64,000 nucleotides of DNA from Clostridia bacterium. Its GTDB lineage: Bacteria > Bacillota > Clostridia > Peptostreptococcales > Anaerovoracaceae. The notes below the pieces were generated by a model. That model did not search any database. It was not told the DNA's origin and saw only the letters and a list, made by a program, of their open reading frames with translations. Location of the stretch: assembly GCA_910575405.1 (NCBI GenBank), contig CAJTER010000003.1:1-64000 (forward strand). The letters run 5' to 3'. The position numbers and the translations under genes are program-made. This document shows positions 1 through 64,000 of this stretch, piece after piece (the first letter of the stretch is position 1; the number at the start of each line of letters is the position of its first letter).

Positions 1-51
1 AGGGGAGAGAGTTCCCTTGGATGTCCTTACCACTATACCGATGAAAAGAAC

Positions 52-85
52 AAGTTTGTAAGAAGTATTTCTTGCTTACAAACTT
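52..85. repeat. inverted repeat, terminator-like hairpin
   Basis: An 11-bp perfect inverted repeat (AAGTTTGTAAG at 52-62 and its complement at 75-85) with a 12-nt loop that can pair a little further. It is AT-rich and lacks a clean T tract, so it may be a weak terminator or simply a cruciform. It lies upstream of a better terminator at 117-146. Confidence 0.45.
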
Positions 86-116
86 ATTATACGAGGGAGA
101 ATAAATTGTTTATATG

Positions 117-146
117 GAAAGGGCAGACTTGTTACTGCTCTTTTTC
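117..146 (+). terminator. rho-independent terminator
   Basis: The arms AAAG-G-GCAG and CTGC-T-CTTT enclose an 8-nt loop and are followed directly by five T residues, with a second run of eight T at 153-160. It would end a plus-strand transcript entering from outside the window, before the sigma factor gene. The rest of 1-258 holds no gene that I can support. Confidence 0.55.
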
Positions 147-258
147 TTTCGATTTTTTTTAGAAAGGAAAAGAAACGCGCAGGAAGGAGCAAAAAATAAA
201 GATTCTTTGTCACAAAAGACCAGGGAATATTGTCTAATTCAGTAGGAGGTAAAAATCT

Positions 259-1110
259 ATGAATAAAAAAACGAATGAAGAATTACTGGCCTTAGCAGGT
301 AAAGCCACAGCAGGGGATAAAAAAGCCCTTGAAACACTTATCGCGGATGTGCAGGATCTTGTATTTAATTTATCTTTGCGGATGCTTGGAACCTTTGCGG
401 ATGCGGAGGATGCCACACAGGACATTCTGCTGAAAATGATTACGCATCTATCTTCTTTCAGAGGAGACAGCTCATTTACAACGTGGGTATTCCGTATTGC
501 TATCAATCATTTGAAAACTTACAAAAAACATATGTTTGCCCACCGCCCGCTGAGCTTTGAGTATTATGGAGATGATATTGAAAACGGGAACATACAGGGT
601 GTGCCGGATTTAACACAGAATGTGGAAAACGATATTTTGGCAGAGGAGCTGAAAATGTCCTGTACCAACGTGATGCTGCAATGCCTTGATACAGAAAGCA
701 GATGCATTTTTATATTGGGCACGATGTTTAAGCTTAACAGCCGCATTGCCGGGGAAATTTTAGAGATGACCCCGGAGACGTATCGCCAGCGGCTTTCCCG
801 CATACGCAAAAAAATGGCGAACTTTCTCAGGCAGTATTGCGGAGCATATGGCGGTGGCAGATGTATCTGTAAAGACAGGGTGAATTACGCAATACAAAAC
901 CATAGAATAAACCCCATGCAGCTGGATTATATGACAGCCACAGAAATACCTCTTCAGACCATAGTGGATGTAAAAAATGCGATGGAAGAGATTGATGATT
1001 TATCACAGGATTTTTCGTTCTGTAAGCCCTACCAATCTTCTGAACGCACAAAACGTCTGATACAGGAATTTTTAAATTCCACACAGCTTTCCATTATCAA
1101 AAATTCGTAA
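259..1110 (+). CDS. sigma-70 family (ECF-like) RNA polymerase sigma factor
   Basis: A 283-residue protein. Residues about 30-95 look like sigma region 2, with the acidic AEDATQD segment and the FRGDSSFTTWVFRIAINH stretch typical of ECF factors. Residues about 140-195 look like region 4, with a helix-turn-helix around the segment RIAGEILEMTPETYRQRLSR. It is longer than a minimal ECF factor (about 160-200 residues) because of a C-terminal extension of about 90 residues that begins with a CICKDR motif. The start ATG follows AGGAGG at 243-248. No anti-sigma gene follows; the next gene encodes a DUF2461 protein 15 nt away. The target regulon is unknown. Confidence 0.85.
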   Translation: MNKKTNEELLALAGKATAGDKKALETLIADVQDLVFNLSLRMLGTFADAEDATQDILLKMITHLSSFRGDSSFTTWVFRIAINHLKTYKKHMFAHRPLSFEYYGDDIENGNIQGVPDLTQNVENDILAEELKMSCTNVMLQCLDTESRCIFILGTMFKLNSRIAGEILEMTPETYRQRLSRIRKKMANFLRQYCGAYGGGRCICKDRVNYAIQNHRINPMQLDYMTATEIPLQTIVDVKNAMEEIDDLSQDFSFCKPYQSSERTKRLIQEFLNSTQLSIIKNS

Positions 1111-1125
1111 AGGAGATGACAGGTT

Positions 1126-1809
1126 ATGAATACACAGTTCATTATAGATTATTTATCAGCCTTGCGTTCAAATAATAACCGTGAATGGTATCATGCGCAC
1201 AAGGACGATTACAAAAAAGCAAATGCTGCGTTTGAGGAATTGCTGCAGGCTTTGATATTGGAAATTGGAAAGTTTGACGAAAGCATTTTACATAACAACC
1301 CCAAAGACCTTACATTTAAGATTGTAAGAGATACCCGGTTCAGTCATGACAAATCGCCTTATAATCCAGCGTTCCGCGCCCATATTGCATCCAGGGGCAA
1401 ACTGCCTGTTCCTGTGGGGTATTACCTTATGATAAAGCCCGACAATCAGTCTTTTTTAGGCGGCGGCCTGTTTGCAGACAGATTCAGGGATGCAACTGCG
1501 ATGATACGGGATTACATTGTCCAGAATGTAGAAGAATGGGAAAGGATTATACAGGAGCCAGAGTTTAAACAATATTTCACGGTACGGGGAACAGCATTAA
1601 AGAAGGTGCCTGCTGGATATGATAAAGAACATCCCCAGGCGGAATATCTAAAATTTAAGAGCTGGTATCTGGAGTATCTGTTAAAAGATACCGAATTGAA
1701 TCATGCAGAGACCTTTTCTAAGAAGGCGGCAGAGCTTTTCCGAATCATGAAACCCTTCAACGATTATCTGAACAAGGCGCTTGCAGAGTTTCAGATGCCA
1801 GCGAGGTAG
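1126..1809 (+). CDS. DUF2461 family protein
   Basis: A 227-residue protein matching the DUF2461/TIGR02453 family: N-terminal FIIDYLSALRSNNNREWY, central KIVRDTRFSHDKSPYNPAFRAH, and the YLMIKPDNQSFLGGGLF stretch. The family is widespread and its biochemical role is not established. It starts 15 nt after the sigma factor stop, with an AAAGGAGA ribosome binding site, so the two genes probably form one transcript. Length is normal for the family. No signal peptide or membrane segment is visible, so it is probably cytoplasmic. Confidence 0.8.
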   Translation: MNTQFIIDYLSALRSNNNREWYHAHKDDYKKANAAFEELLQALILEIGKFDESILHNNPKDLTFKIVRDTRFSHDKSPYNPAFRAHIASRGKLPVPVGYYLMIKPDNQSFLGGGLFADRFRDATAMIRDYIVQNVEEWERIIQEPEFKQYFTVRGTALKKVPAGYDKEHPQAEYLKFKSWYLEYLLKDTELNHAETFSKKAAELFRIMKPFNDYLNKALAEFQMPAR

Positions 1810-1907
1810 CAAATATTCCAATTGGGGTTAATCGCAAACGCACATAAGTAAGAAATAGGATACTATATGACTATAAGGGAGCTTTGAAAAAAAGGAAGGG
1901 GGATACA

Positions 1908-2099
1908 ATGGCTTTGGGGATCCAGGATTATTACCAGATGAAGGCAGAACTGGAACTCCTGAAAACACTGGCCGAATCAGAGGAGGATGCTGTAAATGGC
2001 AGGATTTCACCTGTACAGGAGACTTTTGCTTCACTTAGAGAAGAACTTTTAGAGAGGATTGATATCAGCCATCATGAGGCTCAGACATTGAGCAGGTAA
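1908..2099 (+). CDS. small hypothetical protein
   Basis: A 63-residue acidic helical protein beginning MALGIQDYYQMKAELELL. I chose the ATG at 1908 because the strong GGAAGGGGG ribosome binding site lies just before it; an in-frame TTG at 1884 would place the site inside the gene. I do not recognise a family. The heptad-like pattern suggests a short coiled coil. A good terminator follows at once, so it ends the sigma/DUF2461 transcription unit. Confidence 0.55.
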   Translation: MALGIQDYYQMKAELELLKTLAESEEDAVNGRISPVQETFASLREELLERIDISHHEAQTLSR

Positions 2100-2100
2100 G

Positions 2101-2140
2101 AATAAAGTGCGTAAGTTCTATTTGACTTACACACTTTATT
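2101..2140. terminator. bidirectional rho-independent terminator
   Basis: AATAAAGTG-c-GTAAG pairs with CTTAC-a-CACTTTATT around a 9-nt loop, giving a 15-bp stem with one mismatch. T-rich flanks occur on both sides. It separates the plus-strand unit ending at 2099 from the minus-strand flavin reductase gene ending at 2200. Confidence 0.75.
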
Positions 2141-2199
2141 TTACACTTTCCAAAAAGCATTTTTTTATGACGAACCCTAAAAGAACAGCAGGCGCATCC

Positions 2200-2766
2200 C
2201 TATTTTTTCAGCTTTAGCCCATCCTTAAAGGCTTCGCCCACCCGCTCCGTGACCTTGTAATAGCCGTGGGTATATGGGTCAAAGGCAATGGCATTTACCA
2301 GGGACATATCCAGCTTATCACCCTTCATGACGCGCTCATCCGCCGTGATGTTTACAACCTTGCCGATGACGCCGCATCCGTATTCGTTTGCCTGGTATTC
2401 GATGAATTCGCACTCCAAGCAGAGAGGAAATTCGCTGATAATAGGCGCATCCACGATTTCAGACGGAACTGCGGTAAGCCCGCTGGCCGCGAATTTATCG
2501 GCTGTATCATTGCCTGAGACAACGCCGAAATAATCCGCTTCAACCATATGATCCGCATCCGCAATGCTGATGGTAAAGGCGCCTCTTGCCTTGATATTCT
2601 TCACCGTTTTGTGGGTTTCCGTCAGCTTGAGAGCCACATTGCCCCGGGACTGCATGGTGCCCCAAGCGGCGTTCATGACATTCACACTGCCGTCCTCATT
2701 ATAGGTGGCTACCATCAATACTGGCATTGGAAAAATTCCCTCGGTCAAGCTAAGCTTTTTTCTCAT
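2200..2766 (-). CDS. flavin reductase family protein (FMN-binding split barrel)
   Basis: A 188-residue protein of the flavin reductase-like family. The N-terminal half carries PMPVLMVATYNEDGSVNVMN and WGTMQSRGNVALKL, typical of the FMN-binding split-barrel fold. Members reduce flavins with NAD(P)H or carry FMN as a bound cofactor; the substrate here is unknown. It is divergent from an HxlR regulator at 2896, an arrangement in which the regulator often controls the redox enzyme. The region 2767-2895 must hold both promoters. The protein is full length and looks cytoplasmic. Confidence 0.82.
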   Translation of the reverse strand: MRKKLSLTEGIFPMPVLMVATYNEDGSVNVMNAAWGTMQSRGNVALKLTETHKTVKNIKARGAFTISIADADHMVEADYFGVVSGNDTADKFAASGLTAVPSEIVDAPIISEFPLCLECEFIEYQANEYGCGVIGKVVNITADERVMKGDKLDMSLVNAIAFDPYTHGYYKVTERVGEAFKDGLKLKK

Positions 2767-2895
2767 CTTTATTACCTCTTTTCATATATAAGATTGACAC
2801 AATTTGTATTCTTAATTTATAATTATAGCCAGAAGGCAAAAATAAAACAAGTACTAATATTTATGTAAGGTACTTTCTTTAAAGGAAGTGTAAAA

Positions 2896-3228
2896 TTGAT
2901 CAAGAACTATATTGAGCATGCGAATTTTGAAGATACCGGCTTTAGCTATACCTTGTCACTCATTTCCGGCAAGCACAAAATGGTGATATTGTATTGTCTG
3001 ATGGAGTTTGAAGTCGTCCGCTTTAACGAGCTGAAACGATACCTGAAGCATATATCAGATAAGACCTTGAGCAGCAATCTGAAAGAGCTGGAGGCAGATC
3101 AACTGATCATCCGGACGGAATACCCCCAGATTCCTCCAAAAGTCGAATACAGTCTCAGCCAGCGGGGCCAATCCCTCATGAAGGTGCTGGATCAGCTGTG
3201 CGCATGGGGAGAGCAAAACCGAATTTAA
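2896..3228 (+). CDS. HxlR family winged-helix transcriptional regulator
   Basis: A 110-residue protein with the HxlR pattern: ISGKHKMVILYCLME (first helix), RFNELKRYLKHISDKTLSSNLKELE (recognition helix region) and a wing with RTEYPQIPPKVEYSLSQRGQSL. The family includes activators and repressors that respond to electrophiles, quinones or formaldehyde, usually of an adjacent enzyme gene. Start codon is TTG at 2896, preceded by AAAGGAAG. The likely target is the divergent flavin reductase gene. The usual redox Cys near the N terminus is not present; the only Cys residues are CLMEF (about residue 35) and CAWGEQ (about residue 103). Confidence 0.85.
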   Translation: MIKNYIEHANFEDTGFSYTLSLISGKHKMVILYCLMEFEVVRFNELKRYLKHISDKTLSSNLKELEADQLIIRTEYPQIPPKVEYSLSQRGQSLMKVLDQLCAWGEQNRI

Positions 3229-3265
3229 ATGTATGCTCCTATGGGGGCAGGAAAGGGGAAGCGTT

Positions 3266-3607
3266 ATGGACTGGCTGAATCCTGCGGAAGATTATCTGAC
3301 TTATGCGATCCTGTCCGGTAGGGAACGAAAACGCTGTTACCAGGTGCACACGGGGGAGGACGGATTCCACTATATCCAGGAAATTTCTATTTTGTATCGT
3401 TCTCGTGAAAGAAGGTGTATCAATACCTATTTGGTAGTAAGCTGCTTTGAGCACAAAGGGCGGAATTATCTTTTCATGGAGGATACGGCAAGGACAGAGC
3501 CGCTCTATTTTCAAGAGTATATCTGTTGTAAGGGCAATGAAATCAAGCTGTTTGACGTGGAAAAGCCTTTTAAAAGCCAGCTGATTGAGGAGTACTGGCC
3601 GGGGTGA
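3266..3607 (+). CDS. hypothetical protein
   Basis: A 113-residue protein starting MDWLNPAEDYLTYAILSGRE. I chose ATG 3266 because AAAGGGGAAG precedes it; an earlier in-frame start at 3233 would nearly abut the HxlR stop without a clear ribosome binding site. The sequence is mostly beta-like with several aromatic residues and three scattered Cys. I do not recognise a family. It lies between the regulator and a MATE exporter with short gaps (37 and 28 nt), so it is probably part of that transcript. Confidence 0.55.
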   Translation: MDWLNPAEDYLTYAILSGRERKRCYQVHTGEDGFHYIQEISILYRSRERRCINTYLVVSCFEHKGRNYLFMEDTARTEPLYFQEYICCKGNEIKLFDVEKPFKSQLIEEYWPG

Positions 3608-3635
3608 GCCGGCAAAGGTTCTAAGGGGGAAATTT

Positions 3636-5030
3636 ATGACTATGGATAAGGATAACAAAAAAACGGAACATGCGCTGGATGAACGCATACAGGATATGAC
3701 AACGGGGAGCCCCTGGAAGCTGATTCTCCAGTTTATGGTGCCCCTCATGGGAGGAAACCTTTTACAGCAGCTTTATACTGTGACGGATGCGGCTATCCTG
3801 GGAAAGGGCGTTGGCGTTGAAGCCTTGTCTGCCGTCGGGGCCACCGACTGGATCTACTGGCTTATGCTCTGGGCGGCGGCTGGATTTGGACAGGGTTTTT
3901 CTGTTCTGGCTGCAAAGCGTTTTGGCGAGAAAGATTACCATATGCTGCGCAAAAGTACGAACATGTCCCTTTTGCTCAGCCTCGTATGTGGCGTTGCTCT
4001 GGCAGTTATCGGTGTTATTGCGGCAGGCCCTCTGCTGAGGCTTTTAAATACACCGGCTGTAATTTATGAGACAGCACACCTTTACGTGACGATTATGTAT
4101 GTTGGAATTTTCGTCATTCTCCAGTATAATACGGTTTCCTGTATTCTGCGTGCGCTGGGGGACAGCAAAACACCTTTCATTGCTCTGATTATTTCTACAT
4201 GTTTGAACATTGGGCTGGATCTGCTCTTTGTTCTGGTGTTTCATATGGGCGTGGCAGGGGCAGCGGCTGCCAGTATCCTAGCGCAGGCCATTTCCTATGG
4301 CTTTTGTTTGAGGGTATTAAAAAAGCTCTCCATTCTCAAGTCCTCCAGGGAAGAAAAAGAGCTGGACAAGAGGCTGCTGAAGGATCTGTGGAACAAAGGA
4401 TTTGCCACAGCCTTTCAGTATTCGGTCATAGCCATTGGAGGGATCGTCGTGCAGTATGTCATCAATACTATGGGCTTTCTCTATGTGGCGGGCTTTACGG
4501 CAACGAATAAGCTGTATGGCCTTCTGGAGTCCATTTCTCTGGCAATGGGAAATACCATGATGGTATATACCAGCCAAAATTACGGCGCGCGTGATAAAAG
4601 GCGGATCAAACAGGGTGTGAGAGCTTCCCTGATGTTCGGGATCCTTACATCGGCAGTATTAGGTGCCATTATGATTGTCTTTGGAAGACAGATTCTGATG
4701 CTGTTTATTTCTGCAAAAGCATCAGCGGCAGAGCAGGTTTTGGAGATTGCCTACCGCTATCTGTTTGTCATGAGCAGCACGCTGTTCCTTTTGTATCTAG
4801 TCAATACATACCGCAACATCCTCATGGGCCTCGACCGGATGAAGTTGGTGCTGGTGGGGAGCATCGGGGAATTAGTTGGAAGAATCATGACAGGGATGCT
4901 AGTGCTGTATGTAATCGGAACAAATGGAGCCTATTTTATCGAAGTCTCCGCATGGCTCTGCGCGGATTTGGTCTACTGCACTGGATATTATGTTTTGATA
5001 CGAAAACTGAGCCTTGAGAAAACCGGATAA
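3636..5030 (+). CDS. MATE family multidrug/cation efflux transporter
   Basis: A 464-residue integral membrane protein of the MATE family. The N terminus reads TTGSPWKLILQFMVPLMGGNLLQQLY, the usual MATE helix 1, and the pattern of about twelve hydrophobic segments continues to the end. MATE proteins export drugs or metabolites by Na+ or H+ antiport across the cytoplasmic membrane. The start ATG 3636 sits six nt after AAGGGGGA; an upstream in-frame start at 3585 would overlap the preceding gene. Co-direction with the HxlR gene suggests the regulator could also control export. The substrate cannot be inferred. Confidence 0.88.
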   Translation: MTMDKDNKKTEHALDERIQDMTTGSPWKLILQFMVPLMGGNLLQQLYTVTDAAILGKGVGVEALSAVGATDWIYWLMLWAAAGFGQGFSVLAAKRFGEKDYHMLRKSTNMSLLLSLVCGVALAVIGVIAAGPLLRLLNTPAVIYETAHLYVTIMYVGIFVILQYNTVSCILRALGDSKTPFIALIISTCLNIGLDLLFVLVFHMGVAGAAAASILAQAISYGFCLRVLKKLSILKSSREEKELDKRLLKDLWNKGFATAFQYSVIAIGGIVVQYVINTMGFLYVAGFTATNKLYGLLESISLAMGNTMMVYTSQNYGARDKRRIKQGVRASLMFGILTSAVLGAIMIVFGRQILMLFISAKASAAEQVLEIAYRYLFVMSSTLFLLYLVNTYRNILMGLDRMKLVLVGSIGELVGRIMTGMLVLYVIGTNGAYFIEVSAWLCADLVYCTGYYVLIRKLSLEKTG

Positions 5031-5185
5031 GGAGCCTGCAGCATAGATGCTGAAAATCCCCCTTGAAAGCCGGAGCTTTATGGAATACAATGTAAATATG
5101 AGACATAGGCATGAGCGCTCTGCTTTGCGTATGCCCTGAGAACATGTGTATTGCTATCGTATTTTTATATGAGGAGGGATTTAAG

Positions 5186-5602
5186 ATGAAAAAGAAGTTT
5201 GTTTTTGCTGTACTTATTTTCTGCATCTACTGCCTTGTGCTCGCATCCTGCAATGGGAATTCATCTGAGGCTGATATGGAGCTTGGAAATTCCCAGCTTT
5301 TTACCCAGGAAGAGCTGAAAGCTGCGGCAGCATGCGTAAAAAAAGAATTCAAAAGCTTTGGCAATTGCACCATGCTGACCCTACGCTATGACGAGGAAGA
5401 AACCAAAAAGGCAGGAAACGGATGGAAGAAGGATTTTGATCAGGAGGGAAAGGTGGCCATTTTTGTTTCTGATTTTGAAACGGGCAGCGCCGGAGGAGAC
5501 GGTAGCTTAGAGCCGAATTCCACGTATCCGAACTGGCAGTGGATTCTAATCCAGGACAAAACATCGAAAACCTGGAAGCTTTTGACCAGCGGAGAATGTT
5601 AG
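5186..5602 (+). CDS. lipoprotein of unknown function
   Basis: A 138-residue protein with a type II signal peptide: MKKKFVFAVLIFCIYCLVLA followed by the lipobox LASC, so the mature protein should be lipid-anchored at Cys about residue 22. The mature part includes EELKAAAACVKKEFKSFGNC and a Trp-rich end, NWQWILIQDKTSKTWKLL. ATG 5186 follows GAGGAGGG. I do not recognise a characterised family. Its neighbours do not define a role; the following region is decayed. Confidence 0.7.
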   Translation: MKKKFVFAVLIFCIYCLVLASCNGNSSEADMELGNSQLFTQEELKAAAACVKKEFKSFGNCTMLTLRYDEEETKKAGNGWKKDFDQEGKVAIFVSDFETGSAGGDGSLEPNSTYPNWQWILIQDKTSKTWKLLTSGEC

Positions 5603-5671
5603 AAATCTCTGTTATGGAAGAGTATGCTGGAGTGGATAAGCGACTATAATTAAATGATAGGAGGCAAAACC

Positions 5672-5857
5672 ATGATCGTAATCGACCGAAACCGGTGTGT
5701 TGGCTGCGGCCACTGCACTGCAATCCGCATTTCATTAAAATGCATTAAAGAACAGGATGGATATGAGCTGTATGAAGAGCCGCCGGAAGCAGACATGGGC
5801 TTTATCGAGCGCTCCATGGCGGAATGCTGGGCCCACTGCATTGACTTAGTGAAGTAA
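5672..5857 (+). pseudogene. degenerate ferredoxin-like 4Fe-4S protein
   Basis: A 61-residue reading frame starting MIVIDRNRCVGCGHC, which looks like the start of a 4Fe-4S ferredoxin domain. The CxxCxxC part is present, but the following CP motif is missing (a lone Cys occurs as SLKC), and the second half shows only AECWAHCIDLVK instead of a full second cluster. A ribosome binding site (AGGAGG) precedes ATG 5672. It may be a broken ferredoxin, or a divergent protein binding a single cluster. The next stretch is a clear gene remnant, which supports decay. Confidence 0.45.
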
Positions 5858-5858
5858 A

Positions 5859-6077
5859 GTGAGCTGTACAGAAGCTGTTGGCGGATACAATCGGCACTTT
5901 TCTAAGAAGCCTGCCGCCCAGCCCCGCAATACCTTCATAAGCAGATATTATTTTATGGATCCCTTTAAGGACATTGCCGCTTCTTACGACATGAGCGAGT
6001 CTAAAACAAAGAGCATGCTGCACCATACCCGAATTAAGCTAAAGGAATATTTGGAGCGGGACGGCTTTTGCCTGTGA
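5859..6077 (+). pseudogene. 3' remnant of an ECF sigma factor gene
   Basis: The reading frame encodes about 72 residues. Its last two thirds match region 4 of clostridial ECF sigma factors: PAAQPRNTFISRYY, then DIAASYDMSESKTKSML and RIKLKEYLERDGF ending at a natural stop. Region 2 and the start are missing; only a GTG is available and no ribosome binding site is seen. I read it as the 3' end of a gene whose 5' part has been deleted, fused directly behind the degenerate ferredoxin frame. Confidence 0.6.
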
Positions 6078-6390
6078 AATGAGACGAATATCCGGTAGGA
6101 AAAATAAGCTTTCTCAGGGAGCGTATGAGGGGGCTTTCCATTGAAAGGAGCAAATGATGCTTGAAATGATTGAGTGAAAAAACGTTGTAAGAATGATCGT
6201 GCTGGCTCTTTTGCTGGCCATGACGGTCTGCCAAAGCTTTCTGTAAAAGATTACCTAGGGGAAAAGATCCTTAAGGCTATAAACGGCTATAAGATGTCGC
6301 GGGTGATGAAAAAGCTGAATCGGCTGTAGGTACTCAGAAAGGGCTTTCGGCCCAAAGAAAGATTTAAAAGACATCAGGAGGTATGAATAT
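6078..6390 (+). other. decayed region without a convincing gene
   Basis: This 313-nt stretch follows the sigma remnant. A frame opening at GTG 6174 gives 51 residues ending VKDYLGEKILKAINGYKMSR and MKKLNRL (stop at 6327-6329), and a second frame from ATG 6193 gives a short hydrophobic peptide like a signal sequence. Neither has a good ribosome binding site. It may be the wreck of the gene that once followed the sigma factor. The ribosome binding site of the next gene (CAGGAGG) lies at its end. Confidence 0.4.
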
Positions 6391-6936
6391 ATGAAAATTA
6401 CAGTTGTTCTGGGAAGCCCGAGGGATGCTTCCATTTCCACAAGGCTTGCCATGCGGCTCATTGAAGGAGCAGAAGAAGCAGGCCACCAGGTAAAAGTTTA
6501 CCGCATTTGCGAAATGGATGTGTTAGGATGCCACGGATGCGGATGCTGCCGCAAATATGATACGGACTGCGTGATTGAGGATGATCTGGAGGAATATTTC
6601 CGGGATCTGCGGGAAAGCGGCGCGCTGGTTGTAACATCACCTAATTATTATTCCCATGTAACAGGGCCCATGATTACCTTTATGAATCGGCACTACTGCC
6701 TTTCCGATAAGGACAGGAATTCCAGGCTTCAGCCAGGGATCAAGCTGGTAGGCATCTTTGCTCAGGGAGCGCCTGCGGATTACGAAAAATACCTGCCCAA
6801 TTACGATTGGTATCTGGGGACGTTTTTGTCAAAGGACATGGAACTGGCTGGCAGGCTGATTGCAGGAGGTGACAGCGATACAGGTGAAAGCGGAGAGTTG
6901 ATGACAAAGGCGTATGAGCTTGGAAAATCTCTGTAG
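6391..6936 (+). CDS. NADPH-dependent FMN reductase / iron-sulfur flavoprotein
   Basis: A 181-residue protein of the flavodoxin-like fold. MKITVVLGSPRDASIST is the FMN phosphate-binding loop. Residues about 49-62 hold Cys in the spacing C-x2-C-x2-C-x6-C, which fits the compact cluster motif of Isf-type iron-sulfur flavoproteins. SPNYYSHVTGPMITFMNRH is the usual second flavin-contact segment. Such proteins act in electron transfer or reduce quinones, H2O2 or O2 in anaerobes. Ribosome binding site CAGGAGG precedes ATG 6391. It stands alone, followed by a terminator. Confidence 0.82.
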   Translation: MKITVVLGSPRDASISTRLAMRLIEGAEEAGHQVKVYRICEMDVLGCHGCGCCRKYDTDCVIEDDLEEYFRDLRESGALVVTSPNYYSHVTGPMITFMNRHYCLSDKDRNSRLQPGIKLVGIFAQGAPADYEKYLPNYDWYLGTFLSKDMELAGRLIAGGDSDTGESGELMTKAYELGKSL

Positions 6937-6992
6937 CCTTTCGGTCCGATATCCTCACAGTCTCTGCCTGACGGAAGGAAAAACAGGATCAT

Positions 6993-7045
6993 AAAATCCC
7001 TATGCACAAGGACTTGTGTCACTGCACAGGGATTTGTTTTTGGCA
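6993..7045 (+). terminator. rho-independent terminator
   Basis: AAATCCCTATGC at 6994-7005 pairs with GCACAGGGATTT at 7024-7035 with one mismatch, and the loop contains a smaller ACAAG/CTTGT stem. T-rich sequence follows (TTGTTTTTGGCATTTTT). It ends the flavoprotein transcript and faces the minus-strand acyl ligase gene. Confidence 0.65.
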
Positions 7046-7090
7046 TTTTTTATGTAAGAGCTAGTAACTCCGCTTCCTCAGCCGGATCCG

Positions 7091-8749
7091 TTACGGCCGT
7101 TCCAGATTCTTTTCTGAGAGATCTTCTTCTGCCATCTCTGAAACCTTATAATGCATCAGCTTTCCGGTAGGCGTGTATGGGAGCTCATCCACAAATCGGT
7201 AATACCGCGGCGCTTTATAGGCAGACAGCATCGGGTGCTCGGCGCAGTAATCCTTAAGATCCGATGCGGTCAGGCTGTCATCGCCTCGTACAACATATGC
7301 GGCTACCGCCTGTTCCCGGATTCGATCCCGGACACCTACAACCGCGGATTCCGATACTTTTGGATGCTGGTTCAAAATCTCCTCCACCTGGGAAGGGTAG
7401 ATATTTTCTCCGGCAGAGACGATCATATCATCCTTTCTCCCAACAATCGTGACAAACTGGTTTTCATCCCAAGTTGCAAGATCGCCTGTATACATAAAGC
7501 CTTTATAGAATTTCTTTTCCGTTTCTTCTGGATTATTATAGTAGCTGTAGGAGGATTTAGCGGGGGACTGAAGGATTACTTCTCCGATTTCCTGTCCATC
7601 CATGGCAGCAAATTCATCCGGCTCTGCCTTCCGATCCTCAAAGATTTTTACTACGCGCACATCATCATCTGTACAGGAACGTCCGGCACTCCCTGCCATT
7701 TCCGGCAGATCGTAAGGCCGCAAAAATGTATTCCAGAAGGTTTCCGTAGTACCATAACCGTTAAAGATATTCGGTGTAAGCACCTTGTGAAACCATTCGC
7801 AGGCCGCCTTTTCAAGAGGGCTTCCCATAGTAATGATCCCTTTTAAATGAGACAGATCCACAGGGTTTTTCCCCTGTATCTGCGCCAGAAGGGTCAGTAC
7901 AGCCGGAACACCGATGAGAAAGGTAATCTCATACTTTTCTGCAAAGTGGAGACAGCGTTTCGGTGTAAACTCCCGCAGGATGATCACTTCTCCCCCTGCG
8001 TATAAAGTGGGGCAGGGACCGCCGGAATGGAGACCTCCTCTGTGAAACCACGGAGTCATATTCATGGTTCGATCCATAGGTGTCAAAGGAAAATGCATCA
8101 TAACATCATGGGCAGAAAGCACTTCGTTAATATTATTAAGCGGAACACCCTTTGGGCGGCTCGTAGTGCCGGAGGTATAAAGGCGTGTTGTCTCATCGTA
8201 AATGTGAGACGCTTCGTAAGGCACAGGATTGTGCTGTGGCTGATCCTGTGTATAAGCTTCATAGGTAACGTGACCGCGAGGCAGCTTGCTTTCGTCTGTA
8301 CAGCCTGCCATAATCACAATTTCCGGTTTATGGGTACACATGATAAGCGCCTCTTGAACCATATCTTTTAATGACATGTCATAAACAAATACTTTTGGCT
8401 GGCTGTCATCAATGGCCAGAGCTGTTTCTCCCGGCGCCAGCCGAAAGTTAATGGGAGAATTAATGGCCCCCAGCTTTTGCGGCGCAAGATAGCAGAAAAC
8501 AAATTCAGCGCAGTTGGGCAGCTGATACATAATGACATCATTTTTCCGGATTCCATCTTCGTCCAGCGCATTTGCAAACCGATTGACTTCTGTATTCAGT
8601 TCCTGATAAGTCCACCGTTTTTCTTTTTCAGGATCAAACAGAGCCGGTCTCGATGAGAACCGGCTTACATTACGCATGAATCCGTTGAGATACGTGAACG
8701 AAGATTCAAAAGTTTCTTTAAACATAGATGCGTCATACGTAAATGACAT
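7091..8749 (-). CDS. AMP-dependent acyl-CoA/acyl-acid synthetase
   Basis: A 552-residue member of the adenylate-forming enzyme family. The P-loop-like motif YTSGTTSRPKGVPL lies near residue 190, GYGTTE in the middle, YTGDLATWDENQFVTIVGRKDD further on, and the C-terminal lysine motif TPTGKL near the end. It should activate a carboxylic acid as acyl-AMP and pass it to CoA or another thiol. Chain length cannot be told from the sequence. It lies 36 nt downstream of a beta-ketoacyl synthase gene in the same direction, so the two probably act on related acyl groups. No acyl carrier protein gene is nearby. Confidence 0.85.
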   Translation of the reverse strand: MSFTYDASMFKETFESSFTYLNGFMRNVSRFSSRPALFDPEKEKRWTYQELNTEVNRFANALDEDGIRKNDVIMYQLPNCAEFVFCYLAPQKLGAINSPINFRLAPGETALAIDDSQPKVFVYDMSLKDMVQEALIMCTHKPEIVIMAGCTDESKLPRGHVTYEAYTQDQPQHNPVPYEASHIYDETTRLYTSGTTSRPKGVPLNNINEVLSAHDVMMHFPLTPMDRTMNMTPWFHRGGLHSGGPCPTLYAGGEVIILREFTPKRCLHFAEKYEITFLIGVPAVLTLLAQIQGKNPVDLSHLKGIITMGSPLEKAACEWFHKVLTPNIFNGYGTTETFWNTFLRPYDLPEMAGSAGRSCTDDDVRVVKIFEDRKAEPDEFAAMDGQEIGEVILQSPAKSSYSYYNNPEETEKKFYKGFMYTGDLATWDENQFVTIVGRKDDMIVSAGENIYPSQVEEILNQHPKVSESAVVGVRDRIREQAVAAYVVRGDDSLTASDLKDYCAEHPMLSAYKAPRYYRFVDELPYTPTGKLMHYKVSEMAEEDLSEKNLERP

Positions 8750-8785
8750 TGTAAAAATACCTTCTTTCTCTTCATACTATACTCG

Positions 8786-10027
8786 TTATATAGTATTTGT
8801 TTTATAGTTCCGTACAATAATGCTGGAATTCTGTCCTCCAAATCCCAAAGCATTGGACATGGCAATTTGTACGGATGCTTTTCGTGCTGTGTTTGGGACG
8901 TAATCCAGATCGCATTTTGGATCCGGTGTTTCATAGTTCAGTGTAGGCGGTAATACACCTGTTTGGATAGCCTTGATACAGGCTATGGTTTCGGTGATGC
9001 CGCCTGCGCCCATCAAATGGCCGGTCGCTCCCTTCGTAGAGCTTACAGGCGGAGCCTGATTTTCGAATACCTTGCGGATAGCGCCGGTTTCAATGGAATC
9101 TCCTAAAGGAGTCGACGTGCCATGGGCATTGATATAGTCAATCTCTTCAGGCATAAGCTCTGCCATAGAAAGGGCGATATTCATGCAGGCCGCCGCGCCT
9201 GTTCCAGAAGGATCCGGCGAGGTCACGTGATAGCCGTCGGAAGTATTAGCGTATCCTGCAAGTTCAGCCAGAATTTCGGCCCCTCTGGCAAGGGCATGCT
9301 CTTCTGTTTCCAGAATCAAAGCGCCGCCGCCTTCGCCCATAACAAAACCATCTCTATCTGCATCAAAAGGCCGGCAGGCTGTTTTTGGCTGCTCATTGTT
9401 TTTAGAAAGAGCCTTTGCCTGCGCCAGGCTGCCCAGAACAATGGGGCACAGACTGCTTTCACCGCCCATCACGACCATTGCATCTGCCTGACCGGATGTG
9501 ATAATCGTAGCAGCCATGGCCAGCGCGTCACCGCCGGAGGAGCATGCGGTATTCAGGGTATAGCTTGGTCCGTAAATTCCCTTGGCAATGGAAAGCTGCG
9601 CTGCCGCCAGATTGCCTAAAATCTTTGGCACAAAGCGAGGGCTGACTTTTTTTGTTTTTCCTGTGGAAAGCCCATCCTGTGTTTCTGCAATAGCAGCTAC
9701 CCCATCCATAGCCGTGCCCATTAAAATCCCCAGTCTGTGAGGGTTTTCCTGGATAGGATACTTACTCTGATTCAAAGCCTCGTCAGCAGCAGCATAAGCA
9801 TATTGCTGGAAGAGATCCATTTCGCGGATCAATTTGGCTGATATATACGTTTCGGGATCAAAACCTTTTACTTCTGCCGCTATTTTTACAGCCAAGCCAG
9901 AAGTATCAAAGCGGGTAATCCGATCAATTCCGCAGACACCGCTGATTAAACCTTCCCAATAAGCTTCCGTGCCGATGCCAATAGGAGTAACAGCTCCCAT
10001 CCCTGTTATAACCAGTCTTTTCTTCAT
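8786..10027 (-). CDS. beta-ketoacyl-[acyl-carrier-protein] synthase II (FabF-type)
   Basis: A 413-residue condensing enzyme. Catalytic residues are visible: Cys in NTACSSGGDAL, His in NAHGTSTPLGDS and His in GATGHLMGAGG. It should condense malonyl-ACP with an acyl thioester. I set the start at ATG 10027 because GGAGG precedes it; a GTG five codons upstream would overlap that site. Unlike a housekeeping fabF, it is not in a fab cluster; its only partner is the acyl ligase 36 nt downstream. That points to a specialised fatty-acyl or polyketide-like role, which is inference. Confidence 0.85.
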   Translation of the reverse strand: MKKRLVITGMGAVTPIGIGTEAYWEGLISGVCGIDRITRFDTSGLAVKIAAEVKGFDPETYISAKLIREMDLFQQYAYAAADEALNQSKYPIQENPHRLGILMGTAMDGVAAIAETQDGLSTGKTKKVSPRFVPKILGNLAAAQLSIAKGIYGPSYTLNTACSSGGDALAMAATIITSGQADAMVVMGGESSLCPIVLGSLAQAKALSKNNEQPKTACRPFDADRDGFVMGEGGGALILETEEHALARGAEILAELAGYANTSDGYHVTSPDPSGTGAAACMNIALSMAELMPEEIDYINAHGTSTPLGDSIETGAIRKVFENQAPPVSSTKGATGHLMGAGGITETIACIKAIQTGVLPPTLNYETPDPKCDLDYVPNTARKASVQIAMSNALGFGGQNSSIIVRNYKTNTI

Positions 10028-10107
10028 ATTTTTCCTCCGCACCTTTCAGTACCTTAGTGTTTAACTTTATTATTTTACCACAAATCATGAAAAAATCCAC
10101 TAGAAGG

Positions 10108-10136
10108 TTGACAAAAAAACGTGCATTTTATATACT
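10108..10136 (+). promoter_or_regulatory. sigma-A-type promoter for the DUF896 gene
   Basis: TTGACA at 10108-10113 and TATACT at 10131-10136 are separated by 17 nt. The ATG of the next gene is at 10187, giving a leader of about 45 nt. Confidence 0.7.
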
Positions 10137-10186
10137 TTGATTCTCAGAAGGTGAAATTTCAAGGAAAGGATCATGGAGGAACGTGA

Positions 10187-10411
10187 ATGATCGGTAAGGA
10201 AAAAATCGACAGAATCAATGAACTTGCAAGAAAGAGCAAAGCCGAGGGCCTGACGGAAGATGAGCGAAAAGAGCGTGAAATTCTGCGCAAAGAATACTTG
10301 GAAAAATTCCGGGCAAACTTGAGAGGCCAGCTGGATCAGATCAAATTTGTCGAGGATATGTCGGAAGAAGAGCTGGCACAATACAACCAAAAGCACAAAA
10401 AAAACAGCTGA
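10187..10411 (+). CDS. DUF896 family protein
   Basis: A 74-residue charged helical protein. KIDRINELARKSKAEGLTEDE and KEYLEKFRANLRGQLDQI match the DUF896 (UPF0291, YnzC-type) family. YnzC and relatives are small helical-hairpin proteins; in Bacillus some lie in SOS-linked loci, but the function is not settled. A strong promoter lies about 50 nt upstream, and a ribosome binding site (GGAGGA) precedes ATG 10187. No LexA box is visible here. A hairpin follows the gene. Confidence 0.82.
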   Translation: MIGKEKIDRINELARKSKAEGLTEDERKEREILRKEYLEKFRANLRGQLDQIKFVEDMSEEELAQYNQKHKKNS

Positions 10412-10414
10412 TCA

Positions 10415-10448
10415 GACGGCGGGAAAAGACAATTTTTCCGTCGCTTTT
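10415..10448 (+). terminator. probable rho-independent terminator
   Basis: GACGG at 10415-10419 pairs with CCGTC at 10438-10442, with an inner AAAA/TTTT pairing and a short T run after it. It lies directly behind the DUF896 stop codon. The inner loop is imperfect, so strength is uncertain. Confidence 0.5.
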
Positions 10449-10481
10449 ATTATATAGTATCCCTGAAAAGGGGGACAAACT

Positions 10482-10943
10482 ATGAATAGGAGAATATCTG
10501 GACTTTGTGCTGCTATTGCTCTCATCATTATTTTGATGTGTCTTGCGCAAAGCATTTGGGGCAGCAATCCCAAGTATGAGGCTAAAGCTCTGGCAAACAG
10601 GCGAATTCATATTCTGCAGAGCGTTTTTGAAGGAACGATTACAAAGCAAGCTGCTGAGCTGGAGCTTCGCCGCATCGAAAGTGAGAGTTTGCTGAGCCGC
10701 GATCTGCAAGCATTGACAGAGCAAAAAGAGAAAAATGCGCCTGAGCCTGAAATAGAGGAAGCTGTGTATCTTGGAAAGATCCGGGACATACGACAGAAAA
10801 AACAGTATTATGAGTACACCATGTATGAAGCGGAGCTGGACTCTTTAAAAAAGAATGAAAAAACAATCCTGCGATATAATCTTGTGGTAAAAAAGACAGG
10901 AGATACATGTTCGCTGACCATCTTTGAACCTACAAAAGTTTAA
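10482..10943 (+). CDS. hypothetical membrane-anchored protein
   Basis: A 153-residue protein with one N-terminal hydrophobic segment (ISGLCAAIALIIILMCLAQSIWG) that could be a signal anchor. The rest, ALANRRIHILQSVFEGTITK through TEQKEKNAPEPEIEEAVYLG, is helical and charged, with a beta-like C-terminal end. Most of it should lie outside the membrane. ATG 10482 follows AAAAGGGGG. I do not recognise a family, and the neighbours (DUF896, iscS) do not suggest a role. Confidence 0.65.
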   Translation: MNRRISGLCAAIALIIILMCLAQSIWGSNPKYEAKALANRRIHILQSVFEGTITKQAAELELRRIESESLLSRDLQALTEQKEKNAPEPEIEEAVYLGKIRDIRQKKQYYEYTMYEAELDSLKKNEKTILRYNLVVKKTGDTCSLTIFEPTKV

Positions 10944-10962
10944 ATTAATTTGGAAAAAAGTG

Positions 10963-10990
10963 TTTTACAATCTGGGATTGTTGGTATAAT
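10963..10990 (+). promoter_or_regulatory. promoter of the iscS-iscU-mnmA operon
   Basis: A TTTTAC -35 at 10963-10968, a 16-nt spacer and TATAAT at 10985-10990 with an extended TGG just before it. The iscS ATG is at 11033. No obvious IscR-type operator was recognised. Confidence 0.6.
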
Positions 10991-11032
10991 AATAAATTGT
11001 ATTGAAAGGATTAGTTGAAAAAGGAGTAAAAA

Positions 11033-12202
11033 ATGCGACAGGTTTATTTAGATTATTCAGCAACAACACCAGTAAAAAAAGAAGTGCTGGATGCAATGCT
11101 TCCTTATTTTTCAGAGCTGTATGGAAACCCTTCCAGCTTGTACAGCATTGCGGCTGAATCCAAAGATGCCATTGCTGCAGCAAGAAAGCAGGTTGCAGAT
11201 CTCATTGGAGCAGGGGAAAAAGAAATTACATTTACCTCCTGTGGTACAGAGGCTGACAACTGGGCTGTTATGGGCGCTGCCGATGCACTGAAAAACAAGG
11301 GGAACCATATTATTACAACCAAAATCGAACATCACGCATTACTTCACACCTGCGAATTTCTGGAAAAGCACGGGTATGATGTAACATATTTAGACGTGGA
11401 CAAAGAGGGCCGCGTGGCTCCTGCCGCGCTGGAGGCTGCTATTACCGATAAAACCATCCTCATAAGCATTATGTTCATCAACAATGAGGTGGGCACCATT
11501 GAACCTGTAAAAGAGCTGGCCCAGATTGCAAAAAAACATAACATTCTCTTTCATACAGATGCCGTACAGGCACTGGGAAATATTGCGATTGATGTAAAAG
11601 AGTTGGGGATCGATATGATGTCCATGTCCGCCCACAAAATCTACGGACCAAAAGGTATCGGAGCCCTGTATATCCGAAAGGGCGTCCGGATTTCCAACTA
11701 CCTTCATGGCGGAGCCCAGGAAAACAAAAAACGGGCAGGTACGGAAAATCTGGCGGGAATCGTAGGCTTTGGAAAGGCAGCAGAGCTGGCTGGAAACAAC
11801 CTGCAGGCACATATCAAACATACATCCGCACTCCGGGATCGTCTCATTGAGAAGGTACAGGCTGAAATCGACCATGTGTATATAAACGGATCCATGAAGC
11901 ATCGGCATCCGGGAAATGCAAATCTCACCTTTGAATTCATAGAAGGTGAAGCTATGCTCCTTTATCTGGATATGAACGGGATTGCCGTTTCCACAGGTTC
12001 CGCCTGCTCTTCGGCTTCCCTGACGCCATCCCATGTGCTTTCGGCAATGGATATTCCGGTAGAACGAATTCATGGGACACTGCGCTTTACAGTAGGGGAC
12101 ATGACGACAGAAGAAGACATTGATTATGTGGTTTCGACCCTGAAAAATGTGGTAAATAAACTGAGAGAAATTTCATCCGTATCAAGTAAGAAAGGTTGGT
12201 AA
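11033..12202 (+). CDS. iscS: cysteine desulfurase (NifS/IscS family)
   Basis: A 389-residue PLP enzyme that takes sulfur from cysteine for Fe-S cluster assembly and tRNA thiolation. Visible features are VYLDYSATTPVKKEVLDAM at the N terminus, the PLP lysine in MSAHKIYGPKGIG, and the persulfide cysteine in STGSACSSASLTPSH. Length is normal. It is followed by a scaffold gene (iscU) and mnmA, which together use the sulfur. The iscS stop (12202) lies 5 nt before the iscU ATG, so translation is coupled. The name nifS would fit equally well. Confidence 0.93.
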   Translation: MRQVYLDYSATTPVKKEVLDAMLPYFSELYGNPSSLYSIAAESKDAIAAARKQVADLIGAGEKEITFTSCGTEADNWAVMGAADALKNKGNHIITTKIEHHALLHTCEFLEKHGYDVTYLDVDKEGRVAPAALEAAITDKTILISIMFINNEVGTIEPVKELAQIAKKHNILFHTDAVQALGNIAIDVKELGIDMMSMSAHKIYGPKGIGALYIRKGVRISNYLHGGAQENKKRAGTENLAGIVGFGKAAELAGNNLQAHIKHTSALRDRLIEKVQAEIDHVYINGSMKHRHPGNANLTFEFIEGEAMLLYLDMNGIAVSTGSACSSASLTPSHVLSAMDIPVERIHGTLRFTVGDMTTEEDIDYVVSTLKNVVNKLREISSVSSKKGW

Positions 12203-12207
12203 GCAGC

Positions 12208-12663
12208 ATGGCAAACATGTATAACGATAAAGTAATGGATCATTTTATGAATCCGCATAATGTTGGAGAGCTGGAACATGCAGATGGCATCGGTACTTAT
12301 GGAAGCCCGGTATGCGGCGATATGATGCAGATCTCCATTCAAGTAAAAGACGACAAAATTACAGACGCAAAATTCAAAACCTTTGGCTGCGGTTCTGCTA
12401 TCGCATCCTCAAGCATAGCAACCGATATGATCATTGGAATGACCATTGACGAAGCTCTGGAGCTGACAAACAAGCAGATCATCGATGAGCTGGGCGGACT
12501 TCCGGCAGTCAAGGTTCACTGCTCCGTGCTGGCGGATCATGCCATCAAGTCTGCCATTTACGATTACGCGCAGAAAACGGGAAAGCATTATAAAGGTCTG
12601 GAAGGCTTTGATCCTAATGCAGAAGAAGAGGATCATCACGATATTCCGGAGGAAGAAGAGTAG
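12208..12663 (+). CDS. iscU: Fe-S cluster assembly scaffold (NifU N-terminal/IscU)
   Basis: A 151-residue scaffold on which Fe-S clusters are built. The three cluster-binding Cys are visible: GSPVCGDMM, FKTFGCGSAIASSS and VKVHCSVLADHAI. The start ATG 12208 gives the usual MANMYNDKVMDHFMNPHNVG; a GTG at 12196 lies inside iscS. The C terminus has an unusual acidic tail (PNAEEEDHHDIPEEEE) of about 17 residues beyond the fold. It sits between iscS and mnmA with gaps of 5 and 7 nt. Confidence 0.92.
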   Translation: MANMYNDKVMDHFMNPHNVGELEHADGIGTYGSPVCGDMMQISIQVKDDKITDAKFKTFGCGSAIASSSIATDMIIGMTIDEALELTNKQIIDELGGLPAVKVHCSVLADHAIKSAIYDYAQKTGKHYKGLEGFDPNAEEEDHHDIPEEEE

Positions 12664-12670
12664 AAAGAAG

Positions 12671-13744
12671 ATGAAGCAGCCTTTTGATACATTTGATAAA
12701 CATAAGGTTATATTAGGATTAAGCGGCGGAGTAGACAGTACTACCGCTGCTTTGCTGCTCAGGGAGTCCGGTTATCAGGTAACAGGGCTTTATTTTGATA
12801 TTATGGAGGAAAACACGGAAGGCAGAAAGGCGGCAGAAGAAACAGCCCATCAGCTTGGAATACCGTTTATCTACCGCAATGTCCACAGCCTGTTCTCAGC
12901 AGAAGTTGCCGAAAACTTCTGCAGGGAATATATTGCCGGAAGAACGCCGAATCCATGCATTATCTGCAATCCCCTGGTAAAATTCAAAATCCTCACGCAA
13001 GAGGCGGATAAGGCAGGCGCCTTTCATATTGCAACGGGCCACTATGCAAAAACTGGATTCAGCGCCGAGTTTGGCTGGACCATCAAACGGGCGGCAAGCA
13101 GAAAGGACCAATCCTATATGCTGTACCGGCTGCAGCCATCTGTTATCCAGAGGCTTCTGCTTCCTTTATCCGAGCTGGAGCACAAAGAAGAAACCCGGGA
13201 AATCGCAAGAAAAAGCAAGATGCAGAATGCAGAAAAAAAGGACAGTCAGGAAATCTGTTTTCTTCAGGACGGCGAAACTTACGCAGAGTATATCCGAAAA
13301 AGAGGGTATCCTATTAAGGAGGGCAACTTTATTAATAAAGAAGGAGAAGTCCTGGGGCAGCACAAAGGTCTGCTCCATTATACCATCGGACAGCGAAAGG
13401 GACTTGGCATTACCTTTGGAAAGCCAGTTTTTGTCACAAGAATGGATGAAAAACAAAATACGGTTACACTGGGGGAGCACGAAGAGCTTTTTTCCAGAGA
13501 AGTAATCTGCAGCAGCAATTATTTTCCTTCATCGGAAAGCAGCCGCATGCCAAAGCGTCTTGATGGGGCAGAGGTTCTTGCCAAGGTGCGCTATGCGGCA
13601 AAGCCTGCGCCAGCTGTTATCACAGCCATGCCAGGCGGCAGGATCCGTGCTTTGTTTGAAGAAAAGCAAAGGGCTGCAACGCCTGGTCAGTCCATTGTCT
13701 TTTACAAGGGAGACTGTGTAGTGGGCGGAGGATTTATCGAATAA
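12671..13744 (+). CDS. mnmA: tRNA-specific 2-thiouridylase MnmA
   Basis: A 357-residue enzyme that thiolates uridine 34 of tRNA Lys, Glu and Gln with sulfur supplied by IscS. The PP-loop is LSGGVDSTTAALLL; NPCIICNPLVKF carries the first catalytic Cys, GHYAK and KDQSYMLYRL follow, and QEICFLQDGETYAEY carries the second Cys. The C-terminal beta domain is complete. I chose ATG 12671, seven nt after the iscU stop with GAAAGAAG before it; a longer open frame upstream overlaps iscU and is not needed. Placement after iscS/iscU matches the sulfur-relay role. Confidence 0.9.
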   Translation: MKQPFDTFDKHKVILGLSGGVDSTTAALLLRESGYQVTGLYFDIMEENTEGRKAAEETAHQLGIPFIYRNVHSLFSAEVAENFCREYIAGRTPNPCIICNPLVKFKILTQEADKAGAFHIATGHYAKTGFSAEFGWTIKRAASRKDQSYMLYRLQPSVIQRLLLPLSELEHKEETREIARKSKMQNAEKKDSQEICFLQDGETYAEYIRKRGYPIKEGNFINKEGEVLGQHKGLLHYTIGQRKGLGITFGKPVFVTRMDEKQNTVTLGEHEELFSREVICSSNYFPSSESSRMPKRLDGAEVLAKVRYAAKPAPAVITAMPGGRIRALFEEKQRAATPGQSIVFYKGDCVVGGGFIE

Positions 13745-13756
13745 GATAAAAATCCA

Positions 13757-14713
13757 TCAGAACATGATAATGGCCCGCACCGGGCATACCGGAGCACAGT
13801 AGCCGCAGGTGAGACAGATCTCGTGATCCACCTGGGCAAGCCCCGCTCTGTTTCGGAAGATCGCTTTGTTGGGGCAGCGCTCAATGCAGTCACCGCAGCC
13901 TTCACAGTCTCCCTGATCAATGCGAATTTTTTTCTCTGCAATATCCGGGACATACGAAGGATCGATGGTGCCTTCCGCGTATTCGATAATGCGATCTACT
14001 TCTTCCTTCTTTCCAATTCCGACCATAATGGATGAAATCCCCTCAAGGCCGCTGACGTAATCCAGAGCCTCCAGATAGGAGCCGGTCAGATTTCCGCCGC
14101 CAAAGGCTTTCATGGCAAAAACGCCTTTTCCCGCATCTGCATTTGCCTTAATAGCAGCCGCCATTTCCTCTTTTGTTCCGGGGCCGTCTCCTTTTCGAAT
14201 CCCCAGACTTTTCATATTGATCAGAGGAAAGAGGATGTCTACCTCAGGAATTCCCGCCATTTTTTGTGCCACATCCACATGGTGGGTGGAGACGCCGATG
14301 GCTTTTACAAGGCCTGCCTTTTTGGCATCCATCAGACAGCGAAAGGCGCCGGTGCGGTTTTCCCAGTCCGGATCAGCTCTGACTTCATGAAGGAGGAAAA
14401 TATCAATATAGTCCAGCTCCATTTCTTTTAGAGCCTGAGAAATGGCGTATTCCATTTCCTGATAGCCTTCATCCAGACATTTCGAGCAGATAACCGGCCG
14501 AATGTCTGTATGCTTTAAAGCTTCCCGGATATAGGGATACGTTTCATAATATTGGGCTGTGTCCAAAAAATTAATTCCCTGCTCCAGAGCGTACTGAACC
14601 AGCTCAGCGCCTTCTTTTAGAGGAAGATTCAGCTGGGTATTTCCTACCGTGAGAACGCCAAAGCCCACCGGCGTTACTTCAATTCCTGTATTTCCTAGTT
14701 CGATTTTTTTCAT
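13757..14713 (-). CDS. aldo/keto reductase with C-terminal 2x[4Fe-4S] domain
   Basis: A 318-residue protein. The first 260 residues form the AKR barrel (TPVGFGVLTVGNTQLNL, FLDTAQYYETYPYIREAL, DIFLLHEVR). The C-terminal 55 residues carry two ferredoxin motifs: CEGCGDCIERCP and CLTCGYCAPVCP. This fused form is common in anaerobes and probably links carbonyl reduction to ferredoxin; substrates are mostly unknown. It is convergent with mnmA, with only 12 nt between the stop codons. It stands alone on the minus strand. Confidence 0.88.
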   Translation of the reverse strand: MKKIELGNTGIEVTPVGFGVLTVGNTQLNLPLKEGAELVQYALEQGINFLDTAQYYETYPYIREALKHTDIRPVICSKCLDEGYQEMEYAISQALKEMELDYIDIFLLHEVRADPDWENRTGAFRCLMDAKKAGLVKAIGVSTHHVDVAQKMAGIPEVDILFPLINMKSLGIRKGDGPGTKEEMAAAIKANADAGKGVFAMKAFGGGNLTGSYLEALDYVSGLEGISSIMVGIGKKEEVDRIIEYAEGTIDPSYVPDIAEKKIRIDQGDCEGCGDCIERCPNKAIFRNRAGLAQVDHEICLTCGYCAPVCPVRAIIMF

Positions 14714-14956
14714 ACATACCTCGATTTGCTTATTTTTGTCATTATACGGTTATAGTAGATATATCACAGCAGCAGAAGGTTTGCAAGAGCTTATGAAAAA
14801 ATGACTGCGGGATACCATATGTTTCAGTCATAAATTTTAAAAGAAAATCAAGGAAAGGGAGTACCGCTTTGCCAGTATATTCACCATTTGCTTTCGGGCA
14901 TACTATATCTTGAACAAGAGCTTTTTAAAGGCTTGAAAAGAAAAGGAGGCAGGAAA

Positions 14957-15124
14957 ATGGGAAAATGTACAAGCGCACTTGGAATCGGTGTAATGGGAGC
15001 TGTAGTAGGAATGTGTGCCTACAATTTTATGACCCCAAAAGAGCAGCGGCATATCCAAAAAGGGCTGAAGCACGCAGTTGACGATTTGAAGGACATTGCC
15101 GAGCAGCTTACGGAGGTCGTATAA
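14957..15124 (+). CDS. small single-pass membrane protein
   Basis: A 55-residue protein MGKCTSALGIGVMGAVVGMC and onward, with one Gly-rich hydrophobic helix followed by a charged amphipathic tail (KEQRHIQKGLKHAVDDLKDIAEQ). The pattern resembles short YtxH-like proteins, but this is not certain. ATG 14957 follows an AAAAGGAGG ribosome binding site. Its end contains the ribosome binding site of the next small gene. Function unknown. Confidence 0.6.
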   Translation: MGKCTSALGIGVMGAVVGMCAYNFMTPKEQRHIQKGLKHAVDDLKDIAEQLTEVV

Positions 15125-15125
15125 C

Positions 15126-15260
15126 ATGGGAGTTTTAGAACAATTTGAAAAGGATAAAGTCTGGGATCGGATGCTTGATATGGAAGTCCTGGGTATGACG
15201 AGAGAAGATCTGGATGATGACGATGGCATCATTGATGAATTGACAAAGAATAGACTTTAA
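15126..15260 (+). CDS. small acidic hypothetical protein
   Basis: A 44-residue protein (MGVLEQFEKDKVWDRMLDME, then an acidic LDDDDGIIDEL stretch). ATG 15126 lies one nt after the stop of the previous small gene, and GGAGGT at 15112-15117 inside that gene is well placed for it, so translation is probably coupled. The pair is closed by a terminator. I do not recognise either protein as part of a known system. Confidence 0.55.
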   Translation: MGVLEQFEKDKVWDRMLDMEVLGMTREDLDDDDGIIDELTKNRL

Positions 15261-15266
15261 CCAAAG

Positions 15267-15320
15267 CAAAAGAGCTGCTGTTTCTCAGGGTAACAGGATT
15301 CTGAGAAATTGCGGCTTTTT
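15267..15320 (+). terminator. rho-independent terminator upstream of alaS
   Basis: AAAAGAGCTGCTGTTTCTCAG pairs imperfectly with CTGAGAAATTGCGGCTTTTT around a 12-nt loop, with a T tract at the end. It closes the two-small-gene unit. No T-box motif is seen, so it is probably not an alaS attenuator. Confidence 0.65.
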
Positions 15321-15389
15321 GTTTGCGCTGCCCCAAGTTATGGTATATAATAGTGGGTATCGTTTAGAAAATTCGGGAGGAACTTGATA

Positions 15390-18008
15390 ATGGAAAAACT
15401 TGGACTGAATCAGATTCGTGAAGCGTTTCAGAGCTTTTATGAATCAAAAGGCCACTATAAAAGAAAAAGCTTTTCTCTGATTCCGGAAAAGGATAAGAGT
15501 TTATTGCTAATAAATTCGGGTATGGCGCCTTTAAAGCCGTATTTCGCGGGCATTGAGACGCCGCCGTCAAAAAGAATGACTACCTGCCAGAAATGTCTGC
15601 GTACAGGGGATATTGATAATGTAGGTCTCACATCCCGCCATGGTACCTTTTTTGAGATGCTGGGAAGCTTTTCCTTTGGGGATTATTTTAAGGAAGAGTC
15701 CATCACCTGGGGCTGGGAATTTATGACTGACGTGCTGGATCTGCCCCTTGAACGGCTATGGGTTTCCGTCTATGAGGAAGACGAGGAAGCCTACCACATC
15801 TGGAAGGATAAAATCGGATTCCCCGAGGAGCGGATTGTCCGCCTTGGAAAAGATGATAATTTCTGGGAAATTGGCACAGGCCCCTGCGGACCGTGTTCGG
15901 AAATTTATTTTGATCGAGGCGAGGAATACGGCTGCGGAAAGGAAGACTGCAAACCGGGCTGTGAGTGCGACCGCTATATCGAATTCTGGAACCACGTATT
16001 CACCCAGTTTTCAAAGGATGAAGAAGGAAATTACAGCGATCTGGCTCACCCGAACATTGACACGGGCATGGGACTTGAGCGGCTTGCAACCATTATGCAG
16101 GGCGTCGATTCCATCTTTGATATTGACACCATCCGCTACGTACTGGACGGAGTTGTACAAAAAGCAGGCGTCAAATACCAGCAGGGAAAAGTGCCTTCGG
16201 ATGTTTCCATACGCATTGTGACCGATCATCTGCGTTCCGTTACCTTTATGATCGCAGACGGCATCATCCCCAGCAACGAGGGAAGAGGCTATGTCTTAAG
16301 ACGGCTGCTGAGAAGAGCAGCAAGGCACGGGAAGCTTCTCGGAATCCAAGGGTCCTTCCTTGCGGAATTATGCACCAGAGTCATTGAAATTTCAGGAAAG
16401 GCATATCCGGAGCTGGAGGAAAAGCGCACTTACATCAAAAAAGTAATTAAAATTGAGGAAGATAAATTCAGCAGCACCATTGATCAGGGAACCAGCATCA
16501 TCGAGGAATACATCTCTGAAATGAAAGCCTCCGGAGAAACGGTTCTGGATGGAGAAAAGGTCTTCAAGCTACACGATACCTATGGCTTCCCTCTGGAGCT
16601 GACTCAGGAAATTCTCAAAGAGCAGGGCTGCGGGGCAGACGTAGAAGGCTTTAACAGTCATATGCAGCACCAGAAGGAGCTGGCAAGAGCCGCCCGCAAA
16701 TCAAAGGAAGACGCAGGCTGGGAGGAAGCGGTAGATTTCGCCTTTGAAGGGGATACCGTCTTTACCGGATATGAACATACGGTGGATACTGGTATTGTAA
16801 AAGCCATGTTCTGGGACAAAAAGCCCCTTTCCTGTCTCAAAGAAGGAGAAGTATGCCGCGTCGGCCTTGATAAAACTCCGTTTTACGCGGAAAGCGGCGG
16901 ACAGGCCTGCGATATTGGCAGGATTTATAACGACAAGTTCATCGGTGAGGTGCAGGAGGTCGTAAAGTTCCAGGGCGTCTTTGCCCACAAAGTGAAGGCT
17001 CTGAAAGGGGAGCTGCAGCCAGAGGATGAAGTCAACTGCCTGATATACGCGCCGAGAAGAAATAATACAGCCAGAAACCATACGGCTACCCATCTGCTCC
17101 ACAAGGCATTAAAAGAAGTGCTGGGAGACCATGTGCAGCAGGCGGGCTCCAGCGTGACGTCTGATTCTCTGCGTTTTGACTTTAACCATTTTGAAGCCAT
17201 GACCCCTGACGAAGTGAAGCACGTTGAAGAAATCGTAAACGATAAAATCGGCCAATTCCTGGATGTTACCACAAAAGAAATGGGCATTAAGGACGCGGCA
17301 AAGGAAGGGGCTGTCGGCCTGTTTGGAGAAAAATACGGCGATGTGGTGCGGGTCGTTTCCATAAGCGATTACAGCAAGGAGCTGTGCGGAGGCACCCATG
17401 TTTCCAATACTGGACAGATCGGAGCTTTTAAAATCCTCTCTGAGTCCGGTGTTGCCGCAGGCGTGCGCAGAATTGAAGCGATTACAGGCAGCGCGCTTCT
17501 CACAAAACTGAATGAAGCAGAACAGACGGTATCAAGCGCAGCAGAACTGCTGAAAACCAACTCTTCTGGGCTTTTAAACAAGGTATCCTCTCTTACCGAC
17601 GAAGTAAAGGCGCTGAAAAAGGAACTGGAAGAGTTTAAGAAAAATGCCATTGGAAACGCTATGGACAAAATGTTTGAAGAAGCAAAGGAGATTAACGGAG
17701 TTACCCTCATCACCCGTGCTTTTAAGGATTATACGATAGGCGATCTGCGGGCTCTTTCCGACGATATTAAAGCGCAGCACAAAAATGTTGCAATGGTATT
17801 TGCTGCGCAAAACGGAGAAAAGGTTACTTTCCTGGTATCTCTGACTGAGGATCTTCTCGATAAGGGTTACCACGCAGGAAAAATGATCAAGCAGATAGCA
17901 GCAGCAGCAGGCGGCGGCGGCGGCGGAAAAGCGGACATGGCCCAGGCTGGTGCAAAAGATCCATCCAAAATCAAAGATGCGTTTGCTGCAGCAGAAGCTT
18001 TGTTCTAG
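15390..18008 (+). CDS. alaS: alanyl-tRNA synthetase
   Basis: An 872-residue enzyme that charges tRNA-Ala. The class II catalytic core is at the N terminus (INSGMAPLKPYF, RMTTCQKCLRTGDIDNVG), followed by the tRNA-binding region, the editing domain with HTATHLLH and CGGTHVSNTG zinc ligands, and the C-terminal C-Ala domain ending in a glycine-rich loop and a KADMAQAGAKDPSK motif. Length is normal. GGGAGG lies 9 nt before ATG 15390; a TTG at 15384 would be too close. It begins the conserved Firmicutes order alaS-ireB-ruvX. Confidence 0.97.
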   Translation: MEKLGLNQIREAFQSFYESKGHYKRKSFSLIPEKDKSLLLINSGMAPLKPYFAGIETPPSKRMTTCQKCLRTGDIDNVGLTSRHGTFFEMLGSFSFGDYFKEESITWGWEFMTDVLDLPLERLWVSVYEEDEEAYHIWKDKIGFPEERIVRLGKDDNFWEIGTGPCGPCSEIYFDRGEEYGCGKEDCKPGCECDRYIEFWNHVFTQFSKDEEGNYSDLAHPNIDTGMGLERLATIMQGVDSIFDIDTIRYVLDGVVQKAGVKYQQGKVPSDVSIRIVTDHLRSVTFMIADGIIPSNEGRGYVLRRLLRRAARHGKLLGIQGSFLAELCTRVIEISGKAYPELEEKRTYIKKVIKIEEDKFSSTIDQGTSIIEEYISEMKASGETVLDGEKVFKLHDTYGFPLELTQEILKEQGCGADVEGFNSHMQHQKELARAARKSKEDAGWEEAVDFAFEGDTVFTGYEHTVDTGIVKAMFWDKKPLSCLKEGEVCRVGLDKTPFYAESGGQACDIGRIYNDKFIGEVQEVVKFQGVFAHKVKALKGELQPEDEVNCLIYAPRRNNTARNHTATHLLHKALKEVLGDHVQQAGSSVTSDSLRFDFNHFEAMTPDEVKHVEEIVNDKIGQFLDVTTKEMGIKDAAKEGAVGLFGEKYGDVVRVVSISDYSKELCGGTHVSNTGQIGAFKILSESGVAAGVRRIEAITGSALLTKLNEAEQTVSSAAELLKTNSSGLLNKVSSLTDEVKALKKELEEFKKNAIGNAMDKMFEEAKEINGVTLITRAFKDYTIGDLRALSDDIKAQHKNVAMVFAAQNGEKVTFLVSLTEDLLDKGYHAGKMIKQIAAAAGGGGGGKADMAQAGAKDPSKIKDAFAAAEALF

Positions 18009-18054
18009 CCCACAAGTATGAATGTCAAGTCTTTGTGAAGATATGCAAAAGTCC

Positions 18055-18087
18055 TTGTGCTTGATTATATAAACGTGTATAATCAAG
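18055..18087 (+). promoter_or_regulatory. ireB promoter overlapped by a 10-bp palindrome
   Basis: TTGTGC at 18055-18060, a 17-nt spacer and TATAAT at 18078-18083 form a promoter for ireB. CTTGATTATA at 18060-18069 is repeated inverted at 18078-18087 with 8 nt between, so the inverted repeat covers the spacer and the -10. It could be an operator. Confidence 0.6.
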
Positions 18088-18117
18088 ATACAGGACGGTT
18101 AAGGAGGTACATACTAT

Positions 18118-18366
18118 ATGGACAGACAGACACGGATGTATGACAATTTTGATAAAATCGAGCAGCGAACTATTGAAGAGATTTTAAATATTGTGTATGA
18201 TGCTTTGGAAGAGCGGGGATACAATGCCATTGATCAGATGGTAGGCTATATTCTGTCAGGCGATCCTTCCTATATCACCAGCCATAACAATGCCCGCAAT
18301 ATCATAGGCCGTATTGAACGGGACGATCTGGTGGAGGAACTGATCAAATCCTATCTGCACAAATAA
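18118..18366 (+). CDS. ireB: IreB family regulatory phosphoprotein
   Basis: An 82-residue protein of the IreB (DUF965, YrzL) family: [19 protein letters not shown], then [19 protein letters not shown] and [18 protein letters not shown]. In Enterococcus IreB is phosphorylated by the Ser/Thr kinase IreK and affects cephalosporin tolerance; here that role is inferred from family only. Position directly after alaS and before ruvX is the conserved order. It has its own promoter. A terminator follows. Confidence 0.9.
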
Positions 18367-18384
18367 AGAAACTGCAGGAACTAC

Positions 18385-18419
18385 AGCGGGCCAGCGCTAC
18401 ACTCAGGTCCGCTATTTTT
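18385..18419 (+). terminator. rho-independent terminator after ireB
   Basis: AGCGG-g-CC at 18385-18392 pairs with GG-t-CCGCT at 18406-18413, followed by ATTTTT. It lies between ireB and ruvX, so ruvX may need its own promoter or read-through. Confidence 0.6.
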
Positions 18420-18488
18420 CTGTGACTGTTTCATCAGCCGCCCGAACATCATAAGAATACGAAAGCAGAAAGGACAGTTACACGCATT

Positions 18489-18914
18489 ATGAAAAAACTA
18501 GCTCTTGATGTAGGAGATAAAACCATCGGCGTGGCAGTCAGTGATCCCATGCTGATTACTGCCCAAGGAATTACAACCATCGAACGGGTGGGAATCCGCA
18601 AGGATACAGGAAAAGTCCTGGAGCTGATTAAGGAACACGACTGTGATACCGTTGTCATCGGCCTGCCAAAAAAACTGGATGGTACGGACAGCATTCAGAC
18701 GGAAAAGGTCTATGAATTTAAGACCAGACTGGAAAACAAGCTAAAGGGATCCGGCATGGGACACATTAAACTCGTCTATCAGGATGAACGCCTTACCACC
18801 GTAATGGCGGAAAAAGTCCTAATTGAGGCGGATGTCAGCAGGAGCAAACGAAAAAAGGTAATCGACAAGCAGGCGGCTGTACTGATTTTGCAGAGCTATC
18901 TGGATACACTGTAA
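18489..18914 (+). CDS. ruvX: RuvX/YqgF family Holliday junction resolvase-like nuclease
   Basis: A 141-residue RNase H-fold protein. LALDVGDKTIGVAVSDP carries the first catalytic Asp, VVIGLPKKLDGTDS the middle motif, and VYQDERLTTVMAEKVL plus the C-terminal KKVIDKQAAVLILQSYLD the last acidic residues. The family is implicated in 16S rRNA processing and, by homology, in Holliday junction resolution. It follows ireB, as usual for Firmicutes. The ATG at 18489 gives the standard N terminus. Confidence 0.9.
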   Translation: MKKLALDVGDKTIGVAVSDPMLITAQGITTIERVGIRKDTGKVLELIKEHDCDTVVIGLPKKLDGTDSIQTEKVYEFKTRLENKLKGSGMGHIKLVYQDERLTTVMAEKVLIEADVSRSKRKKVIDKQAAVLILQSYLDTL

Positions 18915-18955
18915 GGGCCAGGAACAATCTGCCTGAAGGTCATAATGGAGGGAAT

Positions 18956-19402
18956 ATGGATATCAGAAATCAAATTATTATGAGTCAGGTCATGCTTCCG
19001 CACCAGGCAAATGTTGCCGGAAATGTGCATGGCGGTGAAATTATGAAGTTTATGGATACAGCAGCAGGAGCCGTTGCCATGCGCTATGCGAAGGCAAACT
19101 GCGTAACAGCGAGGGTGGATGAGCTGGAGTTTCATCTGCCGATCTTTGTAGGCGCTCTTGTCACCTGCACAGCGTCCATCATTTATGTTGGAAGAACTTC
19201 TATGGAAGTCTTTGTAAATGTGGAGGCGGAAGATCTGGAATCAAACAGCGGACCGCAGAAAGCATTATCCGCCAACTTCACTATGGTCTGCATGGGGAAA
19301 AACGGACGGCCCCAGAATGTACCGGAGTATACACCGCAGACAGAGGATGAACTTCGTCTTTATGAGGAAGCAAAAAAGCGAAAAGAGGCCTGCAGAAAAT
19401 AA
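18956..19402 (+). CDS. acyl-CoA thioesterase, hotdog fold
   Basis: A 148-residue protein of the acyl-CoA hydrolase family (YkhA/YciA type). SQVMLPHQANVAGNVHGGEI followed by MKFMDTAAGAVAMRYA holds the HGG-x5-D catalytic segment of hotdog thioesterases; the central part is VDELEFHLPIFVGALV. It should hydrolyse acyl-CoA in the cytoplasm, chain length unknown. It starts 41 nt after ruvX with GGAGG before ATG 18956, so it may be cotranscribed with it. Length is typical. Confidence 0.85.
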   Translation: MDIRNQIIMSQVMLPHQANVAGNVHGGEIMKFMDTAAGAVAMRYAKANCVTARVDELEFHLPIFVGALVTCTASIIYVGRTSMEVFVNVEAEDLESNSGPQKALSANFTMVCMGKNGRPQNVPEYTPQTEDELRLYEEAKKRKEACRK

Positions 19403-19449
19403 GCTGAACGAAATGTTAAAGCAATAAAATACAGAATTGACAAAACAAA

Positions 19450-19478
19450 TTGATTTTTCTGCAATTATTCGATATAAT
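19450..19478 (+). promoter_or_regulatory. promoter for the lipoprotein pair
   Basis: TTGATT at 19450-19455, a 17-nt spacer and TATAAT at 19473-19478. A second possible -35 (TTGACA at 19437-19442) is too far from that -10. The next ATG is at 19514. Confidence 0.6.
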
Positions 19479-19513
19479 TCTTATGTCAAGTAAAAGGGAA
19501 GGAATGAAGTTTT

Positions 19514-19912
19514 ATGTACCCAACAAAACGATCCAGACGATTCGCGTTTCTTTCAGTTTTCATTTTTTGTTTCAGCCTTACCGCCTGCGGCGGCGAAACT
19601 GCAGGTGCAGGTGATCCCATTGTGGGAACCTGGGAAATGACAGAAATCACAGCCGGAAACAGACAGGTAGATGCGCAGGAGTACAAAGCAGCAGCTGACG
19701 TAAGCCGCGTTCCGGTTCTTACCTTTGAAGAAAATGGTGAAGTCATACTGGATATGGACGGCGAATCGGGAAGCGGAAAGTGGAGCGAAGAAGGCGGACA
19801 GTACAGTATTACTTACAAACGGGGCGATGAAGAACAAAATGCTGCGCTGGAGATGGAAGAAGGGCTCTTGATCATGGAACAGGATGGGTATATCCTGACC
19901 TATAAAAAATGA
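19514..19912 (+). CDS. lipoprotein, lipocalin-like domain
   Basis: A 132-residue protein with a signal peptide ending in the lipobox LTAC, so it should be lipid-anchored on the outside of the membrane. The mature part begins with a Gly-rich linker and then PIVGTWEMTEITAGNR, VLTFEENGEVILDMDGESGS and GKWSEEGGQYSITYK, a beta-barrel pattern seen in lipocalin-like (DUF4923/DUF5640-type) proteins. Ligand unknown. It is followed 27 nt later by a paralogue. Confidence 0.7.
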   Translation: MYPTKRSRRFAFLSVFIFCFSLTACGGETAGAGDPIVGTWEMTEITAGNRQVDAQEYKAAADVSRVPVLTFEENGEVILDMDGESGSGKWSEEGGQYSITYKRGDEEQNAALEMEEGLLIMEQDGYILTYKK

Positions 19913-19939
19913 TAAGACAAACACAGGAGGAACTTGGAT

Positions 19940-20326
19940 ATGAAAAGTAAAAGAAAAATCACAGCAATTATTGCGGTACTAGTATTGATGTGCGGACTTT
20001 TAGCTGCCTGCGGCTCAGACTCCAGCGATGATCCGGTCGTAGGTACCTGGGAACTGACAAAGGTCAGTGCTGCGGGGCAGGATATGACAGTTTCCGAATT
20101 CTTGAAAGCCGCCAACAGTGGTGCGGAAGTGCCGATCATCACCTTTAATGGAGATAATACCATTGATGTGGATATGCTCGGCTCTAAGGGAAGCGGAAAA
20201 TGGGAGCTGAAGGATGGAAAATATCATGTAAGCGACGATTCATCTATGACCTTGGATTTCAATCTGGAAAACGATGTACTCAGCGTCGAGTACAGCGGCG
20301 CCACCTTGGAATTTGCTAAGAAGTAA
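19940..20326 (+). CDS. lipoprotein, lipocalin-like domain (paralogue)
   Basis: A 128-residue protein with the lipobox LAAC after a hydrophobic leader. The mature part shares the plan of the preceding gene: DPVVGTWELTKVSAAGQDM, VPIITFNGDNTIDVDMLGSK, GSGKWELKDGKYHV. AGGAGG at 19925-19930 suits ATG 19940, not the TTG at 19934. The pair probably arose by tandem duplication and diverged. A terminator follows at 20383. Confidence 0.7.
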   Translation: MKSKRKITAIIAVLVLMCGLLAACGSDSSDDPVVGTWELTKVSAAGQDMTVSEFLKAANSGAEVPIITFNGDNTIDVDMLGSKGSGKWELKDGKYHVSDDSSMTLDFNLENDVLSVEYSGATLEFAKK

Positions 20327-20382
20327 AAAGGACATTTCTAAGGCGCATAAAAAAACGCTCAAGTTCGAAAAAAGAAAAAATC

Positions 20383-20432
20383 ATTACCTCTCAGGAGACT
20401 CTGGATAAAAGAGCTTACTGGGAGGTAATTTT
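20383..20432 (+). terminator. rho-independent terminator after the lipoprotein pair
   Basis: ATTACCTCTCAG at 20383-20394 pairs with CTGGGAGGTAAT at 20418-20429 (one T-G wobble), with a 23-nt loop, and TTTTATATTT follows. The long loop is unusual but the stem is strong. Confidence 0.6.
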
Positions 20433-20545
20433 ATATTTAATCCATATTTCGGGTGTTCGAATCTCACAAAATCTGTTATAATAATGGCACGAAAAATTGT
20501 ATAAAAAATAGAAAATGATTTTAGAGAGAAAAGGAGAACTAAGCT

Positions 20546-21736
20546 ATGAATTTATCAAGTAAAGTGCTGTCCATGCAGCATTCGCCAATCCGAAAATTCA
20601 ACCCCATAGCGCAAAAGGCAAAGGATGCCGGAAAAAAGGTTTACCACCTGAATATCGGACAGCCTGACATTGAAACGCCACCCTGCTTTATGGAGGCCAT
20701 CCGCGGGTTTGATGAAAATGTCATCGCGTATGCGGAGTCCGGAGGCGTTACCCTGCTGCAGGATGCCATTTCCGATTATTTTAAGCAGTACAATATGGAA
20801 TTTGGCAGAGACAATATTATCATCACAAACGGAGGCTCCGAAGCTCTCAGCATGATCTTTATCTCCCTTTTAAATCCGGGGGACGAAGTGCTGATACCGG
20901 AACCATTTTATACAAACTATCATACCTTCGCTACCATGGCGGACGGCGTTGTCGTTCCCATTACCACAACACCGGAGGAAGGTTATCATTATGCGGACGC
21001 GCAGAAAATCGAGGCCGCCATTACACCGAAGACAAAGGCTATCTGCTGCATCAGCCCGGGAAATCCTACTGGAAATGTGCTGACGCTGGATGAAATGAAG
21101 CTCATCGGCCAAGTGGCCAAAAAGCATGACCTGTGGATCATAGCGGATGAGGTATACCGTGAATTTGCCTATGACAACAGAGAAGTGACTTCCTTTGGCA
21201 TGCTCAAAGAGCTGGAAGATCGGGTTATCCTGGTAGATTCCGTTTCCAAGCGTTTTTCCGCCTGCGGAGCACGCATCGGCTGCATTGCCGCAAAAAATAA
21301 GGAACTCCTTGACAATCTGATGAAGATCGCCCAGGGGCGGCTCTGCTCTCCGACTGTCGAACAGATTGGAGCCGCTGCGCTTTACAAGCTTCCAAAATCC
21401 TATTATGATGAGGTTCGAGCAGAATACGAGGGAAGAAGAGACGTTGTTTATGAAGAGCTGATGAAAATACCAGGGGTTGTCTGCCGCAAGCCGGGCGGAG
21501 CCTTTTATCTGACCGCAAAGCTTCCTGTGGACGATGTAGAAAACTTCCTCATGTTCCTTTTGACGGAATTCGAAGATAAGGGAGAAACCGTCATGTTTGC
21601 GCCAGCAGAAGGCTTTTATGCTACACCGGGACTCGGCAGAGAGGAAATGCGTATCGCATATGTCCTCAACAAAAAAGATATGGCACGAGGCGTTGAGCTC
21701 ATCCGGCTTGGAATTGAAGCCTACAACAACCGTTAA
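20546..21736 (+). CDS. class I/II PLP-dependent aminotransferase
   Basis: A 396-residue fold-type I aminotransferase. NIGQPDIETPP at the N terminus, ISPGNPTGNVLT in the middle and the PLP lysine segment SVSKRFSACGARIGC are visible; REEMRIAYVLN near the end holds the substrate carboxylate Arg region. It probably uses an amino acid and 2-oxoglutarate or pyruvate; substrate specificity cannot be read. A -10-like TATAAT lies about 70 nt before the ATG, so it is likely a single-gene unit between the lipoproteins and mutS. Confidence 0.85.
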   Translation: MNLSSKVLSMQHSPIRKFNPIAQKAKDAGKKVYHLNIGQPDIETPPCFMEAIRGFDENVIAYAESGGVTLLQDAISDYFKQYNMEFGRDNIIITNGGSEALSMIFISLLNPGDEVLIPEPFYTNYHTFATMADGVVVPITTTPEEGYHYADAQKIEAAITPKTKAICCISPGNPTGNVLTLDEMKLIGQVAKKHDLWIIADEVYREFAYDNREVTSFGMLKELEDRVILVDSVSKRFSACGARIGCIAAKNKELLDNLMKIAQGRLCSPTVEQIGAAALYKLPKSYYDEVRAEYEGRRDVVYEELMKIPGVVCRKPGGAFYLTAKLPVDDVENFLMFLLTEFEDKGETVMFAPAEGFYATPGLGREEMRIAYVLNKKDMARGVELIRLGIEAYNNR

Positions 21737-21853
21737 ATCCTGTCAGGCAGGCGCATCCTGCGTTTGCTGTTGATGGAACAGACATGCCCTGAGGGGTGCG
21801 AAGGCGCTTCTCGGGGCGCTTTGTCGATCAAAAGGAAAGGATTCAGAGAAAAG

Positions 21854-24469
21854 ATGGCACTATCACCCATGATGCAGCAGTATATGAAGATAAAGGAAGA
21901 ATATGAGGACTGTATCCTGTTTTTCCGCTTAGGGGATTTTTATGAAATGTTTTTCGAGGATGCAAAAACCGTATCCCGGGAGCTGGAGCTGACCCTGACT
22001 GGAAAAAATTGCGGTTTGGAGGAGCGGGCACCCATGTGCGGCGTTCCCTTTCATTCGGCAGATACCTACCTTGCCCGGCTGGTAGAAAAGGGCTACAAAG
22101 TGGCAATCTGTGAGCAGACGGAAGATCCCGCTCAGGCCAGGGGAATTGTAAAGCGGGAAGTCATCCGCATTGTCACGCCGGGGACGGTAGTCAGTGAAAA
22201 CATGCTCAAGGAAACGGAGAACAATTATATTGCCTCTGTTTTCAGCAGAGGGGAAGCAGCGGGACTTGCTTACTGCGATGTTTCTACTGGGGAAATCTAT
22301 GCCGCGGAGCTTCCAAAGGAACGCTGTTTTGAGAGTCTCCTAAGCGAGCTGGTAAAAATCAGCGCAAGCGAAATTCTCATCAATTCAGATAGCGCCTTTG
22401 ATGCAGATGAAATCAAAAAAGCCGCTCCAGCTTATTTTGATTCTCTGGGCGAGGACTACTATAACCAGCGGGCCATCACCGACGCAGTGCTGCGCCAATT
22501 TAAGGTAAAAGCCCTTCTGGGGCTGGGTCTTGAGGCAGGCAGCGCCGCCCTTTACGCTCTGGGAGCCTTGCTTTTGTATCTGCACGAAACCCAGAAAAAC
22601 AGCTTGGAGCATATCACCTGGCTCCATCTTTATGAGCTTACTTCCCACATGTGTCTGGATCAGGCGACCATTAAAAACCTGGAACTGACGGAAACCCTGT
22701 TCGAAAAAAAGGTCCAGGGATCTCTCCTAGGAGTCCTTGATAAAACCAGCACAGCCATGGGTTCACGAAAGCTGAAGCAGTGGCTCAAAGAACCCCTCAA
22801 CCGTGCGGAGGAAATAAAGGGACGCCTTGATGCAGTAGAAGTTCTAGCAGATGATCTGCTTATGCGGAATAATATCAAAGAGGGCCTGAAACAGATTTAC
22901 GACTTTGAGCGGCTCTGCGGAAGGATCGCCTGCGGTAGCGCGAACGGCAAGGATTTAATCGCCCTGCGCAATTCCTGTTTCGTTCTCCCGGACATCCGGC
23001 GGGAATTATCAGGCAGTACCAGTGGGCTGCTCTTAAAGCTGGAAGAGGATATCAGCGACCTGAAAGAGGTTTACCAGCTGATTGAAAAAGCCATTGTAGA
23101 AGAGCCTCCCTTTACCATAAAAGAGGGGGGAATTATTAAGGAAGGCTACTCAAGGGAACTGGATGATCTGAAATTTTCCATTAAGGACGCCCAAAGCTGG
23201 ATCGCTGGCCTTGAAACAAGTGAGCGGGAAAGAACGGGAATCAAAAACCTGAAGGTGGGATTTAACAAGGTGTTCGGATATTATCTGGAAATTACCAAAT
23301 CCTACTACGACATGATCCCGGAAAATTACGTGAGAAAACAGACCCTGACCAGCTGTGAACGCTTTATTACGCCGGAGCTGAAGGAAATGGAAAGCCTGGT
23401 TTTAAACGCGGAAGCCAAAATTAACCAGATGGAATACGAGCTCTTCAGCAAACTTCGTCAGGAAATACAGGTTTACATAAAAAAAATACAGGAAACCGCC
23501 GCTGCTGTCGCATGTCTGGATGTGTTAGTCTCCTTTGCTCAGGTCAGTCAGCAGAACAATTATGTAAAACCCCTGGTTGACACTGGTGATGTGATTCAGA
23601 TTGAAAAGGGAAGGCACCCGGTTATTGAAGAGACCATACGGGATGGAATCTTTGTCAGCAACGATACATATCTGGACCGGGAAAAGAACAGCCTCCTTCT
23701 GATAACAGGCCCTAATATGGCCGGTAAGTCCACGTATATGCGGCAGACAGCCCTCATCGTCCTCATGGCGCAGATCGGCTGCTTTGTGCCCGCCGATTAT
23801 GCCAGGATCGGCATTGCGGATCGGATTTTTACGAGGATTGGCGCTTCCGATAATCTGGCTCAGGGGCAGAGTACGTTCTTTGTGGAAATGAGCGAACTTG
23901 CCTATATTCTCAATTCAGCCACGCCGGGGAGCCTGATTATTCTTGATGAAATCGGCCGGGGAACCAGCACCTATGACGGACTGTCCATCGCCTGGTCTGC
24001 TGCCGAATATCTATGCAGGACAGAAAAGCAGGTGCGAACGCTCTTTGCTACCCATTACCACGAAATGACCCGGCTGGAGGGAAGGATGGCCGGACTTAAA
24101 AATCTGAATGTGGATGTTTCCGAGGAAAACGGGGATGTGGCGTTTCTGCACAAGATCGTGGAAGGAAGCGCAAGCCGCAGCTATGGAATTCACGTAGCAA
24201 AGCTTGCAGGCGTTCCGGCGAGCCTCCTTGAACGAGCAGAGGTAAAGCTAAAAGAACTGGAAGAGGGGAAAATGCCGGACTATGAAGAGCCGCGGGAACT
24301 TGAGACAGCTTGTGAAAAGCCGGCGCAGGTTCAGGAGCAGCAGCTTTCCTTTTTCAGCTTTGCGCCAAACCCAGTCATACAAAAACTGAAGGAGCTGGAT
24401 CTGATGAGTCTGACGCCTTCTCAGGCATTTCAGATTTTGGAGGAGTTGAAAGCAGCAGCAGAACAATAA
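21854..24469 (+). CDS. mutS: DNA mismatch repair protein MutS
   Basis: An 871-residue mismatch recognition ATPase. The N-terminal domain has the mismatch-contact motif RLGDFYEMFFEDA; the connector, core and clamp follow; the ATPase has Walker A GPNMAGKST near residue 618, Walker B LIILDEIGRGTSTYDG and the ATHYHEM signature. The C-terminal helix-turn-helix ends the protein. ATG 21854 gives the usual start; a frame opening at 21764 upstream has no family support. It is followed by mutL, with which it works. Confidence 0.96.
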   Translation: MALSPMMQQYMKIKEEYEDCILFFRLGDFYEMFFEDAKTVSRELELTLTGKNCGLEERAPMCGVPFHSADTYLARLVEKGYKVAICEQTEDPAQARGIVKREVIRIVTPGTVVSENMLKETENNYIASVFSRGEAAGLAYCDVSTGEIYAAELPKERCFESLLSELVKISASEILINSDSAFDADEIKKAAPAYFDSLGEDYYNQRAITDAVLRQFKVKALLGLGLEAGSAALYALGALLLYLHETQKNSLEHITWLHLYELTSHMCLDQATIKNLELTETLFEKKVQGSLLGVLDKTSTAMGSRKLKQWLKEPLNRAEEIKGRLDAVEVLADDLLMRNNIKEGLKQIYDFERLCGRIACGSANGKDLIALRNSCFVLPDIRRELSGSTSGLLLKLEEDISDLKEVYQLIEKAIVEEPPFTIKEGGIIKEGYSRELDDLKFSIKDAQSWIAGLETSERERTGIKNLKVGFNKVFGYYLEITKSYYDMIPENYVRKQTLTSCERFITPELKEMESLVLNAEAKINQMEYELFSKLRQEIQVYIKKIQETAAAVACLDVLVSFAQVSQQNNYVKPLVDTGDVIQIEKGRHPVIEETIRDGIFVSNDTYLDREKNSLLLITGPNMAGKSTYMRQTALIVLMAQIGCFVPADYARIGIADRIFTRIGASDNLAQGQSTFFVEMSELAYILNSATPGSLIILDEIGRGTSTYDGLSIAWSAAEYLCRTEKQVRTLFATHYHEMTRLEGRMAGLKNLNVDVSEENGDVAFLHKIVEGSASRSYGIHVAKLAGVPASLLERAEVKLKELEEGKMPDYEEPRELETACEKPAQVQEQQLSFFSFAPNPVIQKLKELDLMSLTPSQAFQILEELKAAAEQ

Positions 24470-24535
24470 TTCGCAGTTTAAACCAACATGCAAGGAGCCT
24501 AATGACGCGAAAGGCGCGTCAGGAAAGAGGAAATT

Positions 24536-26497
24536 ATGATCCGTATTTTAGAAAAAGAGGTTGCAGATAAAATCGCCGCAGGAGAAGTGGTGGACAAGCC
24601 CTTATCTGTCGTAAAGGAGCTGGTTGAAAATGCAATTGACGCAGGAGCAACATCCATTACGGTTGAGATCCAAAAGGGCGGAAAAACGTATATCCGGGTT
24701 ACGGATAATGGCTGCGGCATTGAATCCGGTCAGGTTGAGTTGGCTTTTATGCGTCATGCTACCAGTAAAATTTCCCGGGCAACGGATCTTCAGACCCTGA
24801 CCACCCTGGGTTTTCGGGGCGAGGCTCTTGCCAGTATTGCTGCTGTTTCGCGAACCGAAATTATTACCAAAACCTGCGATGAAAAAACAGGCATAAAGCT
24901 GCTGATAGAGGGAAGTTCCGTTTCCGAAAAAGAAGCTACCGGCTGCCCGGAGGGTACGACTATCGTTGTGCGGGATTTGTTTTATAACATGCCTGCCAGA
25001 AAGGAATTCCTCGGATCCGATGGGGCGGAAAGCAGGGCTGTCATTGAATTTCTTTCTCAGATTGCTCTTGCTTATGTAAACCTGAAGCTGCGGGTGATCA
25101 ACAACGGAACGATGCTCTTTTCCACACCCGGAAAGGGGGATCGGTACAGAACCATACTCACGGTTTACGATAAAAAAATGTGCGACAACCTGATTCCTGT
25201 AAAGGCAAAACAGGATTATCTTACCTTAGAAGGCTATATTTCAGACCCCGGAGAGAGCCGCGCAAATCGAAAACAGCAGATTTTCTTTGTCAACGGACGG
25301 ATTGTAGACAGCGCGGTCATACAAAGGGGAGTTGCTCAGGCTTATACAGACAAATTGTTTGAAGGGCGGTTTCCTATTGCCTTTCTCTTTCTTCACTGCC
25401 GGCCCGATACTCTGGAAGTCAATATCCACCCCCACAAGCGTCAGGTGCGCTTCAGCGATGAAGAATTTGTAACAGAGTTTGTGAAAAAAAGCCTGAGACA
25501 GGCTCTTCTTTCCGGAGAGGCCATCCCTCCTGTACGAGCCGAAAACCTGTTTAAACGGACAGAGCCGCAGAAACTACAGCCAAAGTCCCGGGCTGCGGGG
25601 CAACTTATATCACCGGGCGAAGGCGGCCAGACAGCAGAAACCGTATCTGTCAAAAATCCAGCTTTTGCTGGGGAACGCTCCCATAAAAACAGCGAAAACG
25701 GGCATAAGCTCCCAGCGCAAGACGTGCCGCAGATAGCGCCTTCACCAGAGGAAGAACAGGTTGACATAAAAAAATTATTATCAAATTTGCGGCAAGAACG
25801 CCAGCTAGAGCTGAAGGAAGAGGAAAAAAACTATGAAGAAGCGCCCGGGCAGGGAGAAAAGGCGCTGCAGGGAGGTTCCGATGCATCAGCTGCCAAGGCT
25901 GAAATAAAAACACCACCGCCCTTTCATTTTGACGAGCTGCACATAAAAGGAACTTTATTCGGAACTTATATTATGGCTGCTGATGAAACCTGTTTTTATC
26001 TCATCGATCAACATGCAGCCCATGAACGGATTTTCTTTGAACATCTGATGGAGCAGTACGGAAAAGAAGAAAAACACCGTCAGCCCATTATGACGCCCAT
26101 TATGCTAAGTGTACCTTACAGCGTATCCCCGGAGCAGGATGAGTGGCTCAAAACCTTAGAGCAGATGGGCTTTCTGGCAGAGGAATTCGGTCCAAAATCC
26201 TATGCGATAAGAGAAATTCCCATGTTTATGGGCATTGACGAAGCAGAACGCTTTCTCAAGGATTTTTCAGACAGCCTTGTGGCCGGAGAAACCTTCCATG
26301 CTTCTCCAGCAACGGATAAGATAATCATGCGTTCCTGCAAAAGCGCAGTCAAGGCCCATGATTATCTGAAGGACAGCGAAATACAGCGCTTGATTGAGGA
26401 TTTAAAAAAGTGCGAAAATCCCTTTTCCTGCCCCCACGGACGGCCGACCTTTATTAAAATGACACAGCGCAGAATTGAGGAGTTATTTAAGAGGTAA
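24536..26497 (+). CDS. mutL: DNA mismatch repair endonuclease MutL
   Basis: A 653-residue protein. The GHKL ATPase is at the N terminus (ELVENAIDAGATSI, DNGCGI, LGFRGEALASI). After a charged linker of about 100 residues, the C-terminal domain carries DQHAAHERI near residue 490 and CPHGRP near residue 632, the metal-binding motifs of the nicking endonuclease type of MutL found in bacteria without MutH. It lies 66 nt after mutS. Its stop codon lies inside a 23-bp tandem duplication (26474-26520). Confidence 0.96.
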   Translation: MIRILEKEVADKIAAGEVVDKPLSVVKELVENAIDAGATSITVEIQKGGKTYIRVTDNGCGIESGQVELAFMRHATSKISRATDLQTLTTLGFRGEALASIAAVSRTEIITKTCDEKTGIKLLIEGSSVSEKEATGCPEGTTIVVRDLFYNMPARKEFLGSDGAESRAVIEFLSQIALAYVNLKLRVINNGTMLFSTPGKGDRYRTILTVYDKKMCDNLIPVKAKQDYLTLEGYISDPGESRANRKQQIFFVNGRIVDSAVIQRGVAQAYTDKLFEGRFPIAFLFLHCRPDTLEVNIHPHKRQVRFSDEEFVTEFVKKSLRQALLSGEAIPPVRAENLFKRTEPQKLQPKSRAAGQLISPGEGGQTAETVSVKNPAFAGERSHKNSENGHKLPAQDVPQIAPSPEEEQVDIKKLLSNLRQERQLELKEEEKNYEEAPGQGEKALQGGSDASAAKAEIKTPPPFHFDELHIKGTLFGTYIMAADETCFYLIDQHAAHERIFFEHLMEQYGKEEKHRQPIMTPIMLSVPYSVSPEQDEWLKTLEQMGFLAEEFGPKSYAIREIPMFMGIDEAERFLKDFSDSLVAGETFHASPATDKIIMRSCKSAVKAHDYLKDSEIQRLIEDLKKCENPFSCPHGRPTFIKMTQRRIEELFKR

Positions 26498-26520
26498 TTG
26501 AGGAGTTATTTAAGAGGTAA
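26474..26520 (+). repeat. 23-bp perfect tandem duplication at the mutL-miaA junction
   Basis: Two adjacent identical copies of a 23-nt unit that starts ATTGAGGAGTT and ends AAGAGGTA (26474-26496 and 26497-26519). The first copy encodes the last residues and stop of mutL; the second is untranslated and supplies a duplicate GAGGAG/AAGAGG ribosome binding site before miaA. It looks like a replication slippage event. Confidence 0.9.
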
Positions 26521-26527
26521 TAAAGAT

Positions 26528-27457
26528 ATGAATGACATTTTAGTAGTGGCAGGCCCTACTGCTGTAGGTAAAACGGAATACGCCATTTCCCTGGCACAGT
26601 ATTTTAGTGGTGAAATTGTCTCCTGTGACTCCATGCAGCTTTACCGCTTCATGGACATCGGAAGCGCAAAACCGACAGCAGAAGAGCGCAGAGCAGTCCG
26701 GCATTATCTGGTGGACGAAATGGACCCCAGAGAGCCCTTTTCCGTAGCCGAATATCAGGGAAGAGCCAAAGCAGCCATCCTGGAAATTCTGAAAAAAGGA
26801 AAGCTTCCTGTAATTTCAGGAGGCACGGGACTTTATCTCAATTCTCTTCTTTATGAAATGGACTTCAGCGCACCGCCCAGGAAGGACGACTACCGCCAAA
26901 AGCTGGAGGAGCTTTCCAAAATACAGGGTAAAGAAGCGCTCCACCGGCTGCTAAAGGAAAAGGATCCGGCAGCGGCAGAACGGATACATCCCAATAACAC
27001 AAAAAAAATTATCCGGGCCTTGGAAACCATCGAAATATCCGGTCAGGCTGTACGCCCATTTTCCAATGTGAACATTCCTTCCAGAGAATATCGGCCCATA
27101 CTCATCGGGCTCACAAGAAACCGGGAAGAGTTGTATGCGCGTATTAACGACCGAGTGGATATCCTGATGGAACGCGGTCTGCTTTCAGAAGTTCAGTCTC
27201 TGTTTGAGATGGGGCTGACCGAAGAGCACATTTCCATGAAAGGCATCGGCTACAAGGAGCTGATTCAGCATCTTGAGGGGAAATGGGAGCTTTCTGAGGC
27301 AGTTTCTAAAATCAAGCAAAATACCCGGCATTATGCAAAAAGGCAGTTAACTTGGTTCCGCAGATATGATACAATGAAATGGTTTAATTTATCGGATTAT
27401 GAAAAGAAAGAATTAGCTTTAGAGGATATTATTTCATGGGTAAGGAAAAACAGGTAA
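26528..27457 (+). CDS. miaA: tRNA dimethylallyltransferase MiaA
   Basis: A 309-residue enzyme that adds the isopentenyl group to A37 of tRNAs reading UNN codons. The P-loop is VVAGPTAVGKTEYA; SCDSMQLYRFMDIGSAKP, ISGGTGLYLNSLLY and RLTWFRR-type QLTWFRRYD follow. I chose ATG 26528, which gives the standard N terminus; an upstream TTG in the tandem repeat is unlikely. It follows mutL in the common Firmicutes order, but hfq, which often comes next, is absent; the next gene overlaps it by 22 nt. Confidence 0.93.
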   Translation: MNDILVVAGPTAVGKTEYAISLAQYFSGEIVSCDSMQLYRFMDIGSAKPTAEERRAVRHYLVDEMDPREPFSVAEYQGRAKAAILEILKKGKLPVISGGTGLYLNSLLYEMDFSAPPRKDDYRQKLEELSKIQGKEALHRLLKEKDPAAAERIHPNNTKKIIRALETIEISGQAVRPFSNVNIPSREYRPILIGLTRNREELYARINDRVDILMERGLLSEVQSLFEMGLTEEHISMKGIGYKELIQHLEGKWELSEAVSKIKQNTRHYAKRQLTWFRRYDTMKWFNLSDYEKKELALEDIISWVRKNR

Positions 27458-28572
27458 TTGTCCATAATAAAAGTGACCGGCCGGATAATGTGGTAATGAA
27501 GGAGCATGAGATCATCTGGCAGTGTCAGGAAATCGAGCAGCAGCTTCCCGCTTTTTTAAACCATTTTTTCACCTATCTGCGGGGAAATGTTCTGCCAATG
27601 TCGCGCCTTGCATATCTTCAGGATATCCGCTTTTTCTGTCATTATCTTGTGGAGAAAACTGCGCTTACCGAGGCAGCTGAAATGCTGGAGCTCTCCCTTA
27701 AGGATTTTAACAGGCTGAATTCCTCAGATATCAACGAGTTTCTTGATTACTGCAGGAGATATGAAGTGGAGTCGGATGGCAGTATAACGGTTTATGAAAA
27801 TAATAATAAAACCCTGGCACGGAAAAAATCGTCGGTTTCCGTCATGTTCAAGCAGCTTTACAGAGAAGGTCTGATGCAGGACAATATTACAGATGGCTTT
27901 GATCCCATCCGGGTGCCAAAAGCTTCTGAGCGTGAAATCAAAGCGCTTCAGGACGACGAGGTTATGATCATGCTGGATGCCGTTTCTACAGGGAGCCATC
28001 TGACAAAGAAAGAACGGGAGTTTTGGGAAAAAACGAAAAAACGGGACAAAGCCATTCTCCTTGTTTTTTTAACTTACGGCCTTCGCCTTTCGGAGCTGCA
28101 GCAGCTGAATGTTTCGTCCTTTAATTTTTCAAGAGGCGAGTTTACCATTTACCGCAAGAGGGGAAAGGAGTCTAAAATGCCCCTCAACCAGTCCGTTACA
28201 GCCGTCCTCTCTGATTACATAGAGCATGAACGTGCGGCAGAGGAAAAAATTCAGGAGGAACACAAGGACGCGCTGTTTCTTTCTCTTCAGGGGCGGCGTA
28301 TGACTGAGCGGCAGATCCGGGAGCTTGTAAAAAAGTATACATCCATCGGCCTTTCCACTTCAAGGGATGCAGGCTACAGCCCCCACAAGCTGCGGGCGAC
28401 TGCGGCCACCAGTCTCATCGGGCGCGGCAATTCAGTCTACGATGTTCAGGCTCTATTGGATCATGAACAAGTGACTACAACACAGCTTTATGCTGCTCAT
28501 AAAATGAATATAAAGCGGGATCTGGTAAAGGACATGGAATGGGAACTAGAACGAACTGGAAAGAAAGATTGA
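27436..28572 (+). CDS. tyrosine recombinase / integrase family protein
   Basis: A 378-residue recombinase. An N-terminal SAM-like DNA-binding domain (LPAFLNHFFTYLRGNVLPM, TLARKKSSVSVMFKQLYREG) precedes the catalytic domain, where Arg in LTYGLRLSEL, Lys near YRKRGKESK, His-x2-Arg in YSPHKLRATAATSL, His in LLDHEQVTTT and Tyr in TQLYAAHKM are visible. It is longer than XerC/XerD (about 300) because of insertions. The start overlaps the end of miaA, so it is translationally coupled to a tRNA modification operon. It may be a chromosomal Xer-type protein or an old integrase. Confidence 0.85.
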   Translation: MGKEKQVIVHNKSDRPDNVVMKEHEIIWQCQEIEQQLPAFLNHFFTYLRGNVLPMSRLAYLQDIRFFCHYLVEKTALTEAAEMLELSLKDFNRLNSSDINEFLDYCRRYEVESDGSITVYENNNKTLARKKSSVSVMFKQLYREGLMQDNITDGFDPIRVPKASEREIKALQDDEVMIMLDAVSTGSHLTKKEREFWEKTKKRDKAILLVFLTYGLRLSELQQLNVSSFNFSRGEFTIYRKRGKESKMPLNQSVTAVLSDYIEHERAAEEKIQEEHKDALFLSLQGRRMTERQIRELVKKYTSIGLSTSRDAGYSPHKLRATAATSLIGRGNSVYDVQALLDHEQVTTTQLYAAHKMNIKRDLVKDMEWELERTGKKD

Positions 28573-28659
28573 AAAATTAGGAAAATCGTAAGAAATGATT
28601 CATCAACTCCACAATAAGGGAGTGTATAATATATAGCAGAAAGGGATTGGGATATAAGG

Positions 28660-30213
28660 ATGAAAAAGAAGCAAATTATCTGCTTTTGCGCGGCATCTTT
28701 ACTGACGATACATTGCGCAGCAGCCCCATCTGCTTTTGCAGCAGATTATTCTTTTATACAAAAAATGGAACCTCTCTTGTACGACAGCGAATTTCAGACT
28801 AGGCTGGCTGAGGAGCAGGATGTACAGGAGGGAATGCCGGATACCAGGTGGTTTGATCCGGAGGATCAGAGGCAGGAATATGAGATTTCCACACAGGAAG
28901 AGCTTTTGGGTCTTTGCGAGCTGGTCAACAAAAGACAGATCAGCTGGGACGGCAGCAAGGTTTATACATTTGAAGGAATCGTCATAAAACTGATGGATGA
29001 TATTGAACTTACCTGCGACTGGACGCCTATAGGGACTTCGGATATGTATGCTTTTGAAGGTATCTTTGACGGAAACGGCCATACCATTTCCGGCCTTCAT
29101 ATCGAAGATCCGGGCAGCGAATATCAGGCCTTTTTCGGATACCTGAAGGGCACGGTAGAAAATTTAAAGCTGCAGGGCCTGGTCACTACGGAAAGCGATT
29201 TTACAGCAGGCCTTGCCGCTTGCATGGGCGAATCGGCTATTGTTCGAAACTGTACAGCTGATGTAAAGGTTACGGGTAAAGATAAAGTGGGTGGTATTGC
29301 AGGAGAAAGCTCGGGCCTTATTACAAGCTGTCTGAACCTCGGCAGCATCAAAGGCAATGTAAAAACAGGCGGGATTGTTGGAGAAAACTGGAATGGTATT
29401 GTCCGGGAATGCGGCAACGAAGGAACCATTTCCTCTGATGGAAAAAGCGTGGGACCATATGGCACTGGCGGCATTGCCGGAAGATCCGTGGCCAGCAGCG
29501 CAGTAATCGAAAAATGCTATAACAAAGGAAACGTTTCCTCTGAAAACGAATGTACTGGCGGCATTGCAGGCTATGCAGGCGCACGCGGCTCCACCATAAG
29601 CAGCTGTTACAATGCGGGAAGCATTATCGGCTATGAAGGAGCTTCCGTTGGCTATGCAGGCGGCATTGCGGGGAGCATCGGAGACTACGGTATCATGTTG
29701 AAAAATTCCTATAATGCGGGTTTTGTGAAAAAAGGAGCATATACTGGCGCCGTATTAGGCAATTATGCAGCTGGATCCGGACAGCAGCTTGAAACTTACA
29801 TTTCAAACAACTACTATCTGGATGGTTCCGCACCCCTTGCTGTAGGAAAAGAACGGGATACCAAAGGAAAGCGCAATTATGAAGACGCCATTAAAGTAAA
29901 ATCTTCCGGCGATCTGAGAAGCGCCCATATGGCATCTGTTCTGGGACCTTCCTACCGGGTAGATATAGGAGGAATGCACAGCATTAATAACGGGTTCCCC
30001 ATACTGAAATGGCAGGAGGCTTCCGGTATCAGCATGGATGAGCTGCTCCAGCAGATGGAAATTCCCTATAGAGAGGAGTTCCGGACGTTTTTTGCAAAAT
30101 ATCCTTATGGCAGCTCGCAGGGCAGTCTGTTTTTAAAAGTGGCAAACCCTCAATTTTTCTTTGAAGAGATTTCCTCTGATTTGAGAAAACGCGATGAAGC
30201 CGGAACACATTAG
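28660..30213 (+). CDS. secreted protein with GLUG-type repeats
   Basis: A 517-residue protein with a signal peptide (MKKKQIICFCAASLLTIHCA to SAFA). The region of about residues 115-380 carries repeated GLUG-like units: GGIAGESSG, GGIVGENWNG, GGIAGRSVAS, GGIAGYAGAR, GGIAGSIGDYG, each followed by a C or S-Y-N motif such as KCYNKGNVS and SCYNAGSII. Such repeats form beta-helical surface domains in IgA1-protease-like and adhesin proteins. There is no LPXTG anchor or peptidase motif, so it is probably secreted. The role is unknown. A TATAAT at 28625-28630 may be its -10. Confidence 0.75.
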   Translation: MKKKQIICFCAASLLTIHCAAAPSAFAADYSFIQKMEPLLYDSEFQTRLAEEQDVQEGMPDTRWFDPEDQRQEYEISTQEELLGLCELVNKRQISWDGSKVYTFEGIVIKLMDDIELTCDWTPIGTSDMYAFEGIFDGNGHTISGLHIEDPGSEYQAFFGYLKGTVENLKLQGLVTTESDFTAGLAACMGESAIVRNCTADVKVTGKDKVGGIAGESSGLITSCLNLGSIKGNVKTGGIVGENWNGIVRECGNEGTISSDGKSVGPYGTGGIAGRSVASSAVIEKCYNKGNVSSENECTGGIAGYAGARGSTISSCYNAGSIIGYEGASVGYAGGIAGSIGDYGIMLKNSYNAGFVKKGAYTGAVLGNYAAGSGQQLETYISNNYYLDGSAPLAVGKERDTKGKRNYEDAIKVKSSGDLRSAHMASVLGPSYRVDIGGMHSINNGFPILKWQEASGISMDELLQQMEIPYREEFRTFFAKYPYGSSQGSLFLKVANPQFFFEEISSDLRKRDEAGTH

Positions 30214-30274
30214 TACTGAAATTGATAACTATATGAATGGAATACACGAGTATTAGAAAAGGACGTGAACAATT

Positions 30275-31567
30275 ATGCAGAAGAATACGTATAAGCTATT
30301 ATCCGAAGAACTCCATATTGAGCCCAAAGTGCTAGATCTGGTCATCTCTGCTGAGGAGGATATCAAGGGAGAATTTGCACAGCTCGACGATATTATGGCA
30401 TTTAACCAATACAAGGTTCTGACCGCATTTCAGAAAAACCGTATCAGTGATACACATTTTTTCTGGAATACAGGCTATGGGTATGATGATGCAGGAAGGG
30501 AAGCTCTGGAAAAGGTGTACGCTGATATTTTTAAGACAGAGGCGGCATTAGTACGCCCCATTATTGTCAACGGAACCCACGCTCTGACCCTGACCCTGAC
30601 CGGTATACTCCGGCCGGAGGATGAGCTTATATACTGTACCGGTTCGCCTTACGATACATTGGAGGAGGTGATCGGAATCAGGGGAGAAGGGAAGGGATCT
30701 CTTGCGGAATTCGGCGTCTCCTACAAGCAGGTGGAGCTGACGCCTGATGGAAATATCGATCTGCCGGCTCTGAAGGAGGCAATTTCCCAAAAGACCCGCA
30801 TGGTTACAGTCCAAAGGGCCACTGGATATGGATGGCGGAAGGCCGTTACGATTGAACAGATTGAAGAATGGGCGACCTTTATACATGACATCAATCCAAA
30901 TATCATCTGTATGGTGGACAATTGCTATGGTGAATTTTTGGATATAAAGGAGCCGACAGAGGTTGGCGCAGATGTTCTTGCCGGATCCCTGATCAAAAAC
31001 CCAGGAGGCGGACTTGCCCTCACAGGTGGCTATATTGCAGGAAGGCAGGATCTGATCGATTCGATTTCTTATCGAATGACCTCTCCTGGAATTGGAGGAG
31101 AATGCGGCCTGATGTTTGGCCAGACGAGGACCATGTTTCAAGGCCTGTTCCTTGCTCCAAAAACAGTAAACGGAGCAGTGAAAGGCGCCGCCCTTTGCGC
31201 AAAAACCTTTGAAAAGCTGGGATATGAAGTTTGTCCAAAAGCAGAAGATAAGCGAAGCGATATCATTGAGGCGGTTAAGCTTGGCAGTCCTGAAGCTGTC
31301 GTGGCCTTTTGCGAAGGAATACAGGCGGCAGCTCCTATTGACGCTTATGTAAAGCCCATACCTTGGGACATGCCTGGATATGACGATCAGGTTGTTATGG
31401 CAGCAGGGGCTTTTGTCCAGGGTTCCTCCATTGAGCTGAGCGCTGATGCACCTATTCGGGAACCTTATATTGTTTATTTCCAGGGAGGGCTTACTTATGA
31501 GCATTCAAAATTTGGTGTCATTAAAGCACTTCAGACCTTACATGAACAGGGCCTGGTTTCTTTATAG
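30275..31567 (+). CDS. methionine gamma-lyase family (aluminium-resistance-like) PLP protein
   Basis: A 430-residue PLP-dependent enzyme of the YnbB/Met_gamma_lyase family. Visible are ALVRPIIVNGTHALTLTLTG, the catalytic Asp in ICMVDNCYGEF and the PLP Lys241 in GSLIKNPGGGLALTGGYI. Members are annotated as aluminium resistance proteins or cystathionine beta-lyase-like; the true reaction is uncertain. In Firmicutes this gene often lies downstream of miaA/hfq, as here. ATG 30275 follows AAGGACG. The length is typical. Confidence 0.85.
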   Translation: MQKNTYKLLSEELHIEPKVLDLVISAEEDIKGEFAQLDDIMAFNQYKVLTAFQKNRISDTHFFWNTGYGYDDAGREALEKVYADIFKTEAALVRPIIVNGTHALTLTLTGILRPEDELIYCTGSPYDTLEEVIGIRGEGKGSLAEFGVSYKQVELTPDGNIDLPALKEAISQKTRMVTVQRATGYGWRKAVTIEQIEEWATFIHDINPNIICMVDNCYGEFLDIKEPTEVGADVLAGSLIKNPGGGLALTGGYIAGRQDLIDSISYRMTSPGIGGECGLMFGQTRTMFQGLFLAPKTVNGAVKGAALCAKTFEKLGYEVCPKAEDKRSDIIEAVKLGSPEAVVAFCEGIQAAAPIDAYVKPIPWDMPGYDDQVVMAAGAFVQGSSIELSADAPIREPYIVYFQGGLTYEHSKFGVIKALQTLHEQGLVSL

Positions 31568-31699
31568 CAGAAGTTTTTCAGTGTGTAAGTAAATAATTGG
31601 AGGGTTTCCGGTATAAGCTATGGACAACCAATCGATTATTCTGGAGGCAGCAGAACTCTGCAGGATAAACCGCCAGAGCTTGTGCCAGAGCAAAAGGTT

Positions 31700-32437
31700 A
31701 TGGATAAACGCAAAAAAGATAGGATTCACAAAAAATTCAAACTGGTTAGTGCGATTTTAAAATTTGCACTGCTTCTGTTTGTTCTCGTTGGACTGCCGCT
31801 GTACATTTATTTTTATCAGCCTCAGCTTATTGAAAACATGTCCAGCATGGAAAATGTAAATGCATTTTTTCAGCAGTACAAGACACAGAGCATTTTCGTA
31901 TACATTGGCGCCCAGATCATCCAGATTGTCATCTGTGTTATACCAGGTCAGTGGCTTCAATTTGCGGCAGGTTATATGTACGGCTTCTGGCTGGGGTTTT
32001 TATTTTCACTCATCGGAGCAGCTGCAGGTTCTGTGATTACGTATTATCTGGCAAAGCTGCTGGGCAGAGATGCCATGCACCTGATTTTTGGAGAAGCGAA
32101 AATTAATGATTTTATCCACAAGCTCAACAGCAAAAAAGCTATTGTAGTCGTATTTTTGATTTTTCTGATCCCGGGGGTTCCGAAAGATTTATGTAATTAC
32201 GCTGCCGGAATTTCACAGATGAAGCTCAAGCCGTTTCTTTTGGTTTCCCTCGTGGGACGAAGCCCGGGTATGATGGGCAGCCTTTTGATTGGCAGACAGA
32301 TTGAAGCGGGGGATTATACAGGCGCGATTGTAATTGCTGTTATAGCAGTAATTTTATGTGTTGTGGGAATCATTATGAGAAAATATCTTACGAAATGGTT
32401 GGATCGGGTTTACAGCAAATTGTATCCGGAAAAATAG
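31700..32437 (+). CDS. TVP38/TMEM64 (VTT domain) membrane protein
   Basis: A 245-residue integral membrane protein with the VTT/SNARE-associated fold: hydrophobic helix 1, then VFVYIGAQIIQ-type region, CVIPGQWLQFAAGYMYGFWL, FSLIGAAAGSVITYYLAKLLGRD and FLIPGVPKDLCNYAAG. The family belongs to the DedA superfamily and is linked to lipid scrambling or membrane homeostasis. The start is uncertain: ATG 31700 or an in-frame GTG at 31682; neither has a strong ribosome binding site. A small membrane protein follows. Confidence 0.8.
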   Translation: MDKRKKDRIHKKFKLVSAILKFALLLFVLVGLPLYIYFYQPQLIENMSSMENVNAFFQQYKTQSIFVYIGAQIIQIVICVIPGQWLQFAAGYMYGFWLGFLFSLIGAAAGSVITYYLAKLLGRDAMHLIFGEAKINDFIHKLNSKKAIVVVFLIFLIPGVPKDLCNYAAGISQMKLKPFLLVSLVGRSPGMMGSLLIGRQIEAGDYTGAIVIAVIAVILCVVGIIMRKYLTKWLDRVYSKLYPEK

Positions 32438-32449
32438 GGAGCTATGAAC

Positions 32450-32710
32450 ATGAAAAAGAATATTAATTTTGTTTTGTACGCTATTGCATTAATCATAATT
32501 CTGATTCCTGTTGTAATGACCGAAGTTATAGGACGTCCTATCGGACAGCCATGGGAAAGCATCACTTTGTCTTTGGGACTGCTCATTCTCTTGGCAGGAA
32601 AAATAATTACCATCAGGCGAAAACGGACACAGACGGGAGAATCCGTTTTTCAGGATCTGATAATCAGTATCTGCTTGGTAGTAATGATCGGGTGGCTGTT
32701 TTTGCGGTAA
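32450..32710 (+). CDS. small membrane protein, three hydrophobic segments
   Basis: An 86-residue protein with hydrophobic segments NFVLYAIALIIILIPVVM, ITLSLGLLILLAGKIITI and LIISICLVVMIGWLFL. AGGGAG lies 8 nt before ATG 32450, so I prefer that start to ATG 32444. It begins 12 nt after the VTT gene and is probably in its operon. Its 3' end is followed within 8 nt by the first of several LexA-like boxes. Function unknown. Confidence 0.65.
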   Translation: MKKNINFVLYAIALIIILIPVVMTEVIGRPIGQPWESITLSLGLLILLAGKIITIRRKRTQTGESVFQDLIISICLVVMIGWLFLR

Positions 32711-32717
32711 AACTAGA

Positions 32718-32729
32718 GAACATATGTAC
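32718..32729. promoter_or_regulatory. LexA-like box A
   Basis: GAACATATGTAC is one base from the Gram-positive core GAAC-N4-GTTC. It is the most upstream of four such boxes before the LysM gene. Confidence 0.5.
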
Positions 32730-32738
32730 CTTCAAAAA

Positions 32739-32750
32739 GAACAAACGTTT
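32739..32750. promoter_or_regulatory. LexA-like box B
   Basis: GAACAAACGTTT differs from the box D sequence only at the last base. It lies about 20 nt upstream of the -35 element of the LysM gene. Confidence 0.55.
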
Positions 32751-32759
32751 AAAATCCTC

Positions 32760-32788
32760 TTGACAAAGAATGAATGTTCGTGTATGAT
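32760..32788 (+). promoter_or_regulatory. promoter of the LysM gene with LexA-like box C in the spacer
   Basis: TTGACA at 32760-32765, 17-nt spacer, TATGAT at 32783-32788. GAATGAATGTTC at 32768-32779, a degenerate LexA-like half-matching box, lies inside the spacer and would block RNA polymerase if bound. Confidence 0.75.
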
Positions 32789-32802
32789 AAAACCATATTC
32801 AG

Positions 32803-32814
32803 GAACAAACGTTC
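32803..32814. promoter_or_regulatory. LexA box D (perfect core)
   Basis: GAACAAACGTTC matches the GAAC-N4-GTTC core of Bacillus/Clostridium LexA sites exactly. It lies just downstream of the expected transcription start and before the ribosome binding site AAAGAGG. Confidence 0.8.
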
Positions 32815-32829
32815 AGAAAGAGGTATGCC

Positions 32830-33153
32830 ATGATAAAAATAGGAAAGAAAAAGTATATCATTAAATCTAAAAGCAGATTTCTTATTTTTATTATTGTAGC
32901 GCTTATGCTTGCCGCTGCAGCAGTCAGTGCTGTAATGACCCTGGCAGGTGTCAACAATGTTCTGGGAATGGCAAAAGAGGATGTTATAGAGATTGAGATT
33001 GAACCAGGCGATACCCTGTGGGATATTGCAGGCGAATATATGTCTCAGGAAACCGATCGGCGTAAAGCGGTTTACGTATTATGCAAGACAAACCATATGT
33101 CTGCTGCGCAGCTTTATGCAGGCCAGATTTTGAAAATACCCAAGGATCTTTGA
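32830..33153 (+). CDS. LysM-domain membrane protein, YneA-like SOS cell division inhibitor
   Basis: A 107-residue protein with one N-terminal membrane helix (FLIFIIVALMLAAAAVSAVM) and a C-terminal LysM domain (EIEPGDTLWDIAGEY, then KTNHMSAAQLYAGQILKIP). Size and plan equal those of Bacillus YneA, which blocks division during DNA damage and is repressed by LexA. The strong promoter with four LexA-like boxes, one perfect, supports the same regulation. In Bacillus, yneA is divergent from lexA; here no lexA is adjacent. The YneA call is inference from architecture plus control sites. Confidence 0.75.
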   Translation: MIKIGKKKYIIKSKSRFLIFIIVALMLAAAAVSAVMTLAGVNNVLGMAKEDVIEIEIEPGDTLWDIAGEYMSQETDRRKAVYVLCKTNHMSAAQLYAGQILKIPKDL

Positions 33154-33237
33154 AGAAGAGCGTTTCTTCCTGCATAAAAGACGGTTATATAAATCAACCA
33201 AATGAGCAATCTACAAAACCTAAACCCAAATACAACT

Positions 33238-33281
33238 AAGAAAAAATCCCGGGAGAATCGAATAACCTGGGATTTTTTCTT
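33238..33281. terminator. bidirectional rho-independent terminator
   Basis: AAGAAAAAATCCC-g-GG pairs with CC-t-GGGATTTTTTCTT around a 12-nt loop, with A and T tracts on both sides. It ends the LysM transcript on the plus strand and any transcript coming from the right on the minus strand. Confidence 0.85.
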
Positions 33282-33411
33282 GTTAATAATGCGGCTGATA
33301 AAAAGCAGGCACAAAGAGAAGGAAGCTATATTATTCAGACGATGAAATGATAAACTCTTGTCATAGGATAAAATAGCAGGCTAAATCCAGCTTATTTTTT
33401 AAAATCGCCAT

Positions 33412-33445
33412 AACTATTCCCAAAATTATGTTTTTAGGAATAGTT
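33412..33445. terminator. palindrome after the DctP-like remnant
   Basis: AACTATTCC at 33412-33420 is repeated inverted at 33437-33445, with inner AAAA/TTTT pairing. It lies 18 nt past the minus-strand stop at 33463 and could be its terminator. Confidence 0.45.
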
Positions 33446-33462
33446 GCAATTCGCCCCTGCTG

Positions 33463-33740
33463 CTATTTCGTGTCTATTTCTTTCTCATACTTTTCCACGT
33501 CCTGAATAACTAAATCCATAATTTCCCTGCCTTCGGCTCCTGCCAGATCCGAAATTTTATTTCTAACAGATAAACTTGCCTTTACAAAAGCGTCCCGTTC
33601 CGAATCAGTCAGTTCTTCCACTTTAATGTCCGGTTTCTTATCCTTAATTATATCGAACTTTTCTTTTAGAACCTTTTCCAGACATTCTGAGGCATAAGCT
33701 TCCATTTCCGCTTTGATGCTGTCGATAATTTGTTTATCTT
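33463..33740 (-). pseudogene. C-terminal remnant of a TRAP-type DctP substrate-binding protein
   Basis: The minus-strand frame encodes about 92 residues from about KQIIDSIKAEMEAYASEC to a natural stop (EKYEKEIDTK). The helical, Lys/Glu-rich pattern with KKPDIKVEELTDSERDAFVK resembles the C-terminal end of DctP periplasmic-type receptors of TRAP transporters (x-E-V-x-x-L-S/T-x-x-E-R-x-x-F). The N-terminal two thirds are missing, and the frame runs into a transposase fragment on the other strand. Neither dctQ nor dctM is present. The family call is by eye and moderate. Confidence 0.45.
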
Positions 33741-34102
33741 CCAAGAACAGAATTAAATTTCGCTGTCCCCTTGCAAGCAGAAAATACGGATGCTCATGCG
33801 AACATCCCTGCTCTGATTCCAAGTATGGAAGAACAGTTCACCTTGCCACAAAGGACAACCCCCGATTAATCAACATACCGCCCCGTGACAGTGACGAATG
33901 GAAAACGGAATTTAATGCAAGAACTTCTGTAGAACGTTCCAACAAACGTGAGAAATATGATTTCTTATTAGAAAACGGCAGACACCGCTCTACTAAGATG
34001 TGGTACTGCCGCCTCTATAACATCATGATGCTCCAACATCTTGATGCATGGGATTTGCCTTATGAATCCGCCCTGAGAAAGTTGATTCTGAAAACGACAT
34101 AA
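33740..34102 (+). pseudogene. 3' fragment of an IS transposase gene
   Basis: From about 33740 the plus frame reads SSKNRIKFRCPLASRKYGC, then the Cys/His segment CSCEHPCSDSKYGRTVH, RLINIPPRDSDEWKTEFNAR, TSVERSNKREKYDFLLENGR and a C-terminal MLQHLDAWDLPYES before a stop at 34100-34102. This is the C-terminal quarter of a DDE-type transposase of the IS1182/IS4-like kind, including the ERSNKR part of the last catalytic block. The N-terminal part is missing. The sequence is a remnant, probably joined to the DctP-like fragment by a deletion. Confidence 0.7.
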
Positions 34103-34568
34103 TCCTATGGGTATTATACACCTTTTTAAGGCATAGCGACAGTTATGTCTGTTTCTCATGTTTATTTTTATTCATTTCAGATAATATTCACTTTTCAATG
34201 TCCACTGCCAACTGTGCTGACTATAATCACTCAGGATTCCGAGAGATTATAGATAGTTTATGTATTTGCCTATATTAAAAGCAACAATTGTGCCAAAATA
34301 AAAAAAACAGCTAAAAACAATTGTTCTTAACCATTTTCCCTTGAGCGCATTAAAAAATCGTTAGTTTTAGGTAAATATTTATTGGGACAAGCGAATATTA
34401 AGTCAAATCAAGCATAAAATTTCAAGGCAAAAAATCTAATCCTTAGCCATTTTATCAAATTAATTTTACAATTTGTCTTGTTTCCTATCAAATATTCTGA
34501 TAATCTTAATAGAAGGTATGCATATAGAAGCCCAAAATTGGGAGAGAAAAATCAGGAGACAGAAATTT
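34103..34568. other. AT-rich intergenic region between the transposase remnant and the sigma-54 activator
   Basis: About 466 nt without a supported gene. It carries the minus-strand sigma-54 promoter at 34280-34295 and a palindrome AACAATTGTT at 34316-34325. The upstream edge should contain the IS end, which I could not define. The ribosome binding site of the activator (AGGAGA) lies at its right end. Confidence 0.5.
34280..34295 (-). promoter_or_regulatory. sigma-54 (-24/-12) promoter, pointing left
   Basis: Read on the minus strand the site is TGGCAC-AATTG-TTGCT, with the required GG-N10-GC spacing. It points towards the DctP-like remnant at 33463-33740. An ACAATTGT palindrome overlaps the spacer. 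It is an excellent match by eye and sits 270 nt from a sigma-54 activator gene. Confidence 0.75.
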
Positions 34569-35945
34569 ATGAAGGCAGAAGACAGAGTGTTTAAAGAATT
34601 GTTTAATTATACGGATTCAATTCTCATATCCGATGTAAACGGAAAGGTGCTGTATTATGAGGATTATAATGATCAGATTAACCTCATGCGCTATGAGGAT
34701 GCTGTAGGGAGATCCGTTTTTGAGCTGTATCCATTTTTTAAAAGAGAAGATTTTACTTTGTTCAAAGCTATTGATACAAAACGCGTCATTGTTAATGAAC
34801 TCCAGGAATTTGAGGTAAAAGGCGTTTCTAAAAAAGCGCTCAATTCCGCCTATCCCCTGATTAATGAAACTGGCGTTATCGGCTGTATGGTTATGTCCGT
34901 TGAGCTTGACAACAAATCAGGAAGGAAAAAGATGTCTTCTGTTTCTGCGAAATATAATTTTGACGATATCATGACTCAAAACATTGAATTTAAAGCCAGC
35001 TTCAGCAAACTTCGTCTGCTTTCTCAGGGAGATGCGAATATTCTGATTTATGGAGAAACAGGAACAGGCAAAGAACTGATTGCCCATACCATCCATGCTA
35101 ATAGCCCTCGAAGCAGAAAACCGTTTATCATTCAAAACTGTGCTGCAATACCCAGCAACCTGATTGAAAGTATTCTGTTTGGCTCTTCGAAAGGAAGCTT
35201 TACCGGGGCCATTGATAAGGCCGGACTCTTTGAAATTGCCAAAGGAGGAACTCTTTTTTTAGATGAGGCCAATTCCCTTTCCCTGGATTTACAGGGAAAG
35301 TTATTACGGGTGATCGAGAACAAAGCAGTAAGACGAATTGGAGAAAGTTTTGAGCGTGAAACGGACGTTCGTATTATTACTTCTACCAACGAGCCTCTGA
35401 GCAAATTGGTAGAGCGCGGAGCCTTTCGCAAGGATTTGTTTTACAGACTCAATGTGGCGAGCTTTTCTGTTCCCCCTCTTCGCCAGAGGAAGGACGATAT
35501 TCCTTTGCTGGCAAGCCATTATATTAATCAGTACAATGCGACTTTAAACCACAGTATTACGGGCATTGCGGATGATGTTATGGATTTCTTCTACAGCTAT
35601 CCCTGGGAAGGAAATGTTCGAGAATTGAAAAACGTTATTGAATATGCCTGCACCATTAAAACCTCTGGCGATATTGCTATGTGTGATATCCCAGACTACA
35701 TGCTTCTGAACAGGAAGGACATGGCAGGAAACCTATCTGTCGGCTTTGGAGGAAGGAGGCAGGAGGAAGAATCAAAATATATCAGGCCCCATACTTCTCT
35801 TGCGGATCAGATGGGTGCTTTGGAAAAAGATATTCTCAAATCAGCCTTTGAACGCAATCGCTATAATATTACCCGGACTGCCGATGAGCTGCAGATTTCA
35901 AGGCAGACTTTATATAATAAGCTAAACAAATATGGATTAGATTGA
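34569..35945 (+). CDS. sigma-54-dependent transcriptional activator (RocR-type)
   Basis: A 458-residue enhancer-binding protein. An N-terminal PAS-like sensory domain (about 1-125, TDSILISDVNGKVLYYEDY) precedes the AAA+ domain with Walker A GETGTGKE near residue 161, GSFTGA near residue 207 (usual motif GAFTGA, so Ala is Ser), Walker B GGTLFLDEANSLSLDLQG and the R-finger region RKDLFYRLNVAS. A Fis-type helix-turn-helix ends it (NITRTADELQISRQTLYNKL). It should activate sigma-54 promoters, and the only one seen nearby is divergent at 34280-34295. ATG 34569 is preceded by AGGAGA; an open frame extends further upstream but lacks family similarity. Confidence 0.88.
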   Translation: MKAEDRVFKELFNYTDSILISDVNGKVLYYEDYNDQINLMRYEDAVGRSVFELYPFFKREDFTLFKAIDTKRVIVNELQEFEVKGVSKKALNSAYPLINETGVIGCMVMSVELDNKSGRKKMSSVSAKYNFDDIMTQNIEFKASFSKLRLLSQGDANILIYGETGTGKELIAHTIHANSPRSRKPFIIQNCAAIPSNLIESILFGSSKGSFTGAIDKAGLFEIAKGGTLFLDEANSLSLDLQGKLLRVIENKAVRRIGESFERETDVRIITSTNEPLSKLVERGAFRKDLFYRLNVASFSVPPLRQRKDDIPLLASHYINQYNATLNHSITGIADDVMDFFYSYPWEGNVRELKNVIEYACTIKTSGDIAMCDIPDYMLLNRKDMAGNLSVGFGGRRQEEESKYIRPHTSLADQMGALEKDILKSAFERNRYNITRTADELQISRQTLYNKLNKYGLD

Positions 35946-35965
35946 AGAATTAATCTGCCGGCCTT

Positions 35966-36000
35966 GCAGAGAAAGGATGAAAAGCTGCTCCTCTCTCTGC
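35966..36000. terminator. probable terminator between convergent genes
   Basis: GCAGAGA at 35966-35972 pairs with TCTCTGC at 35994-36000 with an inner GGA/TCC pair, between the activator stop and the aminotransferase stop. No strong T tract is visible, so confidence is limited. Confidence 0.4.
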
Positions 36001-36015
36001 GAAAAGGCTGCAGAT

Positions 36016-37158
36016 CTATTTGATCTCGCCGGAAGCTTCCAACTCTTTGACAAACTGGCTGATATTCAAAAGGCCTGCTTTGAGATAGTCCGCATCTCCA
36101 AATCCATAACCGATGCGGAAACTTTTATCCTGCTCAAAGCATCCGCCATGGCAGATCAGTACGCCTTTTGCATCGTAAAGCTTCTGGGCAAATTCTTCTG
36201 CCTTCATATCAAAGTCATAATTGATATACGACGTGGAGCTCATGCTGTCACAGGCTATCCGAAAATGCGGCTCCGCAGAAATCCATTCCTGCAGAATCTC
36301 TCTTCCTGCATCTGTAATCGCTTTGTTTCTCTTATAAAAGACCTCTTTGTTTTCCAGCGCAATGGCAGCAATCAGTTCGTTTATCGGCCCTTCACAGATG
36401 CTGTTATAGGAACGCATATTCATCATAGCGTCTTTAATGGAAGGGTCTCTTGTAACGATCCAACCGATGCGGGTTCCTGCGCAGGAGAACACCTTGCTGG
36501 CACTGCTGGTACAAATTCCTTTTTCATATAGATCACAGATGGAATACATATATTCACCGCTGAGTCCTCTGTAAATTTCATCGCATACAATATAAGCATC
36601 TGCGCTGCGTGCGATGTGGATCAAGTCTTCAAGCTGTTTTCGGTTCAAAGTATAGCCTGTAGGGTTATTGGGATTTGCAAGGTTAATCATTTTCGTATGT
36701 TCATCAACCATGCTGCGGATTCGATCCATATCAAGTCCATAGCCAGACGTTTCATCACAATTAAAGATCCGGACTTCCGTTCCCAAAGCCTCTGGAATGG
36801 AATAAAACTGCTGGTAGTTCGGTAAAATACTGACGATATTATCGCCGGGCTGGCAGAGTGTATAACATACGATGGAATTGGCGCCTGTTCCTCCATGGAC
36901 AGAGAGCACCATATCCGGCGTTACTGCATCGGTATATAAACCGGCAATCGCTTTTTTCAGACGAGGCATTCCTTCAAAATACCCATAATGCATGCTCATA
37001 TTCTCTAGTTCCTGGAAAAACATGTCCCGGTCCGTATTCGTCAGTTCTAAAAGCTCACGGAGCGTTACTGGTTTGCAGCAGCTGGACCCCAGGTTATAAC
37101 GAGCTTTATCGTCATAAGGATTCAGCCAGTATTCGATTTTGAATTTATTAATTTCCAT
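36016..37158 (-). CDS. class I/II PLP-dependent aminotransferase
   Basis: A 380-residue fold-type I enzyme. Seen are GYFEGMPRLKKAIAGLYTD, SVHGGTGANSIVCYTL, NLANPNNPTGYTL, DAYIVCDEIYRG and the lysine region ASKVFSCAGTRIGW. It is the second gene of an operon with an ornithine cyclodeaminase-family gene, with 32 nt between. Such pairs may act on amino acids such as ornithine, alanine or opines, but the substrate is unknown. It is convergent with the sigma-54 activator. ATG 37158 gives the normal length. Confidence 0.82.
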   Translation of the reverse strand: MEINKFKIEYWLNPYDDKARYNLGSSCCKPVTLRELLELTNTDRDMFFQELENMSMHYGYFEGMPRLKKAIAGLYTDAVTPDMVLSVHGGTGANSIVCYTLCQPGDNIVSILPNYQQFYSIPEALGTEVRIFNCDETSGYGLDMDRIRSMVDEHTKMINLANPNNPTGYTLNRKQLEDLIHIARSADAYIVCDEIYRGLSGEYMYSICDLYEKGICTSSASKVFSCAGTRIGWIVTRDPSIKDAMMNMRSYNSICEGPINELIAAIALENKEVFYKRNKAITDAGREILQEWISAEPHFRIACDSMSSTSYINYDFDMKAEEFAQKLYDAKGVLICHGGCFEQDKSFRIGYGFGDADYLKAGLLNISQFVKELEASGEIK

Positions 37159-37190
37159 ATTATTTTTCTTTTCTTAATACAGTATGTCGC

Positions 37191-38207
37191 TTAAATCTCC
37201 GCATTCAGACCAAGGCCGAGCTTCTTGGCTTGAGCAATCGCACGTTTGCCCGTTACCAGATCCAAAAGAGCCAGGCCAGTAGCATCAAAAATGGTAATAT
37301 CTTCATCACAGAGCCTCCCCTGCTTCTTACCGCAAAGAACCTGGCCAATTTCTCCGGAAATAGCTTCTTTTGAAATGATGTTCTCCCTTATGGGCCTCTC
37401 CAACTCTCCCACCCGGATACACTGTTCAATATCGTCGGCAAAGATTCTGGCCTTTACAAAAATTTGCGGATCAATCTCTTCCTTCCCTTCCATATCTGCG
37501 CCAATACAGCTCAAATGCGTTCCGGGGCGAATCCACTCCTTTTGGATAATAGGCTGGCGGGAAGGTGTAATCGTGATAATAATATCGCTTTCCCTGGCAG
37601 CTGTCTCCAGGTCGGAAACTGCTTCAAAGCAGCAATTGTCCTTGGTTATATCAAAATGACGTTTCAGGCGCAGCGGACATTCTTTGGCAAAGCTTTGGCC
37701 GTGCATTGGATCCAAAAGATCGCCGATGAAAATCCGCTTGATGCCCGGTATAGCTGTCAAGATGGCTGCAATCTGAAATTCTGCCTGTTTTCCTGCGCCA
37801 AGAAGCAGCACGCTTTGTGAATCCTTCCTTGCCAGAGCTTGTGCTCCGATAGCCCCTGCCGCGCCGGTTCTCATGCAGGTAATATACGCGGCATCCATTA
37901 CACCCAGCGGAATACCGGTTTCTGAGTCGAAGACCATCAGCATTCCATTAAAGGGCGGAAGCCCCTGATCTTTATTGAAGGGAAAATTATTCAGCATTTT
38001 CAGACCATGAATCTGTTCACTTCCAAATACGCCGCCGGATCGAATATCCATGACTGCTGTTTTGTCTGTGAACTCATGAGAAACCAAAGGCCAGACAACT
38101 GTATCGCCTCGGGCTTTTAGCTGATAAACGGATTTTACTCCCTCAATTACTTCATCCATCTTAAGCACGGACTCCAACTCTTTGCGCCCTAAAATCATTA
38201 CGCTCAT
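37191..38207 (-). CDS. ornithine cyclodeaminase / mu-crystallin family protein
   Basis: A 338-residue NAD(P)-dependent enzyme. The N-terminal dimerisation region includes KTAVMDIRSGGVFGSEQIHG; the Rossmann segment is VLLLGAGKQAEFQIAAI; later SDIIITITPSRQPII and CIGADMEGKEEIDP are typical. The family includes ornithine cyclodeaminase, alanine dehydrogenase (archaeal type) and ketimine reductases. The start ATG 38207 follows GGAGGA; an upstream in-frame start (38282) would extend through the promoter. It is first in the operon with the aminotransferase and divergent from a PucR regulator. Confidence 0.83.
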   Translation of the reverse strand: MSVMILGRKELESVLKMDEVIEGVKSVYQLKARGDTVVWPLVSHEFTDKTAVMDIRSGGVFGSEQIHGLKMLNNFPFNKDQGLPPFNGMLMVFDSETGIPLGVMDAAYITCMRTGAAGAIGAQALARKDSQSVLLLGAGKQAEFQIAAILTAIPGIKRIFIGDLLDPMHGQSFAKECPLRLKRHFDITKDNCCFEAVSDLETAARESDIIITITPSRQPIIQKEWIRPGTHLSCIGADMEGKEEIDPQIFVKARIFADDIEQCIRVGELERPIRENIISKEAISGEIGQVLCGKKQGRLCDEDITIFDATGLALLDLVTGKRAIAQAKKLGLGLNAEI

Positions 38208-38243
38208 TACATATTCCTCCATTTCTGTTTGGGATTTGCTTTC

Positions 38244-38272
38244 ATTATAGAAAGGGGAAACCCGAAAATCAA
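38244..38272 (-). promoter_or_regulatory. promoter of the ornithine cyclodeaminase-aminotransferase operon
   Basis: On the minus strand TTGATT (38267-38272) and TATAAT (38244-38249) are separated by 17 nt. It is a sigma-A type, not sigma-54, promoter. Confidence 0.72.
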
Positions 38273-38291
38273 AGACAAGCATTTATTAATT

Positions 38292-38306
38292 TCTATAATT
38301 TATAGA
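38292..38306. promoter_or_regulatory. palindrome between divergent promoters, possible PucR operator
   Basis: TCTATAA-T-TTATAGA is a 7-bp perfect inverted repeat. It lies 19 nt beyond the left-facing -35 and 11 nt before the right-facing -35, a position suited to a site controlling both genes. Confidence 0.5.
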
Positions 38307-38317
38307 TTAATTAATTG

Positions 38318-38346
38318 TTGATTTTTATAACTACTTGCTGTACAAT
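38318..38346 (+). promoter_or_regulatory. promoter of the PucR-type regulator gene
   Basis: TTGATT at 38318-38323, 17-nt spacer, TACAAT at 38341-38346. The regulator ATG is at 38391. Confidence 0.68.
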
Positions 38347-38390
38347 ACGAGTAATAATAGTGAGGTCAGCACTCTAAGAAAGAGGAAATT

Positions 38391-39608
38391 ATGATTTATA
38401 CAGTTTCTGATTTTTACAATACCTACAAACCAGAGCTTCAGCTGATGGCTGGAAATGGAGGCCTCTCACGTCAAGTCACAAAAGCCGGTATTCTGGACTA
38501 TGAGCTGGAGCCTGCCTTGAAGAACAAATACTTTTATACAAATTTTCAGGAAAAACAGCTTGCTCTGACTACCCTGCTGTATGCAAAGGATAACCCATTT
38601 TTAATTGCGGATGGTGTCAAACATCTGGCAGCAAAGGGCTGCAGCGGTCTGGTGATAAAAAATGTATTCCGGCTTCCGATTCATGAATCCGTTTTGCGTT
38701 ATGCTGATTCTAAAAATTTCCCGGTTTTTTTGATAAAATCTACAAATGTTTATTTTGAAGATGTGATATACACCCTCAACCGTCGTATTGAAGAACTCGC
38801 TTCTTGCAGCACTATATGTCGGGAATTGGATTCTCTTTTGAAAATGCCATCCAATCCACAAGAGCAGCTTTTGTATGGAAGGAAGCTGAACCCTTCTTTT
38901 GAACATCAGCATATGGCTATTTTTGCTCCTTTTGATGAATTTTTTTCCGAAATGCAATTCGCAGCTTATGAAGCAAGATATCGAAAAAGTAATCTGAATA
39001 TGCCCTCCAATCTGCTGACTTTGTATAAAAATGGCGTGCTATTTTTATACTCGCAGACGGAAGATACCGAAATCGAACCTGATGCTGTTGCTGAAGTTTT
39101 CTCTGACGAAATTTTGAAAGAAGGTAGTCCTTTAGCTGTTGGAATCAGTAAAATACATCATTATCTGGGTGAGTTGAAACAAACGATCATTGAAGGTATT
39201 CAGACAGCCTTTTGTGCGGCTGAGGATAAAAAAAGAATCCTTTTTTATGGAGAACTTGGCATACTTCAAGTCCTTCTTCCCTTTGCTGAAAAACGGGAAA
39301 TGCGGTTATTCAGCCATTCGATTATGGACAAGCTGGAAGAATATGATGCGGAAGCGAAAGGACATCTGATAGAAACTTTGAACGCCTACTGTCAGGCAGA
39401 TTACAACATACAGAATACAGCAAAGAAACTTTGTCAGCACGAAAATACAGTGCGGTACCGATTGGAGCGAGTCTCCGATATTACCGGGCTTTCTTTCAAA
39501 TTCCCAAGCCAGGCAGAGCAGCTTGCTGTTGCCTGTAAGATTGCCTGGTGCCGCAAAGTTTTAAAAAAATCCCGCCTGACTGATTATGAATCCGATGGGC
39601 AGGATTGA
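38391..39608 (+). CDS. PucR family transcriptional regulator
   Basis: A 405-residue regulator. The N-terminal 120 residues form the purine catabolism regulator-like domain (TYKPELQLMAGNGGLSRQV, ALTTLLYAKDNPF, GLVIKNVFRLPIHESVL). The C-terminal helix-turn-helix is of the PucR type (YNIQNTAKKLCQHENTVRYR followed by LERVSDITGLSF). In Firmicutes PucR relatives control catabolic genes beside them, often in response to nitrogen compounds. The divergent target here is likely the ornithine cyclodeaminase-aminotransferase operon. ATG 38391 follows AGAGGAAA. Confidence 0.85.
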   Translation: MIYTVSDFYNTYKPELQLMAGNGGLSRQVTKAGILDYELEPALKNKYFYTNFQEKQLALTTLLYAKDNPFLIADGVKHLAAKGCSGLVIKNVFRLPIHESVLRYADSKNFPVFLIKSTNVYFEDVIYTLNRRIEELASCSTICRELDSLLKMPSNPQEQLLYGRKLNPSFEHQHMAIFAPFDEFFSEMQFAAYEARYRKSNLNMPSNLLTLYKNGVLFLYSQTEDTEIEPDAVAEVFSDEILKEGSPLAVGISKIHHYLGELKQTIIEGIQTAFCAAEDKKRILFYGELGILQVLLPFAEKREMRLFSHSIMDKLEEYDAEAKGHLIETLNAYCQADYNIQNTAKKLCQHENTVRYRLERVSDITGLSFKFPSQAEQLAVACKIAWCRKVLKKSRLTDYESDGQD

Positions 39609-39645
39609 GCTGTTCGATATTTTTATAGTTTGACGGGCATTATAA

Positions 39646-39692
39646 AAGCCTCTTTGTCTAGTGGCTTTTCAATAGACAAAAAGGCTTCTTTT
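39646..39692. terminator. bidirectional terminator between pucR-type gene and yebC
   Basis: AAGCCT-c-TTTGTCTA (39646-39660) pairs with TAGACAAA-a-AGGCTT (39673-39687), followed by CTTTT. It stands between convergent genes and has a 14-bp stem. Confidence 0.75.
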
Positions 39693-39720
39693 ACCTCAAT
39701 TCTCAAACACGTCCAGTACA

Positions 39721-40446
39721 CTAATCTTCCAAATCAACCGTACAGTTGTGATATACCTTCTGTACATCGTCGTTATCTTCCAGCATTTCGATCATTTTTT
39801 TCAGATTCTTGATATCATGTTCTTCCGTTGGCGTTGATTCCACGGAAGGAAGATATTCAATATCCGCATCTACAAACTCATAACCGGAAGCTTTAAGTGC
39901 TTCGCTTACTTCTACAAAATCAGCCGGCGCGGTAAGGATTTCAAAGCAGTCGTCATATGTAACCATATCGTCCATACCAGCTTCTAAAGCGGCTTCCATG
40001 AGGGCATCCTCATCAATATCATCCGTCTTTTCGATAACGATTACGCCTTTTTCATCGAACATATAGGATACGCATCCCGGAGCGCCCAGGTTGCCCCCGA
40101 ACTTGTCGAAGGCGTGCTTCATTGCGGCAGTAGTCCGGTTCTTATTATCGGTCAGAACGTCGACGATTACAGCGACGCCTGCAGCGCCGTAGCCTTCAAA
40201 CCTGCCGTTTTCATACGTTTCTCCAGCCAGCTCGCCTGTCCCTTTTTTGATTGCGCGTTTGATATTATCGTTAGGCATGTTGATGCTTTTCGCTTTTTCA
40301 ATGGCATGCTTTAAGGAAATATTATATTCCGGATCTCCGCCATTTTTTGCAGCAACTGTAATTGCCCTTGCATATTTTGTAAAAACTGCAGCCCGTTTGG
40401 AGTCTTGCTTCTCTTTCCTGCCTGCAATTGTACCGTGTCTTCCCAT
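39721..40446 (-). CDS. yebC: YebC/PmpR family protein
   Basis: A 241-residue protein beginning MGRHGTIAGRKEKQDSKRAA, with the family motifs KANMPNDNIKRAIKKG-like SINMPNDNIKRAIKKG, NGRFEGYGAAGVAVIVDVLT and GNLGAPGCVSYMFD. YebC proteins act in transcription regulation and, in recent work, in translation of proline stretches. The start ATG 40446 follows GGAGGT; an upstream frame is longer but has no family match. Stands alone between a terminator and the DUF4317 gene. Confidence 0.92.
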   Translation of the reverse strand: MGRHGTIAGRKEKQDSKRAAVFTKYARAITVAAKNGGDPEYNISLKHAIEKAKSINMPNDNIKRAIKKGTGELAGETYENGRFEGYGAAGVAVIVDVLTDNKNRTTAAMKHAFDKFGGNLGAPGCVSYMFDEKGVIVIEKTDDIDEDALMEAALEAGMDDMVTYDDCFEILTAPADFVEVSEALKASGYEFVDADIEYLPSVESTPTEEHDIKNLKKMIEMLEDNDDVQKVYHNCTVDLED

Positions 40447-40592
40447 CAAGACACCTCCTTCATATATTATTAACTCATATAGTATACATGATAAACGATC
40501 TTTTTTCAACAAAAATCGGGCAATTGAAAAATTGGCGGCCTGCAGACCGGGCTGCTCCGATATGTATGTTTTGCCAGTCTGCGGACAGCAGG

Positions 40593-41714
40593 CTAAAGGT
40601 CAATATCCATGCCATTGACTTCAACGTGATCGCTGACTGCAATTACAATATATTTTCGGTCGTCGATGATCCGCGTCTCGATCAGATCAGAACGATCCGG
40701 ACTGACTTTAATGACTACATCAGGAGCTTCGATGCTGAATTTTTTCGTTTCCGCTACATTTGCGGCCATGAGTCTTCTCTTTTCCCCTGCAGTCCGGTCA
40801 AAGATAGTCTCCACCTGTTCTACTTTTTCCTCTGAGGCACCGCTTTGCTCCAGCAGGCGCTTCATGTCGAATTTATCCAGCTCCAGGGGTTCCGGTTCAT
40901 CCTGGTTTTCTTCCATCATTTCCTGCAAATTATCGTGAATGCATTTTACCATTTCCAGGCTGCATTCGTCGCCCAGAGATTCGGAGACAATTTCATTAAA
41001 GGTTACCTTCTGGTTCTCAGCGGAAAGCGGGATCTCACTGCCCAGCAGCTCTTCGATGAGCTCTGGCTGAAGCTCCTCCGGTTTTTTTGTAAAATACAGG
41101 GCCTGATGAATATCGGCAGTCCGGTCGTTAAAGGCAGGAAACAGAAATCCCTTTACCGGCGGATCCACAACCCAGTCGCGCTTTCGCCCTACGATGGAAT
41201 TCTGATCCACATCATAGCTCAGCCCGGCCTTTGACAGTTTAACGGGGCAAATGCTGCAGAGGATGTATTCGTAGATATTGTCCGAAGCATCAAACATTTC
41301 AAGGCCATCGGAGGTTTTCCCCGGCACATCGTATACTGCATGAATGAGGATAATATAATAGTTTTCGCCAAATTCAAAATGGTCGATGATTTTCTGATAA
41401 AAGGCATCCACCAGTTCATCATCCTCAAGCTTGCTGCCCCGCAGCCGGTACAAAAATTCCTGAGTACCGCCCGGTTCCTCCTGAGCTAATGGAAATTCCA
41501 TATTCAGCAGTTTTTTACCGATTGTACCGGAAAGGGTCTGCTTGAAAATCTCAAAATATTTAAAGGCTTCTTCCTCAGAGAGACTGAGAAAAGAGCGGTT
41601 CACCTCATATTTTCGATTTTTTTCATGATCCACATAGCAGCCTCGCATACGGCTGATGGTACAGTTTTCCGGTGTAAACTGCTTTTTGATTTCCAATATT
41701 TCCTTATTAATCAT
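40593..41714 (-). CDS. DUF4317 family protein
   Basis: A 373-residue protein resembling the DUF4317 family of Clostridia: ENCTISRMRGCYVDHEKNRK at the N terminus and GFLFPAFNDRTADIHQALYF centrally, an acidic C-terminal half (MEENQDEPEPLELDKFDMKR). No enzymatic motif is known. I chose ATG 41714 because AAGGA precedes it and the N terminus then starts MINKEILEIKKQ. It lies 70 nt downstream of recA in the same direction, but a role in recombination is not established. Confidence 0.75.
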   Translation of the reverse strand: MINKEILEIKKQFTPENCTISRMRGCYVDHEKNRKYEVNRSFLSLSEEEAFKYFEIFKQTLSGTIGKKLLNMEFPLAQEEPGGTQEFLYRLRGSKLEDDELVDAFYQKIIDHFEFGENYYIILIHAVYDVPGKTSDGLEMFDASDNIYEYILCSICPVKLSKAGLSYDVDQNSIVGRKRDWVVDPPVKGFLFPAFNDRTADIHQALYFTKKPEELQPELIEELLGSEIPLSAENQKVTFNEIVSESLGDECSLEMVKCIHDNLQEMMEENQDEPEPLELDKFDMKRLLEQSGASEEKVEQVETIFDRTAGEKRRLMAANVAETKKFSIEAPDVVIKVSPDRSDLIETRIIDDRKYIVIAVSDHVEVNGMDIDL

Positions 41715-41784
41715 AAAGCTATCCTTCTTTCCCTTTTTCAATTACAGACTTATGGCGCTTTGTACAGCCCTCTTGTTATGCGGA

Positions 41785-42906
41785 CTATTCAATGATAACG
41801 CCATCCTCATCAACCTCAAAATCCTCAGGAGGCTCCGGTATTTCACCAGCATCCGCTTCACCTTCTTCATCCATGGATGGAGCGGTCTTTAGGGTACTTC
41901 GCACCATCTCCTCTACCTTTTGCATGGTTTCCGGATTTTCGGTCAGATATTTTTTCACATTTTCACGGCCCTGCCCGATGCGGTTGCCGTCAAAGCTGTA
42001 CCAGGAGCCCGCCTTTTCGATGATCTTGGCTTCTACTGCGCAGTCCAGAACATCGCCTGAGCGTGAAATACCTTCTCCGTACATAATATCGAATTCTGCC
42101 TGCTTAAAGGGCGGAGCAACTTTGTTTTTTACGACTTTGACTTTTGTCCGATTTCCTAAAAAGTCATCGCCTGATTTGATGGAATCTACCCTGCGTACAT
42201 CGAGGCGCATACTGGAGTAAAATTTCAGCGCCCGGCCGCCTGTTGTTGTTTCGGGGCTTCCAAACATAACCCCTACCTTTTCACGAAGCTGGTTGATGAA
42301 TACAACGGCTGTGTTGGTCTTTTTGACAAAACCCGTAAGCTTTCGCAGCGCCTGAGACATGAGTCTTGCCTGAAGTCCCACATGGGAATCGCCCATTTCT
42401 CCCTCAATTTCCGCCTTAGGAACCAGCGCTGCCACTGAGTCTACAACGATGAGATCCAGCGCGCTGCTACGTACCAGCATTTCGCAAATCTCAAGGGCCT
42501 GCTCCCCTGTATCAGGCTGAGATACCAAAAGCTCATCCACGTTGACGCCCAGATTTTTCGCGTATTCCGGATCCAGGGCGTGCTCCGCATCAATGAATGC
42601 TGTCCTGCCCCCTGTTTTCTGCGCTTCCGCTATGATATGCAGCGTCAGCGTCGTTTTTCCGGAGGATTCAGGTCCAAAGACTTCGATGATCCTTCCTTTT
42701 GGAATACCGCCGATGCCAGTTGCCAGATCCAGGCTCATAGAACCGGTGGAAATCGCTTCGATATCCATCTTCGCCGCTTCATCCCCCAGCTTCATAACCG
42801 CGCCTTTTCCGAATTGCTTTTGTATCTGCTGCAGGGCATCCTGCAGAGCTTTTTCTTTATCTTCAACATTACTGATCGTCTTCTTTGCTGTTGTTTTTGT
42901 TGCCAC
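41785..42906 (-). CDS. recA: recombinase RecA
   Basis: A 373-residue strand exchange protein and LexA co-protease. Visible are Walker [10 protein letters not shown], the [20 protein letters not shown] core, [19 protein letters not shown], loop 2 [19 protein letters not shown] and a long acidic C-terminal tail ending [15 protein letters not shown]. Start codon is GTG at 42906 after GGAGGT. Its promoter carries a perfect LexA box at 42929-42940. It is followed by the DUF4317 gene and preceded by cinA, the common clostridial order. Confidence 0.97.
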
Positions 42907-42928
42907 TTTTATACCTCCAAACCAAAAT

Positions 42929-42940
42929 GAACATTTGTTC
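42929..42940. promoter_or_regulatory. LexA box of recA
   Basis: GAACATTTGTTC is a perfect GAAC-N4-GTTC core between the -10 element and the GTG start, over the expected transcription start. Confidence 0.85.
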
Positions 42941-42950
42941 TTATCTGCCT

Positions 42951-42979
42951 ATAATACCTTATTTTATTATAAGGGTCAA
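42951..42979 (-). promoter_or_regulatory. recA promoter
   Basis: Minus-strand TTGACC (42974-42979), 17-nt spacer, TATTAT (42951-42956). LexA binding at 42929-42940 would block it. Confidence 0.78.
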
Positions 42980-43054
42980 GTTTTTTATCCTGAAATCAAA
43001 ATGTTTTCCCCTTTTTAAATATACCATATTTTTCCTAATAAGTCAACCATTAAC

Positions 43055-44293
43055 TTATTTTTCGTCTACCAATTTACAGATCAGATCCAGCATGGAAAGT
43101 ACAGCATAATTCCGGTTCCAGTTTCGATTTACATTGCGCATCTGTATTTTCCGGCAATGGGTTTTTCCCCGGTAAACAGCGCCCACATAGACAAGTCCCA
43201 CTGGCTTTTCCGGGCTTCCGCCCTCCGGCCCTGCGATTCCTGTTACGGAAATGCAGATATCGCTTCCTGTTATCTGGAAGAGGCCCTCTGCCATTTCTCT
43301 TGCCGTTTCCTCACTGACCGCGCCGCAGGTTTTCAGCGTTTCCTCCCTAACTCCCAGCTCCTGCATTTTCGCTTCATTGCTGTAGGTAACAAGAGAGCGG
43401 TCGAAAATTTTTGAAATTCCGGAGACGCTTGTAACAGCCGCGGCAAACATTCCGCCAGTACAGGATTCGGCGCTGGAAAGGCTCAGATTTTGTTCCATCA
43501 GTTTTTTGGCCGTTACCTGCACCAGTTCTTCATCATCAGCACTGTAAATGTATTCGCCGATGATTTCCCGTACCTGCTTTAGCATATCGTCCACCGCATT
43601 TCTTGCTTCTTCCTTTGTGCTTCGTTTAGAGGCGATTCGCAGGCAGCATTCCCCTTCCTTGGCATAAGTCGCCAGGGTCGGATCCGTCTGTTCATTGATC
43701 AGAGGCAGCAGCTTTGTCTCCAGCATGGACTCTCCGATGCCAAAGGTGCGAATCATTCGGTAGTAAATAACGCCCTCGGATTTTTTCTCCAGATATGGGA
43801 GTACGCTTTCCTGAAACATGGCAGTCATTTCTCTCGGCGGCCCAGGCATACAGATCATATGCTTTCCGTCTTGTTCCAGCGCAAAGCCGGGAGCAGTTCC
43901 CGCATGGTTTTCAAAGACAATGGCTCTTGACGGCATATAGGCCTGCTTTTTATTGTTTTCCGTCATTTTACGGTTTTGTTTTTTGAAATACGTTTCCAGA
44001 CGCTCCATGGAGGGCTGATGCAGACGCATCTCATCCCCCAGCGCCCTGCAGGCGATTTCCTTTGTCAGATCGTCCTGTGTGGGTCCGAGCCCGCCTGTAG
44101 TGATGATCAGATCGCAGTCCTTAAATGCCATGTGGATGAGCTTCTCAAGACGCTTTGGATTGTCTCCTACCGTATAGTGATACATAACATCAAAACCCAG
44201 CAGGTTCAGCTGCTGGGATAAAAATACCGTGTTTGTGTTGGTAATCTGCCCAAAGAGAAGCTCTGTCCCTACACTCAGAATCGTTGCTTTCAT
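43055..44293 (-). CDS. cinA: CinA family competence/damage-inducible protein
   Basis: A 412-residue protein. The N-terminal MoaB/MogA-like domain (ILSVGTELLFGQITNTN, LIITTGGLGPTQDDLTKE) is followed by the C-terminal nicotinamide nucleotide amidohydrolase domain (LSLSSAESCTGGMFAAAV, GIAGPEGGSPEKPVGLVY). It hydrolyses NMN and may clean pyridine nucleotide by-products; in some Firmicutes it is competence-linked. It is 148 nt upstream of recA and 19 nt downstream of pgsA, as in many relatives. Ribosome binding site GGGAGGA precedes ATG. Confidence 0.93.
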   Translation of the reverse strand: MKATILSVGTELLFGQITNTNTVFLSQQLNLLGFDVMYHYTVGDNPKRLEKLIHMAFKDCDLIITTGGLGPTQDDLTKEIACRALGDEMRLHQPSMERLETYFKKQNRKMTENNKKQAYMPSRAIVFENHAGTAPGFALEQDGKHMICMPGPPREMTAMFQESVLPYLEKKSEGVIYYRMIRTFGIGESMLETKLLPLINEQTDPTLATYAKEGECCLRIASKRSTKEEARNAVDDMLKQVREIIGEYIYSADDEELVQVTAKKLMEQNLSLSSAESCTGGMFAAAVTSVSGISKIFDRSLVTYSNEAKMQELGVREETLKTCGAVSEETAREMAEGLFQITGSDICISVTGIAGPEGGSPEKPVGLVYVGAVYRGKTHCRKIQMRNVNRNWNRNYAVLSMLDLICKLVDEK

Positions 44294-44312
44294 ATATGTC
44301 CTCCCTATCCCT

Positions 44313-44840
44313 TTACATGGATAATAATTGCTTGTTTTTTACGATGTATTCAATTCCCGAAATAATGGTCATCGCTACAGCGATCCAGAGGAAAATTTCA
44401 TCCAGAGGAATGCTGATATAGCGGCATGGCCAGTTATCCAAAAGCAGCAAAGGAATCGCGATCATCTGTGTAATGGTTTTGATTTTTCCTGTCATTCCTG
44501 CCGCAATGACGATACCTTCCGCAGCCGCCACCTGGCGCAGCCCTGTTACGGCAAATTCCCTTGCCAGAATGACAATTACCATCCAGCTTGCCACGTTTCC
44601 CAGCTCCACGAGGCATAAAAGGGCTGCCATGACCAGAAGCTTGTCTGCCAGGGGATCCATTAGCTTTCCGAAATTAGTAACAAGATTATATTTTCTTGCG
44701 ATATGCCCGTCCAGCATGTCCGTCAGAGCGGCTGCGATAAAAATAATTGTTGCAATATAACGGTGTCCCATCATCAGAACTACAATAAAAACGGGGATTG
44801 CAATAATTCGTAAAAGTGTGAGTTTGTTAGGCAAATTCAT
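44313..44840 (-). CDS. pgsA: CDP-diacylglycerol-glycerol-3-phosphate 3-phosphatidyltransferase
   Basis: A 175-residue membrane enzyme that makes phosphatidylglycerol phosphate. It carries the CDP-alcohol phosphotransferase motif as DMLDGHIARKYNLVTNFGKL followed by MDPLADKL, with all four Asp present. About four to five hydrophobic helices are visible. ATG 44840 follows GGAGGAGG. It lies between rimO and cinA in the usual order. Confidence 0.94.
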   Translation of the reverse strand: MNLPNKLTLLRIIAIPVFIVVLMMGHRYIATIIFIAAALTDMLDGHIARKYNLVTNFGKLMDPLADKLLVMAALLCLVELGNVASWMVIVILAREFAVTGLRQVAAAEGIVIAAGMTGKIKTITQMIAIPLLLLDNWPCRYISIPLDEIFLWIAVAMTIISGIEYIVKNKQLLSM

Positions 44841-44897
44841 AGTTTCCTCCTCCCGACGCGCCTAGCCGCGTCCTATATGCAGATTGGAACGTTCACT

Positions 44898-46217
44898 TTA
44901 AGCTTCAACCTCTCTGCCTATCAGATCATAATCAAAAGCATCTGTTATTTCTACAAAGACCAGTTCCCCCGGAGCCAGATCACGCTCTGAAGTGAACAGA
45001 ACAGAATTATCGATTTCCGGAGCATCCTGTGCGGTCCTTCCGATATAGCTTCCATCCGGGTCACGCTCTTCTGTAAGGACCTGAAGCGTTTTTCCTACTT
45101 TTTTTCTGTTGGACTCCAGCGAAATATCAAGCTGCGTCCGCATGATGGCATCCTGCCTCTGTATCTTTATTTCTTCCTCCACCTGCTCATCCATGTCTGC
45201 CGCCGCTGTCCCCTCTTCCTGGGAATAAGCGAACACTCCCAAACGCTCGAACTCCATTTCCCGGGCAAAATCCAAAAGCTGTTCAAAGTCTTCTTCTGTT
45301 TCACCTGGAAATCCTGTGATAAACGTGGTTCGAATATGCATATCCGGTATGGCAGTACGAAGCTTTTTAATGGTTCTTCTGATGCTGGCCTCAGTAGAAC
45401 GCCGGTTCATGGACTTTAAAATGTGATCACTGCAATGCTGCAGCGGAATATCCAGATAGCGGCAGATTTTTTCTTCCTCAGCTATGGTCTGAATCAGTTC
45501 ATCTGTAATGCGATCTTCATAGCAGTACATGAGCCGAATCCAGGCAATTCCAGAAATTCTGCACAGTTTTTTCAAAAGCTGAGGCAGTGCGAGTCTGCCG
45601 TAGAGATCCATACCATAGGCTGTTACGTCCTGTGCAACGAGAATCAATTCTTTGCAGCCCTTCTCAGCCAAACGTTCCGCTTCTTTTACGATATCCTCCT
45701 GCTTTCTACTGCGGTATTTTCCCCGTATTTGAGGAATGACGCAGTAAGTACAAACATTGTTGCACCCTTCCGCAATCTTTAATGTTGCGGTATAAGGGTT
45801 TTCCTCCAGCTTACGGCAGTGCAGCTCCAAAAACGTTTCACTGCAGGCACTGCAATAGGTTTCCCGTTTTCCTTTGCAGAAGCTGCCGAGAATTTCCGGG
45901 AGCCGCTGATAATCATTGACCCCCAGGAACAAATCCACTTCCGGCATTTCCACAAAAAGCTCCTCCATATATCTCTGGGACAGACAGCCTGACACAGCCA
46001 GAATGGCATCCTCCCGCTTACAGTCTGCCATTTGAAAAATACATTCAATGGACTCGCTCTTGGCATCATTTATGAAGCCGCAGGTATTGACAATAACCAC
46101 ATCTGCCTCTTGTGGCGCATTGGTGATCCTGTGGCCTGCCTGTTCTAAGATGCCGGCTGCCACCTCTGAGTCATTCTTATTTTTGGGACAACCTAATGTT
46201 TCAATATAGATATTCAT
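44898..46217 (-). CDS. rimO: ribosomal protein S12 methylthiotransferase RimO
   Basis: A 439-residue radical SAM enzyme that methylthiolates Asp of S12. The N-terminal UPF0004 domain (IETLGCPKNKNDSEVAAG) has its three Cys; the radical SAM cluster is AEGCNNVCTYCVIPQIRG (C-x3-C-x2-C); the C-terminal TRAM domain ends in FVEITDAFDYDLIGREV. ATG 46217 is one base past the ftsK stop, and the ribosome binding site GGAAGG lies within the end of ftsK, so it is translationally coupled. Confidence 0.94.
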   Translation of the reverse strand: MNIYIETLGCPKNKNDSEVAAGILEQAGHRITNAPQEADVVIVNTCGFINDAKSESIECIFQMADCKREDAILAVSGCLSQRYMEELFVEMPEVDLFLGVNDYQRLPEILGSFCKGKRETYCSACSETFLELHCRKLEENPYTATLKIAEGCNNVCTYCVIPQIRGKYRSRKQEDIVKEAERLAEKGCKELILVAQDVTAYGMDLYGRLALPQLLKKLCRISGIAWIRLMYCYEDRITDELIQTIAEEEKICRYLDIPLQHCSDHILKSMNRRSTEASIRRTIKKLRTAIPDMHIRTTFITGFPGETEEDFEQLLDFAREMEFERLGVFAYSQEEGTAAADMDEQVEEEIKIQRQDAIMRTQLDISLESNRKKVGKTLQVLTEERDPDGSYIGRTAQDAPEIDNSVLFTSERDLAPGELVFVEITDAFDYDLIGREVEA

Positions 46218-46218
46218 A

Positions 46219-49167
46219 TTAACCTTCCTGTAAATCCTTTGTATCTTCATGAAGAGCCTGAAGCTCGGCTTCTGTCATAAGCACCTGTCTCGGCTTGCTG
46301 CCTTCCGGAGGTCCGATGATGCCGCGTGCTTCCATCATGTCCACAATTCTAGCTGCCCGGTTGTAACCGATACGAAAACGTCTCTGGAGCATGGAAACTG
46401 AGGCCTGTCCTGCAGAGACCACTGTCTCAATGGCTTCCGGCAGCAATTCATCTGTATCTTCCGGCGTTTTTTCCGACGCTCCCGCTTTATCGATGCTATC
46501 AATGACATCATCCGCGTATTCAGCTTCCTGAACCTGTCCTTTTACAAATTCAATCACATTATGCACCTCGGAATCGGAAATAAAGGTTCCCTGAACTCTG
46601 GTAGGCTTGCCGCCTCCAATGGGGCTGAAGAGCATGTCGCCCTTTCCCACCAGCTTTTCTGCTCCCGCCATGTCGAGGATGGTTCTGGAGTCAAACTGAG
46701 AGGATACGGCAAAGGCAATTCTGGAAGGCACGTTGGCCTTGATGACACCTGTAATAACGTTTACAGATGGCCTCTGGGTGGCCAGAATCAGATGCATTCC
46801 CGCAGCTCTTGCCTTTTGTGCCAGCCTGCAGATGGACTCCTCCACCTGAGCCGGCGCTGCCATCATCAGATCCGCCAGTTCGTCGATGATGATAACAACC
46901 TGAGGAAGGAACTCATCCTCTTCTCCCCTGACAGTTACCGTTTCATTGTAGCTTGCCAGCTCGCGAACGCCTTCTTTTGCGAATTTTTTGTATCGATCCT
47001 CCATTTCCGCAACCGCCCAGTTGAGAGCTGCCGCCGCCTTTGCAGGTTCTGTAACCACCGGAATGAGAAGGTGCGGAATGCCGTTATAGTTGGTCAGCTC
47101 CACAACCTTGGGGTCGATGAGCACCAGCTTTACCTCCTCCGGCTTTGCTTTATAAAGGATGCTGGTAATGATACTGTTTACACAGACGCTCTTTCCTGAG
47201 CCGGTCGATCCTGCAATCAAAAGGTGAGGCATTCCCTTGAGATCCGCCACAATTGCATTTCCTGCAATATCCTTTCCTACAGTAAAAGTGATCTTGGATT
47301 TTGCGTTTTTAAACTCCTTGGAATCGATAATTTCGCGGATAGTAACCATATTTACCTTGTCATTTTCCACCTCAATTCCAACAGCTGCCTTTCCCGGAAT
47401 AGGAGCCTCAATTCGGATACTCTTTGCTTCCAGATTCAGCGCAATATCATCAGCCAGATTGACGATGCTTTTCACCTTTACCCCTACATTAGGATGGATT
47501 TCATAGCGGGTTACTGCAGGTCCCTGTATGACCTGAACTACCTGAGCGTCAATGTGGAAGTTTTTTAATGTTTCTTCCAGCTTCATAGCCTTTGCCTGAA
47601 GGGCTACGTTCATGCTGGCCTTGTTCTGAGGCGCCTTTCCCTTATTCAAAAGCTCGACGGAGGGGAACTGATAAACAGCTGGTACAGCTGTCTGACTGTT
47701 TAATTCCTCCGGATCGAGGGCAGCTTTTGCTGCCTGACTGTTTGTAAGCTTTTCGGAAGGTACCTGCTGCACTGTGTTTACCCCACTCGCAGGATCAGAA
47801 GAAACTGCGGCTGCTTCTGCAGGTTCGTCCGGAACCTGTTCTTCGGCCATATCCTGTGTCTGGGAGATTCCTGACTCACAAGGAGTTTCTCCCGCTGGAA
47901 TATACGTGCTTATCGTTTCCTGTTCTCGGGTTTTCACGCTGGCAGTATCTGTTTCTAAAAGGGAAGGCTGTTCCTCACCGACAGCATGTTCATCCAGACC
48001 AAAACGCAGGCTGCCAGCTGTTCCAATTCCTCCTTCGTCCATCAATCCATAGCCTTCGGCCTGTTTGGAATTATCCTCCCGTAAAGAGGAAATGGTATTT
48101 CCTGAAAACCCATCAAAGACTTCACAAAAAGGATCCCGATCAAGGGAGGCATCTTCCATCAGATCTTCTGTACCATATCCGGAAGTCATATCCTGCGCGC
48201 CGACAAAAAGTTCATCATCCTGCATATATTCCAAAATGTTTCGCTGGCTTTTTGAAATTCGGTTTTGTATGTAAGGAGGCTCCCAGTCGTCCGGTCTATC
48301 TGCCTGTTTTTTAGGATAGGTCCTGATTGGTGAAGGAATCGCTTCTTCTGGATCCGGCAGTTCCTCAAAGGGCGCCTGCTCCTTTTTTCTTCCAAAGTGA
48401 AAAGCAGGAAAACGCCTTTTTTTCTCCGGAAGCCCGAAGATTTCGCCGGAAACTGGAAGATCCTCCTGCATATGCAGCATGGCATCCGGCAGTTCCTGTA
48501 CTGGCTCAAATTCCTCTTCTGCCAGCAGCGCTTCCCTCCTGCGGGCTCTTTTTTCTGCCGCTTTTTCAACAAACCTTGAAATCGGCGTATTGATAATGAG
48601 CAGCAGGCAGATGACAATAATAAGGCTGGAGAGAATGTAAAGGCCCGGAAGTCCAAAAGCTTTGACAAGGAGGCTTCCCATATGCATGCCAAAAAGACCG
48701 CCGCTTTCAAGCCTTGAACCTGCCCTGTAAAAATCTCCTGCTGCGGAAAGACTGAATTCCAGCGCATGGGGATCCAAAAACCTTGCAGAGTTAATAATGG
48801 ATACTGTAAGCAGAATGACAAAAAGGAGGATAACCGATTTTCTGCCAATATGGATGGTCTTTCTGGCAAACAGCAGAATTCCGTATAAAATCAAATAATA
48901 AGGGAGCACATAGGCTACTGCGCCCAGGCATCCCTTGAAAAATGTCGAAAGTCCTTCACCTACGATTCCCGCCGCATGGGTCTGAAATGCCACCACCAGA
49001 AAAACGCCCAGGGCAATGATGATAACCGCCCAGATTTCATCCCTCACATTTGAATGAACTCCCCTGTCCCCCGGCGGCGCTGTAAAATCTGCAGTTTTCC
49101 TCTGTTTGCCGGCACCCCTGCCGCCGGAGCCTGCTGTTTTTGCGGGCTTTCTCTTTTTTTCTGCCAT
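46219..49167 (-). CDS. ftsK: DNA translocase FtsK/SpoIIIE
   Basis: A 982-residue DNA pump for chromosome segregation at the septum. Four N-terminal membrane helices (for example [16 protein letters not shown] and [19 protein letters not shown]) are followed by a long charged and Glu/Ser-rich linker (about residues 200-510). The motor has Walker [16 protein letters not shown] near residue 650 and Walker [14 protein letters not shown] near residue 760. The gamma domain [19 protein letters not shown] ends the protein. In a spore former this could serve both division and sporulation. It heads the rimO-pgsA-cinA operon. Confidence 0.95.
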
Positions 49168-49292
49168 TTTTTATCCTTTCCCTGTATCCTATGCGAGGAA
49201 AATTGCATAGATTAATCTCAGAGCGCTAAAAAATCATTGTTTCATTATACCATAAATAAGAATAAAAGCATACAAAAAAACAGGCGAAAGGT

Positions 49293-49326
49293 TTTACAAA
49301 ATACGTCGAACAGTGGTATACTGTTC
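49293..49326 (+). promoter_or_regulatory. asd promoter with overlapping palindrome
   Basis: TTTACA at 49293-49298, 18-nt spacer, TATACT at 49317-49322. GAACAGT-ggtat-ACTGTTC (49308-49326), a perfect 7-bp inverted repeat, covers the -10. Its half-site spacing does not fit the LexA core, so another regulator is likely. Confidence 0.6.
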
Positions 49327-49363
49327 ACATATTTGTCAAACAATCAAATCAGGAGGATAAAAA

Positions 49364-50356
49364 ATGAACAAAAAACCAAATATCGCAATTGTGGGCGCTA
49401 CGGGGGTCGTCGGCTCTACGTTCCTCAAAGTGTTGGAAGAAAGGGATTTCCCTTTTGAGCATATATACATGATGGCGTCCGCTAAGTCAGCAGGCAAAAC
49501 CGTCACCTTTAAAGGCAAGGACTATGTAGTGGAAGAGCTGAATGAACATTCCTTTGATAAGGATATCGACATTGCACTCTTCTCTGCAGGAGGAAGCACC
49601 AGCGAAAAATACGCGCCTGTTGCAGCAGCACACGGTGTAACGGTGGTAGACAACAGCAGCGCATGGAGAATGGATAAGGAGGTTCCGCTGGTTGTACCGG
49701 AGGTAAATCCAAAGGATATCGACTGGAACAAGGGAATCATCGCAAATCCAAATTGCTCAACCATCCAGGCAATGGTAGTTTTAAAGCCGCTCCATGAAAA
49801 ATACAAAATCAAAAGAGTCGTTTATTCTACTTATCAGGCAGTATCCGGATCTGGTGTAAAGGGCATCAGCGATCTTACGGAAGGTCTGAAGGGAAATGAC
49901 AAGTGTGAAGCATATCCACATCCGATTGCAGGAAACTGCCTCCCACACATTGACGTTTTCCTCGAAAACGGATATACAAAAGAAGAAATGAAGATGATCA
50001 ACGAAACCCATAAAATCCTCGGTGATGACAGCATCAAGGTGACGGCTACTACGGTCCGGGTTCCCGTCTTTGATTCCCACAGCGAATCCATCAACATTGA
50101 ATTTGAAAACCCAATTGATGTGGATGAGGTGCGGGAGCTTTTGGCAAACTCCCCGGGAATTATCGTGCAGGACGATCCGGGCAATAACGTATACCCTCTG
50201 GCCCGTGAAGCAGCAGGCCATAATGAAGTATATGTAGGCCGCATCCGCAGAGACTTTTCTGTAGAAAACGGAATCAATCTGTGGGTTGTAGCAGACAATA
50301 TCCGTAAAGGAGCTGCCACAAATGCGGTTCAGATCGCAGAGGAGCTGATCAAATAA
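49364..50356 (+). CDS. asd: aspartate-semialdehyde dehydrogenase
   Basis: A 330-residue enzyme of the lysine, threonine and methionine pathway. The NADP-binding loop is NIAIVGATGVVGSTFLKVL; the catalytic Cys is in IIANPNCSTIQAMVVLKP, and the His region is KVTATTVRVPVFDSHSES. It is followed by dapA 23 nt later, so the two make the branch-point intermediates of lysine and diaminopimelate for the cell wall. ATG 49364 follows CAGGAGGA. The promoter has an unusual palindrome. Confidence 0.95.
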   Translation: MNKKPNIAIVGATGVVGSTFLKVLEERDFPFEHIYMMASAKSAGKTVTFKGKDYVVEELNEHSFDKDIDIALFSAGGSTSEKYAPVAAAHGVTVVDNSSAWRMDKEVPLVVPEVNPKDIDWNKGIIANPNCSTIQAMVVLKPLHEKYKIKRVVYSTYQAVSGSGVKGISDLTEGLKGNDKCEAYPHPIAGNCLPHIDVFLENGYTKEEMKMINETHKILGDDSIKVTATTVRVPVFDSHSESINIEFENPIDVDEVRELLANSPGIIVQDDPGNNVYPLAREAAGHNEVYVGRIRRDFSVENGINLWVVADNIRKGAATNAVQIAEELIK

Positions 50357-50379
50357 TTAAGTGAAAGGAATGAGGCAAC

Positions 50380-51261
50380 GTGACCTTATTTAAAGGCGCT
50401 GGAGTAGCCCTAGTTACCCCCTTTGCGGAGGGAAACGTGGACTTTCCCCGGCTTGCCGGCCTTTTAGACTGGCAGATTTCTTCGGGCATTGATTCCATCG
50501 TAAGCTGCGGAACCACTGGAGAAGCATCTACACTTAATGATGAAGAACATATAAATACTGTAAAATTCACTGTTGAAAAAACAGCAGGAAAAGTGCCTGT
50601 AATTGCAGGCGCCGGAAGCAACGACACGGCCCACGCTGTATTTATGGCCCAGGCCTTAGAAGAAGCGGGCGCTGACGGCCTTCTGGTTGTCACCCCCTAT
50701 TACAACAAATGTACGCCAAAAGGACTTATAAAGCACTATGAGAAGATTGCGGATGCAGCAGGTATTCCCGTGATACTCTATTCCGTTCCCTCAAGGACAG
50801 GTGTGAATATAAGTCCTTCCTGCGTTAAAGAGCTGTCGCAGCATCCGAATATCTGCGGCATTAAAGAAGCCAGCGGCAATATGTCCCAGGTAGTGGAAAT
50901 CGCGCGATATGTTTCAGACGATTTTGCCCTTTACTCAGGAAACGATGATATGATCGTACCCCTGCTGTCTGTCGGAGGAATCGGCGCCATTTCTACTGTG
51001 GCAAACATTATGCCCTCTGAAACAAGTCAGATGATCCACAAGTACCTGCAGGGAGACACAAAGGCTGCCATGAAGCTGCAGCTTGAGATGAAGCCGCTCA
51101 TAGACGCGCTCTTCGTAGAAGTGAATCCAATTCCGGTAAAGGCGGCTCTATCCATGATGGATAAAATAAAACCTGAATACCGGCTCCCTCTGTGCGAAGC
51201 AGAAAATCTATCCCTTTATGATATTATGAACCAGCTGAGAAATTATAAGCTGATTCGCTGA
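50380..51261 (+). CDS. dapA: 4-hydroxy-tetrahydrodipicolinate synthase
   Basis: A 293-residue aldolase that condenses pyruvate and aspartate semialdehyde. Motifs seen: SCGTTGEASTLNDEEH, VTPYYNKCTPKGLIKH (Tyr in the active site), ILYSVPSRTGVNI and the Schiff base Lys in CGIKEASGNMSQV. Start codon is GTG 50380 with a purine-rich AAAGGAATGAGG before it. It is cotranscribed with asd. A strong bidirectional terminator follows. Confidence 0.95.
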   Translation: MTLFKGAGVALVTPFAEGNVDFPRLAGLLDWQISSGIDSIVSCGTTGEASTLNDEEHINTVKFTVEKTAGKVPVIAGAGSNDTAHAVFMAQALEEAGADGLLVVTPYYNKCTPKGLIKHYEKIADAAGIPVILYSVPSRTGVNISPSCVKELSQHPNICGIKEASGNMSQVVEIARYVSDDFALYSGNDDMIVPLLSVGGIGAISTVANIMPSETSQMIHKYLQGDTKAAMKLQLEMKPLIDALFVEVNPIPVKAALSMMDKIKPEYRLPLCEAENLSLYDIMNQLRNYKLIR

Positions 51262-51270
51262 TTTTTGGAA

Positions 51271-51308
51271 AAATAAACCCTGAAAACATCCGCGTTTTCA
51301 GGGTTTAT
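51271..51308. terminator. bidirectional rho-independent terminator
   Basis: AATAAACCCTGAAAAC and GTTTTCAGGGTTTATT pair perfectly over 16 bp around a 6-nt loop. It separates dapA (plus) from the convergent amidase gene (minus), and a T5 run is present on the minus side. Confidence 0.9.
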
Positions 51309-51345
51309 TCCTAATCCATATCGTATCCTGCCTGTAAAAGATCGT

Positions 51346-52016
51346 TTATACCAGCTTGGTATAGCCCGGCAGATAAATCCAATAGCCATTTGATTTAATC
51401 TGGCCCCACTTACCATCCTTTGTCTTTGCCTTCAGCTGATAAACCTTGTTCTTTTTTGCCTTGCCCATGCTCTTGGCGCTGGTGCTGTAGCTTTTCCTCA
51501 TATTCAGGCTGCTGACCGTTATTTTTACCTTCTGAGAGGAAGCCACAGTCTTTGACGTACTGGATGAGGAAGAAGACTTTGTTCCGCTTACCACCTTGGT
51601 ATATCCTGGCAGATAGATCCAGTAGCCGTTTGATTTAATCTGGCCCCATTTGCCGTCCTTTGTCTTTGCCTTCAGCTGGTACGTTTTATTCTTCTTTGCT
51701 TTGCCCATGCTCTTAGAAGAAGAGCTGTAGCTCTTTCTCATGTTCAGGTTGCTCACCGTGACCTTGACCTTCTGGGAAGATGCTACAGTCTTGCTATCGC
51801 TTTCTTGGTCTTTTACCACCTTGGTATAGCCCGGCAGATAAATCCAGTAGCCGTTTGATTTAATCTGGCCCCACTTGCCGTCCTCTGTCTTAGCCTTTAG
51901 CTGATAAGTCTTGTCCTTGGTTGCTTTGCCCATGCTCTTAGAAGAAGAGCTGTAGCTTTTTCTCATGTTCAGATCCGCTACCAGCACCTTGACCTTCTGG
52001 CTTGTGCTGACTGTCT
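51346..52016 (-). repeat. three near-identical SH3-like repeat units in the amidase gene
   Basis: Units at about 51346-51552, 51586-51790 and 51820-52016 code for the same about 66-residue module (KVKVTVSNLNMRKSYSSSSK type, with GKWGQIKSNGYWIYLPGY at the end). The high DNA similarity suggests recent duplication. Confidence 0.85.
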
Positions 52017-53391
52017 TTACAGGAGCCGGAGTCGTCGGTTCGCTTGTCGTTGGCTCGGAAGGCTTAGTTGTCGGTTCTGTTGGTTCGCTTGGGTTAGCGG
52101 AAGCGTTATCATCCCCTCCGGAAGGAACAGAGTCCTTTGTCATTCCGTAATCATCCGCAAGAATGGCAGCCTCTGCCTTTGCCATCTTTTTCAAGTTGCT
52201 GTTACTGGACAGCCACTTGGTAGCAGCAAGATTTGTGTGGAAAGAATGTTCCACGATCATGCCCTTTGTGCCGACTGCCTTTGCGCCTCTGAGAACACCG
52301 TAATATTCGGTTTTCCCGTCCTTGTTAAGCTTCTGCCAAATCTTATATGCCTGCTTTGTCTTCATCGTGCTCTGGATTGCCTTACCAAGCCCTTTTGCAA
52401 TGGCATCGCCTGTATTGCCTTTCTGGGTAATAATCAGCGGGTAATCCGATGTCTTTGAAGTAGAAGAATTGGAATGCAGGGATAAAAACAAATCATACCC
52501 TTTTGAAGCAGTTCCCCTGTAATAAACGCCTAAATCCTTAGCCTGGCTGCTCCTTGTTACACCGACTTCAAAACCATAGCTTTCCAGCTCTTTTTTCAGG
52601 TAATTGTGCAGCGCCCATGACATCTTGGACTCATAATAACTAGCATATACGGGACTTCTGTTATAATTTCCAAAGTGGCCGGCATCCAGCATAATTTTTA
52701 TCTGCTTTTTGAATACCGCTTTTACCTTGTGATTGCTTGTTACATGGTCAAACGTATAGGAAGAGATGCTTCCAAGAGATTCCCCGTCCACCTGCAGATC
52801 CGCTACATAATAGCCGTCCTTTGGCGTTGCTTTTACCGTAAAACTTCCATTTTCGGAAACATTCGCACTCTTTGTAATGCTGCCCTTTGAGGAAGAATTT
52901 ACGGAAGTCGTAATTTTATAGGTTCCGAGACTGTCAAATACGGCTTTGATCACCGTATCGGCTTCCGGTACAAAGGTGCCGGTCACAGTTCCGTAAGGAT
53001 CCTCTGTTTCCTGCTCTTTCCCGTTTATCTCTAAAGAAACCAGCTTGTTTCCATCCGCAGGGACAACTGTATAAGTAGCGCTTTCCCCTTTCGAAACCTC
53101 GGAAGGATTCACCTTGATCGTCCCGCTGTTTTGTGGCTGGACAATCGTACTGATTTTATAAACCTCTGCTGTCTCCGGTACATCTTGCTCTGGTGTCTGA
53201 ACCGGGTTTTCTGCTGCCGTATCCTCTGCCTGTGATGCCTGTCCTAGCGCTGCTTCCTCAGAAGTAGTTTCCGCAGCAGGCGCAGCTGTATCATCAGCTG
53301 TTTCTGCAAAGGATGCCGGTGCAAAAGAAAATGCGGATGTGATCATAACCGTACTGATCAGAATGCTTAAAACTCGATTGCTTTTCTTCAT
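51346..53391 (-). CDS. secreted N-acetylmuramoyl-L-alanine amidase with SH3-like repeats
   Basis: A 681-residue modular cell-wall hydrolase. Signal peptide at residues 1-38; an Ala/Glu-rich linker; two beta-repeat segments (about 95-240) each ending VIKAVFD or KVKAVFKK; amidase_3 domain (about 245-420) with Zn ligands in IMLDAGHFG, YASYYESKMSW and LFLSLHSNSST plus Glu in IVEHSFHTN; a Thr/Pro-rich linker; and three SH3-like repeats of about 66 residues ending in GYWIYLPGYTK. It should cut the amide bond between muramic acid and the stem peptide and bind the wall through the repeats. ATG 53391 follows GAGGT. Confidence 0.87.
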   Translation of the reverse strand: MKKSNRVLSILISTVMITSAFSFAPASFAETADDTAAPAAETTSEEAALGQASQAEDTAAENPVQTPEQDVPETAEVYKISTIVQPQNSGTIKVNPSEVSKGESATYTVVPADGNKLVSLEINGKEQETEDPYGTVTGTFVPEADTVIKAVFDSLGTYKITTSVNSSSKGSITKSANVSENGSFTVKATPKDGYYVADLQVDGESLGSISSYTFDHVTSNHKVKAVFKKQIKIMLDAGHFGNYNRSPVYASYYESKMSWALHNYLKKELESYGFEVGVTRSSQAKDLGVYYRGTASKGYDLFLSLHSNSSTSKTSDYPLIITQKGNTGDAIAKGLGKAIQSTMKTKQAYKIWQKLNKDGKTEYYGVLRGAKAVGTKGMIVEHSFHTNLAATKWLSSNSNLKKMAKAEAAILADDYGMTKDSVPSGGDDNASANPSEPTEPTTKPSEPTTSEPTTPAPVKTVSTSQKVKVLVADLNMRKSYSSSSKSMGKATKDKTYQLKAKTEDGKWGQIKSNGYWIYLPGYTKVVKDQESDSKTVASSQKVKVTVSNLNMRKSYSSSSKSMGKAKKNKTYQLKAKTKDGKWGQIKSNGYWIYLPGYTKVVSGTKSSSSSSTSKTVASSQKVKITVSSLNMRKSYSTSAKSMGKAKKNKVYQLKAKTKDGKWGQIKSNGYWIYLPGYTKLV

Positions 53392-53571
53392 TATGTTTAC
53401 CTCACCATCAATCAAAAATTCCCAATATTGTCTGATTCAATACTGCCATTATATACCTCAACTCTCTGTTTTTCAAGCTTTTTATTGCAGTTTCGACTTT
53501 TCACATGACTTTCACAGGCCCTTCACAGATTCATTTGTTTCAAATGTTATGTAAACCATTTTTATGACATA

Positions 53572-53600
53572 GAAAAAGAGGACAGCATGCTATCCTCTTT
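53572..53600 (-). terminator. rho-independent terminator of rpmF
   Basis: AAAGAGGA-c-AGC/GCT-a-TCCTCTTT (53575-53600) forms a hairpin; on the minus strand it is followed by TTTTT. It lies 28 nt past the rpmF stop. Confidence 0.8.
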
Positions 53601-53627
53601 CCAATTTTTGAATCGCCTGTATTTGAA

Positions 53628-53810
53628 TTAAGCTTCAGAAGCAACAACTTCCTTACCGTTGTAGTAATTACAATTTGGGCAAACTCTATGTGGAAGCTTA
53701 GGCTCATGACACTGCGGACAAATAGAAAGTCCTGGCGCTGTCATTTTCATGTTTGGAGATCTTCTTTTGTCTCTTCTTGCTTTCGACGTTTTCCTCTTAG
53801 GTACTGCCAT
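53628..53810 (-). CDS. rpmF: 50S ribosomal protein L32
   Basis: A 60-residue protein with the L32 start [17 protein letters not shown] and a zinc ribbon of the CPQC and CPNC type ([18 protein letters not shown]). All four Cys are present. It lies downstream of ackA in the same direction with 89 nt between. In many Firmicutes a DUF177 gene lies directly before rpmF; here it is missing. A terminator follows. Confidence 0.96.
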
Positions 53811-53899
53811 TTTCTACACCTCCTTCTTTGCTCATTTCGTTGGAAAATTGTATTTACAACTTCTCAATTATATAGTTACTTGGGACAAATGTCAACCGC

Positions 53900-55093
53900 T
53901 TATTTGCAAAGTCTGTAAGTATCTCTTGCAATCATCAGTTCTTCGTTGGTCGGAATCAGGAGAATTTTGACTTTTGAATCATCTCTGGAGATGATGCTTT
54001 CCTTGCCTCTTACCTTATTCTTGACCAGATCCAGCTTGATTCCCAGGTTACCCATATCGTTGCAGATTATGTCTCTCATGGCGATATCGTTTTCACCTAC
54101 GCCTGCAGTAAAGATAATAGCATCTACGCCGTTCATTTCCCCGATATATGCTCCGATGTAGGATCTTACCTTGTGGGCGAAGATCTTGATAGCCAGCATA
54201 GCACGTTCATTTCCATCTTCAGCAGCGGCTTCCAGATCGCGGAAATCGCTGGATACGCCAGAAATGCCCAGTACGCCGGACTTTTTATTGAGAATTTCGT
54301 TTGCTTCGCCCTGCTCCAGGCCTTCTTTTTCACGAATATATGTAACAATAGCAGGGTCAATATCCCCAGATCTTGTCCCCATTACCAGACCCTCTAATGG
54401 AGTGAATCCCATGGAAGTATCCATGCAGATACCGCGCTTGATAGCAGATACGGATGCGCCGTTACCCAGATGACAGGTGATCAGCTTCAGATCCTTAATA
54501 TCTACATTCAGCATATCGGCAGCTCTCTCAGCAACGTATTTGTGGCTGGTTCCGTGGAAGCCATATCTTCTGATCTTATGCTTTTCATAATATTCATAAG
54601 GAATCGCATAAATGTAAGATTCCGGCGGCATGGTCTGATGGAATGCGGTATCAAATACTGCTACCATCGGCGTATTAGGCATTAATTCCTGACATGCTGC
54701 AATACCCAGAAGGTTTGGCGGATTGTGGAGTGGAGCAAGCTCAACACACTCTTCCAGCGCTGTCAGTACGGAATCGTCGATAATAACGGAATCTGCATAT
54801 TTTTCTCCAGCATGTACAACACGGTGGCCGACTGCACCGATTTCGCTCATATCCGATACTACGCCGTGGTTTGGATCCACAATTGCATCCAGTACGTGGC
54901 CGATAGCGTCTTTGTGGCTTTCCATTGGAGTAATGAGCTGGAATTTTTCCATATCGGTCTTTTCATGGGTAATAACGGAGCCTTCCATACCGATTCTTTC
55001 TACGAGCCCTTTTGCTTCCAATACTTCGTTTCTCATATCAAGTACCTGGTATTTCAATGAAGAACTACCGCAGTTAATAACTAAAACTTTCAT
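53900..55093 (-). CDS. ackA: acetate kinase
   Basis: A 397-residue enzyme that makes ATP from acetyl phosphate. [14 protein letters not shown] is the phosphate-binding start, [16 protein letters not shown] and [15 protein letters not shown] follow, and [13 protein letters not shown] and the C-terminal [20 protein letters not shown] end it. Length is normal. No pta gene is adjacent. A sigma-A promoter lies about 100 nt upstream, with a structured leader between. Confidence 0.97.
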
Positions 55094-55192
55094 TCAATTT
55101 CCTCCATCTGTAATTTAATAATCCGGCATACGGCGCCGGCATTCCGGCCATTTTATCGAAACCGCCGGATACCTCATAAAAACAACAATTTT
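55094..55192 (-). promoter_or_regulatory. structured leader upstream of ackA
   Basis: The roughly 90-nt leader can form nested hairpins: ATCCGGC (55121-55127) pairs with GCCGGAT (55164-55170), and inside it GCCGG (55135-55139) pairs with CCGGC (55144-55148). The ribosome binding site is not within the stem. It does not match a riboswitch class I recognise. Confidence 0.5.
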
Positions 55193-55221
55193 ATTATAAG
55201 CTTCCCGCGCGGAATTTTCAA
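55193..55221 (-). promoter_or_regulatory. ackA promoter
   Basis: On the minus strand TTGAAA (55216-55221), 17-nt spacer, TATAAT (55193-55198). A GC-rich near-palindrome (TTCCgcgcGGAA type) falls in the spacer. Confidence 0.72.
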
Positions 55222-55232
55222 GCGGTTTGTCA

Positions 55233-56396
55233 TTATTTACGTGACTGAATATACGGATACATGACATAATCGCTCATCTGATACAGATCCGCTCCGATCA
55301 GGATATTGTAAATATCGGCAGCCAGAATATCGTATCGCAGCAGGAAGGGGCGCTCCTGCAGCTTATTGATATTGGTAATAAGGGGAATTTCACTCGTTTT
55401 TTTGATGTGCCGCAGGAGCTTTCCTCCTTCTGTTCCTACTGCCAGAATTCTCGCGTAAAATTCATCCTCAAAGGGTGTGAGGCCCATGAGCGCCTGACAC
55501 AAAATCCTCTGTACCCTGGTTTTGGGATAGCGTTTGGAGGAAACTGCCTCCACAAAGGCTTTGAAACTTTCGGCAGCTCTCGCCTGCTCCTTCAGCTTGT
55601 ATTCCAGTCCCTCGCCTACGGAAAGAAGCTGGGAAAGCTCACGCGGGCTGCTTCGCAAAAGAACGCTTCGCACCATGTCAAAATAGCCTGAAATTTCAGG
55701 TTTATTCATCAAAGCCTCCTCTACCTCTAATGGAACATACTGCTTTCGCTCTTCTCTGCTCAGATGGTGGCGAATTGCCTCTGCGCTGGCGAATTCCTCC
55801 TTTGGCCTTTTGTCCAAATAGCCGCTCCCTTTGCGCTTTACCATAACAGGTTTTATGGATTTATCCTGCAGATGCAGCTGTTTCAGGTATTCTACGGCCA
55901 AAATATTGTTGGGAGTCAGGGACAACCTGCTGATATGGCTTCCAAGGCAGGATTCCAATGTTTTTTGGCGGGCTCTGGCATAGGAAATCCCCGTTTTCAG
56001 AAAATCTTTCAAAGTACGTTGATATTCCGGGCTTTCTTTTGCCAGGAATTCAGCTGCCTGATTTAATTCTTCCAGAGTCCCCTGCTCTGCTCCAAATCCA
56101 AGATGGGTTACGCAGCCGAGCCTGGACAAAATCCCGATGCCTCCTTTTGCAAAATGTTCGGCGCTGCCCATGGCATAGGCAAAAGGAAGCTCCAGCACCA
56201 GATCGGCTCCGCAGCAGACAGCCAGCCGGCTCCTGATCCACTTATCCAGGACCGCCGGTTCTCCCCGCTGGGTAAAATTCCCGCTCATGACAACAGCCGT
56301 AAAGTCTGCTCCCGACTGCTCAATGCACTGACGGATATGGTAAAGATGTCCGTTGTGAAACGGGTTATATTCTGCTATTATTCCTAAAACTTTCAT
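55233..56396 (-). CDS. tmcAL: tRNA(Met) cytidine acetate ligase (nucleotidyltransferase)
   Basis: A 387-residue protein of the TmcAL (YlbM) family, which acetylates the wobble C34 of elongator tRNA-Met with acetate and ATP. The nucleotidyltransferase motif is IIAEYNPFHNGHLYHI, and AVVMSGNFTQRGEPAVLDKW and LELPFAYAMGSAEHFAKGG follow. It lies 7 nt after ylbJ and 139 nt before ackA, so it uses acetate produced by its neighbour, which is an inference. I chose ATG 56396; a GTG at 56414 overlaps ylbJ. Confidence 0.9.
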   Translation of the reverse strand: MKVLGIIAEYNPFHNGHLYHIRQCIEQSGADFTAVVMSGNFTQRGEPAVLDKWIRSRLAVCCGADLVLELPFAYAMGSAEHFAKGGIGILSRLGCVTHLGFGAEQGTLEELNQAAEFLAKESPEYQRTLKDFLKTGISYARARQKTLESCLGSHISRLSLTPNNILAVEYLKQLHLQDKSIKPVMVKRKGSGYLDKRPKEEFASAEAIRHHLSREERKQYVPLEVEEALMNKPEISGYFDMVRSVLLRSSPRELSQLLSVGEGLEYKLKEQARAAESFKAFVEAVSSKRYPKTRVQRILCQALMGLTPFEDEFYARILAVGTEGGKLLRHIKKTSEIPLITNINKLQERPFLLRYDILAADIYNILIGADLYQMSDYVMYPYIQSRK

Positions 56397-56403
56397 AACC
56401 TTA

Positions 56404-57324
56404 TCATAACACACATGCAGTCAGAAAAAAAGCAAATATCCCGGTAAAGAGGCTGTGTGTCAATTTTGTAAGTATAAAATAGGAGAGGCGAATACCGGAG
56501 CCCGCGAGCATGCTCATGGTCTGTCCGATAATGGAAAGCCCTCCCCAGGAAAGCATCATGGCAGAAAGGATACATTTAATGCTCAGAGAAATATTCGCAC
56601 ACTCAGAAAGCGCTCCGCAGCCTACGGTCATTTCAAAAAAACCCTTTGCCGCAGCACGTAAAGCCGGTGAATTGATCAAGCTGAAAATACCGCCAAGATG
56701 CATGAGATCCGTTAAAAACATAAACAAAATAATATAGGCCAGAATAATCGCCAGAGATTTGAAGGCAGAAAGAATGGCTTCCGTAAAAATATCCAGCAGT
56801 TCCCGGTTTTTTTGCCTGGAAAACGATTGTTTTGCTGCCTTTGCCCTGGGAAAAAAGCGGGAATACAAAAGTCCATTTGCAATGGCCGCAAGATAGTGGG
56901 ATGCGGCCATTACGATTCCTGCCGGTACCGATCCCAGCATTCCCACGCCGACTGCTCCTATCATAAAGGTCGGACCTGATGTACTGCAAAAGCTGATCAG
57001 ACGTTTTGCTTCTGGCACGGATATGGTGTTATTTTTTCGCATATCCCCTATGATCTTCGCCCCCATAGGATAACCGGAAAGAACACTCATGACAAAAGGA
57101 AACAGACTGGGACGAACGATCCTCACTGCCCCCATATAGTTAAGAAAATTTGCACATATAAAGAATGGAAGCAGCGCAGGTAGTACGTTTGAAGCCCAGA
57201 GTGAAATCCCCTTTTGAGCGGAATAAACGGCTACCTGAGGAAAGATAACCATACATATGCAAAAGACTGCCGCGGCAGAGCCTGCAAGTATATAATTCTT
57301 TTTTCTGTCAACTAAAATATCCAT
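56404..57324 (-). CDS. ylbJ: YlbJ-type sporulation integral membrane protein
   Basis: A 306-residue membrane protein with many hydrophobic helices and the nucleoside recognition/Gate-domain pattern: LWASNVLPALLPFFICANFL, PFVMSVLSGYPMGAKIIGDM, SFCSTSGPTFMIGAVGVGML. In Bacillus YlbJ is a sporulation membrane protein of about 400 residues; this one lacks about 100 residues of that length. The order ylbJ-tmcAL is conserved with the Bacillus ylb cluster. It may act in spore formation. A GTG or ATG start at 57324 is assumed. Confidence 0.75.
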   Translation of the reverse strand: MDILVDRKKNYILAGSAAAVFCICMVIFPQVAVYSAQKGISLWASNVLPALLPFFICANFLNYMGAVRIVRPSLFPFVMSVLSGYPMGAKIIGDMRKNNTISVPEAKRLISFCSTSGPTFMIGAVGVGMLGSVPAGIVMAASHYLAAIANGLLYSRFFPRAKAAKQSFSRQKNRELLDIFTEAILSAFKSLAIILAYIILFMFLTDLMHLGGIFSLINSPALRAAAKGFFEMTVGCGALSECANISLSIKCILSAMMLSWGGLSIIGQTMSMLAGSGIRLSYFILTKLTHSLFTGIFAFFLTACVL

Positions 57325-57395
57325 GATTTAAGGTATTCTCAAAATCATGGATATATGTGTTCTTTTTCATTCTTACTATTAAAGCTCCTTTGCTG

Positions 57396-57968
57396 CTATC
57401 CCTGGCTGCCCGAATCTCTTGGAGAAGCTTCCATTTGGATCTCGTCTTCATTCATCTGTGTCCGGTAAGCCATGTCCTTAATTTCCGTTCGATTAGCAGT
57501 CAGAGTCTCACTGATATCCTGGAATGTTTTTTCAATCGTCCTAAACATATCGGAAAAATACAGACTGTTGAGCTGCTCCATTTTTTCCTGGAAATTAAAG
57601 AGGATATTATCGACATAATCGTAAGTGCTCATTTTCAATTGTTTTGCGGTTTCTTCCGTAACCCGCATCAGTTCTTCGGCCTGCAACTTTGCCTTTACCG
57701 TAATATCATCGCTTTCCACTAAGGCTTCTGCCTGTCGTTTGGCATCGGCAATGACGGCTTCGTATTCTTTTTTCGCTTCTGCGATGATCCGTTCCCGTTC
57801 ATTTTTGATCCACTGGGCCTGCTGAATTTCATCCGGGAGCTCTAACCGTATTTCACGCACGATTTCCAAAAGCTCCTGGGCATCTACCATAATTTTTCCC
57901 GTCAGCGGAAATCCTGATGCTGTATCGACAATTTCTTCGATTTCTTCTAACAGTTCTAATACTTTCAT
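57396..57968 (-). CDS. coiled-coil protein, ATPase-subunit-like
   Basis: A 190-residue, highly helical protein. Heptad-rich segments occur at residues about 50-130 (NERERIIAEAKKEYEAVIAD, ALVESDDITVKAKLQAEELM). It is of the type often annotated as a vacuolar-type H+-ATPase subunit H-like protein in Clostridia and lies between coaD and ylbJ, a recurring order. No catalytic motif is visible. It starts 11 nt before the coaD end region. The function is unknown; a structural role at the membrane or septum is only a guess. Confidence 0.65.
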   Translation of the reverse strand: MKVLELLEEIEEIVDTASGFPLTGKIMVDAQELLEIVREIRLELPDEIQQAQWIKNERERIIAEAKKEYEAVIADAKRQAEALVESDDITVKAKLQAEELMRVTEETAKQLKMSTYDYVDNILFNFQEKMEQLNSLYFSDMFRTIEKTFQDISETLTANRTEIKDMAYRTQMNEDEIQMEASPRDSGSQG

Positions 57969-57979
57969 TCGTTCCTCCC

Positions 57980-58465
57980 CTAAACCTTAATTTTTTTATC
58001 CATATATTCCAAAATGAGTTCCGGGATCAACCCCTCCACACTTCCGCCTAAAGAATGAACTTCTTTAATCATGCTGGAACTGATAAAAGAATAGTTGGGA
58101 TTGGTCATAAGAAACACCGTTTCTACGTGTTCATGATAAAGCCTGGCATTCATCTGGGCCATCTGTATTTCATATTCAAAGTCTGTAGTTGCCCTGAGAC
58201 CTCTGATTACTGCATCAAAATTATTGCTGTTTACATAATTCGCTAAAAGCCCCGAAAAGTGATCCACCTCCACATTCGGCAGATCCTTTGTCACCCTGCG
58301 GATCATTTCCTCACGCTCCTCTAGTGAAAACATCGGTTTTTTGGAAGGATTGACCACGATTCCGATAATAAGCTTGTCATATAATCTTGCAGCTCTTGTT
58401 ATAATATCAAAATGGCCACAGGTCAAAGGATCAAAGGAACCGGTATACAGCGCTTTATTTTTCAT
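57980..58465 (-). CDS. coaD: pantetheine-phosphate adenylyltransferase
   Basis: A 161-residue enzyme of coenzyme A synthesis. The nucleotidyltransferase signature ALYTGSFDPLTCGHFDII and the later FSGLLANYVNSNNFDAVIRG and MTNPNYSFISSSMIKEV motifs are visible. ATG 58465 follows GGAGGA; an in-frame start at 58486 would remove that site. It lies 120 nt downstream of rsmD and 11 nt upstream of the coiled-coil gene, the usual order. Confidence 0.95.
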   Translation of the reverse strand: MKNKALYTGSFDPLTCGHFDIITRAARLYDKLIIGIVVNPSKKPMFSLEEREEMIRRVTKDLPNVEVDHFSGLLANYVNSNNFDAVIRGLRATTDFEYEIQMAQMNARLYHEHVETVFLMTNPNYSFISSSMIKEVHSLGGSVEGLIPELILEYMDKKIKV

Positions 58466-58585
58466 GTCTATTTCCTCCGTAATCAATAAAGCGATTGTGC
58501 AAACTCCGTCATACCGCCCGCTTACCCCTGCAGCTGCGTTTTCGAAGTCACTTTAGAATATTGTATCATAAGACTGCTGTTTTTA

Positions 58586-59122
58586 TCAACCATAGATTGA
58601 TAGAACAACAGTTCCATATTTTCGCTCTTTTATTTTTTCAAACCCGGCAAGCTCAGGGGGAAGAATTTCTTCTTTCCTGTGCTCAGCTGCAATAAGACCG
58701 CCTTCTGCCAGACAGCCATATTTACCGATTAATTCCAGGCATTCAGGCAGCAGATTTTTCCCATAGGGCGGATCCAGCAAAATCAGATCCACCGACGCAT
58801 TCATGTTTTGCAGAATTTTTCGAAAATCTCCGCTCAGAACGGTTGCGTTCCGGTCAGCCTGGCAGTACTGGATATTTTCCCGCAGCAGCTTGATACTGTC
58901 CCTGGAGTTATCACAAAACCAGCAGTGGCGAGCCCCGCGGCTAAGTGCCTCCAAGCCCAGTCCTCCTGTGCCGGAAAACAGATCTAAAACATTTGCATCA
59001 TAAATATGGTTCGTTAAAATGCTGAAAAGGGCTTCCTTCACTTTATCAGTAGTCGGCCTTATCCGGTTATCCTGCGGCGAATAAAGCCGCCTTCCCTTGT
59101 AATCTCCTGCTATTATTCTCAA
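58586..59122 (-). CDS. rsmD: 16S rRNA (guanine966-N2)-methyltransferase RsmD
   Basis: A 178-residue methyltransferase beginning MRIIAGDYKGRRLYSPQ. The SAM motif is VLDLFSGTGGLGLEALSRG and the catalytic NPPY-type motif is LILLDPPYGKNLLPEC. I chose the TTG start at 59122 because GAGGTG precedes it at good spacing and the N terminus then matches the family; a GTG at 59137 lies upstream. It is the first gene of the coaD-ylbJ-tmcAL order. Confidence 0.92.
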   Translation of the reverse strand: MRIIAGDYKGRRLYSPQDNRIRPTTDKVKEALFSILTNHIYDANVLDLFSGTGGLGLEALSRGARHCWFCDNSRDSIKLLRENIQYCQADRNATVLSGDFRKILQNMNASVDLILLDPPYGKNLLPECLELIGKYGCLAEGGLIAAEHRKEEILPPELAGFEKIKERKYGTVVLSIYG

Positions 59123-59187
59123 TTTTTTGCACCTCACAGGAGCTTATTGTACCATACAATTCCCCGTAGATCAATTTCTCCACATAG

Positions 59188-59225
59188 AAAAAGGTACCTG
59201 CCAGGCTTCTTGCCTGGCGGATACC
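59188..59225 (-). terminator. rho-independent terminator after the SASP pair
   Basis: GGTAcCTGCCAGGC (59193-59206) and GCCTGGCgGaTACC (59212-59225) form a strong stem around a 5-nt loop. On the minus strand TTTTTC follows. It is 20 nt past the stop of the last SASP gene. Confidence 0.85.
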
Positions 59226-59245
59226 CTTCCAAAGTAAGAATGAAC

Positions 59246-59446
59246 TTATTTTCCAGCCATCTGCTGTTCTGCCATTTCAACTAACTTCTTAGTCATATAA
59301 CCGCCGACATAACCGTTCTGTCTTGCAGTCAGGTTTCCCTTATCGGCCTGTTCATAATCGGCAAGGCCCAGCTCGTTTGCAACCTCTGTTTTAAGGCTTT
59401 TTAATGCAGGCTTTGCATTCATATTCGTCTTATCCTGTAATGACAT
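59246..59446 (-). CDS. alpha/beta-type small acid-soluble spore protein
   Basis: A 66-residue spore protein that coats and protects DNA in the dormant spore. It has the two family signatures: LKTEVANELG, holding the site cut by the germination protease GPR, and GNLTARQNGYVGGYMTKKLV. Compared with the upstream copy it has a slightly longer N terminus (MSLQDKTNMNAKP). AAAGGAGGT precedes ATG 59446. It is 18 nt downstream of a near-identical copy. Confidence 0.93.
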   Translation of the reverse strand: MSLQDKTNMNAKPALKSLKTEVANELGLADYEQADKGNLTARQNGYVGGYMTKKLVEMAEQQMAGK

Positions 59447-59464
59447 GATGATTTACCTCCTTTG

Positions 59465-59653
59465 TTATTTTCCAGCCATCTGCTGCTCTGCCATTTCAAC
59501 TAACTTCTTAGTCATATAACCGCCGACATAACCATTCTGTCTTGCAGTCAGGTTTCCCTTATCGGTCTGGTCATAGTTGGCAAGTCCCAGCTCGCTTGCG
59601 ACTTCTGTCTTAAGGTTTTTTAATGCTGGTTTTGCATTTGCATTCATAGACAT
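59465..59653 (-). CDS. alpha/beta-type small acid-soluble spore protein
   Basis: A 62-residue SASP, MSMNANAKPALKNLKTEVAS and onward, with the GPR site region and the GNLTARQNGYVGGYMTKKLV block. From about residue 26 on it is nearly identical to the downstream copy, and the DNA of the last 110 nt differs at only a few positions, so the pair arose by recent tandem duplication. AGGAGGT precedes the ATG. Expression is expected in the forespore, but I could not assign a sigma-G promoter with confidence. Confidence 0.93.
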   Translation of the reverse strand: MSMNANAKPALKNLKTEVASELGLANYDQTDKGNLTARQNGYVGGYMTKKLVEMAEQQMAGK

Positions 59654-59743
59654 GTTATCTCACCTCCTGTACGCTATTAATTTAACCCGGGCGCGATAAA
59701 GTATGTCATGTAATAATTGCATTTGCTGCCTGCTTTTGGCACA

Positions 59744-61786
59744 CTATAACCTGAGAGAAAAATCATCACTGAAAAGCTTTGAAACACGTTGCCGCAGCTC
59801 TGCGTATTTTTCACTTTCAAGGAGCGGATCTTCTATCATAATCCGCCCCGCTTCTTTTTTGACATCATTTAAAATATGCATATGACGGGCAAGATCGGCA
59901 ATGGACAGCTCCGGAACTCCGTGCTGGCGAGTCCCGAAGATTTCACCAGGGCCGCGAAGTTTTAAATCCTCCTCCGCGATGTAAAAGCCATCCTGGGAAT
60001 CCACCATAATCTGCGCTCTTTTTTTGGCTACCTCAGAATTTGCCTTTGATATGAGCACGCAGTAGGACTGATGGTTTCCTCTTCCCACTCTTCCCCTGAG
60101 CTGGTGAAGCTGCGCCAGACCAAAGCGCTCGGCATTTTCTATTACCATAATTGTAGCATTAGGCACATTGATTCCTACCTCGATTACTACAGTAGAAACT
60201 AGTACCTGAATCTCATTTTTGTAAAAGCGCTCCATGACCGTATCCTTTTCCTGCTGCTTCATGGCTCCATGGAGCAGAGCTGCCGTATAACCTGAAAAGC
60301 GCTCCGCAAGCTCCCTGTAAAGCTCCTCCGCTGATTTTACATCTAAAACCTCTGATTCATCAATTAGCGGAGCAACGATATATGCCTGACGGCCCTTTTT
60401 CAATTCCTTTTCCACAAAATCATAACAAAGGCTGCGCTGGTTTTCCTCAATTGCCCGTGTTACGATTTTCTGTCTTCCCGGCGGCAGCTGGTCGATAACC
60501 GAAATATCCAGATCTCCATAAAGAATGACCGCAAGGGTTCTGGGAATTGGTGTTGCTGTCATAACCAGAATATGGGGATTTTCTCCCTTTTGGCTCAGAG
60601 CGCTCCTCTGCTTTACACCAAACCGGTGCTGCTCGTCAGTTATAACAAGCCCCAGGTTCTGGAAAACTACGTCCGGTTGTATAATGGCGTGCGTTCCTAC
60701 CAATATTTGAATCTTTCCACAGGCAAGCTTTTCCAAAGTCTCCCTTTTTTCTTTTGCTGTCATACTGCCTGTCAAAAGCCCTATAGTAATATTATGCACC
60801 TCAAAGCTTTTGCTCAGACCGGAAAAATGCTGTTTGGCAAGAATTTCTGTAGGCGCCATCATAACGCCCTGAAAGCCGTTTTTTACAGCTTTATACAGAG
60901 CAATTTCCGCTACTGCCGTTTTTCCGGAGCCTACGTCTCCCTGCACCAGCCGGTTCATAACCTTTCCGGATTCCAGATCCGCTTTGATTTCCCCAACTAC
61001 TCGCCTCTGGGCTTTGGTCAGCTCATAGCCCAGAGTTTTTATGTAATGCTCCTCAGCAGCATTCTTTTGAAAGGCAAGTCCCTGTTTTCCTTCAGAGGCC
61101 ATATAGCGGGCTGCCAAAAGTCCAGTCTGAAGCGCCAGAAGTTCATCAAAAATCAGACGAAACTTTCCAGCCTGAAGAGCTGCCTTTTCCTCGGGAAAGT
61201 GGATATTGCGCACTGCATATTCCATGCCGCACAGCCGGTTCCTTTTTATGATATCCTCAGGGAGATATTCCCGTATTTTGGAAAGCTCCTGAAGAGCTGT
61301 TTTCTGCCAGCCTCGGAGTTCCTTTTGGCTGATACCTGCAGTAAGAGGGTAAACGGGGAGAATTCCCTGCTCGAGGCCTTTTTCCGAAGGCGCATAATCC
61401 GGATGAATCATCTGCAGCTTGCCAAAAGAAAACGCCGGTTTTCCAAAAAAATCATAAAGAACTCCGGGGCGAAACATTTTGGCAAGATAACGAGCATTAA
61501 AAAAGATGATTTCCAGCTTTCCGCTACCATCGCTGATGAGTACCCTTAATATTTGCTTTCCACCTCTTCTATGGGGATCGTCTTTTACAGCTGTCACCCT
61601 TCCCCGCACCAGAGCCGGGCGCTCTTCCGTCAGGTCTCCGATTGACTGTATCCTTCGCCGATCTTGATAATCCCTCGGGAAAAAGCAGATGAGATCTTCA
61701 ATTGTCCGGATACCCAGCTTTTCCAGAGCTGCCTTTTTCTTAGGGCCAATCCCTTTTAAGACCGAAACCGAATCCTGTTGTTCCAT
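59744..61786 (-). CDS. recG: ATP-dependent DNA helicase RecG
   Basis: A 680-residue fork-reversal helicase. An N-terminal wedge domain (GIGPKKKAALEKLGIRTIED, then an OB-type fold) precedes the helicase core with Walker A QGDVGSGKTAVAEIAL, LVITDEQHRFGVKQR, VMTATPIPRTLAVIL and QLRGRVGRGNHQSYCVLI. The C-terminal region is complete. Length is normal. It lies 8 nt after an Asp23 family gene. In many Firmicutes fakA lies between asp23 and recG, but it is absent here. Confidence 0.96.
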   Translation of the reverse strand: MEQQDSVSVLKGIGPKKKAALEKLGIRTIEDLICFFPRDYQDRRRIQSIGDLTEERPALVRGRVTAVKDDPHRRGGKQILRVLISDGSGKLEIIFFNARYLAKMFRPGVLYDFFGKPAFSFGKLQMIHPDYAPSEKGLEQGILPVYPLTAGISQKELRGWQKTALQELSKIREYLPEDIIKRNRLCGMEYAVRNIHFPEEKAALQAGKFRLIFDELLALQTGLLAARYMASEGKQGLAFQKNAAEEHYIKTLGYELTKAQRRVVGEIKADLESGKVMNRLVQGDVGSGKTAVAEIALYKAVKNGFQGVMMAPTEILAKQHFSGLSKSFEVHNITIGLLTGSMTAKEKRETLEKLACGKIQILVGTHAIIQPDVVFQNLGLVITDEQHRFGVKQRSALSQKGENPHILVMTATPIPRTLAVILYGDLDISVIDQLPPGRQKIVTRAIEENQRSLCYDFVEKELKKGRQAYIVAPLIDESEVLDVKSAEELYRELAERFSGYTAALLHGAMKQQEKDTVMERFYKNEIQVLVSTVVIEVGINVPNATIMVIENAERFGLAQLHQLRGRVGRGNHQSYCVLISKANSEVAKKRAQIMVDSQDGFYIAEEDLKLRGPGEIFGTRQHGVPELSIADLARHMHILNDVKKEAGRIMIEDPLLESEKYAELRQRVSKLFSDDFSLRL

Positions 61787-61794
61787 ATTTCCCG

Positions 61795-62196
61795 CTACCT
61801 CGTCACTTCGATATGCCGCGGAGCAATATTCTTGGAAATCATTCCCGTTACGACTACTGCTACGCTGTTTGGCTCCATGCCTGTCATTTCCTTAACCTTA
61901 TTATGGATTTCATCCACCAGATGATTCGTAACCTGCGTAATACTGGTACCAAAACGGAGTACGACAAAGACCTTGATATCCAGGCCGCTTTCCGACATGG
62001 TAATATCCATGGGGCTGCTTTCATCCATGCCTCCTATTTTGGAAACAAATCCCGGAACCTTTCCTCCTGAAACTTTTCCCTTGTGGTTGGAGATCATGAC
62101 CTTGCCGTTAAAGCTGTCCACTGCTTCTGTAATGATTCTGCCAATAGCTGCCTTGGAAAGGGATATGGTTCCTAAATCACTTTCTATTGTAATCAA
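61795..62196 (-). CDS. Asp23/Gls24 family envelope stress response protein
   Basis: A 133-residue protein with the YloU pattern: SLSKAAIGRIITEAVDSFNG, GLDIKVFVVLRFGTSIT and VTNHLVDEIHNKVKEMTGM. Asp23 family proteins are membrane-associated through partners and affect envelope stress. The order rpmB, asp23 (yloU), then recG is conserved. ATG 62196 begins the family start (MITIESDLGTISLS). A small plus-strand gene lies between it and rpmB. Confidence 0.85.
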   Translation of the reverse strand: MITIESDLGTISLSKAAIGRIITEAVDSFNGKVMISNHKGKVSGGKVPGFVSKIGGMDESSPMDITMSESGLDIKVFVVLRFGTSITQVTNHLVDEIHNKVKEMTGMEPNSVAVVVTGMISKNIAPRHIEVTR

Positions 62197-62289
62197 CTAA
62201 ATAACCTCCTGATGGCCTTTTATTATATCCTAAAACAAAAGACTTGCACCATATGCATGCCACAAGCATACGCTAAATTGGGTGATGCT

Positions 62290-62484
62290 ATGAATCAGAA
62301 AAAATGCAGAAAAAAGAAACGAAAGGCAGCAGGCTCTAAATGTGAGGATATAAAAGACCTGGGTTTTGTCATGCTGGTATTCGGCATCGTGACCATCTGC
62401 GCCTTTGTGCTGCCGGTAAAAGCATGGATTCTTCTTTTAGGATGCATTCTTATGATCTGCGGCATACGGCTGTACTGCAAGTGA
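62290..62484 (+). CDS. small membrane protein
   Basis: A 64-residue protein with a Lys/Cys-rich N terminus (MNQKKCRKKKRKAAGSKCED) and two hydrophobic segments (DLGFVMLVFGIVTICAFVL, WILLLGCILMICGIRL). A GGGTGAT ribosome binding site precedes ATG 62290. It lies convergent to rpmB and on the opposite strand from its neighbours. Similar small membrane proteins occur in spore formers, but I do not recognise this one. Confidence 0.6.
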   Translation: MNQKKCRKKKRKAAGSKCEDIKDLGFVMLVFGIVTICAFVLPVKAWILLLGCILMICGIRLYCK

Positions 62485-62505
62485 TTTGTTTTTTCCCTGA
62501 TAATT

Positions 62506-62537
62506 GAAAAGACCTGCGCAACAGTCGGCACAGGTCT
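62506..62537 (-). terminator. rho-independent terminator of rpmB
   Basis: AGACCTG (62510-62516) and CAGGTCT (62531-62537) pair around a 14-nt loop, and on the minus strand TTTTC follows. It lies 8 nt past the rpmB stop and is convergent with the small membrane gene. Confidence 0.75.
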
Positions 62538-62545
62538 GATTTTCG

Positions 62546-62737
62546 TTAAATGGCACGGTTCACTTTGTTTGACCGGATACATCTGGTACAAACGTTGGCT
62601 CTTCTAACTCTCCCGTCTTCTTCAATTCTTACAGTCTGGATGTTAGCATTCCACTTTCTTCTCGTGTGCCTGTTTGAATGGGACACATTGTTTCCGGAAA
62701 CTTGACCTTTACCACAAATTTCGCATTTTCTTGACAT
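62546..62737 (-). CDS. rpmB: 50S ribosomal protein L28
   Basis: A 63-residue protein starting MSRKCEICGKGQVSGNNVSH, with a second pair CTRC near the C terminus, so it is the four-Cys zinc type. SNRHTRRKWNANIQTVRI is the conserved core. A good promoter lies 80-105 nt upstream. It is followed by a terminator and precedes the asp23-recG unit in the usual order. Confidence 0.96.
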   Translation of the reverse strand: MSRKCEICGKGQVSGNNVSHSNRHTRRKWNANIQTVRIEEDGRVRRANVCTRCIRSNKVNRAI

Positions 62738-62808
62738 TTACCGCACCTCCTTTAACTTATATTAAGCTTTCGCATAAATTCAAATTAATCCGAAAGAAGC
62801 TCGAACAA

Positions 62809-62842
62809 ATGATATTATATCATAATAAATTCCATGGTACAA
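62809..62842 (-). promoter_or_regulatory. rpmB promoter with overlapping palindrome
   Basis: On the minus strand TTGTAC (62837-62842), 17-nt spacer, TATAAT (62814-62819). ATGATAT-T-ATATCAT (62809-62823), a 7-bp inverted repeat, covers the -10. Confidence 0.7.
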
Positions 62843-62860
62843 GTATTTTTTCTTTATTAT

Positions 62861-63385
62861 TTACGAGGTTTCTTCCCAAAGGACAACTTTTCCCGTCTTT
62901 CTCACCGCATCCATGTCGATAATGCGCTGGTTTCTGCTACCGCGGAAGGAAAGGGTCAAATCCCGCTGTTCCTTGATAAAGGGCCCATCAATCAGGAGCC
63001 TCGTATGATCCAAAAGATCGCCTACTGCTTCTTTTTGTTCGGCCATATCCTGCAGCTCTTCGTATGTATAGCCGGAAAAAGTAACAATATCCAGGCCGCG
63101 TTTTTCGATTTCCTCTGCCAGAGCGCAGAAGGCCTCCGGCTGGCAGAATGGCTCTCCGCCGCTAAAGGTAACGCCTGAAAGAAGAGGATTTTTATCGATC
63201 TCTTCTAAAAGCCGGGAAAGCTCTACTTCTTTTCCCATATCAAAATCATGGGTCACCTGGTTGTGGCATTCAAAACAATTGTGAGGACATCCCTGACAGA
63301 AAATCGTAAAACGAAATCCCGGTCCATCTACAATGGATTCCCGTGCCACACCCGCTAATCGGATTGTTTTGGGTTGTTTTATCAT
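62861..63385 (-). CDS. nrdG: anaerobic ribonucleotide reductase activating protein
   Basis: A 174-residue radical SAM enzyme that forms the glycyl radical on NrdD. The cluster motif is C-x3-C-x2-C in CQGCPHNCFECHN, and VTFSGGEPFCQP is the SAM-binding segment. The ATG overlaps the nrdD stop by 4 nt (ATGA), so the pair is coupled. It allows dNTP synthesis without oxygen. Its stop is only 19 nt from the -35 of the rpmB promoter. Confidence 0.95.
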   Translation of the reverse strand: MIKQPKTIRLAGVARESIVDGPGFRFTIFCQGCPHNCFECHNQVTHDFDMGKEVELSRLLEEIDKNPLLSGVTFSGGEPFCQPEAFCALAEEIEKRGLDIVTFSGYTYEELQDMAEQKEAVGDLLDHTRLLIDGPFIKEQRDLTLSFRGSRNQRIIDMDAVRKTGKVVLWEETS

Positions 63386-64000
63386 AATGCTTCAAAACCT
63401 TCTTCCACTGTATGTTTTAGGCGATCGTGCTCTTCGGCTGCCTTTGCGTCATTAAAACGATCGACTGTGCCTACCAGGTATCCGGTAATACGCCGAATCC
63501 GTTCAAAACCTTCGTCCCCTTCATCTTCTTTTCGGTGGCAGTGAGGACATTCATTGTCAATAATACCTGTATACCCGCAAACCGGATCCCGATCAACTGG
63601 GTGATTAATCGATCCATAGCCTACGCCGCTTTCCTTCATGCAGCGGACGATTCGTTCAAAGGCATCCAGGTTTTTGCATGGATCTCCATCAAGCTCTACA
63701 TAGGTAATGTGTCCGCCGTTTGTCAGCGCATGATAGGGAGCCTCCAGCCGTATCTTATCAAAGGCTGATATATTGTAATAGACTGGGATATGGAAGGAAT
63801 TGGTGTAATATTCCCGATCTGTTACGCCTTCAATAATGCCGAACCGCTCTTTGTCAATGCGGACAAAACGTCCTGACAGCCCCTCTGCCGGTGTCGCGAT
63901 AAGGGAATAGTTAAAGCCCGTTTCCTCAGTAGCCTCATCCATCCGCTTTCTCATATAGCCGATGATTTCAAGACCCAGGCTCTGGGCCTCCTTGCTCTCC
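63382..64000 (-). CDS. nrdD: anaerobic ribonucleoside-triphosphate reductase, 3' part
   Basis: The gene runs out of the window at 64000; about 205 C-terminal residues are visible. HALTNGGHITYVELDGDPCK and the cysteine region VCGYTGIIDNECPHC (zinc site) are followed by the glycyl radical region RRITGYLVGTVDRFNDAKAA. It reduces ribonucleoside triphosphates anaerobically together with NrdG. The C-terminal extension after the radical site (EEHDRLKHTVEEGFEAL) is intact. Confidence 0.94.
   Translation of the reverse strand, partial: ESKEAQSLGLEIIGYMRKRMDEATEETGFNYSLIATPAEGLSGRFVRIDKERFGIIEGVTDREYYTNSFHIPVYYNISAFDKIRLEAPYHALTNGGHITYVELDGDPCKNLDAFERIVRCMKESGVGYGSINHPVDRDPVCGYTGIIDNECPHCHRKEDEGDEGFERIRRITGYLVGTVDRFNDAKAAEEHDRLKHTVEEGFEAL

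Follow-up and report, generated by a model that had tools for sequence, protein, structure and literature searches.

A conserved array of three LexA-like boxes before a yneA-like gene that lies apart from lexA

The window analysed here, a stretch of 64,000 nt, contains a short gene whose 107-aa product is probably YneA-like and a putative SOS division inhibitor (Table 1). An N-terminal membrane segment and a C-terminal LysM domain within about 100 aa, as in YneA proteins, were both present: hydropathy peaked at 2.9 over residues 17-35, and the Pfam LysM model matched residues 57-104 with 31.5 bits. The NCBIfam YneA model NF010723 matched the product over nearly its full length (55.6 bits, E 4e-15) without reaching the cut-off of 60. 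The same model matched 13 of the 14 members of our alignment at E<=1e-5 (two of the rows were fragments of 60 aa), and a lexA-adjacent homologue in a Tissierellia MAG showed 37% identity to the 107-aa product. On these grounds the gene was named YneA-like. As for the other marks of yneA, LexA operators were found in the promoter at the sequence level, and adjacency to and divergence from lexA were not found at the window locus. The reference for YneA of B. subtilis is reportedly Kawai 2003.

On the 5' side there are a methionine gamma-lyase-family gene, which we take to be ynbB-type, a gene for a VTT-domain membrane protein, and an 88-aa membrane ORF for which neither Pfam (E<=0.001) nor NCBIfam (E<=0.01) gave a match. 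A tyrosine recombinase gene (27436-28572) lies between miaA and the lyase gene, as it does at several loci of the host's family; in many lexA-linked families such a gene is found 3' of yneA on the opposite strand. A GLUG-motif protein gene (28660-30213, 517 aa) lies between the recombinase and lyase genes. On the 3' side of the YneA-like gene the terminator scan listed none; by eye, a stem-loop with a T run was seen at about 33241-33279, and an open frame at 33713-34102 resembles a transposase remnant.

Table 1. Genes, promoter elements and LexA-like boxes at the locus (positions in the window)
Feature	Position	Strand	Remarks
Methionine gamma-lyase-family gene	30275..31567	+	Pfam Met_gamma_lyase 625 bits
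VTT-domain membrane protein gene	31682..32437	+	Pfam VTT 96 bits; at the site taken by lexA in other families
88-aa membrane ORF	32444-32710	+	directly 5' of array
Extra upstream LexA-like box GAACATATGTAC	32718..32729	+	weak; 1 mismatch to GAACN4GTTC
Box A GAACAAACGTTT	32739..32750	+	1 mismatch; 29 nt 5' of box B, just 5' of -35
-35 hexamer TTGACA	32760..32765	+	promoter match
Box B GAATGAATGTTC	32768..32779	+	1 mismatch; within 17-nt spacer, 8 nt from -35 start
-10 hexamer TATGAT	32783..32788	+	promoter match
Box C GAACAAACGTTC	32803..32814	+	0 mismatches (perfect); 5' leader, 35 nt 3' of box B
Probable ribosome-binding site AGAAAGAGG	32815..32823	+	sequence reading
YneA-like gene, 107 aa	32830..33153	+	N-terminal membrane segment ~17-40; C-terminal LysM 57-104

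The earlier note had described four LexA-like boxes within 97 nt, and all four were recovered, starting at 32718, 32739, 32768 and 32803 with 1, 1, 1 and 0 mismatches. These were scored with the 12-mer GAACN4GTTC, which was adopted because the longer consensus CGAACN4GTTYG, scanned over the window, had no match at the locus. When the window was shuffled 1000 times with dinucleotides preserved, four boxes in 97 nt never appeared; at most one, two or three boxes fell within that width in 623, 372 and 5 shuffles, respectively. The total of sites with at most one mismatch in the whole window was unremarkable (25 vs 19.8 +/- 4.9 by chance). The promoter TTGACA-17-TATGAT at 32760-32788 matched the consensus in 11 of 12 positions and, as had been claimed, one box (32768) falls inside its spacer. 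Two other placements needed correction. The box said to lie just past the start does follow the likely transcription start but is still 15 nt 5' of the ATG (32830), and of the boxes said to lie near the 3' end of a membrane gene, box 32718 begins 7 nt past the stop of the 88-aa ORF and not inside it. Box 32718 (GAACATATGTAC) was the weakest of the four and was absent from the sister species G001, in which A, B and C were present and C was identical. The core of the array is the three conserved boxes A, B and C, with box 32718 as a weak fourth. Of 75 family loci, 6 had some further box in the zone of this fourth one, and in three of the 6 it stood 50-52 nt 5' of B; the background gave 0 sites in 5110 nt; neither figure is strong evidence.

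The earlier statement that lexA is not adjacent was borne out: the genome has one LexA above the cut-off, on another contig (C28). It looks intact, with the expected cleavage site and Ser/Lys identified on visual inspection, and an intact-looking recA is present within the window (41899-42861). The genome search that had been proposed also returned further boxes. A single box precedes lexA (GAACATCCGTTT), single boxes precede recA, uvrB and ruvC, and the consensus match at the promoter of the YneA-like gene is common to these known SOS genes of the genome. Of 22 further box loci inspected in the genome, none carried three or more boxes in an array; at one of them a poorer second site lay at a distance of 39 nt. 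In the genome-wide scans single sites inside ORFs were not counted as operators. Exact GAACN4GTTC had 22 sites genome-wide vs 63 for the reversed pattern, and GAACRNNYGTTY gave 17/21 vs 45/50; the motif is depleted. For GAACN4GTTC the shortfall against the reversed control is about threefold, a pattern that would fit avoidance of stray LexA sites.

Of 119 genomes in the host's family, 93 had the YneA-like gene in a protein search, at 98 hit places in all. Upstream regions were read at 90 of these (87 of the 93 genomes), leaving out two hit places of G068, one each of G021, G078, G098, G017 and G033, and the second of G111. Within 200 nt 5' of the gene three boxes were counted at 62 loci, four at 8, two at 16, one at 2 and none at 2. 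Start codons were set by rule, and ATG distances can shift between counts (e.g., in G047, G035 and G077). A box was called anchored if it fell within the spacer of a promoter that matched the consensus at 9 or more of 12 positions. On this definition box B was anchored at 77 of the 90 loci, and it began exactly 8 nt after the -35 start in 69 of the 77. The anchored promoters carried A+B+C in 61 cases, B+C in 12, A+B in 3 and B alone in 1. Box A stood at -26 to -33 relative to B in 64 of the 77, the positions taken being -28 to -32 (33 of the 64 at -29), and box C at +26 to +39 in 73, most often at +29/+30 or +34/+35. Mean column information over 68 aligned family promoters was 1.62 bits over the -35 (TT invariant, ACA near-invariant), 1.38 over B, 1.04 over the -10 and 0.62 over A; it was 0.32 over C, because the spacing of C varies, and 0.08 further upstream. 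The remaining 13 of the 90 promoters were unanchored, some with boxes shifted 3' of the -10. At two of these, L214 and L216, tandem boxes only 13 nt apart lie 3' of the -10, a different operator layout in a few family members.

The relation to lexA was examined at 45 yneA-like loci from the rest of the host's order. Among them are a truncated locus (L289), one that is probably not yneA (L297) and one whose sequence begins 177 nt 5' of the gene (L266); the outside-family order hit G200 (contig edge) and weaker LysM hits were left out of the counts. lexA was divergent and adjacent in 36 of the 45, and in several of the 36 the methionine gamma-lyase gene stood before lexA. This lyase gene is the ancestral neighbour 5' of lexA/yneA. 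The divergent order was also found in four Clostridia MAG loci and in Paenibacillus. In the 36 lexA-linked loci B was anchored alike in 35, and A+B+C occurred in 32. Where lexA and yneA diverge, three boxes are the norm in this order, and three LexA sites upstream of lexA, in a divergent lexA/yneA-like pair, are published for C. thermocellum in the available extract of PMC8457756. Multiple boxes are not out of the ordinary for yneA, contrary to what the earlier note implied. What stood of the reading was LexA control of the YneA-like gene, for which the comparison gave strong support (B locked to the spacer at 77/90 loci, lexA and recA present, single boxes elsewhere in the genome); the unusual feature is the persistence of the array in a family where lexA is not adjacent.

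In the host's family lexA adjoined yneA at none of 76 loci, the flanks covering about 2.5 kb or more except at contig ends. Where both genes were on one contig (G009, G060, G071, G077, G088 and G095, by eye), they were at least about 149 kb apart. Within the flanks fetched, the methionine gamma-lyase gene was 5' of yneA at 48 of the 76 family loci, and the VTT membrane gene was found at 48 of the 76 vs 0 of the 45 others, many with VTT between the lyase gene and yneA. Boxes at lexA promoters were counted for 31 of the 107 family genomes in which lexA was matched, among them the genome of the window: one box in 23, two in 5, three in 1 and none in 2. In 24 of the 31 the box overlaps the -35, reading GAACNNNNGTTTAC. 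At L156, the lexA of the sister species G001, no box with at most one mismatch was found in the 220 nt before lexA, so autoregulation may have been lost there or the start may be misplaced.

Taken together, an SOS promoter that carries three core LexA operators very probably drives a YneA-type membrane division inhibitor at this locus, and the array would descend from a divergent lexA-yneA control region. From the sequence, its conservation, the gene order and the presence of lexA and recA, we infer LexA binding at the boxes, extra tightness from A and C, and division arrest. In the undamaged cell, LexA dimers would occupy B (between -35 and -10), C and A. LexA at B would block polymerase binding directly, LexA at C would sit over the initial transcribed region, and LexA at A, just 5' of the -35, would abut polymerase on the upstream side; RNA polymerase would thus be unable to bind or clear. 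On DNA damage, RecA filaments would bring about LexA self-cleavage and the operators would be emptied, YneA would be made from the freed promoter, and septation would be delayed. With several operators, leakage would be lower and derepression would come later, once most LexA had disappeared. The tight or graded repression by multiple boxes that the earlier note had suggested may be of this kind. However, by analogy, more boxes need not mean more cooperativity. As far as the extracts of the two articles go, SOS boxes added upstream of E. coli PlexA led to a lower measured Hill coefficient (PMC5152588), and LexA of C. difficile was slowest to leave the recA, lexA and uvrB operators (PMC4234289). 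Therefore, the order of induction is not to be read from box number alone.

In the lexA-linked A+B+C loci outside the family box A reads AAAC..GTTC in 32 of 32, because its form on the lexA strand is GAAC..GTTT, abutting lexA's -35. In the ancestral divergent control region A would overlap that hexamer. At the 64 family yneA promoters the forms were GAAC..GTTT in 31, GAAC..GTTC in 22, AAAC..GTTC in 8 and other in 3. The form GAACAAATGTTT, very often seen at box A in family promoters, is contained in the recA operator on which C. difficile LexA was assayed (PMC4234289, from the extract available). Since A is mostly not in the lexA-facing form, it would have been kept and turned, or lost and regained, at yneA; lexA would have departed with a single operator of its own. 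It is possible, though by no means certain, that in the uncoupled family lexA kept one operator over its -35 and yneA kept or re-evolved a private three-operator lock, the upstream operator of which was turned and stays at about -29, whereas most other uncoupled lineages dropped it. A less likely account is that only B, with C, represses and that A, left over from the old lexA promoter, is neutral and has no effect on yneA. Nine outside-family loci had no lexA in the stretch; two were unanchorable and a third was L266, and in the six clearly uncoupled, anchored loci left, A was present in one and absent in five, and thus dispensable there. The position of A in lexA-linked loci, which fits lexA's own -35, agrees with this account as well. 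However, a passive remnant would be expected to have decayed, whereas A was kept in 64 of the 77 anchored family promoters at a nearly fixed distance with flanks near random, and was in the lexA-facing AAAC..GTTC form in only 8 of the 64.

The two other points at which a different reading could enter are the repressor and the product. Binding of the boxes by another S24-type repressor, such as a phage or element regulator, could be imagined from the second, weak LexA-like match on C35 (22.8 bits, below the cut-off), but we regard it as very improbable: the motif also precedes lexA, recA, uvrB and ruvC in the same genome, and the array is family-wide and beside ordinary chromosomal genes. That the LysM protein is SOS-induced and cell-wall-binding, with a role other than division arrest, seems unlikely, if less so. 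LysM is a generic domain, the YneA function here is putative, and the product scored under the YneA equivalog cut-off (55.6 vs 60); against this, 13 of the 14 alignment members matched the YneA model, and size, domain order and the lexA-adjacent position are alike in related families.

If the private three-operator lock at yneA is real, it would point to selection for a higher damage threshold or a later division arrest than for lexA and the repair genes, and no shared promoter would tie lexA and yneA together, unlike elsewhere. The point of interest is that the three-box array was kept as private yneA operators after lexA left, not the number of boxes. A search of the literature (open-licence PMC articles) found no paper on an uncoupled yneA with private operators. 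In the usual lexA-yneA arrangement it is hard to assign operators to genes; here lexA is gone and the third operator was kept, so the part of this operator in repressing the division inhibitor is directly testable. The case also shows that a physical link between lexA and the SOS division inhibitor, frequent among Gram-positives, is dispensable.

The comparisons with known systems are drawn from extracts of the articles cited. The closest is the Clostridium thermocellum pair Clo1313_1449/1450 (PMC8457756), which like our locus has a LysM YneA-like gene under LexA control with three sites, the control being predicted in our case. However, lexA and the yneA-like gene of C. thermocellum are divergent and share the region, whereas at our locus lexA lies elsewhere and yneA has the array to itself. 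YneA of Bacillus subtilis is a small protein with a transmembrane segment and LysM that is LexA-controlled and blocks division, to which our product is likened from its sequence; the B. subtilis gene adjoins lexA, whereas ours is unlinked and its family score is just under the cut-off (PMC8457756, PMC6851548). SosA of Staphylococcus aureus is likewise a single-TM SOS division inhibitor, a role that is putative here, but it is without LysM and its gene is linked to and divergent from lexA (PMC6851548). Outside this group, the recN promoter of E. coli carries three SOS boxes and thus, like ours, several LexA operators on one SOS promoter, although box sequence, gene and phylum differ; with its three boxes, recN expression is confined to damaged cells (PMC10714372).
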